Of a stretch of 38,233 bases of DNA, positions 1-38,233 are shown in pieces (the stretch's first letter is position 1; every line of letters starts with the position of its first letter). The notes beneath the pieces are model-generated. The model was not told where the DNA came from, searched no databases, and worked only from the letters and a program-made list of their open reading frames with translations. The DNA is taken from positions 1 through 38,233 of the forward strand of contig CAJQNZ010000006.1 of the NCBI GenBank assembly GCA_905479835.1, in the 5' to 3' direction. This DNA comes from an uncultured Flavobacteriaceae bacterium. GTDB lineage: Bacteria; Bacteroidota; Bacteroidia; Flavobacteriales; Flavobacteriaceae. A program made the position numbers and the translations under genes.

Positions 1-281
1 GTGGTGGGTTCAGCTAATTGGATTTCAACTAATGGATGCAGAATATCGTGGCTAATATCCGTATCTGCTTGCAGTAGGTAGATTTCTAAACCATCTTCTT
101 TGAATAGATTAGGCTTGTTTTTGTGGATTTCCTTTAACGCCTTGTAATACTCGTTTATCGTCTGCGTAGGCTTTATGAATTTTGCAGACCTATTTTGTCT
201 GTAAAACTTTTCATTGACAGCATCACTTGCCCAAGGTTTTAAATCTCCATAAATGATGCTTTTAAAAATAGTTAGTTCCAT
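1..281 (-). CDS. Unrecognised protein, 3' part cut by window edge
   Basis: An open frame starts at ATG 281-279 and runs off the left edge without a stop, giving at least 93 residues. The protein begins MELTIFKSIIYGDLKPW and is rich in Lys, Glu and aromatic residues. I see no signal peptide, membrane segment or nucleotide-binding motif, and I do not recognise the family. The start lies one base after the stop codon of the integrase gene, so the two genes are very probably co-transcribed. Its place directly behind the recombinase suggests that it is the first cargo gene of the integrative element, or an accessory gene of its recombination module; this is inferred from position only. It is real coding sequence because of the intact frame and the operon-like spacing. 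Confidence 0.6.
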   Translation of the reverse strand, partial: MELTIFKSIIYGDLKPWASDAVNEKFYRQNRSAKFIKPTQTINEYYKALKEIHKNKPNLFKEDGLEIYLLQADTDISHDILHPLVEIQLAEPT

Positions 282-282
282 A

Positions 283-1389
283 TTATAAATCGAGTTGAAT
301 TTTATTAGCTGCTTCTTTCTTTTTGCTGTCTATTACTTTGGCATATATCTGAGTGGTTTTTAATTCTCTATGTCCTAATAATTTTGATACGGTATAAATA
401 TCTGTACCCATTGTAAGTTGTAGGGTTGCATAAGTGTGTCTTGCACAATGGAACGTGATGTTTTTGGTTATTCCTGCACGCATTACCCATTGTAATAATT
501 TTACATTGTGCCAAGCACTATATTTTAAGCCTTTGAAAACACGCTCCGTTTGTTCCTGTTCTTCTCCTAACATATTACGAGCTTGCTCGGAAATTGGTAG
601 GGTTTCAGCTCCTTTGGTTTTTTGTTGTCGGAAACGAATGTAGTAACCCATTTCATCTGAATGTTGTACCTCTGACCAAAGCAACTTATTTATATCTGAC
701 CATCTTAAACCAGTAAGGCAAGCGAATAAAAACGCAGTTTTTAATTGCTCACTTTCGCAATCTGCTTTTACTAATGCTTGTACTTCTTCTAAAGTTAGAA
801 ACTCTCTTTGTGGTTCTCCTTGTTTAAATCCCTGGACTTGCTCCGAAGGATTGTATTTTAAAATCCCATCTCTAACTGCTTGCTTTAATGCTGCCTTTAA
901 TTTATTGAAGTAGGAGTATTTAGAGTTTTGAGATAATTCGTTTTCACTTTTAGTTTTGGCTACATTATCTAAATAATCTTTAAATCCTTGTACCCATTCA
1001 CGATTTACCCTGTCAAATGAAATATCTCTTGGACTGTATTTTCTTAAATGTTTACCAACACTATCCCAATTGCCATAATTACCTAAACTTGCTTTTCTCT
1101 TTTCTGTGAGTGCATCAAAGTATAATAAGAAACTACCTTTTAATTTAGCCTTATCTTGAAAGTCATAAATGCTATTCTGAATTTCTAAATGTCGTTTTGC
1201 TCTGATACTTTCAGCTAATTGAAGTATCGTTTTATTTTGGTCTTTCTCTGCTTTTGAAAGTGAACCTTTCTCTGGTTCAGGTGTGAGGTACAATTTAAGA
1301 TACTCGTATTCTCGCTTACCATCTGCATAGTAATCTAAATACAAACTGATTTTGTTTCCTTTCTTGCGTTTTCTTAATGTTACTTTCAT
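283..1389 (-). CDS. Tyrosine recombinase (phage-type integrase)
   Basis: A 368-residue site-specific recombinase that would catalyse integration and excision of the element by strand exchange through a covalent 3'-phosphotyrosine. The N-terminal ~70 residues resemble an arm-type DNA-binding domain, residues ~85-185 the SAM-like core-binding domain, and the rest the catalytic domain. All expected catalytic positions are visible: Arg229 in TGLRWSD, Lys257 in QQKTKG, His314 and Arg317 in FHCARHT, His340 in LLGHRELKTTQIY and nucleophile Tyr349. Length is normal for Bacteroidota integrases of integrative elements. It lies 4 bases downstream of the excisionase-like gene and one base upstream of the next gene, so the three form one operon. 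Its closeness to the mnmE 3' end suggests it acts at that site. Confidence 0.95.
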   Translation of the reverse strand: MKVTLRKRKKGNKISLYLDYYADGKREYEYLKLYLTPEPEKGSLSKAEKDQNKTILQLAESIRAKRHLEIQNSIYDFQDKAKLKGSFLLYFDALTEKRKASLGNYGNWDSVGKHLRKYSPRDISFDRVNREWVQGFKDYLDNVAKTKSENELSQNSKYSYFNKLKAALKQAVRDGILKYNPSEQVQGFKQGEPQREFLTLEEVQALVKADCESEQLKTAFLFACLTGLRWSDINKLLWSEVQHSDEMGYYIRFRQQKTKGAETLPISEQARNMLGEEQEQTERVFKGLKYSAWHNVKLLQWVMRAGITKNITFHCARHTYATLQLTMGTDIYTVSKLLGHRELKTTQIYAKVIDSKKKEAANKIQLDL

Positions 1390-1393
1390 AAGG

Positions 1394-1798
1394 CTATATT
1401 TTAAAGAGATTATCGATTTCTGTCCGTTTTATAATAGTACGTCTACCTAATTTTGCAATGTTTAATTGGTTGCGTTTTATCATCCGCTGAATAGTCCATC
1501 TACTCGCACCTAATAAATCGGCAGCTTCAGTAATGCTTAGAAATTCTTTATCTCTTAGATTGATATGATTTCCAGCCTGTGTAGGTAGGGTTTGCAGAGT
1601 TTGCAAGTTTTCAGAAGATGTAGGCTTGCTGTAATTTATTTGCTCGGATAATGCGGTTTGTACTTTTTCTTCTCGCTTACGCTGTTTATAGGCTCTACTT
1701 GCACAAGTATGCCCACAATACTTAGTGGTGGTCTTTTGTGCAACAAAAGCCATTCCACAGAATTGACAGAATTTCGGTATTTTAATTGTACTGCTCAT
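1394..1798 (-). CDS. Excisionase-like protein: zinc finger plus helix-turn-helix
   Basis: A 134-residue DNA-binding protein with two modules. Cys11, Cys14, Cys28 and Cys32 (CQFC, then YCGHTC) form a probable zinc knuckle. Residues ~85-133 match the MerR-like excisionase helix-turn-helix (HTH_17 type), with SITEAADLLGASRWTIQRMI followed by the LGRRTIIKRTEID wing. A low-complexity linker joins them. Such proteins bend att DNA to direct excision and often control integrase expression. It is the first gene of the int operon. GCAACA repeats lie around its promoter and one lies inside its own coding sequence, which fits DNA binding at this locus. The fold assignment is from motifs; the excisionase role is inferred from the neighbouring integrase. 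Confidence 0.8.
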   Translation of the reverse strand: MSSTIKIPKFCQFCGMAFVAQKTTTKYCGHTCASRAYKQRKREEKVQTALSEQINYSKPTSSENLQTLQTLPTQAGNHINLRDKEFLSITEAADLLGASRWTIQRMIKRNQLNIAKLGRRTIIKRTEIDNLFKI

Positions 1799-1948
1799 TT
1801 GGTGCTACTTGTAGCTCAATGTTGCTTGGTGGTGCTATATGGTGCATCATTTCGCTTTGATTTGTTGCTTTATGATTTGGGCAACAGATAAGCTATTAAG
1901 GCAACAACTGAACAACAAATATAAGAAATAAAGAGCAAAAGGGCAACA
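1740..1948. repeat. Six GCAACA/TGTTGC hexamers around the int operon promoter
   Basis: GCAACA occurs at 1740-1745, 1881-1886, 1901-1906 and 1943-1948, and its complement TGTTGC at 1820-1825 and 1863-1868. Three of them share the longer form GGCAACA (1880, 1900, 1942). Spacings of 20, 42 and 43 bases are close to whole or double turns of the helix. The layout resembles arm-type recombinase sites or operators of the excisionase-like protein; which of these is not decided by the sequence. Confidence 0.5.
1916..1923 (-). promoter_or_regulatory. Putative -7 element of the xis-like/int operon
   Basis: On the minus strand this reads TATATTTG, an exact match to the Bacteroidota -7 consensus TAnnTTTG. 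A TTG lies 21 bases upstream, inside the GCAACA copy at 1943-1948, and could serve as the -33 element. The predicted transcript start is about 110 bases before the xis-like gene. The hexamers at 1901 and 1943 flank it, so a protein bound there would affect initiation. Confidence 0.5.
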
Positions 1949-2014
1949 AAAAAGAGACACTAAAAAACTATAAAGTCAATAAAAACAAGTAGTTAGAAAA
2001 CAAAAGAAAGATAA

Positions 2015-2032
2015 TTACTTTCCAATACAGAA
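2015..2032. other. Candidate attachment site at the 3' end of mnmE
   Basis: On the minus strand this reads TTCTGTATTGGAAAGTAA, the last six codons of mnmE (FCIGK and stop). The FCIGK tail of MnmE is nearly invariant in bacteria, and SGI1-type islands integrate at this same end of the gene (also called trmE or thdF). Here an integrase operon starts about 220 bases beyond it. The second direct-repeat copy that would mark the far end of the element is not in the window, so the site is inferred. Confidence 0.5.
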
Positions 2033-3424
2033 ATTAGAAAAAATATGACCAAGGATATCTTTATCCACATCATATTCACCTGTAATATTTCCAAGATGAC
2101 GCAAGCACTCTCTTATATCTATTGAAAATAGGTCAGTTGTAATGTCTAGGTCAATTCCTTGTTGTACAGACGAAATAGCTATTAATGCATTGTTTAACGC
2201 TTCGAAATGACGGGAATTGGTTACAATGGTTTCATTATTGCTGAGAGCTCCGATGTTTACTAGCGAAGTTAATTCAGATTTTAAAGAATCAATCCCAGAT
2301 TTTTCTTTAGCAGAAAGAAATATAAGATTTGAAATTGATGATTTTAAAATTTCAATTTCATTTGTTGTGAGTGTATCAATTTTATTAGCGATTACTAATA
2401 GACGTTTATTTGGAAAGCGGTTTTTTATAGTATCAATTTCTTGCAGAAATCCTTCTTTAGAAGTAGAAAATTTATTTGCATCAATTAAAAAAATAATCAA
2501 CTGTGCATTTTCTGCCTTTTCAAATGCTTTTTTAATCCCAATACTTTCAACAATATCTGCTGTTTCACGAATTCCTGCAGTATCTATGAATCGAAAGGCT
2601 ACACCTTCAATAATCATTTCATCTTCAATAGCATCTCTTGTTGTGCCTGCAATTTCAGAAACAATGGCTTTTTCTTCATTCAGTAATGTATTTAAAAGTG
2701 TTGATTTCCCCACATTGGGTTCTCCGATAATCGCAACAGGAATTCCATTTTTCATCGCATTTCCAAAAGCAAATGAGTCTATCAATCTTTTCAATACAAA
2801 AGTAATCTGAGCAACCAATTCTTTAAATTTGGTTCTGTCTGCAAATTCTACATCTTCACCAGAAAAATCCAATTCCAATTCGATCAAGGCTGCAAAATCC
2901 AATAATTGCATTCTCAATTCTTTCAATTCATTAGTGATTCCTCCACGCATTTGCTGAATAGCCATTTGATGAGAAGCTGAAGAATTGGAAGAAATCACAT
3001 CAGCAACAGCTTCAGCTTGAGATAAATCCATTTTCCCATTTAGGAATGAACGCATCGTAAACTCGCCATTATCAGCCATACGGCAACCATTTCGTAGAAA
3101 TAATTGAATAATTTCTTGTTGGATATACACCGAACCATGACAATTGATCTCTACTACATTTTCGCCAGTGTAGGAGTGAGGGTTCTTAAAAATTGAAACC
3201 AACCCTTCATCAATCACTCTTACTCCATCTATTATTGAACCTAAATGTATCGTATGGGATTTAACATTTGCGAGCTTCTTATTTCCATATTTTGACTTAA
3301 AATGGTCGGCAACAATTGAAATCGCATCCTCTCCTGAAAGCCGGATCACAGCAATAGCGCCCATTCCTGAGGGCGTTGCAAGAGCAATGATAGTATCTTC
3401 GGTATGTTTAGTTGAATTAGTCAA
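2015..3424 (-). CDS. mnmE: tRNA modification GTPase MnmE
   Basis: MnmE works with MnmG to install the (carboxymethyl)aminomethyl group on U34 of certain tRNAs. The 469-residue protein has normal family length. The N-terminal tetrahydrofolate-binding domain (from DTIIALATPSGMGAIAVIRLSG) is followed by a helical domain, with a Ras-like G domain inserted at about residues 220-380. The P loop is GEPNVGKST, the G3 motif is DTAG, the NKID motif gives guanine specificity, and the protein ends in FCIGK, whose Cys is functionally important in the family. A -7 promoter motif lies 18 bases before the start. The gene is intact although it abuts an integrase operon, which is expected if insertion recreated its 3' end. 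Confidence 0.98.
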   Translation of the reverse strand: MTNSTKHTEDTIIALATPSGMGAIAVIRLSGEDAISIVADHFKSKYGNKKLANVKSHTIHLGSIIDGVRVIDEGLVSIFKNPHSYTGENVVEINCHGSVYIQQEIIQLFLRNGCRMADNGEFTMRSFLNGKMDLSQAEAVADVISSNSSASHQMAIQQMRGGITNELKELRMQLLDFAALIELELDFSGEDVEFADRTKFKELVAQITFVLKRLIDSFAFGNAMKNGIPVAIIGEPNVGKSTLLNTLLNEEKAIVSEIAGTTRDAIEDEMIIEGVAFRFIDTAGIRETADIVESIGIKKAFEKAENAQLIIFLIDANKFSTSKEGFLQEIDTIKNRFPNKRLLVIANKIDTLTTNEIEILKSSISNLIFLSAKEKSGIDSLKSELTSLVNIGALSNNETIVTNSRHFEALNNALIAISSVQQGIDLDITTDLFSIDIRECLRHLGNITGEYDVDKDILGHIFSNFCIGK

Positions 3425-3441
3425 TTTAACGAGTTTATTTG

Positions 3442-3449
3442 CAAATATA
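3442..3449 (-). promoter_or_regulatory. Putative -7 element of mnmE
   Basis: The minus strand reads TATATTTG, matching TAnnTTTG, 18 bases upstream of the mnmE start. No clear -33 TTTG is seen at the expected distance. Confidence 0.45.
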
Positions 3450-3542
3450 AGTACCTTATTTTAATACTCAATACCTATTTATGTAACAAAACCTCTAAAT
3501 ACTCGTCATATAAGTATACAACACTAACTAAATAATAGTATT

Positions 3543-3881
3543 ATGAAAAACAACAAACAACTACTCGTATTCACGCATTTAAGTCAATTATTGGATTTTG
3601 TCACTGGAATAGGTGGTTTTATAGTTCCATTACTTATATGGATTACTAAAAAAGATGAAGTTCAAGATATGGACTATCATGGAAAGTCAATTTTAAACTT
3701 CAGGATCTCAATGTTTTTATATTTGATTATCTGTGTGCCAGCAATTTTATTATTCGGATTAGGATTATTAGGATTCCTTGTTATTGGAGTCTTCTATTTG
3801 ATATTCCCTATTATGAATGCAATTAAAGCTAGTAATAATGAAGAACCTAGTTATCCATTCAGTATTGCATTTATTAAATAA
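3543..3881 (+). CDS. DUF4870 small membrane protein
   Basis: A 112-residue integral membrane protein of the DUF4870 (Tic20-like) family. The N-terminal LLVFTHLSQLLDF is followed by a hydrophobic helix containing GGFIVPLLIW, a polar loop with the typical HGKSILNFRISM, and a long hydrophobic stretch (~residues 55-95) likely forming two more helices. It ends soon after a short charged tail. No catalytic residues are known for the family and its function is unknown. It stands alone, divergent from mnmE, and is followed by a clear hairpin terminator, so it is probably a single-gene transcript. Confidence 0.85.
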   Translation: MKNNKQLLVFTHLSQLLDFVTGIGGFIVPLLIWITKKDEVQDMDYHGKSILNFRISMFLYLIICVPAILLFGLGLLGFLVIGVFYLIFPIMNAIKASNNEEPSYPFSIAFIK

Positions 3882-3906
3882 CAACGATATATTATTTGAA
3901 TTAGAA

Positions 3907-3938
3907 AACCGTCAGTACGTTGTGTTGGCGGTTTTTTT
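3907..3938 (+). terminator. Rho-independent terminator after the DUF4870 gene
   Basis: AACCGTCA (3907-3914) pairs with TGGCGGTT (3926-3933) in an 8-bp stem with one G-U pair, followed immediately by a T run. It lies 26 bases after the stop codon. Confidence 0.8.
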
Positions 3939-3949
3939 ATGCAAATGGA

Positions 3950-4387
3950 TTAGATTACTTGATTTAAAATATCTTCATAATCTTCAAAAAATAATTCAAA
4001 TTGAGGCATTTTCTCTACATAAAATTCATAACAATCTCTCCAAGTATTTTTATTGTGAATACTGAATTTAGTAGTATGTGGGACATAAATTCTATGAATG
4101 ATTTTTCCTGATTCTAGTTCGTATGCATCATCATAAATTGCGTCTGGAAGATAATCTGTAGTTAAAATTGTTTTTAAAGCTAGGAGTTGATTATAGAGTA
4201 GTTCATTGGCAATATCTTCTGGATGTTCAAGGTCAAGTGTAATCATAGCGCTTTTTCTGTCTGCTACAAATTTAAAACTGAAACCTTTAATCTTGGTATT
4301 GTAGAACAACCATTTTCTAGGAAATGATTTTCCAAAACTTGTCCAGAACTCTTTTCTTATTTTGGCAGATTCTTCTTTACTGAACAT
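3950..4387 (-). CDS. DUF4268 domain protein
   Basis: A 145-residue soluble protein matching the DUF4268 family: it opens MFSKEESAKIRKEFWTSFG and continues with W/Y/F-rich strands (PRKWLFYNTKIKGFSFKF) and the conserved HRIYVPH segment. The biochemical role of DUF4268 is unknown. In other proteins the domain occurs near nuclease-like folds, but I see no nuclease motif here. Its ATG overlaps the miaE stop codon by one base (TAATG), so translation is probably coupled to miaE. It is the last gene of the usp-sulP-miaE operon. Confidence 0.8.
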   Translation of the reverse strand: MFSKEESAKIRKEFWTSFGKSFPRKWLFYNTKIKGFSFKFVADRKSAMITLDLEHPEDIANELLYNQLLALKTILTTDYLPDAIYDDAYELESGKIIHRIYVPHTTKFSIHNKNTWRDCYEFYVEKMPQFELFFEDYEDILNQVI

Positions 4388-4968
4388 TATCCGTGAACTT
4401 TAGCTTGGTTTCCTCTATTTTTCATCATTTGGGCCTCATAGTTCAATAAAGAATCCCATTTTTCATTTACTATTTTTGGATCTTGATATTCACGTGCAAA
4501 TCCTAAAAAAGTTGTATAGTGGTTGGCCTCCGAAATCATCAATTCTTTATAAAATGCTGATAACTCTGGATCTTCAAGATTGTCAGAAAACACTTTAAAA
4601 CGTTCGCAACTTCTTGCTTCAATAAGAGCTGCAACTAGAAGTCGTTGTATCAACGCTTCATTTCTATCTTTGGTCTTAGGAAAAAATTGTTGCAATTTTG
4701 AAGCATAATCATTTTTCTGTGCTTGACCAAGAACGAATCCACGCTTGATCATGAGTTTATGAACCATCTGAAAATGCTCCAATTCTTCAATCGCAATATT
4801 CAGCATTTCTTTTACCATTTCTGTTTCTTCAGAATAGTTAATTGTAATAGAAATAGCATTGGCAGAGGCTTTTTGTTCTGCAAATGCATGATCTGTCAAT
4901 ATTTGTTCTAAATTGTCTTTGGCAATCTCAACCCAAGAAGTTTCTGTTTCAAATTTTAATCCTAGCAT
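4387..4968 (-). CDS. miaE: tRNA-(ms2io6A)-hydroxylase MiaE
   Basis: MiaE is a non-haem di-iron monooxygenase that hydroxylates the isopentenyl group of ms2i6A at position 37 of tRNAs. The 193-residue protein is almost entirely helical. It shows the expected carboxylate/histidine ligands of a four-helix di-iron site: Glu in HAFAEQKAS, EELEH in the second helix, EARSCERF, and EANHYTTF in the last. It acts downstream of MiaA and MiaB, which are not in this window. The start is two bases before the stop of the preceding sulP gene in transcript order, so it belongs to the same operon. Confidence 0.92.
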   Translation of the reverse strand: MLGLKFETETSWVEIAKDNLEQILTDHAFAEQKASANAISITINYSEETEMVKEMLNIAIEELEHFQMVHKLMIKRGFVLGQAQKNDYASKLQQFFPKTKDRNEALIQRLLVAALIEARSCERFKVFSDNLEDPELSAFYKELMISEANHYTTFLGFAREYQDPKIVNEKWDSLLNYEAQMMKNRGNQAKVHG

Positions 4969-4969
4969 T

Positions 4970-7162
4970 TTATGATATTATTTTATACAGTCTTATACCG
5001 AAATCTGCCAATGCTTTGATCTCTTTTACACTTGCTAATCTCTCATTTCCAAAGATTAACAATCCATTTTTAGTTGCTTCGATATGATAATATGTATTGC
5101 TTTCAAAGAATAAAATGAGACTGTCTGTAAAGAATTCTTTGATTTTAGTTTCTTCTTTTCCTGAAAGATAAAATCGCTTTGTAAAATCAGGATGTTCATC
5201 AATAGAAATATCTTGATATCCTGCAAAATGATAAATATATTCGAATATACCTTCTTTATCTAAAGTAAATTCCGGAATATCTATTTCCAATTCTATATAA
5301 AGCATTGTTGCTTTAATAACTTGCTTGGCAATCATTTCTCCTTCAGAAAATTGTATGTCAAATATTGAACAATTATCATTTGAAAGAATATTTGAAACAC
5401 GATTTATTTGTCGAGTTTTAAAATATCCAAATTCAGGAATTTTATTTATTTCTTCAGAAGGAAAAGCATCATACTTCCAGTGCATATTTTTACTTATGGT
5501 CTGCAGTGAAATTTGTCTTTTAGTCAAAACACCTCTTCGAGGAATGATTTGTTTTGGTAAAATTTTCCGTAAGGCAAATGGATGCTCACTACCAGATTTT
5601 GAATCATCCAATCCTATTATTTCCATATGTCCTCCTTTTCGCTTAAATGTCTCTGTATAATCACTCATGTTTTCCATTACAGAGTGATCGACAAAATCAC
5701 ATAATGAAAAGTCAACTATAACTTCTTCGTTTTCAGGAATTTGATTTAATTTTGATTTTAGTTTGGTATAATTTAAAAAAGTTGAAAAATTCTTAACACT
5801 TACATAGTACGTATCATCTTCTTTAAACATTAATACATTTGGCTTTAAAATATTTTTTATAAACAATAATGCATCTTTGTTTATGATGACATGTATGATA
5901 AATGTAACGACTATTCCTACTATTATTCCTGTAATTAAACTGGTAGAGATAGTTGTAAATAAAGTAATTAAGAAAATAATTAATTGTTCTTTTCCTATAT
6001 TAAATACTTTTTTGATATTTTCAGGAGAAGCCAATTTATATCCAGTATAAACTAAAATTGCTGCTAATGCAGGAAGTGGAATTTTTCTTAATTCAGGTGC
6101 AAACAATAAGATGAACGCCACTAGAAAACTTGCATGAAAGAAATTGGCAGAGCGATTGCTACCATTATTATTAACATTAACGGAACTTCTTGCAATAACA
6201 GTAACTACGTTCAACCCTCCGAGAAAACCACTAATAACAGTTGCTAGTCCTAAGGCTCTTATATCTTTATTGACATTGGAGCGCCTTTTTAAAGGATCCA
6301 ATTTATCAACAGCCTTGATGCTTAAAAGACTTTCAATACTAGCAATCAATGTGATAGCGATTACTGCATTTATAAAATCAAATTGTAAGACTTTACTAAA
6401 GTCTGGAAATGCAAAATTGGATATTATATCGTCAGGTAAATCAATCAATAAACTTTTATCTATTGGATATTGTGAAGTAGAAAATATATCAAAATAATAA
6501 TATATCCCAACACTTATAACTACAATCCACATAGGAGCAGGAATTAATTGAAAATATCTATTTCTTATTTTGCTATAAAAAATCATAATGAACAAACTTC
6601 CAATACCTACTATTCCAGCATAAAACATACTCGAGTTATCAGTTTTTATGAAATCTATGATTCCGTTAGGAATTTGAATAAGTAATTCTATGATACTTCC
6701 TTTAGCATCTATATTACCTAGCATAACATGAAATTGTTTTGCAAAAATACCAATACCGATTGCCGCAAGCATTCCTTGAATTGCTGATGAAGGAAAAAAA
6801 TCTCCCAATGATCCCATACGAAGGAAGCCCAAAATAATCATAATCACTCCAGAGATTACAATCGCTGCAAGAGTATAAAGAAAACCTTGTTGCATATCTC
6901 CGGCACCTAGCGTTGTTATTGCTGCAAGAATTACAACGACTAATCCGTTTCCTGGTCCTGTAATAGTAACATTTGAACCTCCTAGCAATGCTACAACAAT
7001 ACCACCAACAACCGCTGCAATAATACCAGAAATGGGCGGAGCACCTGAGGCAAGAGCAAGACCTAAACCTAATGGAAGTGCAATTAATGAGACTACAAAA
7101 CCTGCAAATAGATTTTTTGGAATATCAGATATAAAAGTTTTAAATGTATTTTTTTTCGCCAT
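4970..7162 (-). CDS. SulP family anion transporter with STAS and extra C-terminal domain
   Basis: A 730-residue SLC26/SulP-type permease for sulfate, bicarbonate or related anions. Residues ~12-440 hold the hydrophobic core of about 10-14 helices, including the family sequence PLGLGLALASGAPPISGI and the GSNVTITGPGNG motif of the substrate site. A STAS domain follows (~470-560, with IVDFSLCDFVDHSVMENM). The last ~170 residues form an additional soluble domain that I do not recognise. Its substrate cannot be read from the sequence. The neighbouring Na+/H+ antiporter would fit a Na+-dependent bicarbonate transporter of the BicA type, but this is inference. It lies 3 bases after usp and 1 base before miaE. 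Confidence 0.93.
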   Translation of the reverse strand: MAKKNTFKTFISDIPKNLFAGFVVSLIALPLGLGLALASGAPPISGIIAAVVGGIVVALLGGSNVTITGPGNGLVVVILAAITTLGAGDMQQGFLYTLAAIVISGVIMIILGFLRMGSLGDFFPSSAIQGMLAAIGIGIFAKQFHVMLGNIDAKGSIIELLIQIPNGIIDFIKTDNSSMFYAGIVGIGSLFIMIFYSKIRNRYFQLIPAPMWIVVISVGIYYYFDIFSTSQYPIDKSLLIDLPDDIISNFAFPDFSKVLQFDFINAVIAITLIASIESLLSIKAVDKLDPLKRRSNVNKDIRALGLATVISGFLGGLNVVTVIARSSVNVNNNGSNRSANFFHASFLVAFILLFAPELRKIPLPALAAILVYTGYKLASPENIKKVFNIGKEQLIIFLITLFTTISTSLITGIIVGIVVTFIIHVIINKDALLFIKNILKPNVLMFKEDDTYYVSVKNFSTFLNYTKLKSKLNQIPENEEVIVDFSLCDFVDHSVMENMSDYTETFKRKGGHMEIIGLDDSKSGSEHPFALRKILPKQIIPRRGVLTKRQISLQTISKNMHWKYDAFPSEEINKIPEFGYFKTRQINRVSNILSNDNCSIFDIQFSEGEMIAKQVIKATMLYIELEIDIPEFTLDKEGIFEYIYHFAGYQDISIDEHPDFTKRFYLSGKEETKIKEFFTDSLILFFESNTYYHIEATKNGLLIFGNERLASVKEIKALADFGIRLYKIIS

Positions 7163-7165
7163 TTA

Positions 7166-7999
7166 TCATTTTACAATTAAAACATCTGTTGGTAATTCAG
7201 ACAAAATATATTCAATGTCATGTGGAAAAATTCTGTCAAGCAAACTTAATTTAGTAGGAGCATTCATGATTAATAAATCTGCTCTTTTCACTTTAGCATA
7301 ATGACCTATTGAATATCCTCTTCTTCCAAAAATACTTTGAATATGTATTGATATATTCGAACAATTAATTTCTTTTAGAATATTTTTAACACGTCTGTCT
7401 TCTCGTGTTTTTATACGTTCTTTTACGATAGTTGCCTTTCTTAATGATTTATCATCACTCACATTCACATCAAGTTCTGCTTGGCTTATTTCTTCAACAA
7501 TCGTAACTTTTTTACACCCCAAATCATTCGAAACTCCTATTGCAATTTTAATAGTGTCTTCCGTTTTGTTATCTTTTAATCCATTGACAACTATATGTTT
7601 ACATGCTATTTTTTTAACAGATGGCTTGATGATTAATAATACGGAACAAGGTGCTTTTCGAGTTAGTTTTCTTGCAATAGATCCTACATAGTATTTAAAT
7701 AGGTTTTCTTGTTGCAGTGCTCCCAAAATAAGCAAATCAATTTGTTGATTTTTTGTTGTTTCTAAAATTACATCAACAGGATTGCCTTCTTGCCATATAA
7801 TTTTAAATTCGTTTTTAAGATCATGTGCATCATTAAGAATTGCCTTTATTTGTTCTTCTTTTTCTTTTGTTTTTTTTCCTACATGAACTCCAACGAGTTT
7901 AGCATCAAGCATATTAGCAAGACGTATTGACTCGAATAAGTTTGGTTTTAAACTGGGAGAGAAAGCAATACCGATAAGAATTTTTTTAAATTTTTGCAA
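7166..7999 (-). CDS. Universal stress protein, tandem UspA domains
   Basis: A 277-residue cytoplasmic protein with two UspA folds. The first (KKILIGIAFSPS, DLLILGALQQENLF, VGSIARKLTRKAPCSVLLI) retains an ATP-binding-like G-x(n)-GS pattern in altered form. The second (KHIVVNGLKDN to DVLIVK) is more diverged, with ADLLIMNAPTKLSLLDRIF replacing the glycine loop. Such proteins bind ATP or act as stress regulators. In marine Bacteroidota they are often encoded beside SulP or antiporter genes. It is first in the operon with sulP, miaE and the DUF4268 gene, and a TAnnTTTG motif precedes it. Confidence 0.9.
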   Translation of the reverse strand: MQKFKKILIGIAFSPSLKPNLFESIRLANMLDAKLVGVHVGKKTKEKEEQIKAILNDAHDLKNEFKIIWQEGNPVDVILETTKNQQIDLLILGALQQENLFKYYVGSIARKLTRKAPCSVLLIIKPSVKKIACKHIVVNGLKDNKTEDTIKIAIGVSNDLGCKKVTIVEEISQAELDVNVSDDKSLRKATIVKERIKTREDRRVKNILKEINCSNISIHIQSIFGRRGYSIGHYAKVKRADLLIMNAPTKLSLLDRIFPHDIEYILSELPTDVLIVK

Positions 8000-8034
8000 A
8001 AATCTTTGAGAAATTGATTACCGGCACAATATAA

Positions 8035-8042
8035 CAAACTTA
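8035..8042 (-). promoter_or_regulatory. Putative -7 element of the usp-sulP-miaE operon
   Basis: The minus strand reads TAAGTTTG, matching TAnnTTTG, 35 bases upstream of the usp start in the divergent region with the antiporter gene. The four following genes are separated by 3, 1 and -1 bases and probably depend on it. Confidence 0.45.
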
Positions 8043-8123
8043 AAAGAAAGAAAAACTATAGTTTAAATTTTTAAGATTGGTAAACATTCTTAAATTTACT
8101 AACTAATCAGAATACCAAAACAG

Positions 8124-9950
8124 ATGTTAGAATTAGCAGGAATAATTATTTTAGGAATATTGGCTCAATGGGTTGCTTGGAAATTTAAAATTCCAGCCAT
8201 ATTGCCATTGATATTAATTGGATTATTGGTTGGTCCTATTGCTGCTGCTTATTTAAGTGAAGATGGTTCCAAGTGGATTGAACCGATATGGAATGGAGAA
8301 AAAGGATTGTTTCCAGGAGATGGATTGTATTATTTTGTCTCTCTTGCTATTAGTATTATTCTTTTTGAAGGTGGACTTACGTTAAAAAGAGATGAAATTA
8401 AAAATGTGGGCCCAGTAATTACGAAGTTAATTACCTTAGGATCAGCCGTTACTTTTTTTGGAGCTGGTATTATTGCTCACTTAATTTTTAATTTAAGTTG
8501 GGAAATTTCTTTTCTGTTTTCGGGATTAATTATTGTTACAGGACCTACGGTTATAACACCTATTTTAAGAAATATTCCACTTAAAAAAGACATTTCAACT
8601 GTTTTAAAATGGGAAGGGATTTTAATTGATCCTATTGGTGCTCTTGTTGCTGTTTTAGTTTTTGAGTTTATAAGTGTTGGAGGTGGAGGAGGATTTACTA
8701 AAACTGCGTTAATGGAGTTTGGTAAGATATTATTGTTTGGAACTAGTTTCGGATTTACATTTGCACATGCATTGGCTTATGTTATCAATAAAAAAATGGT
8801 TCCTCATTATCTATTAAATGTAGTTTCTCTATCTACAGTTTTATTAGTTTTTGTTGAATCTGAAATTTTTGCTCACGAATCAGGACTTTTGGCAGTTGTT
8901 GTTATGGGTATGGTTCTAGGAAATGGAAAGTTAAAAAGTTTAAAAGAATTATTGTATTTCAAAGAGTCATTAAGTGTTTTGCTAATTTCTATTTTATTTA
9001 TTTTGCTTTCAGCAAATATTAATATAGAGGATTTAATGCTCTTATATACCTGGAAAACTGCTGCTTTATTTGGGATTGTTGTTTTTGTAATAAGACCAAT
9101 CGCGGTTTTTTTAAGTACTTACAATTCCAATTTGAAATTGAATGAAAAATTATTTATAAGTTGGGTAGGACCTAGAGGTATTGTTGCTGCAGGTATTGCG
9201 TCTCTATTTGGAAGTAAATTGCTTAAAGAAGGAGTTCAAGGTGCAGAATACATTACACCTTTGGTATTTATGATAGTTCTAGGAACTGTTTTATTAAATG
9301 CTACAACTGCAAGATTGGTTGCAAGATTGGTTGGTGTTTTTCTTAAAAGTTCGAATGCTATATTGATTGTAGGAGCTTCTAGTCCTTCAAGATTAATTGC
9401 ACAGTATTTAAAAAATAATGACAAAAGAGTTGTATTGATTGATTCCAATAAGAACTTTATTGACAAGGCTTTAAAATCGGATTTAGAAGCATTTAATTTT
9501 GATGTGTATGAGAATGATTTATCAGATAATATAGAGTTAAACGATGTTGGTTACTTAATTGCAATGACTGGAAGCGAGTCTGTAAATCAGCATGTAATGA
9601 ATAATCTTTCAGATTCTTTTGGTGAACATGGATCTTATAGATTGGCGACTTCTCAAGAAATTTTGGATTACGACATTGAAGATGACAATGTATATTTTAC
9701 ACCCAAAGATGACTATATCAACTTGAGTGAAGCCTATAGAGATAATCCGAAAATTTATGAAGTTGATATAGCTAATGAAGATGAGTACAATTCAATGATT
9801 TCCAAACTTTTTAATGAAGTGAAATCCATACCACTGTTTGTTAAAAAAGATAAAAATTTATATTTTATTCCAGAATTTGAAAAGAGTGAACAATTAAAGC
9901 AGAATTGTACATTGATATATCTAGGAAAGAATGTTAAAGATACGTTATAA
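8124..9950 (+). CDS. CPA1-type Na+(K+)/H+ antiporter with C-terminal TrkA-N domain
   Basis: A 608-residue cation:proton antiporter. Residues 1-~405 form about 12 helices. Family motifs seen include the FEGGLTL segment, GPTVITPILR, the ion-binding WEGILIDPIGA with its conserved Asp, and GPRGIVAAGIASLFG late in the core. Residues ~415-500 form a Rossmann-like TrkA-N/RCK domain (ILIVGASSPSRLIAQYL, then VVLIDSN). The glycine loop is altered (GASSPSR), so nucleotide binding is uncertain. A TrkA-C-like tail follows. It would exchange cytoplasmic Na+ or K+ for protons. It is transcribed divergently from usp-sulP, and its end overlaps the end of dnaX by 6 bases tail to tail. Confidence 0.93.
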   Translation: MLELAGIIILGILAQWVAWKFKIPAILPLILIGLLVGPIAAAYLSEDGSKWIEPIWNGEKGLFPGDGLYYFVSLAISIILFEGGLTLKRDEIKNVGPVITKLITLGSAVTFFGAGIIAHLIFNLSWEISFLFSGLIIVTGPTVITPILRNIPLKKDISTVLKWEGILIDPIGALVAVLVFEFISVGGGGGFTKTALMEFGKILLFGTSFGFTFAHALAYVINKKMVPHYLLNVVSLSTVLLVFVESEIFAHESGLLAVVVMGMVLGNGKLKSLKELLYFKESLSVLLISILFILLSANINIEDLMLLYTWKTAALFGIVVFVIRPIAVFLSTYNSNLKLNEKLFISWVGPRGIVAAGIASLFGSKLLKEGVQGAEYITPLVFMIVLGTVLLNATTARLVARLVGVFLKSSNAILIVGASSPSRLIAQYLKNNDKRVVLIDSNKNFIDKALKSDLEAFNFDVYENDLSDNIELNDVGYLIAMTGSESVNQHVMNNLSDSFGEHGSYRLATSQEILDYDIEDDNVYFTPKDDYINLSEAYRDNPKIYEVDIANEDEYNSMISKLFNEVKSIPLFVKKDKNLYFIPEFEKSEQLKQNCTLIYLGKNVKDTL

Positions 9951-11654
9951 ATCTAAATCAAATTTTTTCCGTAGTTCTTCAATCAAAGGATTTTTTTCTT
10001 TTAATTTTTCATAACGTTCTTGAGGTGTATAGGCAAATTTTTTATCAACAGTTTCACTGACCTCAATTACTAAATCAATACTATAATTATCTAATTTTTC
10101 TCTGACAAACTTTAATAGTTTTGGTTTATGTGAAGTAAGTTTAGACTTCATTAATTTATTGGGAAGTGTTATTGAAATATTTTTTCCAATAATTTTAGGA
10201 ACGTCTGCAGTCATTATAGATGCATTTATTTTTTTTCCATCATCTAATAAAATTTTGGCATATTCATTCCATACTCCAATTAATTGCATTTCAGTAAACA
10301 TTGATTGAGGCATTGAACTATAGTCAACTATATCAATTTCAGTAGTATGTAATTCTTTTTTTCGGTCTACACTTTTAAGAGATAGAGAAGATGAGCGTTT
10401 TCTGACACCTTCTATTGAAGGTGGTTTTAAGGTTGCTTTGGGTAATGGAGTAAATTCTACAACTGGTTTTGGAGTTTCTTTTTTCTGAACTGTTTTTTGA
10501 GTAGGAATTATAACATCAATTTTTTCTTCAACAGAAATGTTTTTAAAGAAATTGGAAGGAATTATGTAGTTTTTATCATTTTTTTTTTCTCCATCAAAAA
10601 CGATAGAGGAAAGTTGCATTAATGATAGTTCAACAAGTAGCCGTTGATTTTTACTGGTTTTATACTTTAAATCACATTCATTTGCCAATTCAATTGCTTT
10701 AATGAGAAACTGTAATGATGCATCTTGAGACTGCTTAAGATACCGTTTTTTAGCATTGTCACCAACTTCAAGTAATTCAACAGTTACGTTATCTTTGGCA
10801 ACTAATAAATCTCTAAAATGTGATGCTAATCCGCTAATAAAATGATGTCCGTCAAATCCTTTTGATAAAATTGAATTGAATTTAATTAAAACCTGAGGTA
10901 TATTGTTTTTAAGTAATAAATCTGTTATAGCAAAATATTCATCGTAGTCGAGTACATTTAAGTTCTCTGTTACCGCTTGTCTTGTTAAATCTTTACCTGA
11001 GAAACTTACAACTCTGTCAAAAATTGATAAAGCATCACGCATGGCACCATCTGCTTTTTGTGCTATAATATGTAGCGCATCATCATCGGCATTTATTTTT
11101 TCTTTTTGAGCAATTTCTTTTAAATAATTTTTCGAATCAAGTACTGTAATTCTTTTGAAATCAAATATTTGACAACGAGATAGTATTGTTGGTATTATTT
11201 TATGTTTTTCGGTAGTTGCTAATATGAATATAGCATGTGCAGGAGGTTCTTCTAGTGTCTTTAAGAACGCATTGAAAGCTGCTTGAGATAGCATATGTAC
11301 CTCATCAATAATATAAACCTTGTATTTGCCTACTTGTGGTGGAATTCGTACTTGATCTGTCAAACTTCTTATATCGTCGACAGAATTGTTGGAAGCAGCA
11401 TCTAGTTCAAAGATATTAAAGGCAAAATCTTCATCTGGATTAATTTCTTCGAGACCATCTTGATTTATTTTCTTTGCAAGAATACGAGCACAAGTAGTTT
11501 TTCCAACTCCTCTAGGTCCAGTAAATAATAAAGCTTGCGCTAGATGATTATTTTTCATTGCATTTTCAAGGGTATTGGTAATAGCTTGTTGACCTATTAC
11601 ATCGCTAAATGTCTGAGGTCTATACTTACGAGCTGATACAATAAAATGTTCCAT
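9945..11654 (-). CDS. dnaX: DNA polymerase III subunit gamma/tau
   Basis: Clamp-loader ATPase of the replisome, 569 residues. Domain I starts SARKYRPQTFSDVIGQ, with the Walker A motif GPRGVGKTT at residues 46-53, DEVHML as the Walker B motif, and the sensor region ATTEKHKIIPTILSRCQ. The usual four-cysteine zinc module after the P loop is absent; that stretch reads NQDGLEEINPDEDF, and to my knowledge this is common in flavobacterial DnaX. Domain III ends near residue 350. The tau-specific part then begins with a charged, Pro/Lys-rich linker. An A10 run in codons 356-359 sits at this boundary (see separate entry). The gene lies 34 bases downstream of the acyl-CoA ligase gene and has its own -7 motif. 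Confidence 0.97.
   Translation of the reverse strand: MEHFIVSARKYRPQTFSDVIGQQAITNTLENAMKNNHLAQALLFTGPRGVGKTTCARILAKKINQDGLEEINPDEDFAFNIFELDAASNNSVDDIRSLTDQVRIPPQVGKYKVYIIDEVHMLSQAAFNAFLKTLEEPPAHAIFILATTEKHKIIPTILSRCQIFDFKRITVLDSKNYLKEIAQKEKINADDDALHIIAQKADGAMRDALSIFDRVVSFSGKDLTRQAVTENLNVLDYDEYFAITDLLLKNNIPQVLIKFNSILSKGFDGHHFISGLASHFRDLLVAKDNVTVELLEVGDNAKKRYLKQSQDASLQFLIKAIELANECDLKYKTSKNQRLLVELSLMQLSSIVFDGEKKNDKNYIIPSNFFKNISVEEKIDVIIPTQKTVQKKETPKPVVEFTPLPKATLKPPSIEGVRKRSSSLSLKSVDRKKELHTTEIDIVDYSSMPQSMFTEMQLIGVWNEYAKILLDDGKKINASIMTADVPKIIGKNISITLPNKLMKSKLTSHKPKLLKFVREKLDNYSIDLVIEVSETVDKKFAYTPQERYEKLKEKNPLIEELRKKFDLDL
10579..10588 (-). other. A10 slippery tract in dnaX, possible gamma-producing slippage site
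   Basis: The coding strand has ten consecutive A residues (GAG-A10-TGAT) spanning codons 356-359, right after the clamp-loader core. Adding one A gives an immediate TGA stop (protein of 359 residues). Losing one gives a TAA five codons later (363 residues). Both outcomes would yield a gamma-like protein without the tau C-terminus. Thermus thermophilus makes gamma by transcriptional slippage on an A9 run in dnaX. Use of this tract here is inferred. Confidence 0.5.
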
Positions 11655-11676
11655 TAATGAGGCGGGTTATTAAAAA

Positions 11677-11684
11677 CAAAAATA
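11677..11684 (-). promoter_or_regulatory. Possible -7 element of dnaX
   Basis: The minus strand reads TATTTTTG, matching TAnnTTTG, in the short gap between the acyl-CoA ligase stop codon and the dnaX start, 23 bases before the latter. A-rich sequence makes chance matches likely. Confidence 0.35.
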
Positions 11685-11688
11685 CGTT

Positions 11689-13467
11689 TTATCCATAAAT
11701 TTCTTCATACAAATGTTTGTATATTTTCATAATAACTGATCTTTTCATTTTCATTGTTGGTGTCAAGTGACCACCATCAATAGACCATTCATCTGGAGTA
11801 AGTTTAAAGACTTTAATTTGTTCCCATTTTCCAAAATTGGAATTACAAAGTTTCACAGCATCTTGAAATTGTGATAAAACTTTTTCATTTGTAATTAAGT
11901 CTTCATTTGATGTATAAGAAATATTATTATCAGAAGCCCAATCTTTTAAATACTCAAAATTAGGTTGAATAATTGCTGCTGGCATTTTTTCATTTTCACC
12001 TACGACCATTACTTGTTCAATAAATAATGATTGTTTCAATTCACCTTCTAGTAAGGGTGGAATTACATATTTTCCACCAGAAGTTTTAAACATTTCTTTG
12101 GTTCTACCAGTAATTCTTAAAAATCCATCAGAATCAATTTCTCCTTTATCTCCAGTATGAAAATAGCCGTCTTTAATTACTTCAGCTGTTTTTTGCGGAT
12201 CTTTATAATAACCTTGCATTACATTGGGTCCTTTAACCAAAATTTCACCGTTTTCTGCAATTTTAACTTCTACATTTCTTATAACTTTACCCACGGTACC
12301 AACTCTAAATCGTCTTTCACCGTTTTGATCAACACAATTTACAGATGTAACAGGTGAAGTTTCTGTCAATCCATAGCCTTCCATTATAGGCATACCTGCG
12401 GCAGAAAAAACTCTTGTTAAACGTTGTTGTAATGCTGAGGCTCCTGAAACCATTAATTTGAGTTCTCCACCTAAAGCAGCCTGCCATTTAGAAAAAATAA
12501 GTTTACGAGCAAGCCCTAGTTGTTTTTCATACCACCAACCATTGGCACCATATGGCTCATATCTCAATCCTAAATTAACTGCCCAGAAAAATAATTTCTT
12601 TTTTATTCCTGTTAAATCTTCACCTTTTAGAATAATTTTATCATAAATTTTTTCATATAAACGAGGAACAGCAGTCATTACGTTAGGCTTAATTTCTTGA
12701 GCATTTTCTGTTAATTTTTCAAGACTTTCTGCAAAATAAATTTCAATTCCACAATATTGATATAAATATAAAATCATTCTCTCAAAAACATGGCAAACAG
12801 GTAAGAAACTTAATGCTTTATCTTTCCCATTATCCAACGGAACACTTTCATCACTTGTCAAGACATTTGATACAATATTACTATGTGATAACATTACACC
12901 TTTCGGTCTTCCTGTGGTTCCAGATGTGTAAATTAAAGTTGCTAAATCTTCAGGCTTTACAGCATTTTTTCTTGCTTCAACTTCATCTTGATTACTTGTA
13001 TCTTCACCAGTTTTTAAAACTTCTTTCCAACTTTTTTCATCTGTAATATCATCAAAAGTAAAAACACCTTTTAACTTAGTATTTCCTTTAATTTGATTTA
13101 ATTTATCTATAATCATACTATCAGAAGCAAAGCAATAGATAGACTCCGAATGATTTAAAACATATTCATAATCTTCTTTTGAGATAGTCGGATAAATAGG
13201 AACACTTTGAGCACCAGTTTGTAATATACCAATATCACAAATATTCCATTCTGTTCTATTGGTAGAAGAAATTATTGCAATCTTATCATTGGGTTGAATC
13301 CCTAGTTTTAATAAACCTCTACTTATAGCATTAGCTTTATTAATATACTCTTGAGTTGATGTAGAAACCCATTTATCATCATATTTGGTAGTGAAAGCCT
13401 TTTCAAGATTGTATTTTTCTAATTGGTAATATGGAAATTCAAAAACTCGCGTAACTTTTATCGACAT
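11689..13467 (-). CDS. Long-chain fatty acid-CoA ligase (AMP-dependent)
   Basis: A 592-residue member of the adenylate-forming family that activates fatty acids to acyl-CoA through an acyl-AMP. The P-loop-like motif YTSGTTGRPKGVMLSH is near residue 180, the A5 motif EGYGLTETSP near 345, and the TGDKGEIDSDGFLRITGR hinge motif near 420. The C-terminal lid carries the catalytic Lys region. The length and the domain between the motifs match the FAA1/FadD15-like subgroup called long-chain synthetases. It is a single gene, with a -7 motif 29 bases before its start and dnaX directly downstream. Its exact chain-length preference cannot be told. Confidence 0.92.
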   Translation of the reverse strand: MSIKVTRVFEFPYYQLEKYNLEKAFTTKYDDKWVSTSTQEYINKANAISRGLLKLGIQPNDKIAIISSTNRTEWNICDIGILQTGAQSVPIYPTISKEDYEYVLNHSESIYCFASDSMIIDKLNQIKGNTKLKGVFTFDDITDEKSWKEVLKTGEDTSNQDEVEARKNAVKPEDLATLIYTSGTTGRPKGVMLSHSNIVSNVLTSDESVPLDNGKDKALSFLPVCHVFERMILYLYQYCGIEIYFAESLEKLTENAQEIKPNVMTAVPRLYEKIYDKIILKGEDLTGIKKKLFFWAVNLGLRYEPYGANGWWYEKQLGLARKLIFSKWQAALGGELKLMVSGASALQQRLTRVFSAAGMPIMEGYGLTETSPVTSVNCVDQNGERRFRVGTVGKVIRNVEVKIAENGEILVKGPNVMQGYYKDPQKTAEVIKDGYFHTGDKGEIDSDGFLRITGRTKEMFKTSGGKYVIPPLLEGELKQSLFIEQVMVVGENEKMPAAIIQPNFEYLKDWASDNNISYTSNEDLITNEKVLSQFQDAVKLCNSNFGKWEQIKVFKLTPDEWSIDGGHLTPTMKMKRSVIMKIYKHLYEEIYG

Positions 13468-13495
13468 GTAGTAAATTTTAGATTACTGCAAAATA

Positions 13496-13503
13496 CAAAA
13501 ATA
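13496..13503 (-). promoter_or_regulatory. Putative -7 element of the acyl-CoA ligase gene
   Basis: The minus strand reads TATTTTTG, matching TAnnTTTG, 29 bases upstream of the start codon and downstream of the terminator of the preceding transcription unit. Confidence 0.4.
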
Positions 13504-13540
13504 TAAGAGATACGCAAATAGCTATTTATATCAATTTGAA

Positions 13541-13574
13541 ATAAAAAAAGGTTTCCAGATATACAGGAAACCTT
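13541..13574 (-). terminator. Rho-independent terminator of the lipoprotein/coiled-coil operon
   Basis: AAGGTTTCC (13548-13556) and GGAAACCTT (13566-13574) form a perfect 9-bp stem with a 9-base loop. Read on the minus strand, it is followed by a run of T residues. It lies 24 bases after the stop codon at 13598. Confidence 0.85.
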
Positions 13575-13597
13575 AAAATAATTTTAAATATAAAATA

Positions 13598-14197
13598 TTA
13601 TTCTACATTAATTTTTTTTGCTTTTTCTATTTTTTCATCTAGTTCTTTAACAGCATCTTGAGCTCGCTTGACTCTCTCTTTTTTTTCTTTATAAACTTCA
13701 TCAGAAATTCTACGATTTTTATGATCATCTTCTATTTCATCCTCGGATTTTTTTATGCGATCTTTTGCTTTTTTAACCTTATCTTCTTGACTTTTAACAG
13801 ATTTTTTAAGTTTCCTTACTTTTTCTTCTTTGTGAAGTTTCGCTTGATTTGCTCTTTCTTGCCCAAATTCTTTTCCTGCTAAGTCGCCTTTGTTTTTTCC
13901 AAATGCCTTTCCATCCTTAGATTTTTTAGCATCCTTGTACTTTTCTTTTTTTTCTTTCTTTATTTTTTCACCTTTAGAATGCTTCTCTTGAAGATATTTT
14001 TCTTTTTTTAAATGCTTTTCCTTTTTTACTTTTTCAATTTCCTCATTTCCTTCCTGCTCATAATCAGAAACCTTTTCTTGCATTTCAGTTTTTTTCTCTT
14101 TCCCTTTATTTACTTTACTTTTCCCTTGCGCAAATGAATTTACTCCAATAAATAATGTTAACGTTAATAAAAGGACAATGTGTTTTAAATTTTTCAT
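13598..14197 (-). CDS. Secreted Lys/Glu-rich coiled-coil protein
   Basis: A 199-residue exported protein: residues 1-24 form a Sec signal peptide (MKNLKHIVLLLTLTLFIGVNSFAQ, ending in a likely signal peptidase I site). The remainder is extremely charged, dominated by Lys and Glu, with long heptad-like stretches (~residues 40-90 and 125-195) predicted to form coiled coils. A central Gly-containing segment (GKAFGKNKGDLAGKEFGQ) interrupts them. I do not recognise a named family. It follows the small lipoprotein gene by 20 bases and shares its terminator. A structural or stress-protective envelope role is possible but is not shown by the sequence. Confidence 0.75.
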   Translation of the reverse strand: MKNLKHIVLLLTLTLFIGVNSFAQGKSKVNKGKEKKTEMQEKVSDYEQEGNEEIEKVKKEKHLKKEKYLQEKHSKGEKIKKEKKEKYKDAKKSKDGKAFGKNKGDLAGKEFGQERANQAKLHKEEKVRKLKKSVKSQEDKVKKAKDRIKKSEDEIEDDHKNRRISDEVYKEKKERVKRAQDAVKELDEKIEKAKKINVE

Positions 14198-14217
14198 TTT
14201 TAAGATGTTTTTATGTG

Positions 14218-14427
14218 TTATTCAAGTTCTTCCAAAGCTTCATCAAGCTTTTTTGCAGATTCATTAATTTCATTTTGAGTAGCATCTACTTCTTTAACTG
14301 CTGACTCTAATGTTTCTATTTCTTTGACTAGTTCAGTATTTTTAACTTCTTCGGAAGTCTTCTTCTTATCTACACATCCAGTCAATATAACTGAAGCGAA
14401 TAAGAGAGGTAAAATGATTTTTCTCAT
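14218..14427 (-). CDS. Small lipoprotein
   Basis: A 69-residue lipoprotein. The signal peptide MRKIILPLLFASVILTGC ends in a canonical lipobox (LTGC), with Cys18 as the lipidated residue. The mature part is about 50 residues, Glu-rich and probably a single amphipathic coiled-coil helix (from KNTELVKEIETLESAVKEV). The residues after Cys (VDKKK) are not an obvious surface-export signal. No family is recognised. It is the first gene of a two-gene operon with the Lys/Glu-rich secreted protein, and the two opposite charge patterns could allow interaction; that is speculation. Confidence 0.75.
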   Translation of the reverse strand: MRKIILPLLFASVILTGCVDKKKTSEEVKNTELVKEIETLESAVKEVDATQNEINESAKKLDEALEELE

Positions 14428-14624
14428 AATTTTTAAATGTTTTTATTTCTAATGTTATAACAATTACTATTCCAACTACATATTTACTTTTAAATTACGA
14501 AAACTTAAATAAATCAAGAGTTGTATATACATTAGACACTTAAATGTATTAAAGTCACAATTAAGTTTATATAAAAGTAAGGTTTTATTAATTTTATCGT
14601 CTCATTGTCAATACAATTAATATT

Positions 14625-15233
14625 ATGGAAGAAAGAATAAAAGATATTATAGGAACCAGTTTAAAAAGTAGTTTTTCATATAAAGAATATAGAAAATTGG
14701 TGAAAGACTTGGTTAAAGAAAAATCAAATACTGGACAATATAAAACTGAAGAACTTGCAGAATACACAATGCTAAATGATCGGCGCATGAATCGTTGGGA
14801 TAAAACATTTAAAATAGATGAAGAACAAGTTGCAAAAATTAGTCAATATAATAAATCAATAACTTGGTTGGTTTTGACTGAAAGTTGGTGTGGAGATGCT
14901 GCTCATATAATGCCTGTGATCAATAAAGTAGCTTCATTAAATCATTTAATTGATTTTAAAGTAGTCTTAAGAGATGAAAACGTAGAATTAATGAATTCAT
15001 TTTTGACCAACGGAAATCAATCGATTCCTAAAATGATTGCAATTGATACTGAATCTGGTGATGTACTGAAAACATATGGTCCAAGACCTTCTGAAGCAAC
15101 TCAACTAGTCAATGATTATAAGGAAACTCATGGAATACTTACTTCTGAGTTTAAAGAAGATCTTCAGAAATGGTACAATAAGAATAAGGGGCAGAATATA
15201 TTTAATGATTTAATAACACTATTAGATCAGTAA
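14625..15233 (+). CDS. Thioredoxin family protein
   Basis: A 202-residue cytoplasmic protein (no signal peptide) with a thioredoxin fold in its C-terminal two thirds: a strand WLVLTES, then the active-site-like motif SWCGDAAHIMP, the DFKVVLRDENVE strand, and the cis-Pro segment SIPKMIAIDTESGDVL. Only the first Cys of the usual CxxC is present, as is common in the thioredoxin_9 subgroup of Bacteroidota. It is therefore more likely a monothiol or peroxidase/reductase-like protein than a classical dithiol oxidoreductase. Substrates are unknown. It stands alone and is transcribed convergently with purL. Confidence 0.85.
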   Translation: MEERIKDIIGTSLKSSFSYKEYRKLVKDLVKEKSNTGQYKTEELAEYTMLNDRRMNRWDKTFKIDEEQVAKISQYNKSITWLVLTESWCGDAAHIMPVINKVASLNHLIDFKVVLRDENVELMNSFLTNGNQSIPKMIAIDTESGDVLKTYGPRPSEATQLVNDYKETHGILTSEFKEDLQKWYNKNKGQNIFNDLITLLDQ

Positions 15234-15531
15234 AAATTTATACCAAGTATTATTTATGGATAAATAATGTATTACCGCTATAGAAAATATGGTTACTGTA
15301 ATAATATTTATGGCTATTAATTTCATTCGTTACTTTTAATTTAGAAAAGGAATTCATATTTAAAAGTATTTCTAGTTGATGTTTCTTTTTAGGTATCCTA
15401 GCGTTCGTTTTAAAGCGATTACAGATTTACTTTATGTTTCAACAACTTTACTGAACTTTGTATATTTATATGACACATAAATTCTTAAAAAGTCACTGTT
15501 ATAAAGTGTAAAACAGTTGTCTTTTAACCAG
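15234..15531. other. Gap between convergent genes, no feature seen
   Basis: 298 bases of AT-rich sequence between the thioredoxin-like gene and purL, which converge. I found no convincing ORF, GC-rich hairpin, tRNA-like structure or repeat. Several weak AT-only inverted repeats are present. Confidence 0.6.
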
Positions 15532-18500
15532 TTAATTGTTTTCAATCCATTTTCTAGCATTTACAAATGCTTCTAACCATGGAGAAACTTCATCTTTTCT
15601 TCCTTTCGGATAATTTGCCCAATTCCACTGAAATGTAGAACGTTCGATATGTGGCATAGTTACAAGATGTCTTCCTGTAGCATCACACATCATCGCGGTG
15701 TTAAAATCAGAACCATTAGGATTGGAAGGATATGCGTTATGACTATATTTAGCAACAATATCATATTTATCTTCTGTTTGGGGCAACTTAAATTTTCCTT
15801 CACCATGAGATATCCAAACACCTAATTCACTTCCTGCTAATGATGATAACATAATTGAATTATTTTCTTGAATCTTAACTGAAGTAAATGCACTTTCATG
15901 CTTTCCAGAATCATTATACGTAAGTTTTCCATGCTCTTGATGGTCAGGATTAATTAAATCCAATTCCATCCATAATTGTGCACCATTACAGATTCCAATT
16001 GATAAAGTATCCTTTCTTTCAAAAAAACTTTTCAAGGTTGTATTGGCTTTTTCATTGTATTTAAATGCTCCAGCCCAACCTTTGGCAGAACCCAAAACAT
16101 CTGAATTAGAGAATCCACCAACAGCACCAATAAATTGAATATCTTCAAGAGTTTCTCTTCCTGATATTAAATCAGTCATATGCACATCTTTTACGTCAAA
16201 TCCAGCCAAATACATCGCATTTGCCATTTCACGCTCAGAATTTGATCCTTTTTCACGAATGATTGCTGCTTTAGGTTTCTCGATACTATTTTTCTTTGAA
16301 AAATCACTCGAAGTGACATCACTTAACTTTCCAGTAAAATGAGTTGGAAAAGTAAATTTTAAAGGTTGATTCTTATAATTATCAAATCGCTCTTTTGCCA
16401 ATCCATTTGCAGTTTGTTTTTGGTCTAATAAATACGATGTTTTATACCATATATCTCTTAATTCTGAAATTGACAAATCAAATACATCTGAACCATTTTT
16501 AATTGATAAAGAGTCAGACTCAATTACTGAACCAATGTTGAAGAATTCTATATCGTTTTTCGATAGAATTTCTTCAATAGAATCATCAGCAGATTGTAAT
16601 ACAATTCCAGAGTTTTCGGCAAATAAAAGTTTAATACTATCATCTTCATTTATTGCTGATAAATCTATATCAGCACCAATATTATTTGTTGCAAAACATA
16701 ATTCTAATAAAGTTGTAATTAATCCGCCAGAAGCAACGTCATGACCAGCAATAATTTGCTCATTTTTAATTAGTTGTTGTATGGAATTGAAAGTAGTTTT
16801 GAACTGTGTATTGTCTTTAATAGTAGGAGCAGAGTTGCCTATTTTATTGTTGATTTGAGCAAATGAACTTCCGCCTAATTTAAAATCATCTTTTGATAAA
16901 TTTATATAATAGATGTTACCTTTGTTGGGTTGTAAAACAGGTTCTACAACTTTCATAATATCATTACAATTTGCTGCAGCAGAAATCACAACAGTTCCAG
17001 GAGAAATTACTTCTTCACTTGGGTATTTTTGCTTCATAGAAAGAGAATCCTTTCCAGTAGGGACATTGATTCCTAAGTCAATGGCAAATTCAGAAATTGC
17101 TTGTACTGCTTTGTATAATCGAGCATCTTCCCCTTCATTTTTACAAGGCCACATCCAGTTGGCAGATAAAGAAACAGATTGCAAGCCGTCTTTTAATGGT
17201 GCCCAAATAATATTGGTCAAGGCTTCGGCAATCGAATTTTTACTTCCGGCAACAGGATCAATCAATCCAGAAATAGGTGAGTGGCCAATCGAAGTTGCAA
17301 TTCCTTCTTTCCCTTTATAGTCCAATGCCATCACTCCAACATTGTTAAGAGGAATTTGTAATGGACCAACACATTGTTGCTTGGCAACTTTTCCTCCCAC
17401 ACAACGATCTACTTTGTTCGTTAACCAATCTTTACAAGCAACAGCCTCAAGTTGCAATACTTGATTTAAATAATCTTTAAAGTTCTCTTTTGAATAAGAA
17501 ATTTCGTCATAATTTCTGACAATTGTTTTATCTTTCATTATAGTTTTTGGAGAACTACCAAACATGTCTTCCAAAGCCAGATCCATTGGTTTGTTTCCAT
17601 TGGTTTTAGATTCAAATGTAAAGCGATTATCATTTGTTACATTACCAACTGTATATATAGGTGAACGTTCACGATCTGCAATTCGTTGTAAAGTATCAAT
17701 ATGTTTCTCAGCAATTACCAATCCCATTCTTTCTTGAGATTCGTTACCGATAATTTCTTTGTCAGAAAGTGTTGGATCCCCAACAGGTAATTTATCTAAA
17801 TCAATTTTTCCTCCTGTATCTTCAACCAATTCAGACAAGCAATTTAAATGTCCTCCAGCACCATGATCATGAATTGATACGATAAAATTTTCTTCACTTT
17901 CTACCATTCCACGAACTGCATTGGCAGCGCGTTTTTGCATTTCAGGATTTGACCTTTGTACAGCATTTAATTCAATTCCAGAAGCAAATTCTCCTGTGTC
18001 TGCTGATGAAACTGCTGCGCCACCCATTCCTATACGGTAATTTTCTCCACCAAGAATTACAATTTTATCGCCTTCTTGTGGTGTGTCTTTTAATGCTTGT
18101 TCTGCTTTTCCATAACCTATTCCTCCAGCTTGCATGATTACTTTATCAAATCCTATTTTACGAGCATCTTCTTCATGTTCAAATGTCAATACGGATCCAC
18201 AGATTAAAGGTTGCCCAAATTTATTTCCAAAATCAGAAGCACCATTTGAAGCCTTGATTAAAATATCCATAGGAGTTTGATACAACCATTTACGCTCTTG
18301 CATGCCATTTTCCCAAGGACGAGTTTCTTCAAGTCTAGAATACGATGTCATATAAACTGCTGTTCCTGCCAATGGCAATGAACCTTTTCCTCCTGCAAGT
18401 CGATCTCTGATTTCACCTCCAGAGCCTGTTGCTGCTCCATTAAAAGGTTCAACGGTTGTAGGAAAGTTATGAGTTTCTGCTTTTAAAGAAATAACTGAAT

Positions 18501-19215
18501 TGAATTCTGTAGTTTGATAAAAATCTGGTTTGTCAGCCGTTTTTGGTGCAAATTGCTCAACTGTAGGTCCTTCAATAAATGCCACATTATCTTTGTATGC
18601 TGATACGATCCCTTGAGGGCTTTTGGCAGAAGTTTCTTTAATTAATTTAAATAGAGAGGTTGGCATTTCTTCACCATCAATTATAAAAGTTCCATTAAAT
18701 ATTTTATGTCGACAGTGTTCAGAATTTACTTGTGAAAACCCAAAGACTTCAGAATCTGTCAATTTTCTTCCAATTTTTTCTGATACACCTTCTAAATAAT
18801 CAACTTCCTCACCACTTAAAGACAACCCTTCTTGTTGGTTATATGACGCTATATCTTCAATATTTAATATTGGTTCTGGTTGAATATCAATAGTAAATGA
18901 TGCTTGATCTAATCCATTAAATTTTTCAGAAATCATAGGATCAAATTCAGAAAAACTATGCTCTACGTATTTAAACTCTTCAATTCTAATGATTCCTTCA
19001 ATACCCATATTCTGAGTTATCTCAACTGCATTGGTGCTCCAAGGTGTAATCATTGCTGCGCGAGGACCAATAAAAAAAGCGTCTAGAGACGCAGTATTTA
19101 TTTTAGGTTTATTGCCAAAAAGCCAGATAAGTTTATTAGTAGTTTCAGTGGATAATTCTTTTGTTGCTTGAACAGCATATACTTTGCTGTTTTGGTTTCC
19201 GAAGAAATGAATCAT
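15532..19215 (-). CDS. purL: Phosphoribosylformylglycinamidine synthase (PurL, long form)
   Basis: Fourth step of de novo purine synthesis: FGAR + Gln + ATP to FGAM. At 1227 residues it is the large single-chain form. The PurS-like N-terminus is followed by a linker, the two FGAM synthase halves (ETHNFPTTVEPFNGAATGSGG and DHGAGGHLNCLSELVEDTGG in the first; GHDVASGGLITTLLEL in the second), and a C-terminal class I glutaminase domain. That last domain has the nucleophile Cys in GICNGAQLWMEL and the catalytic His near WISHGEGKF, and the protein ends with the conserved MPHIERSTFQWNWANYP segment. No other purine gene is adjacent, and I saw no purine riboswitch in the 169 bases upstream. Confidence 0.97.
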   Translation of the reverse strand: MIHFFGNQNSKVYAVQATKELSTETTNKLIWLFGNKPKINTASLDAFFIGPRAAMITPWSTNAVEITQNMGIEGIIRIEEFKYVEHSFSEFDPMISEKFNGLDQASFTIDIQPEPILNIEDIASYNQQEGLSLSGEEVDYLEGVSEKIGRKLTDSEVFGFSQVNSEHCRHKIFNGTFIIDGEEMPTSLFKLIKETSAKSPQGIVSAYKDNVAFIEGPTVEQFAPKTADKPDFYQTTEFNSVISLKAETHNFPTTVEPFNGAATGSGGEIRDRLAGGKGSLPLAGTAVYMTSYSRLEETRPWENGMQERKWLYQTPMDILIKASNGASDFGNKFGQPLICGSVLTFEHEEDARKIGFDKVIMQAGGIGYGKAEQALKDTPQEGDKIVILGGENYRIGMGGAAVSSADTGEFASGIELNAVQRSNPEMQKRAANAVRGMVESEENFIVSIHDHGAGGHLNCLSELVEDTGGKIDLDKLPVGDPTLSDKEIIGNESQERMGLVIAEKHIDTLQRIADRERSPIYTVGNVTNDNRFTFESKTNGNKPMDLALEDMFGSSPKTIMKDKTIVRNYDEISYSKENFKDYLNQVLQLEAVACKDWLTNKVDRCVGGKVAKQQCVGPLQIPLNNVGVMALDYKGKEGIATSIGHSPISGLIDPVAGSKNSIAEALTNIIWAPLKDGLQSVSLSANWMWPCKNEGEDARLYKAVQAISEFAIDLGINVPTGKDSLSMKQKYPSEEVISPGTVVISAAANCNDIMKVVEPVLQPNKGNIYYINLSKDDFKLGGSSFAQINNKIGNSAPTIKDNTQFKTTFNSIQQLIKNEQIIAGHDVASGGLITTLLELCFATNNIGADIDLSAINEDDSIKLLFAENSGIVLQSADDSIEEILSKNDIEFFNIGSVIESDSLSIKNGSDVFDLSISELRDIWYKTSYLLDQKQTANGLAKERFDNYKNQPLKFTFPTHFTGKLSDVTSSDFSKKNSIEKPKAAIIREKGSNSEREMANAMYLAGFDVKDVHMTDLISGRETLEDIQFIGAVGGFSNSDVLGSAKGWAGAFKYNEKANTTLKSFFERKDTLSIGICNGAQLWMELDLINPDHQEHGKLTYNDSGKHESAFTSVKIQENNSIMLSSLAGSELGVWISHGEGKFKLPQTEDKYDIVAKYSHNAYPSNPNGSDFNTAMMCDATGRHLVTMPHIERSTFQWNWANYPKGRKDEVSPWLEAFVNARKWIENN

Positions 19216-19347
19216 TTAGTTGTGATTTGGATGTTATTTTAAGTTTGTAAATTTAATTGAATACTTTTAATTAAAGACATAAATCATGATCATAATTTGA
19301 TAGTTATTCACTTTTAATTCACAATTTTTTATAAGTTGAAATATTAG

Positions 19348-19382
19348 AAAAAAAAAGAGGCTCAGATATTGAACCTCTTTTA
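19348..19382 (-). terminator. Rho-independent terminator after the endonuclease gene
   Basis: AAGAGG and CCTCTT pair, extended past one mismatch by two more pairs, with a short loop. On the minus strand the stem is followed by a run of nine or more T residues. It begins 3 bases after the stop codon. Confidence 0.75.
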
Positions 19383-19384
19383 TA

Positions 19385-21238
19385 TTACTGTTTTATAAAC
19401 TTTCTTGTTGTAGAACCGTCATCTGAAGATAATCGAATGAGGTATATACCAGTATTTAATGAACTGACATTAATTTTGGTTTTGTTTTTTGTAACACTAT
19501 GAGTTAATACTTGCTTTCCAAGTATGTTAAAAACCTGTATAGTTAAATCTTGATTTGATAAAATATTTAGATGGTTAGAACTTATTGGATTTGGATAGAT
19601 TTTCACATCTGTAAATAAAGTGTTTTCTTTTATATTTAAAACAACTGAATGAGAACCTATATCGGTACAAGTGTCATTTGGAAAACTAGTCCATTCAGAT
19701 GTGTTATAAGTAGTGCTAGGTGTTTCAATATTATTATTTCTAACTAGAGTTGTGTTTGAAGCAAAAACAGCATCATTACCCAAAACTCCAATAATATCAA
19801 TTAATACATCATTTTTAAATAAACCAATAGCATCATTCCCATTAAACGAGGTAACACCACTTGTAATATCTTCTTCAGCGGTACATATCGCATTGCTTGA
19901 ATCTGCCAATACAAAAACATCATTTCCTAAAATTGATTTTCCAGTGAGTAATTGAGTATTTGTTGTCCAGTCTGCTGCGCCATTGGCAGAAAGTTTAATT
20001 GAATACTCGTCTAATGAAATATCGTTATCATTAATATTGGCTATTTCTAAGATTTTATTATTACTGCTACCTTCAACATACTCAGAAAAGAATAATTCAT
20101 AAGTTTCTCCAGAATTACCAGCAATTGTAGTACCATTTACAGCTGCACTTTGAGCAGAATTATTATTTGCAAGATCTTTTGCAAGAACTGCAAAACTATA
20201 AGTTGTGGATGTAGATAATCCTGTAACAGTATAAGAGTTTGTTGAAGAGGAAGAATTGAATATACCATCAACATAGATGTCATATCCAGTTACGCCAACA
20301 TTATCTGTTGAACTATCCCAATCTAGATCAATAGAAGAACTTGATTCATTGCTCACTGATAAATTCATTGGAACGGAAGGGTTTTCTGTATCAGTTGCAT
20401 AAATTCCCCAACGATCTTCAGCAGGTGTTCCTCCCCATATTAATGTTGCTAAATATGGATTGTCTATAAATGGATTTCTATTTCCTTGTGCGTATGTTCC
20501 ATTACTATCATGATACGCGTTTCTTGTATCTTCATAATCTGATACTGGATCTGCAGCGTTCCATTCCAATAATAAATTTACCATATCAGCATCAACAGAG
20601 TTTGTAGTTCCAAAAGAATTGTATCTAGGCAAGCATTGGTTTCCATAACGCAAGTACATATACATTGTGATTCTTGCCACATCTCCTCTCCAGTCTGTTC
20701 CACCTGTAGTTGCATCTCCAGGATACCAACCTCCACCAGAATTTCCAGAATTTCCTGAACCATCAGCAAACTTTAAATTTCCTCTAAATCCATTTCTCTG
20801 AACATCACTTGCTCTTAAATTATGAGCATCTGAATAAGGAGGACCTGATTTTCCTGTACTTTCTAATTTTGGTACTGCCAATGAATTTGCAAAAGTATGC
20901 TCTCTATTCCAATCACCATTATTACCGCCATTAGAATTTTTATTTCTTGATAAATTGTTTGTAATGTCACCATCTGTTCCATTTTCCCAACCATATATCA
21001 ATACCACATTTGAAGAGTTACTTGAATCTTCATCCGTAACTCTGCAGGCTTCCCAGATATCAGGAGTATAATCAAGAGGATTCGAATGTGTATTGATAAT
21101 TTTAGTTGCTATGGCATTTTTTAGAGGAATCCCTGTAAGTGTAGTAAGTTCGGTATTAATATCGCTATAATAGGTTTCTTGAGAAAACCCAAAAGATGAG
21201 AATAATAAAAATGATATTACCAAGTATTTTTTTTTCAT
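19385..21238 (-). CDS. Secreted endonuclease I with FN3, lamin-tail and T9SS sorting domains
   Basis: A 617-residue exported nuclease. A Sec signal peptide (MKKKYLVISFLLFSSFGFSQ) is followed by an endonuclease I (EndA/NucM) domain at ~20-270. That domain has the catalytic segment GDWNREHTFANS, the metal-site region DAHNLRASDVQRNGFRGN, and WRGDVARITMYMYLRYG. A fibronectin type III domain (~290-370, SSIDLDWDSSTDNVGVTGYD) and a lamin-tail-like β-domain (~378-510) follow. The last ~75 residues are a type A T9SS sorting domain (IYPNP to GIYLIRLSSDDGSTTRKFIKQ), so the protein should cross the outer membrane by T9SS. It probably degrades extracellular DNA or RNA for nutrients. It starts 12 bases after the rsmB-like gene and may be co-transcribed with it. 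Confidence 0.94.
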   Translation of the reverse strand: MKKKYLVISFLLFSSFGFSQETYYSDINTELTTLTGIPLKNAIATKIINTHSNPLDYTPDIWEACRVTDEDSSNSSNVVLIYGWENGTDGDITNNLSRNKNSNGGNNGDWNREHTFANSLAVPKLESTGKSGPPYSDAHNLRASDVQRNGFRGNLKFADGSGNSGNSGGGWYPGDATTGGTDWRGDVARITMYMYLRYGNQCLPRYNSFGTTNSVDADMVNLLLEWNAADPVSDYEDTRNAYHDSNGTYAQGNRNPFIDNPYLATLIWGGTPAEDRWGIYATDTENPSVPMNLSVSNESSSSIDLDWDSSTDNVGVTGYDIYVDGIFNSSSSTNSYTVTGLSTSTTYSFAVLAKDLANNNSAQSAAVNGTTIAGNSGETYELFFSEYVEGSSNNKILEIANINDNDISLDEYSIKLSANGAADWTTNTQLLTGKSILGNDVFVLADSSNAICTAEEDITSGVTSFNGNDAIGLFKNDVLIDIIGVLGNDAVFASNTTLVRNNNIETPSTTYNTSEWTSFPNDTCTDIGSHSVVLNIKENTLFTDVKIYPNPISSNHLNILSNQDLTIQVFNILGKQVLTHSVTKNKTKINVSSLNTGIYLIRLSSDDGSTTRKFIKQ

Positions 21239-21250
21239 ATCAATTAGGAA

Positions 21251-22459
21251 TTATTCTGTTTTTTCCAAAAGAGCCATATAAAATCCATCAAATCCAGACT
21301 TGAAAGGAGATACTTTTCTGTCTTCAACAAATCTAAACTCTTTATGTGATTTTAAAAAAGTTTTTATCTGATTTTCATTTTCTGAAGGTAATATAGAACA
21401 AGTTGCATATACCATTTTCCCACCAACTTTTACCATCTGTGAGTATCTATCTAAGATCTCTGCTTGTGTACCTCTAATTTTATCCATGAATTCAGGTTGT
21501 AATTTCCATTTCGAATCAGGATTTCGTTTCAGTACACCAATTCCACTGCATGGTGCATCAATTAAAACGGCATCAGCAGAACCTTTTAACTTTTTAATCA
21601 CTTTCGTGCTATCAATAACGCGCATGTCAATATTGTGAACTCCTGCTCGTTTTGCTCTCTTTTTTAATTGAGCCAATTTACCAGCATAAATATCCAAAGC
21701 GATTATCTGTCCTTTGTTTTCCATCATTGCAGCAAGATGCAATGTTTTTCCACCGGCACCAGCACAAGTGTCAACAACTCTCATTCCAGGCTCTACTTGT
21801 AAAAAAGGCGCAACTAATTGTGAAGACGCATCTTGAACTTCAAAATAACCTCTTTTAAAGGCTTCTGTTAAGAAAACATTTTTACGCTCTACAAGCCTTA
21901 ATGCAGTAGGATTATCACGGACTTTTTCCGTTTCAACATCTTCTTTTCTTAAAAATTTCTGAAGGGTTGCAATGTCAATTTTAAGTGTATTAACTCGAAG
22001 GATAACTTCCGCTTTTTGATTCATAGCAGCAATTTCTCTTGACCATACTGCTTCACCTAATTCTTTTACAGCAACTTCATCCATCCAATCTGGAATAGAT
22101 TCTTTTATCTTTCTGTCACTTTGTAATTCGTCAAATTTTCCTTTAATACGTCTTACTGGTGTATCTTCAAAATATTTCCAATCTGGAAGTTCAATTCCTT
22201 TTAATGTTGCCCAAACTGCAAACATTTTCCAAAGATTCTCTCTTGAATAATGTTCTTTTGTTCCTGCAATCTCATTATACAATCTTTTCCATCGTGTAAT
22301 ATCGTAAATTGTTTCTGCAACAAATTTTCTATCTCTAGCGCCCCAACGTTTATCTCGTTTTAGTGCCTTCTCAACAACTTTTCCAGCATATTCTCCATCA
22401 TTAAAAATCATACTTAATGAATCTATCACCGTAAAACACAAGTTTCTATGTAATCGCAT
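21251..22459 (-). CDS. RsmB-type RNA (cytosine-5)-methyltransferase
   Basis: A 402-residue SAM-dependent m5C methyltransferase of the RsmB/NOP2 family, probably acting on 16S rRNA. An N-terminal NusB-like/linker part (to ~residue 160) precedes the methyltransferase fold. Motif I is DTCAGAGGKTLHLAAMM, DIYAGKLAQLKKRA holds the SAM ribose acidic residue, and motif IV DAPCSGIGVLKRNPD and motif VI ATCSILPSEN carry the two catalytic cysteines. The chosen start (MRLHRNLCFTVIDSLSMI) matches the usual N-terminus of flavobacterial homologues. A TAnnTTTG motif precedes it. It diverges from recG. Confidence 0.92.
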   Translation of the reverse strand: MRLHRNLCFTVIDSLSMIFNDGEYAGKVVEKALKRDKRWGARDRKFVAETIYDITRWKRLYNEIAGTKEHYSRENLWKMFAVWATLKGIELPDWKYFEDTPVRRIKGKFDELQSDRKIKESIPDWMDEVAVKELGEAVWSREIAAMNQKAEVILRVNTLKIDIATLQKFLRKEDVETEKVRDNPTALRLVERKNVFLTEAFKRGYFEVQDASSQLVAPFLQVEPGMRVVDTCAGAGGKTLHLAAMMENKGQIIALDIYAGKLAQLKKRAKRAGVHNIDMRVIDSTKVIKKLKGSADAVLIDAPCSGIGVLKRNPDSKWKLQPEFMDKIRGTQAEILDRYSQMVKVGGKMVYATCSILPSENENQIKTFLKSHKEFRFVEDRKVSPFKSGFDGFYMALLEKTE

Positions 22460-22480
22460 TTTTAATTAAAATTTAGGCAG

Positions 22481-22488
22481 CAAAAGTA
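22481..22488 (-). promoter_or_regulatory. Putative -7 element of the rsmB-like gene
   Basis: The minus strand reads TACTTTTG, matching TAnnTTTG, 21 bases before the start codon in the 76-base divergent gap with recG. Confidence 0.5.
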
Positions 22489-22535
22489 CAAAGAATAAAG
22501 GGCATTTAGTATCTTAGCAATGTAAAATTTAAAGA

Positions 22536-24649
22536 ATGTCTCAATACAATTTTCAAACTTCAATTGCGTACTTAAAAGGCGTAGGTCCTTCACGTGCAGA
22601 CTTGTTGAAGAAAGAATTGGGTATTAAAACGTTTGGCGATTTAATCAACTTCTTTCCGCATCGATATATAGATAGAACACAATTTTTTAAAATCAATCAA
22701 TTACAACAAAATTCAGCAGAAATTCAGATTGTAGGAAGAGTGACTTCATTGAAAATGGTTAAGCAAAAAAAAGGAAGTCGATTGGTTGGAAAATTTCAAG
22801 ACGATACTGGAACTATGGAATTGATATGGTTTCGTGGTGCCAAATGGATTAAAGATTCAATTAAGATAATACTCCTTATGTCATTTTTGGTAAAACTACT
22901 AGTTTCAATAATACATTTACGATGGCACATCCAGAAATGGAATTGGTCAGTGAATATAAAAAGAGTTTACGCACTGTGATGCAGCCTGTGTATCCATCTA
23001 CAGAAATGTTGACTAATAAAGGTGTGTCCAACCGTGTGATTCAGAAAATGATGGAAAGTTTATTTGAAGAAATAAAAGGAACTTTTTCTGAAACATTGTC
23101 CAATGAAATTATTTCAAAACAAAATTTAGTTTCAAAAAACGACGCTTTATTTAATATTCATTTCCCAAAAAGTCATGAATTACTTTCCAAAGCACAATAT
23201 AGATTAAAGTTTGAAGAATTATTTTTTATCCAATTGCAATTGGTACGAAAAAAACTCATCAGAAAGTCCAAAATTAAAGGATATCAATTTGACAAAGTAG
23301 GTGATAAGTTCAATAGTTTTTATAAGAACAATTTGCCATTTGAACTGACTAATGCTCAAAAAAGAGTGCTGAAAGAAATCCGTAAAGATGTAGGTTCCAA
23401 TGCACAGATGAATCGATTACTGCAAGGAGATGTCGGCTCAGGAAAGACGATTGTTGCATTGTTAAGTATGTTAATAGCACTTGACAATGGATTTCAAGCA
23501 GCAATTATGGCTCCTACAGAAATATTGGCAACACAACATTATAATTCTATCAAGGATCAATTACAAGAAATGAATGTAAATGTACGTTTGTTGACAGGAT
23601 CTGTAAAAATAAAAGAACGAAGAGTGATCCATGAGGAATTGGAAAATGGAAAATTGGACATTTTGATTGGTACGCATGCATTAATTGAAGATAAAGTTTT
23701 ATTCAAGAATCTCGGAATTGCTGTCATTGACGAGCAACATCGATTTGGTGTAGAACAACGCTCAAAATTGTGGCGTAAAGGTCCAACTCAAGATATTCCG
23801 CCTCATATTCTCGTTATGACTGCAACACCAATTCCGAGAACATTGGCAATGAGTGTATACGGTGATCTTGATATTTCAGTAATTGATGAATTGCCTCCAG
23901 GAAGAAAGGAGATTGCAACAGCTCATCGATATGACAGTAATAGATTGAGTGTTTTTAAATTTATGAAAGATGAAATTGCTAAAGGCAGACAAGTGTATGT
24001 TGTATATCCGTTAATTCAAGAATCTGAAAAGATGGATTATAAAGATTTAATGGATGGCTATGAGAGTATTGCACGGGAATTTCCATTGCCAAAGTATCAA
24101 GTTTCGATTGTTCATGGAAAAATGAAACCTGCTGATAAAGAATATGAAATGAAAAGATTTCAAAAAGGAGAAACACAGATTATGGTTGCAACTACAGTAA
24201 TTGAAGTTGGTGTGAATATTCCAAATGCAAGTGTTATGGTTATTGAAAGCGCAGAACGTTTTGGATTGTCACAGTTACATCAATTAAGAGGAAGAGTAGG
24301 GCGAGGAGCAGATCAGAGTTATTGTATACTTATGACAAGTTTTAAACTTTCTTCAGATGCTAAAATTCGATTACAAACAATGGTTGAAACAACTGATGGT
24401 TTTAAAATTGCTGATGTAGATTTAAAATTAAGAGGTCCTGGAAATATGTTGGGAAAACAGCAAAGTGGTGTATTGAATTTGAAAATAGCTGATATTGTGA
24501 ATGACACTCATATTTTAAAAATCGCTAGAGAAATTGCGATAGCTACACTTCAGAAAGATCCTTCTTTAAAATCTATAGAAAATATTCCTATGAACAAGGC
24601 TTATCAAGAACTGAATCGAAATGGCGAAATCTGGTCAAATATAAGTTGA
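22536..24649 (+). pseudogene. recG: ATP-dependent DNA helicase RecG, frameshifted
   Basis: RecG drives branch migration and fork reversal. The gene is split: frame 1 runs from ATG 22536 through the wedge/OB domain (KGVGPSRADLLKKELGI) to residue ~109. The correct frame continues at 22865 (DNTPYVIFGK, MAHPEMELV) up to 24649. Restoring one base at 22863-22865 (TTAAGAT to TTAAAGAT) gives about 704 residues, the normal length for flavobacteria. The rest is intact: Walker A GDVGSGKT, DEQHRFGVEQR, TATPIPRTLAM and the motif VI region RGRVGRG. The open downstream frame, still free of stops over ~595 codons, points to a sequencing error in an A run or a very recent mutation. Programmed frameshifting is unlikely. 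Confidence 0.9.
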
Positions 24650-24659
24650 TTGTTAAATC

Positions 24660-25352
24660 TCATTTATCTTTTATTGCAAAAAATGTTTTTCCATTAATGC
24701 CTTTATTTTCTAACAGTGCTGGAGCCAATGCTCCAGGTAAAACTGCTTCAACAGGATTGTCAGCATGTTGCCCACCTAAATCGGTAACCAACCAACTTGG
24801 ATCTAGGTTATTTATTCTTACACTTGTTCCTTCAAGTTTTATGGCAATATCTTCTGTCAATTTTACGATAGCCCATTTTGATATGCTATAAGGTAAAAGT
24901 TCTGGTTGATCTTTTATTCCAGATATCAAATTAATAACCCTTCCAAAATCATTTTCAATCATTTTTGGAATAAATGCAGCACACAAAGAATAAATTGAAA
25001 AAACATTTATCTTCATACTTTGGGATAACTCTTCCCATGTATGTTGCCAATAATTATCTTTATATGCTGTCATCATTCCAGCATTATTATACAATATATC
25101 TATGCTGATATTTAAATCGTTTACTTGTTTAATTATTTGATTAACACTTTCTTCACTAGACAATTCACCCCAAACACAATATATCTTGATATCATACCTT
25201 TTTAAAAGTTCCAATGTTTTTAAACAGTTTTCTACTGTTCTGCCATGCACAATAATATTACAACCTTTTTCAGCCAATCCAATTGCTATTTGTTGTCCTA
25301 TTCCGCGACTTGAACCTGTAATCAGTGCGTTTTTACCTTTGATATCAATCAT
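24660..25352 (-). CDS. Short-chain dehydrogenase/reductase
   Basis: A 230-residue NAD(P)-dependent oxidoreductase of the classical SDR family. The cofactor loop is TGSSRGIGQQIA (residues ~13-24); an Arg in VHGRT after the second strand fits NADP(H). The NNAGMM motif is near residue 90, the catalytic Ser in NLISGI near 144, and YSISK gives Tyr and Lys of the active site near 156-160. Substrate cannot be read. It converges with recG, whose stop is 10 bases away, and its upstream region contains a gene fossil and a palindromic repeat. Confidence 0.92.
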   Translation of the reverse strand: MIDIKGKNALITGSSRGIGQQIAIGLAEKGCNIIVHGRTVENCLKTLELLKRYDIKIYCVWGELSSEESVNQIIKQVNDLNISIDILYNNAGMMTAYKDNYWQHTWEELSQSMKINVFSIYSLCAAFIPKMIENDFGRVINLISGIKDQPELLPYSISKWAIVKLTEDIAIKLEGTSVRINNLDPSWLVTDLGGQHADNPVEAVLPGALAPALLENKGINGKTFFAIKDK

Positions 25353-25409
25353 TAATTAGTTTATATTTAAGTTTTTTTGGAATTATTTCAAATTACATTA
25401 CATATGAAT

Positions 25410-25451
25410 CTAACTACTTTTTTTACGGATTTCTCGAAAGAATTTTATCAT
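25410..25451 (-). pseudogene. Fossil of a DUF6090 gene start
   Basis: An ATG at 25451 opens a 13-codon frame, MIKFFREIRKKSS, then TAG. The first 32 bases match 30 of 32 with the start of the intact DUF6090 gene at 30289 (MIKFFRKIRKNLL). Similarity stops there. It appears to be the surviving 5' end of a deleted paralogue. It lies directly beside the palindromic repeat at 25462-25522. Confidence 0.7.
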
Positions 25452-25461
25452 AATTTAATTT

Positions 25462-25522
25462 TGTCAGATCGAGAGCAGTCGAGACTTAATTTTAAGACCT
25501 CTCGACTGCGCTCGAGATGACA
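25462..25522. repeat. Palindromic repeat (REP-like) with long inverted arms
   Basis: Arms 25462-25484 and 25500-25522 are inverted repeats matching at 20 of 23 positions, with a 15-base loop. The core GAGCGCAGTCGAGA resembles the repeat copies at 33287-33309 and 34978-35031. GC content is clearly above its surroundings. Elements of this type (GAGCGGAGTCGAA core) are scattered in many flavobacterial genomes. It could also act as a bidirectional terminator between the DUF2200 and SDR genes. Confidence 0.8.
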
Positions 25523-25546
25523 TTTTATAACTTTTCAAATTTTTAT

Positions 25547-25912
25547 TTATGGAGTACGTAATATCTTTTCCATTTTACGTCCTTTTGCCAATTCGTCAAC
25601 CAACTTATCCAAATATCTCGTTTGTTTAGTCAATTCATTTCCCAATTCTTCAATACGATAGCCACAGATGACACCTTTAATCAGATGAGCATTTGGATGT
25701 ATGGAAGCATTCTTAAAAAACTCTTCAAAAGTCACTTTATTTTCGATCTGTTCATTTAGTTTCATTTCATCATAACCTGTAAGCCATTCAATTACTTGAT
25801 GCAATTCTTTTATTGTTCTACCTTTTTTCTGAACTTTAGTTACATAATGAGGATATACTGAGAAAAATTTCATTTTTGCAATGCGTTCATTATGTTCAGG
25901 AGTAGCTTTCAT
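25547..25912 (-). CDS. DUF2200 domain protein
   Basis: A 121-residue soluble protein of the DUF2200 family. The characteristic segments are RIAKMKFFSVYPHYVTKVQKKGRT, VIEWLTGY, the F-rich FEEFFKNA, and HPNAHLIKGVICGYRIEEL. It is small, mostly helical, and has no signal peptide or membrane segment. The family's function is unknown. It is a single gene, divergent from pheT, with the palindromic repeat 25 bases beyond its stop codon. Confidence 0.88.
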   Translation of the reverse strand: MKATPEHNERIAKMKFFSVYPHYVTKVQKKGRTIKELHQVIEWLTGYDEMKLNEQIENKVTFEEFFKNASIHPNAHLIKGVICGYRIEELGNELTKQTRYLDKLVDELAKGRKMEKILRTP

Positions 25913-26043
25913 AGTTATAAAGATTTCAACTAATTATTTATTCTCTTTTTATGCAAAAAAAATCAATAATCAGGGATTTATCATAGATATTCAAATATAC
26001 AGTATTTTTATACATTCCATTTTTAAATCATTTAGAATTAAAG

Positions 26044-26051
26044 TAAATTTG
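26044..26051 (+). promoter_or_regulatory. Putative -7 element of pheT-pyrD
   Basis: TAAATTTG matches TAnnTTTG and lies 23 bases before the pheT ATG. No clear -33 TTG is seen at the usual distance, and no T-box-like or leader-peptide structure fits in the short leader. Confidence 0.5.
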
Positions 26052-26074
26052 CAAGCGATAAATTATACTTAAGC

Positions 26075-28501
26075 ATGAAAATATCATACAATTGGTTAAA
26101 GCAATTTTTAAAAATAGATTGGGAAGCAGAAAGAACAGGAGAATTGTTGACTGATTTAGGGCTAGAAGTTGAGGGTATTGAAACTGTAGAATCTATTAAG
26201 GGAAGTTTAAAAGGAATTGTTGTAGGTAAAGTATTAACTTGTATACAACATCCAAATGCAGATAGATTAAAAGTAACTACAGTTGATGTTGGTATTGATG
26301 CACCACTTCAAATTGTTTGTGGAGCACCTAATGTTGCCGCAGGACAGAAAGTTCCTGTTGCTACTATTGGTACGTTGCTGTATGATGAAAAAGGAGAATC
26401 TTTCAAAATAAAAAAAGGAAAAATACGAGGAGAAGAAAGTCATGGGATGATATGTGCTGAAGATGAATTAGGGCTTGGGAAAGGTCATGATGGAATTATG
26501 GTTTTAGATGAAACTTTGCAAGTTGGAACTCCTTGTGCTGAGGTATTCAATATAGAATCTGATCAAGTATTTGAAATTGGCTTAACACCCAACAGAGCAG
26601 ACGCAATGAGTCATTATGGTGTTGCTAGAGATTTACGTGCCGGAATGATACAACAAGGAAATTCGATGGAATTAATTTATCCGTCAGTGAGTGATTTTCA
26701 TGTAGATGAACGAAAATTACGTATTGATATAGATATTGAAAATACAGATTTAGTTCCTAGATATTGTGGAATTACGATTTCAGATCTTGAAGTGAAAAAT
26801 TCTCCAGAATGGCTTCAAAACAGATTAAAATCGATAGGTCTTACTCCAATAAATAATATTGTTGACGCGACTAATTATGTCTTACATGAATTGGGACAAC
26901 CGTTACATGCATTTGACGCAGCAAAAATAAAAGGAAATAAGATCATTGTTAAAACACTTGAATCAGGTACAAAATTCACTACTCTAGACGGTATTGAGCG
27001 AACATTACATGAAGAAGATATCATGATATGCGATGGCGAATCAAATCCTATGTGTATTGCTGGAGTTTTCGGAGGAATTGATTCAGGTGTGACCAACAGC
27101 ACTTCAAATATTTTTCTAGAAGCTGCGTACTTTAATCCTATTGCGATACGAAAAACAGCAAAACGACATGCTTTAAATACCGATGCTTCTTTTCGATTTG
27201 AAAGAGGAGTAGATCCCAATTTTACGGAATATGCTTTGAAAAGAGCGGCTTTATTGATTGTAGAAATTGCTGGTGGTAAAAAATCCTCGGATATATTAGA
27301 TTTTTATCCAAAAAAAATTGAAGATTTTCAAGTATTTATCTCTTATGAACGTATGAATCGATTGATTGGAGATGAAATTCCTAAGGAAACAATTAAAAAC
27401 ATTATTGCTTCTTTAGACATAAAATTAAACAGCGAAACCGAAGGAGGGCTCGGATTGACAGTTCCAGCATATAGAGTGGATGTTCAACGTGAAGTGGATG
27501 TGATTGAAGAAATTTTACGGGTGTATGGATACAATAATGTCAAATTTTCTCATAAGTTAAACACCTCAATTTCGTTTGATGATTTTGATGGAATTAAAAT
27601 CGAAAATATAGTTTCCAATCAATTATCTTCTCAAGGTTTCAATGAAACAATGGCCAATTCCTTGACCAAAGCATCTTATATTTTCTTAACAGAAAATTTA
27701 AATTCTGATAATGATGTTGAAATTTTAAACCCTTTAAGTAGTGATTTGGGTGTGATGCGTCAATCCCTACTATTCAGTGGATTAGAATCGATCAGTTACA
27801 ATATTAACAGGAAAAATAATTCACTTAAATTTTTTGAATTTGGAAAAACCTATCATAAGTATGAAAGTGGTAGAACTGAGCAAAAACACTTAACACTATT
27901 GATAACTGGAAATAGATTAAATGATAGTTGGCTTGCTGAAAATAAAACATCTGATTTCTTTTATTTGAAAGGAATTGTGACTACTTTATTGAATAGAGTA
28001 GGTATTCAAAAATTTAAAACTTCTCCAGTTAAAAATGATTTGTTTTCTGAAGGAATCTCAATAAGTCTTGGAAAGATTAAACTTGTAGATTTTGGGGTTT
28101 TAAAATCATCAGTTTTGAAAGAATTCTCTATTAAGCAAGAGGTTTTATATGCTGATTTTAATTGGGACACTATTTTAAAAGTAGCCAATAGAAAAGGTTT
28201 TAAAGTAGATAATATGCCGAAATATCCTTCGGTAAAAAGAGATTTAGCCTTGTTGATTGATGATTCAAGAACATTCACAGAAGTTTATAACACCGCTTTT
28301 CAATCAGAACGTAATTTACTGAAAGAAGTAGATCTATTTGACGTGTATCAAGGTGATAATCTTCCAGAGGGTAAGAAATCATATGCGGTGAGTTTTATCT
28401 TGCAAGATGAAAGTAAAACATTGAATGACAAGCAGATTGATAAAGTGATGCAGAAAATGCAACAATCATTTGAGAAAAACCTAAATGCAGTTTTAAGATA
28501 A
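26075..28501 (+). CDS. pheT: Phenylalanine-tRNA ligase beta subunit
   Basis: The large subunit of the (αβ)2 enzyme that charges tRNA-Phe. The 808-residue chain has the full bacterial architecture: the N-terminal MKISYNWLKQFL, an EMAP-like tRNA-binding domain (~40-150, with HPNADRLKVTTVDVG), the B3/B4 editing domain, B5 (~400-475), the catalytic-like core, and a C-terminal FDX-ACB anticodon-binding domain (MPKYPSVKRDLALLID onward). The partner pheS is not in the window; separate pheS and pheT loci are usual in Bacteroidota. pyrD starts on the base after its stop codon. Confidence 0.97.
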   Translation: MKISYNWLKQFLKIDWEAERTGELLTDLGLEVEGIETVESIKGSLKGIVVGKVLTCIQHPNADRLKVTTVDVGIDAPLQIVCGAPNVAAGQKVPVATIGTLLYDEKGESFKIKKGKIRGEESHGMICAEDELGLGKGHDGIMVLDETLQVGTPCAEVFNIESDQVFEIGLTPNRADAMSHYGVARDLRAGMIQQGNSMELIYPSVSDFHVDERKLRIDIDIENTDLVPRYCGITISDLEVKNSPEWLQNRLKSIGLTPINNIVDATNYVLHELGQPLHAFDAAKIKGNKIIVKTLESGTKFTTLDGIERTLHEEDIMICDGESNPMCIAGVFGGIDSGVTNSTSNIFLEAAYFNPIAIRKTAKRHALNTDASFRFERGVDPNFTEYALKRAALLIVEIAGGKKSSDILDFYPKKIEDFQVFISYERMNRLIGDEIPKETIKNIIASLDIKLNSETEGGLGLTVPAYRVDVQREVDVIEEILRVYGYNNVKFSHKLNTSISFDDFDGIKIENIVSNQLSSQGFNETMANSLTKASYIFLTENLNSDNDVEILNPLSSDLGVMRQSLLFSGLESISYNINRKNNSLKFFEFGKTYHKYESGRTEQKHLTLLITGNRLNDSWLAENKTSDFFYLKGIVTTLLNRVGIQKFKTSPVKNDLFSEGISISLGKIKLVDFGVLKSSVLKEFSIKQEVLYADFNWDTILKVANRKGFKVDNMPKYPSVKRDLALLIDDSRTFTEVYNTAFQSERNLLKEVDLFDVYQGDNLPEGKKSYAVSFILQDESKTLNDKQIDKVMQKMQQSFEKNLNAVLR

Positions 28502-29533
28502 ATGTATAAATTTTTTATTCGACCGATATTATTTTTATTTGACCCTGAAAAAGTTCATCATTTTACCTTTTCCTTATTAAAACTTGCCTTTAAAATTCCA
28601 TTTAAAAAGACTGCTGTTAAAAGCATTTATTCTGTAAGTAATTCTAAACTAGAGCGTAAATTATTTGGATTGACATTTAAAAACCCTGTAGGCCTTGCTG
28701 CTGGATTTGATAAAAACGCACTGCTATACAATGAGTTATCGAATTTTGGGTTTGGATTTATAGAAATCGGTACTGTAACACCAGAAGGTCAAGTCGGAAA
28801 CCCAAAAAAGCGTTTATTTCGTTTAAAAAATGATTGTGGAATTATCAATAGAATGGGATTCAATAATGATGGAGTAGACGTTGTTGTAAAACGCTTAAAA
28901 CATCGAAATTCGGATGTGATTATTGGAGGGAATATTGGAAAAAACACGAGTTCTTTAACAGATCAATATACAGACGATTATTTGTATTGCTTCAATGCCT
29001 TGCATGCTTATGTTGACTATTTCGTATTGAATGTAAGTTGTCCTAATGTAGGAAGTATGGCAAAATTGCAAGACAAAGATTACTTATTAGAATTAATTTC
29101 AAATGTGCAGGAAGCAAATAGAAAATATGAAGTTCAAAAACCTATTTTGCTTAAGATTGCTCCAGATTTAAATACAGTCCAGCTTGATGAAGTGATTGAA
29201 ATTATCGCAGAAACAAATTTAGACGGTGTTATTGCTTCTAATACTTCTGTGAATAGAGAAGGGCTTAAAATATCTAAAAAGAAATTAGAAGACATCGGAA
29301 ATGGAGGGTTGAGCGGTAAACCTATTGCGGATCGTAGTACGAAGGTGATTAAATATTTGTCAGAAAAATCTAATAAATCTTTTCCAATTATCGGAGTAGG
29401 AGGAATACATACTGCTGAAGATGCGCTTGAAAAATTAAATGCAGGAGCAGACTTAGTTCAGATTTATACTGGATTTATCTATGAAGGACCGAGTCTTATA
29501 AAGAAAATCAATAAAGCAATTCTTGCTAGTTAA
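28502..29533 (+). CDS. pyrD: Quinone-dependent dihydroorotate dehydrogenase (class 2)
   Basis: Fourth step of pyrimidine synthesis: oxidises dihydroorotate to orotate and passes electrons to quinone at the membrane. The 343-residue protein has the class 2 N-terminal helical extension ([21 protein letters not shown]) for membrane/quinone access. It then has an FMN-binding β/α barrel: [13 protein letters not shown], the catalytic Ser in NVSCPNVG (class 2 uses Ser as base), [17 protein letters not shown] and IGVGGI near the phosphate site. It abuts pheT without a gap, so it is co-transcribed. It converges with the DUF6090 gene with no intergenic space. Confidence 0.96.
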
Positions 29534-30289
29534 TTATTTATTTAACTCTTCTCGTATACTTTCTTGCAATTTTTTTGAAGTTTCAATTAATCTGTTGCAG
29601 CGATTGATAATATTTTTTATATAATAATTTGCAAGACTAAATTCACGTCTAAAACTTTTATATTTATTGGATTGTGAATTAAATACCCAAGGATTGTCCT
29701 TTATAGCGGTTTCCTTTCCAAAGACATGATAATCTTGTTGAACTTTAAAATGACCTTTATTTATATCATTTCTTATTTGTTCTGTTACTCTTTTATTAAT
29801 TTTTGTTACGTAATAAGTTTCCCTATCGCATAATTGATAATATATTTCAATTTCATCTAATAGTTTGTCTGAACCAAGTTTATAAAGCCTGCCAGTATTT
29901 TTCATCTCTTCATATGTAGAGGTGTGTAAATTCAATGTACTTGCTGTAAAATAGTTTTTAACTAGGTTTTCAATATCATTTTCCGTTAACCCGTTATTTA
30001 AAATTACCTCTAAAGAATCATTTCTTTTAAGATTATTTATATATCCAAGTTCATGATTATTTAAAAACGACAATCGATCAATATTTAATTGCAATTCATT
30101 ATCTAGTTTTTCTAATAATCGAACGTTAGACTCATTCTCTTGACGTTCAGTATTCCAATTACTCACACTTAAAGCTAGTAAAATACCAATCATAACCAAT
30201 ACAATCTCTCCTATGGCATACATGAAGTATTTACTAAACTTATTTTCAGAAAGTAAATTTTTACGGATTTTACGAAAGAATTTTATCAT
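29534..30289 (-). CDS. DUF6090 membrane-anchored protein
   Basis: A 251-residue protein of the DUF6090 family, abundant in flavobacteria. The N-terminus MIKFFRKIRKNLLSENKFSK is basic, and a single membrane helix follows (YAIGEIVLVMIGILLALSVSNWN, ~residues 25-48). The remainder is a helical, charged domain with coiled-coil tendency, probably periplasmic. Its function is unknown. The start is supported by the strong family conservation of the MIKFFRKIR segment, which is also preserved in the fossil at 25410-25451. It is a single gene facing pyrD. Confidence 0.88.
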   Translation of the reverse strand: MIKFFRKIRKNLLSENKFSKYFMYAIGEIVLVMIGILLALSVSNWNTERQENESNVRLLEKLDNELQLNIDRLSFLNNHELGYINNLKRNDSLEVILNNGLTENDIENLVKNYFTASTLNLHTSTYEEMKNTGRLYKLGSDKLLDEIEIYYQLCDRETYYVTKINKRVTEQIRNDINKGHFKVQQDYHVFGKETAIKDNPWVFNSQSNKYKSFRREFSLANYYIKNIINRCNRLIETSKKLQESIREELNK

Positions 30290-30439
30290 TGAATTAGTTG
30301 ATAATTTATTAGTAATTAGGTTTTTAAGAATTTAAAATTTTATTTAAAATTCTCATAAATTTCCCATTCTGAATGTTTATGAAGTTATTAAAAAAACAAT
30401 TTGATTTCAATGTGATTTACACTATTTAAATAACAATTA

Positions 30440-31036
30440 TTATCCTCTGCGTTTTTCTAATAAAATCATCATCATTAATCCTAGAATAATCCGCTCGTCA
30501 TCGTCAATGTCCATTTCTTTTAATTTTATGATTTCAAATTTATTACCAAACAAGGAAGGTTCTTTTTTAAGTTTAACAAAAACCTCACCTACATCGTTTG
30601 TCACAAGATAGGAAGCGTGGAATAAATAACCAGTTAAAAGGCTAAGAATAGGAATCTGACCTAACAATGAATCAAAAAATCGAACCCAAACACTCTCTTC
30701 TCTTATGTGATATTGTGGTCGTTGAAATTGATCAATAAGTTCGTAATGAGCCTTCCACATGGACGCCCATCCTTTTCTCGCGACTTTCCCTATCTCTTTT
30801 CCTCTGTTATTTGTAATACTGTAAGCCGTTGAGAAGTCAATCCATTTATCCGCTTTAATTTTATAGTTTATTGCAGTTTTATTTTCATTATCATAAACTG
30901 TAATATCTTCTTTTAATTTAAATAATTTTTGCTTTACGTATGCAACAGTTTGTCCATTAGCATCTTGTGCTGTAAAATCATTGGCAAGAGTTGAAATATT
31001 AAAAGTAAGTTTGATTGGAAAGTTTAAGTTTTTCAT
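30440..31036 (-). CDS. LURP-one/Tubby-like domain protein
   Basis: A protein of about 198 residues. I place the start at ATG 31036 (MKNLNFPIKL); the TTG two codons upstream is less likely. β-strand-rich repeats (FTAQDANGQTVAYVKQKLFKLKEDITVYDNEN, YSITNNRGKEIGKVARKG, YELIDQFQRPQYHIREE) resemble the LURP-one-related/Tubby C-terminal fold. They are followed by a partly hydrophobic stretch (PILSLLTGYLFHASYLV) and a final segment typical of the family (LIKEPS-like KKEPSLFGNKFEI). Related proteins bind phosphoinositides or act as scramblases in eukaryotes; the bacterial role is unknown. The family call is by pattern, not by a strong motif. Confidence 0.65.
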   Translation of the reverse strand: MKNLNFPIKLTFNISTLANDFTAQDANGQTVAYVKQKLFKLKEDITVYDNENKTAINYKIKADKWIDFSTAYSITNNRGKEIGKVARKGWASMWKAHYELIDQFQRPQYHIREESVWVRFFDSLLGQIPILSLLTGYLFHASYLVTNDVGEVFVKLKKEPSLFGNKFEIIKLKEMDIDDDERIILGLMMMILLEKRRG

Positions 31037-31113
31037 GTGCAATATTTAATTTGTAGCATTGAAAGATTAAGAACTATTTCTTTGAGTCACAAATAATCTT
31101 CATTCCTTTTTCC

Positions 31114-31121
31114 CAAATCTA
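31114..31121 (-). promoter_or_regulatory. Possible -7 element of the LURP-one-like gene
   Basis: The minus strand reads TAGATTTG, matching TAnnTTTG, 78 bases upstream of the start at 31036. No convincing -33 element is visible. Confidence 0.3.
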
Positions 31122-31158
31122 CAAAACTTAATTGTATTTATTTGATTTCAATTTATTG

Positions 31159-31166
31159 TATATTTG
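31159..31166 (+). promoter_or_regulatory. TAnnTTTG motif directly before the HMG-CoA lyase start
   Basis: TATATTTG matches the consensus exactly but ends only 4 bases before the ATG at 31171. If used, the message would be almost leaderless. It may be chance. Confidence 0.3.
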
Positions 31167-31170
31167 AGCA

Positions 31171-32031
31171 ATGAACAAAGTCAAAATTATCGAATGTCCA
31201 CGAGATGCTATGCAAGGGATAAAATCTCATTTTATACCTTCAGAAGTAAAGGCTCGTTATATCAATTCTTTATTAAAAGTAGGATTTGACACTATAGATT
31301 TTGGAAGTTTTGTTTCACCGAAAGCCATTCCTCAGATGCGTGATACGGCAGAGGTTTTATCTCAGTTGGATTTATCGGAAACCAGAAGTAAATTACTTGC
31401 AATTGTTGCCAATACAAGAGGAGCACAAGATGCAAGTACATTTGAAGAGATTGATTATTTAGGGTATCCATTTTCTATATCAGAGAATTTTCAGATGCGT
31501 AATACAAGTAAAACAATTGAGCAATCTATTGTTGCACTTGATGAAATACTTGCTATTGCTGATAAGACAAACAAAGAAGTTGTAGCCTATCTTTCCATGG
31601 GATTTGGAAATCCGTATGGAGATCCATGGAATGTTGATATTGTGGCTGAATGGACAGAGAAATTGGCTAATATGGGTGTGAAAATTCTCTCTCTTTCTGA
31701 TACCATAGGCGTTGCAGATGGTAAAACAATTTCTTATTTATTTTCCAACTTAATTCCACAATATCCAGCCATAGAGTTTGGTGCACACTTGCATACAACA
31801 CCTGCAACATGGCATGAAAAAGTGGATGCAGCTTTTCATGCAGGTTGCAATCGATTTGACGGTGCCATTAAAGGGTATGGAGGATGTCCTATGGCAAAAG
31901 ATGAATTGACAGGAAATATGCCAACTGAAAAATTACTTTCTTATTTTACCGAGCATAAGGTTGATATTAATTTAAAACCAATGAGTTTTGAAAGTGCCTA
32001 TAATGGTGCTCTGGAAGTATTTAAAGGTTAA
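31171..32031 (+). CDS. Hydroxymethylglutaryl-CoA lyase
   Basis: Cleaves HMG-CoA to acetyl-CoA and acetoacetate, the last step of leucine catabolism. A 286-residue TIM-barrel of the HMGL-like family: the N-terminal strand IIECPRDAMQGI carries the catalytic Arg-Asp pair, and a metal-binding His pair is in GAHLHTT. The signature glycine-rich loop with the catalytic Cys reads GAIKGYGGCPMAKDELTGN. The N-terminus is shortened in the usual way for bacterial MvaB. No other leucine-degradation genes are adjacent. A weak AT-only hairpin follows the stop codon. Confidence 0.9.
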   Translation: MNKVKIIECPRDAMQGIKSHFIPSEVKARYINSLLKVGFDTIDFGSFVSPKAIPQMRDTAEVLSQLDLSETRSKLLAIVANTRGAQDASTFEEIDYLGYPFSISENFQMRNTSKTIEQSIVALDEILAIADKTNKEVVAYLSMGFGNPYGDPWNVDIVAEWTEKLANMGVKILSLSDTIGVADGKTISYLFSNLIPQYPAIEFGAHLHTTPATWHEKVDAAFHAGCNRFDGAIKGYGGCPMAKDELTGNMPTEKLLSYFTEHKVDINLKPMSFESAYNGALEVFKG

Positions 32032-32053
32032 AAGATTTTATAATTATTAAAAT

Positions 32054-32329
32054 TCATAAAAAAGTAAATCCCAAAAAAAACACCAGAATTAATGCAATAA
32101 TTGTAAATGTAAAAACTTTCATCCTTTCAATTTTCGCTCTACTGCGAATATTTGCTTTGATAATTTCAAGTTCTTTTTCTGTAGGTGTTCCGAAGTTGTA
32201 TTCAGTTTTAACTTTTGAAGTAGCATAAGTTAAATTTTTCAATCTAGATTTTTTTGAATGTAATCTATCTTGATAATGTTTTACTTTATTCATTAAAGAA
32301 GCAAATGTTGTTAATCCACCACTACCCAT
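32054..32329 (-). CDS. Small membrane protein, tandem copy 1
   Basis: A 91-residue protein: a Gly-rich start (MGSGGLTTFAS), a basic amphipathic segment, the block VKTEYNFGTPTEKELEIIKA with NIRSRAKIER, and one C-terminal membrane helix (VFTFTIIALILVFFLGFTFL). It is paralogous to the next gene upstream (32341-32610), 11 bases away. To my knowledge, similar short flavobacterial proteins are sometimes labelled 'riboflavin synthase subunit beta' in databases, without any similarity to that enzyme that I can see. The predicted topology is cytoplasmic N-terminus with a membrane-anchored tail. Function unknown. Confidence 0.75.
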   Translation of the reverse strand: MGSGGLTTFASLMNKVKHYQDRLHSKKSRLKNLTYATSKVKTEYNFGTPTEKELEIIKANIRSRAKIERMKVFTFTIIALILVFFLGFTFL

Positions 32330-32505
32330 TATTTGAAATGTTAATTTAATTCAATGTAAAAATAAAACACCGAGCATATCAAAATCAGAACTATAAGTGT
32401 TATTATAAAAACTCTTAGTCTTTCAATTTTCGCTCTACTTCGAATATTTGCTTTGATAATTTCAAGTTCTTTTTCTGTAGGTGTTCCGAAGTTGTATTCA
32501 GTTTT
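32124..32505. repeat. Tandem 86-bp near-identical blocks (32124-32209 and 32420-32505)
   Basis: The two blocks differ at a single base (85 of 86 identical) including synonymous positions, while the DNA and protein on both sides have diverged strongly. They encode the shared VKTEYNFG to RAKIER segment of the two small membrane proteins. The pattern fits recent gene conversion between the copies. Confidence 0.9.
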
Positions 32506-32610
32506 TACTCGTTTTGCACTATCAATTTTAGTTCTTTTTCTAGAACGAATTTGTCCAAGATTATTTTTAATACTTTGAACCATTGCTTGAGCAGAACCAC
32601 CAAAAGACAT
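32341..32610 (-). CDS. Small membrane protein, tandem copy 2
   Basis: An 89-residue protein with the same plan as its neighbour: Gly-rich start MSFGGSAQAM, a basic helix (SIKNNLGQIRSRKRTKI), the shared VKTEYNFGTPTEKELEIIKA block, and a C-terminal membrane helix (VFIITLIVLILICSVFYFYI) ending in a short polar tail. It is upstream of copy 1 in the same direction and probably co-transcribed with it. Outside the shared block, the two proteins agree in plan but not in sequence. The MSFGGSA start is typical of this flavobacterial family, so the start codon is secure. Function unknown. Confidence 0.75.
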   Translation of the reverse strand: MSFGGSAQAMVQSIKNNLGQIRSRKRTKIDSAKRVKTEYNFGTPTEKELEIIKANIRSRAKIERLRVFIITLIVLILICSVFYFYIELN

Positions 32611-32710
32611 CTTTTAATTTATTAGTTTATAATTAAATAACAATATATGAAAATAAGAGATAATACATTATGTGTATAATATTGATAAAAAATGTCACAT
32701 TAATTAATAA

Positions 32711-34024
32711 TTATTTCATTAAAAAAAATTTCAATTCTTCATAAGTATTGATACTTGTGGCAACTTTCTTTTTATCTAGTACAGATTTTATCTGTTCAGG
32801 AATTTCAATCTTAGAAGTAATTTTTTCATCCATCACAGGTAAAAACTTCACAGGATGTGCTGTTTCCAAAAACACATATTGCGTGTTGTCATTTTTAGTT
32901 TGATGTTCTTTAATTCCGAGATAACCTATTGCACCGTGAGGATCAGCAATATAATTATACTCATTGAACAGTTGCAGCATTGACTCTCTAGTTTCCTCGT
33001 CTGTAAAGGAATAGGATTGAAGGTTGCTTTTTAATTTTTCAAAATCATTGTCATGTAACTTTTCGATTCGTACAAAATTACTTGGGTTACCGACATCCAT
33101 TGCATTTGATATTGTAGCAACTGAAGGCTTTGGATTGTAATTTCCAGTTTCAAGATAGGATGGAACTACTTTATTGGCATTGGTCGAAGCGATAAATAAT
33201 TCAATAGGCAATCCTAGTTTTTGTGCCATCATTCCAGCACAGATATTTCCATAATTTCCACTAGGAACTGAAAACACCAATTTTTTCACTTCGACTCCGC
33301 TCAGTGACCTTTGTTTTTTAAGTTGTTTATATGCAAAAGCAAAATAGAACATCTGTGGTAACCAACGAGCAATATTAATAGAGTTGGCAGAAGTTAATTG
33401 CATCTTATCAGTAATTGAAGTATCCAAAAATGCTTTTTTTACCATCGCTTGGCAATCGTCAAATACGCCATCAACTTCAAGAGCCTCAATATTCTGACCA
33501 AGTGTTGTCAATTGCTTTTCTTGTACATCACTCACTTTTCCACTTGGATATAGAATCACAACATTAACTCCTTTTACTCCAAGGAAGCCACTAGCAACAG
33601 CGCCTCCAGTATCTCCAGATGTTGCAACTAAAACAGTTACTTGATTAGGATTTTCTTTATTAAAATAGGATAAACAACGCGCCATAAATCGTGCGCCGAC
33701 ATCTTTAAACGCCATCGTAGGTCCATGAAATAATTCTAAGGAATAAATATCATTTTCTATAGGTACAAGCGGAAAATCAAATTGCAATACATCTTCAATA
33801 ATTGCCTTCAAGTCTTTCTCAGGGATTTCATTTCCTACAAATTGCTGAATCAATTCATGTGCAATCTCATTATTTGAATACGATTCAATATTTTCAATAA
33901 ATGACTTTTTAATAGGAGTGATACTTTCAGGAAAATAAAGACCTTTATCTGGAGCAAGACCTTTTATAACGGCATCTTGAAAAGAAACTTTAGGAGAATT
34001 ATTGTTAAGACTATAATATTGCAT
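32711..34024 (-). CDS. thrC: Threonine synthase
   Basis: Final step of threonine synthesis: phosphohomoserine to threonine, with PLP. The 437-residue protein opens MQYYSLNNNSPKVSFQDAVIKGLAPDKGLYFPE. The PLP lysine lies in HGPTMAFKDVGARFMAR, the phosphate-binding loop in TSGDTGGAVASGF, and a second conserved loop is VPSGNYGNICAGMMA. Residues 239-246 (RSLSGVEV), just before the SVPSGNYG strand, are encoded by a copy of the palindromic repeat family and look like an in-frame insertion in a surface loop. It is the last gene of the thrABC operon, 6 bases after thrB. Confidence 0.96.
   Translation of the reverse strand: MQYYSLNNNSPKVSFQDAVIKGLAPDKGLYFPESITPIKKSFIENIESYSNNEIAHELIQQFVGNEIPEKDLKAIIEDVLQFDFPLVPIENDIYSLELFHGPTMAFKDVGARFMARCLSYFNKENPNQVTVLVATSGDTGGAVASGFLGVKGVNVVILYPSGKVSDVQEKQLTTLGQNIEALEVDGVFDDCQAMVKKAFLDTSITDKMQLTSANSINIARWLPQMFYFAFAYKQLKKQRSLSGVEVKKLVFSVPSGNYGNICAGMMAQKLGLPIELFIASTNANKVVPSYLETGNYNPKPSVATISNAMDVGNPSNFVRIEKLHDNDFEKLKSNLQSYSFTDEETRESMLQLFNEYNYIADPHGAIGYLGIKEHQTKNDNTQYVFLETAHPVKFLPVMDEKITSKIEIPEQIKSVLDKKKVATSINTYEELKFFLMK
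33287..33309 (-). repeat. REP-like repeat arm inside thrC
   Basis: The coding strand contains CACTGAGCGGAGTCGAAGTG, matching the core of the repeat between thrB and thrA (ACTGAGTGGAGTCGAAGT) and related to the one at 25462-25522. Only one arm is present. Its length and phase keep the thrC frame open, adding RSLSGVEV at residues 239-246. Confidence 0.75.
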
Positions 34025-34030
34025 TTCGTT

Positions 34031-34957
34031 TTATTTATTGATGATTCTTACACCATCAGTATTAATTTTTGTAACATAGATATCAAATTTGATATCTGTT
34101 TTTGAATAAACTTCTTTCATTGCATTTGCAACTTTATTAGCAATATCAGATCCTTTGGATAATGAAAAAATAGAGGGTCCTGAACCTGATATTCCACAAC
34201 CTAATGCTCCAGCATTTAATGAAGCAATTCTTATTTCTTTAAAATGTGGGATTAATTGTGATCTATGAGGCTCAACTATATAATCGTGTAACGAATCCGC
34301 AATCAGATCATAATCATTTGTGTATAATCCACTTATAAAACTACCAACATTTGCCCATTGTTTTATAGCGCTTGAGAGCTCAATTTTAACAGGTAAAATA
34401 CCTCTTGCTTCTGAAGTTTTAATTTCGATCTGAGGATGTATTACTGTAGCGTACAATTCAGATGGAGTAGGCAATTCAACTATTTTTAATGGATCAACAC
34501 TTTTTACCAATGTAAATCCTCCAAACAGTCCAGGTGCAACATTATCGGCGTGTTCAACTCCACTGGCAACCGCTTCTCCTTTCATTCCAAATAGCGTTAA
34601 CTGCTGTTTGTCAAATGTTTTTCCTAGGATTTCATTAATTGCAAATACTGCTCCTGATGCGCTAGCTGAAGAACTTCCAACACCACTTCCAGGTTTTATA
34701 TTTTTATAAATTTCTATTTCTACTCCAAAATCTGCTTTTGCAGCTTCCAATATAGCTAATGCAGCAACTCCTGCAACATTCTTTTCAGTTTCAAAAGGCA
34801 AGTCAGCTCCAACTATCTTGGTTATTGTAACCCCTTTTTCTTTAGTTTTTCGGACAACCATTTCATCACCCTTAGTATCTAAGCAGAAACCTAATACATC
34901 ATAACCACAAGAAACATTGGCAACTGTTGCTGGAGAAAATATTTTTATTTCATTCAT
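34031..34957 (-). CDS. thrB: Homoserine kinase
   Basis: Phosphorylates homoserine to O-phosphohomoserine, the substrate of ThrC. The 308-residue protein belongs to the GHMP kinase family: the N-terminal strand KIFSPATVANVSCGYDVLGF, the ATP loop KPGSGVGSSSASASGAV near residue 90, and the C-terminal glycine-rich motif CGISGSGPSIFSLS near residue 255 are all present. It lies between thrA (79 bases upstream, with a REP-like hairpin in the gap) and thrC (6 bases downstream). Confidence 0.96.
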   Translation of the reverse strand: MNEIKIFSPATVANVSCGYDVLGFCLDTKGDEMVVRKTKEKGVTITKIVGADLPFETEKNVAGVAALAILEAAKADFGVEIEIYKNIKPGSGVGSSSASASGAVFAINEILGKTFDKQQLTLFGMKGEAVASGVEHADNVAPGLFGGFTLVKSVDPLKIVELPTPSELYATVIHPQIEIKTSEARGILPVKIELSSAIKQWANVGSFISGLYTNDYDLIADSLHDYIVEPHRSQLIPHFKEIRIASLNAGALGCGISGSGPSIFSLSKGSDIANKVANAMKEVYSKTDIKFDIYVTKINTDGVRIINK

Positions 34958-34977
34958 TTAATTAATATTTCTTGGTA

Positions 34978-35031
34978 ACTGAGTGGAGTCGAAGTTATTT
35001 TTATTTTCACGTCATTTCGACTTTACTCAAT
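34978..35031. repeat. REP-like palindrome in the thrA-thrB gap
   Basis: The left arm ACTGAGTGGAGTCGAAGT (34978-34995) and right arm ATTTCGACTTTACTCAAT (35014-35031) are inverted repeats matching at 14 of 18 positions, some of the mismatches becoming G-U pairs in RNA. It fills most of the 79-base gap between the thrA stop and the thrB start. As RNA it would form a hairpin in the middle of the operon message. Confidence 0.75.
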
Positions 35032-35036
35032 GATCA

Positions 35037-37487
35037 TTACTTATTTCCAATTCGTATAATATCTGCAAATAGTCCTGAAGCCGTAACCTCTGCTCCAGCA
35101 CCTGCTCCTTTAATAATAAGAGGCTGGTCTGGATACCTATCTGTATAAAACAGCACAATATTATCAGAACCTTCCAGATTGTAAAATGGATGATCTACTG
35201 AAATATGTTGCAATCCTACTTTCCCTTTTCCATTATCAAATTCTGCTACATATTTCAATCTACAACTTTTCTTTTCAGCCTCAATTCTTAATTGATTAAA
35301 ATGTGCTGCATGAGGTTCCAAAGTATTCATGAAATCTTCAACAGAATCGGCTTCTATACTTTCTTTGGGTAGAAAAGAATTGTTATCTATATCTTCAAGT
35401 TCCAGTACATTTCCACTTTCTCTAGCTAAAATAAGAATCTTTCTCATTACATCTACGCCACTCAGGTCAATTCTTGGGTCAGGTTCCGTGAAACCTTGAA
35501 TTCCTGCTTGTTTTACAACATCATAAAACGAAGTTTTTTCATTGAAATTATTAAATATAAAATTAAGGCTTCCTGATAAAACAGCCTGAATTTTATGTAC
35601 TTTATCACCAGATAATATTAAATTTTTCAAAGTATCAATAATAGGTAATCCTGCTCCAACGTTGGTCTCAAACAAGAATGGAGCATCATATTTTTTTGAT
35701 AAATAGTTCAATTCTTGGTATTTTTCATATTCTGACGAACAAGCAATTTTATTACAAGTTACAACCGCAATACTGTTTCTTAAATAATCAGCATATCGTG
35801 TCGAAATCTCTTTATTGGCCGTGTTGTCTATAAAAATACTATTGCGATAATTTAATTCTTTAACCTTATTTAAAAAGTTATCCAAATTCAATTTTTCACC
35901 ATTATCAACTAAATCTTTTTTCCAATTTTCTAAATCAATTCCGTCAGCATTAAAAAACATTTTTTTAGAATTGGAAATACCTATAACTCTCACGTCCAAT
36001 TTTTGCTTCTCCTGAAGATATTGTTGCTGTTTGCGAATCTGTTCCAATAATTTCCCACCTACATTACCAACACCAATAGCAAATAAATTTAATTGTTTGT
36101 TATTTCCTTCAAAAAATACATTATGCAATGTGTTTAATGCTTTTTTAATATCTTTTTGATCAACAACAGCGGTAATATTTTTTTCAGATGCACCTTGTGC
36201 AATTGCTCTGATATTCACATTATTTCGTCCTAATGCGCTAAACATTTTTCCGCTCACACCTTGATGATTTTTCATGTTTTCTCCTACCAATGCTATGATA
36301 GAAAGATTGTCCTCAATAATCAATGGATCAATGATTTTTTGACTCATTTCATATGCGAATGCTTGATTGAATAAACTTTCTGCAAGGGCAACATCTTTAC
36401 TATCAATTCCCATACATAAAAAATGTTCTGAAGAAGCTTGAGTAACTAATGAAACATTAATTTTAGCATTTGAAAGCACTTCCAAAATGCGCTTGGTAAA
36501 ACCTGGAATACCTATCATTCCACTACCTTCAACAGTAAGTAAAGCAATATTCTCTATATGACTTATTCCTTTAGCAGGAATTGAATTATCATTTTTTTTA
36601 CTTGTAATAAGTGTTCCTTTTGCTTCTGGTTCAAATGTGTTTTTTATGCGAATAGGAATTTCTTTTTCTAAAACTGGCTGGATCGTAGGAGCAAAGAGCA
36701 CTTTTGCACCAAAATGTGATAGTTCCATTGCTTCTTTATAGGAAATATGCACAATTGGCTTGGCTTGCTTTACAATTTTTGGGTTGGCACTATACATTCC
36801 GCTTACATCTGTCCAAATCTGTAATTCGCTAGCATTTAATGCTTTTGCAAATATGGATGCTGTATAATCTGAACCTCCTCGACCAAGGGTTGAATTTTCG
36901 CCATTAAAAGTCGAAGAGACAAATCCTGGTGCAAGAAGTATCTTAGATTTTTCAAGTTTATAATATTCTTGAATTTTTTTTTCGGTAATGGCAAAATCTA
37001 CTTTGGCATTGGTATAGTTTTCATCAGTTATTATGAGTTCTTGTGAGTTTTTAAAGGAAGCACTAAGATTTCTATCTTTCATAGCTTCTGAAATTATATA
37101 GGACGAAAGGATCTCTCCGAAACTAGAAACCTTATCATTGGTCTTATTAGAAAACTCATTAATTAAATAAATTCCTTTTAAAATATTTTTTAATTTGTCA
37201 AAATAATTTTTTACTTGAGTAACAACTGATTCTTGGATATTCCCTTGAATTAATTTCTGTACAGTTTCTATGTGACGATTTTCAAGCGCATCTATGTCAG
37301 AGATATATGAAGTATCTTTTCTTTCTGCTTTCCTTCCTGATTCCAACAGAACATCTGTAGATCCACCTAGAGCAGAAACCACTACAATTATGGGTTCGTT
37401 TATTGAACTATGTATGGCAATATCAATTACTTTATTGATATTGTCTGCATTTGCAACTGATGTACCTCCAAATTTTAAAACTTTCAT
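35037..37487 (-). CDS. thrA: Bifunctional aspartate kinase/homoserine dehydrogenase I
   Basis: An 816-residue fusion that performs the first and third steps of the Thr/Met/Ile branch from aspartate. The N-terminal aspartokinase (MKVLKFGGTSVANADNI; GRGGSDYTASIFAKAL) is followed by two ACT regulatory domains (~310-460, with LLTVEGSGMIGIPG and IIALVGENMKNHQGVSG). The homoserine dehydrogenase has the Rossmann motif GVGNVGGKLLEQI, the catalytic-region TNVGAGLPIIDTLK and LSGSLNFIF, and GFTEPDPRIDLSG. ACT domains imply threonine feedback inhibition. It is preceded by a leader peptide and attenuator and followed by thrB and thrC. Confidence 0.97.
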   Translation of the reverse strand: MKVLKFGGTSVANADNINKVIDIAIHSSINEPIIVVVSALGGSTDVLLESGRKAERKDTSYISDIDALENRHIETVQKLIQGNIQESVVTQVKNYFDKLKNILKGIYLINEFSNKTNDKVSSFGEILSSYIISEAMKDRNLSASFKNSQELIITDENYTNAKVDFAITEKKIQEYYKLEKSKILLAPGFVSSTFNGENSTLGRGGSDYTASIFAKALNASELQIWTDVSGMYSANPKIVKQAKPIVHISYKEAMELSHFGAKVLFAPTIQPVLEKEIPIRIKNTFEPEAKGTLITSKKNDNSIPAKGISHIENIALLTVEGSGMIGIPGFTKRILEVLSNAKINVSLVTQASSEHFLCMGIDSKDVALAESLFNQAFAYEMSQKIIDPLIIEDNLSIIALVGENMKNHQGVSGKMFSALGRNNVNIRAIAQGASEKNITAVVDQKDIKKALNTLHNVFFEGNNKQLNLFAIGVGNVGGKLLEQIRKQQQYLQEKQKLDVRVIGISNSKKMFFNADGIDLENWKKDLVDNGEKLNLDNFLNKVKELNYRNSIFIDNTANKEISTRYADYLRNSIAVVTCNKIACSSEYEKYQELNYLSKKYDAPFLFETNVGAGLPIIDTLKNLILSGDKVHKIQAVLSGSLNFIFNNFNEKTSFYDVVKQAGIQGFTEPDPRIDLSGVDVMRKILILARESGNVLELEDIDNNSFLPKESIEADSVEDFMNTLEPHAAHFNQLRIEAEKKSCRLKYVAEFDNGKGKVGLQHISVDHPFYNLEGSDNIVLFYTDRYPDQPLIIKGAGAGAEVTASGLFADIIRIGNK

Positions 37488-37570
37488 CGGTATTTTACTT
37501 TATATATTGTTATTATTTATAATTGTTTTTTTGTTTACGAATGTAAAACATATGAAATCGGATGATATGT

Positions 37571-37594
37571 AAAAAGAGATACCCTTAAAGGGTA
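37571..37594 (-). terminator. Leader terminator (attenuator) of the thr operon
   Basis: On the minus strand TACCCT-TTA-AGGGTA forms a 6-bp stem with a 3-base loop, followed by TCTCTTTTT. The stop codon of the leader peptide lies in the stem-loop. It sits about 85 bases before the thrA start. An outer pairing of ATGATAT (within the leader ORF) with ATATCAT (37562-37568) can enclose it. The stem is short, so termination strength is uncertain. Confidence 0.65.
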
Positions 37595-37650
37595 ATAATA
37601 GTTGATATCATAGAAATAGACACCATTGAAGTGGTGCATGTAGTGTCCAT
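37585..37650 (-). CDS. Thr/Ile/Met-rich leader peptide of the thr operon
   Basis: A 21-codon ORF starting at ATG 37650 and ending at TAA 37587-37585. It begins MDTTCTTSM and ends MISTIITL. Six of 21 residues are Thr, four Ile and three Met, exactly the end products of the ThrA pathway, as in the unrelated E. coli thrL. Two Thr pairs (codons 3-4 and 6-7) and the ATT ATT ACC run near the end are candidate stall sites. Codons 6-10 form a hairpin (CACCA with TGGTG, 37621-37636), and the last codons enter the terminator stem. A -7 promoter motif lies 29 bases upstream. Low charged-residue content and position make it a regulatory, not functional, peptide. Not annotated by length-limited gene finders. 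Confidence 0.8.
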   Translation of the reverse strand: MDTTCTTSMVSISMISTIITL

Positions 37651-37678
37651 AAAAATGAATGTTTTATTTGACATAAGG

Positions 37679-37686
37679 CAAATGTA
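37679..37686 (-). promoter_or_regulatory. Putative -7 element of the thr operon
   Basis: The minus strand reads TACATTTG, matching TAnnTTTG. Predicted initiation is about 25 bases before the leader ATG, giving a short 5' end and a leader RNA of roughly 190 bases before thrA. A clear -33 TTTG is not seen. Confidence 0.6.
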
Positions 37687-37736
37687 AGTCTATTTTTTAA
37701 ACGATAATATTATTTTAAAATTTTTATATATTTCAT

Positions 37737-37784
37737 AAAATAAGTCCAATAAATAATTTAATAATAATCTACAGGACTTATTTT
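37737..37784 (-). terminator. Inverted repeat after lysA, probable terminator
   Basis: AAAATAAGTCC (37737-37747) and GGACTTATTTT (37774-37784) are perfect 11-base inverted repeats with a 26-base AT loop. The structure begins 24 bases after the lysA stop codon; T residues are mainly within the stem. It separates lysA transcription from the thr promoter. Confidence 0.6.
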
Positions 37785-37807
37785 CTAATGATACTATAAT
37801 GATAGAA

Positions 37808-38233
37808 CTATTCTAGATCTATTGCAACTTCTTTTTTAACAATATCTTCAAATGTTTCTCTTTCTCGTATTAAATAATCTTCTCCATTATAAATTAATAC
37901 TTCTGTAGGTCTATATCTTGAATTATAATTGGAAGCCATTGAAAAACAATAAGCACCAGCATTATCAAAACATAAGATGTCTCCTTCTGTAATTTCATTA
38001 ATTCTACGGTTAGAGCCAAAAGTATCTGTTTCACATATGTAACCAACAACTGTATAGTAACGCTCTCTTCCTTTAGGTTTAGATAAATTTGTAATATGAT
38101 GATAAGAGTCATACATCATAGGACGTACAAGGTGATTAAAACCACTATCTATTCCAGCAAATACTGTTGAAGTTGTCTGTTTAATTACATTTACTCTTGC
38201 CAAAAATTTTCCAGATTCACTTACTAGAAATTT
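37808..38233 (-). CDS. lysA: Diaminopimelate decarboxylase, C-terminal part
   Basis: Last step of lysine synthesis (meso-diaminopimelate to lysine), PLP-dependent. The frame is open to the right edge, so the N-terminal barrel is outside the window; about 141 residues are seen. The C-terminal β-domain of the alanine racemase-like group III decarboxylases is clear: FAGIDSGFNHLVRPMMYDSYHHI, the active-site Cys in CETDTFGSNR, and the conserved Tyr in NAGAYCFSMASNYNSR, which contacts PLP and substrate. The TTG at 38203 is an internal Leu codon, not a start. It lies upstream of the thr operon in the same direction, an aspartate-family cluster. Confidence 0.9.
   Translation of the reverse strand, partial: KFLVSESGKFLARVNVIKQTTSTVFAGIDSGFNHLVRPMMYDSYHHITNLSKPKGRERYYTVVGYICETDTFGSNRRINEITEGDILCFDNAGAYCFSMASNYNSRYRPTEVLIYNGEDYLIRERETFEDIVKKEVAIDLE

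Follow-up and report, generated by a model that had tools for sequence, protein, structure and literature searches.

In E. coli, thrABC is preceded by thrL, a Thr/Ile-rich leader peptide presumed to sense tRNA charging, and the stop codon of this leader lies well before the terminator; the corresponding Rfam family is Thr_leader. A different arrangement is found in the E. coli pyrBI attenuator, which senses UTP rather than charged tRNA and whose stop hairpin is masked directly by a ribosome that closely trails the polymerase. Comparative genomics by Vitreschak (2004) is said to have found thr attenuators with Thr/Ile(/Met) leaders, including some cases in Bacteroidetes/Chlorobi, as well as Met-containing thrA leaders that reportedly occur in Pasteurellales with one AK-HSD gene.

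Leaders whose regulatory codons overlap or adjoin a candidate terminator hairpin, as they do here, have been described for actinobacterial ilvB, whose exact mode of regulation is unclear according to the authors (PMC1262725), and for Corynebacterium ilvB-II (PMC10272879). The actinobacterial ilvB leaders differ from the thrA element in their Ile/Val/Leu codons, their poly-U terminators and their phylum. Closer to the present locus, leader-peptide attenuation at amino-acid operons has been reported in Flavobacterium psychrophilum, together with conserved 5′ elements without Rfam matches, pheA and hisG being named (PMC9723704); this species shares its genus with many of our named loci, and the main text of that report mentions neither threonine nor thrA. 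A regulon survey limited to Rfam families proposed that amino acid attenuators may stem from gamma-proteobacteria, with few transfers (PMC3766115). Judged by title and opening abstract, none of the matches listed from the open literature concerned a threonine leader in this phylum.

Here we describe a leader upstream of thrABC that is, we think, rather likely to be a ribosome-sensed threonine attenuator in which the ribosome would mask the second hairpin (P2) directly, with no antiterminator. Direct masking would be shared with pyrBI. Compared with E. coli thrL, the stop codon lies inside P2, neither antiterminator nor T tract is conserved, and there is no Rfam match over the element.

A leader region between lysA and thrA

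The window, i.e., the whole stretch of 38,233 nucleotides analysed here, is part of a 1.9 Mb assembly in 76 contigs. On its minus strand, thrA, thrB and thrC follow one another, with the end of a lysA-like gene upstream of thrA. Read 5′ to 3′ on that strand, the lysA–thrA interval contains a TACATTTG box, an ATG, hairpin P1, the Thr/Ile/Met-rich end of a short ORF, hairpin P2, a ACATATCATCC box, hairpin P3 and the ATG of thrA:

37679..37686, minus strand: −7 promoter box TACATTTG of TAnnTTTG type (sequence; F. johnsoniae consensus, PMC6847099)
37585..37674, minus strand: leader peptide ORF MSNKTFIFMDTTCTTSMVSISMISTIITL, 29 codons plus stop, its ATG 4 nt past the −7 box
37620..37637, minus strand: P1, putative pause hairpin in the ORF at about codon 13; GCACCA-CTTCAA-TGGTGT, 6 bp with a 6-nt loop (covariation at 6/6 pairs)
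37588..37611, minus strand: Thr/Ile/Met-rich ORF end M-I-S-T-I-I-T-L, the final ACC CTT lying in the 5′ arm and loop side of P2
37580..37594, minus strand: P2, putative non-canonical transcription stop; TACCCT-TTA-AGGGTA followed by TCTCTTTTT, −5.8 kcal/mol
37585..37587, minus strand: stop codon TAA of the leader ORF, within P2
37560..37570, minus strand: linear box ACATATCATCC (family consensus YATAT), 7–18 nt past the GGGT of P2 (conservation)
37533..37549, minus strand: P3 hairpin GTTTTAC-ATTC-GTAAAC, not followed by a T tract (covarying in 21 hand-picked family loci)
35037..37487, minus strand: thrA, bifunctional aspartate kinase/homoserine dehydrogenase I, 816 aa (NF006959, 1039.8 bits)
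34031..34957, minus strand: thrB, homoserine kinase
32711..34024, minus strand: thrC, threonine synthase (TIGR00260)

The layout proposed in the initial annotation, with the TACATTTG promoter motif, two hairpins and an ORF stop inside the second of them, all ahead of thrA, is confirmed on the minus strand. From the ATG to P3, the leader folds better than its shuffled versions (z −2.7; 2/200 shuffles as good).

Comparing window positions 36500–38233 with all 4227 Rfam families up to an E-value of 5 gave two chance-level matches, both outside the element, and at gathering score no family lay over the element in 17 further loci. Insofar as this comparison goes, the sequence is unrelated to E. coli thrL, as had been supposed, and there was likewise no match to a T-box or amino acid riboswitch in the window and the 17 loci. 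Nor do these loci match RF01692 (Bacteroid-trp), presumably a trp leader. This RNA was described as a candidate structured RNA of Bacteroidetes (PMC2864571). The sole Rfam match in the 17 loci is a Flavo-1 RNA (RF01705, 72.7 bits) at 488–565 of L081, about 1.8 kb upstream of the element.

Start and codon content of the leader ORF

The ORF had been annotated as 21 codons long, beginning at an internal second ATG (37650). A TAnnTTTG box with an in-frame start downstream is present in 85/99 element loci. The start codon lies 3–11 nt past this box in 80 of these 85 named loci (79 ATG, 1 GTG), and, counting from the box-defined start, the best hairpin begins at codon 12–14.7 in 69/80 loci despite widely differing peptides. 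Based on this spacing and this hairpin position, the most likely start in the window is 37674, yielding an ORF of 29 codons with 7 Thr and 5 Ile. Enrichment of Thr, Ile and Met together, relative to the proteins of the window, is similar for both versions (P ~4e-6 for 29 aa, ~8e-6 for 21 aa).

In F. johnsoniae, where the box consensus is TAnnTTTG, transcription starts 4–5 nt past the box and most mRNAs are leadered; mRNAs of this phylum naturally have no Shine-Dalgarno sequences (PMC6847099). Since the window's ATG lies 4 nt past its box, the gap suggests that the leader mRNA is leaderless or nearly so. A leaderless start was rejected as a trait of the family as a whole, the box-to-start gap being 16–22 nt in most other genera (44/57).

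Thr codons crowd toward the end of the ORF in a strictly frame-specific manner. At codons −5 to −1 before the ACC of P2, Thr frequencies are 0.64, 0.68, 0.82, 0.79 and 0.81 in frame across 99 loci, vs. no more than 0.01 in either of the other frames of the same loci, which were picked by hairpin alone (codon 0 is ACC by construction). The 68 family loci, from which a Thr/Ile criterion had excluded one locus, give 0.46 in frame vs. 0.012 and 0.000 in the other frames. Third bases of the Thr codons vary (entropy 1.07–1.57 bits), so it is the amino acid that is kept, not the letters.

P1 is a conserved RNA helix within the leader ORF

P1 exhibits double changes at 6/6 pairs, with 56 double-changed cells vs. 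10.3 in shuffled alignments and none of 500 shuffles reaching 56, in a set of 74 distinct rows from 80 start-anchored loci; slid versions of P1 fail the same test. P1 is a true RNA helix. Its single-locus signal in the window falls within the top 2.5% against dinucleotide shuffles and the top 5% against codon shuffles, but locus by locus P1 is less striking, its best-hairpin score passing 5% of dinucleotide shuffles in 56/99 loci and in only 19/68 of the family sample.

The leader combines a short ORF upstream of the operon, rich in codons for products of the pathway, with conserved RNA hairpins within and after that ORF (P2 weakly covarying, P3 in chosen loci). Together, the covariation of P1 and the frame-specific run of Thr in the last codons support ribosome-based threonine sensing, and the Thr-codon leader peptide suggested before thrABC turns out to be family-wide. 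Compensatory changes, which had been proposed as a check on both hairpins, are evident in P1 and fall short of significance in P2 on MAFFT alignments.

P2, the stop codon and the YATAT box

P2 is almost invariant across loci, and its covariation was not significant on two MAFFT alignments. Counts made after the register was fixed, which are the only ones to reach significance, found the outer pair matched in 88/145 loci vs. 65 shuffled (0/2000 as high) and the inner pair, with longer loops, matched in 103/104 vs. 99.9 shuffled (P 0.0015).

The overlap between P2 and the stop codon is a conserved feature. Measured from the start of ACC, 84 of 167 loci have the stop at 6 nt, 36 at 12 nt, 41 at 15 nt and 6 at 18–27 nt, which places it 6–15 nt past the start of the last Thr codon in 161/167. 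Given the size of its footprint, a ribosome positioned at the stop or over the last few Thr codons would cover P2, which fits the earlier suggestion that the ribosome itself blocks this hairpin.

By standard measures P2 would be a weak terminator. In the window it scored terminator-like where shuffles average 0.0 (P1 scored terminator-like too), with a stability of −5.8 kcal/mol compared with a median of −7.5 in 99 loci, mostly without a T tract: the 8 nt after P2 contain on average 4.3 T in the 99 loci and 3.4 in the 68 further loci, vs. 6/8 in the window. Requiring at least 6 T in 8 nt and a stem of −8 kcal/mol or better, we found a canonical terminator between P2 and thrA in 0/99 and 3/68 loci, all three being P2 itself. 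The same test was positive in 15/15 ilvD regions, one hisG leader and 3/3 thrA leaders of another family. The terminator-like hairpin had been rightly placed over the ORF stop. Its T tract is not a conserved part, and a conserved intrinsic terminator is not supported, the canonical form occurring in only 3/167 loci. In L296, upstream of a homoserine kinase gene, P2 again has canonical form, with a stem of −13.2 kcal/mol before UAUUUUUU. Since P2 is the terminator wherever a normal one is present, P2 is best read as a putative, non-canonical transcription stop.

Beyond P2, a YATAT box lies 7–18 nt downstream in 144/167 loci, vs. 2–6/167 in four windows further down. Given that P2 is weak and has no T tract in most lineages, polymerase may stop at P2 plus YATAT, or a factor (Rho, NusG) may help. 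Pairing of the box with the codons before P2, which forms 7 bp in the fold of the window, was rejected as being no better than in codon shuffles (p ≤ 0.05 in 1/83 loci of clades A to E and 3/68 family loci).

A P3 hairpin without a T tract follows the box in many family loci, passing 5% of shuffles in 32/68. It covaries (10 cells vs. 2.0 shuffled) in 21 family loci hand-picked for showing P3. P3 was rejected as a terminator, with no canonical terminator at this position in any scored locus.

Distribution of the element

The pattern ACCC-N3..6-GGGT is found upstream of thrA in 87/93 loci from the genus of the window and named genomes (L017 duplicates L011 and was left out). The six loci without it are L002, which is a different aspartate kinase, L013, L014–L016 and L065. 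In L014–L016, thrA lies close behind another gene, which NCBIfam scores as threonine ammonia-lyase IlvA in L014 and L015.

Because the named loci lean toward Flavobacterium, we sampled the family of the window (f1, probably Flavobacteriaceae judging by its named neighbours) by genus. This sample comprised 110 genomes from 109 genera, 87 of them with a ThrA-like gene, from which 80 upstream regions were used, one per genus (left out were G000, G001, G034, G116 and G120, covered elsewhere, and G195 and G196). The element, defined as the P2 hairpin with preceding Thr/Ile codons, precedes thrA in 68/80 regions. This bears out the expectation that conserved Thr/Ile codon runs, and the ORF and hairpins with them, would be present upstream of thrA in close relatives. 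Among the 12 regions without the element, L203, L212, L240 and L266 have an IlvA-like end 19–35 nt before thrA, L275 has the hairpin with few Thr/Ile codons, and L268 and L272 have divergent leader ends. Where thrA sits close behind ilvA with no leader of its own (L014–L016, L203, L212, L240, L266), it is perhaps under an ilv leader. A strict pattern was discarded as a measure of prevalence and replaced by the genus sample: it found 18/299 family genomes and is too strict, since the box drifts to TATAT in other genera.

Outside the family, the element is patchy in the phylum. In a sample of 40 regions chosen for spread, the hairpin is present in 13, i.e., 6/8 from the family and 7/32 from outside it. 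Of the latter, L110 belongs to a second family of the order, L111 and L112 to one of the class, and L122–L125 to one of a different class.

The element is specific to thr genes in near relatives: a model of it (R1) has matches at E ≤ 1e-3 in 14/40 relatives, with a single match per genome that in every case lies immediately upstream of the mapped thrA. Further out, the element precedes aspartate kinase ORFs in L314, L315, L316 and L318. A wide search with the model was weak: with stricter filters applied, only 12/197 genomes from the class scored at E ≤ 0.05; among loci L314–L321, 5/8 lie before thrA- or thrB-like ORFs and 3/8 are unrelated. In L296 and L320, the element stands before thrB (homoserine kinase) rather than thrA.

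Methionine codons and AK-HSD copy number

In the genus of the window, Met accounts for 23% of the final 12 codons (11/11 loci), vs. 0–2% in four other clades. One AK-HSD gene at E ≤ 1e-100 is seen in each of the 12 genomes of the genus that gave a match, half of which (6) are 90% complete or better. Across 68 genera, Met is present in the leader of 9/17 single-copy vs. 4/51 two-copy AK-HSD genomes (Fisher P 2e-4, uncorrected). On the ThrA tree, five independent pairs comprise three that agree, none that disagree and two ties (p ~0.25). The proposal that Met codons let the leader integrate three end products is therefore favoured by the uncorrected association and not significantly so by the tree-corrected test, and with only five pairs we regard it as plausible but unproven. 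Within the genus of the window, the codon content is suggestive of Met sensing. The element itself is missing in 10/27 single-copy vs. 2/53 two-copy genomes (uncorrected); corrected for the tree, this relation is not significant (eight independent pairs, two in the same direction, none opposite).

Leaders of other amino acid operons

One shared element for other amino acid operons was considered and rejected, the ilvD leaders and one hisG leader carrying classic terminators. We scored 15 ilvD regions, 12 of them from the genus of the window (L145, with about 200 nt upstream on its contig, was left out); the strong terminator seen in L142, L143 and L146 may instead be that of the upstream gene. 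In L147, L151–L155 and L157, all from that genus, Ile-rich leader peptides (e.g., MKNTILNIISIIVLVIIIT) are followed by strong terminators (e.g., CCTCCCTTTTTTAAGGGAGGTTTTTTT), and the ilvD leaders of the genus are apparently ordinary branched-chain attenuators. The hisG leader MKNRNTHHHFYTGSQAR of L174 contains three His codons and is followed by a strong terminator some 80 nt ahead of hisG; the family of the window thus apparently has a his attenuator as well.

In another family of the class (f3, L114–L116), Thr/Ile leaders (e.g., MIFNTSIITTIIITTGINQRG) have a run of Thr/Ile codons before thrA, as in the window, but differ in a separate terminator of −15.7 to −21.2 kcal/mol with a T tract, in the classic layout. 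The classic thr attenuator and the compact type hence coexist within one phylum.

A proposed mechanism and its alternatives

From the conserved anatomy, the covariation of P1, the frame-specific Thr run, the stop–P2 overlap and the box spacing, all of them observed, we infer stalling, direct masking, termination at P2 and a role for the box. RNA polymerase would start just upstream of the leader ATG and probably pause at P1, allowing a ribosome to load. With charged tRNA-Thr (and tRNA for Ile and Met) in ample supply, the ribosome would quickly reach the stop codon inside P2 and depart, whereupon P2 would form behind the polymerase and halt it near the AU-rich box. Under threonine shortage, the ribosome would instead stall at the Thr codons reaching into the 5′ arm of P2, cover P2 with its footprint and keep the hairpin from forming, so that transcription would enter thrABC with no need for an antiterminator hairpin. 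As the Thr codons extend into P2 and the stop falls within or directly after this hairpin, a threonine-starved ribosome would sit on P2, and this seems the simplest account both of the crowding of Thr codons and of a second P1 arm that needs no match to P2.

The initial annotation had noted a weakly visible antiterminator, and an E. coli-type attenuator, with P1 as 1:2, an antiterminator as 2:3 and P2 as terminator 3:4, would make use of it. Pairing of P1 arm 2 with the 5′ arm of P2 does amount to 4 bp in the window (GGTG/TACC), whose P2 has the 6 T noted above, and to about 4 bp or more in 24/80 loci; on average it is above shuffled (5.1 vs. 3.1), and some lineages may therefore use a classic switch. 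The pairing is absent, however, in 41/80 loci while P1 is kept by covariation, which speaks against conservation of the pairing and against a classic antiterminator switch; moreover, the terminator is not conserved, whereas strong terminators do occur in ilvD leaders of the same genus and in thrA leaders of another family. As an account of the element, we consider the classic attenuator improbable. Less so, though still on the unlikely side, is a version in which the Thr codons sense as proposed and P2 with YATAT acts as a pause, from which Rho or a NusG-type factor would release the polymerase when P2 is free of ribosomes. Such a version would suit the 164/167 loci with no canonical terminator, the tight P2–box geometry (144/167 within 7–18 nt vs. 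2–6/167 in four other windows) and the P3 hairpin further down, but it sits less well with the canonical P2 terminators of some lineages, and no factor site was identified.

Two further explanations dispense with the ribosome. In P2, sequence is better conserved than pairing, as would be expected if a threonine repressor bound the palindrome ACCCC-TTA-GGGGT as its DNA operator and the ORF were incidental, yet the ACCC-to-GGGT stretch varies from 4 to 7 nt, and an operator would leave the Thr run, its frame and P1 unexplained; we deem it very improbable. We give practically no credence to an artefact of chance or composition in an AT-rich genome, for which the low GC content speaks and nothing further, given that position, frame and covariation are conserved across many genera.

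Returning to direct masking by a stalled ribosome, the stop-in-P2 layout, recurrent across the family, most likely allows a threonine-starved ribosome to turn on thrABC with none of the standard stop-and-antistop parts of E. coli. More tentatively, and with rather more doubt than confidence, we propose a distinct Bacteroidota threonine attenuator, in which the stop-codon hairpin and YATAT at RNA-polymerase distance may form a dedicated, possibly factor-assisted pause or termination signal masked by the stalled ribosome, and in which the leader codon mix (Thr, Ile, Met) may follow the end products served by a single AK-HSD enzyme.

If the proposed mechanism is true, a phylum without Shine-Dalgarno sequences would couple translation to transcription tightly enough for threonine to be sensed by stalling, and would do so with neither the textbook antiterminator nor a T-tract terminator. 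The element would also offer a natural family of variants in which to ask what makes RNA polymerase halt at P2 and how closely codon content follows the duplication of the enzyme.
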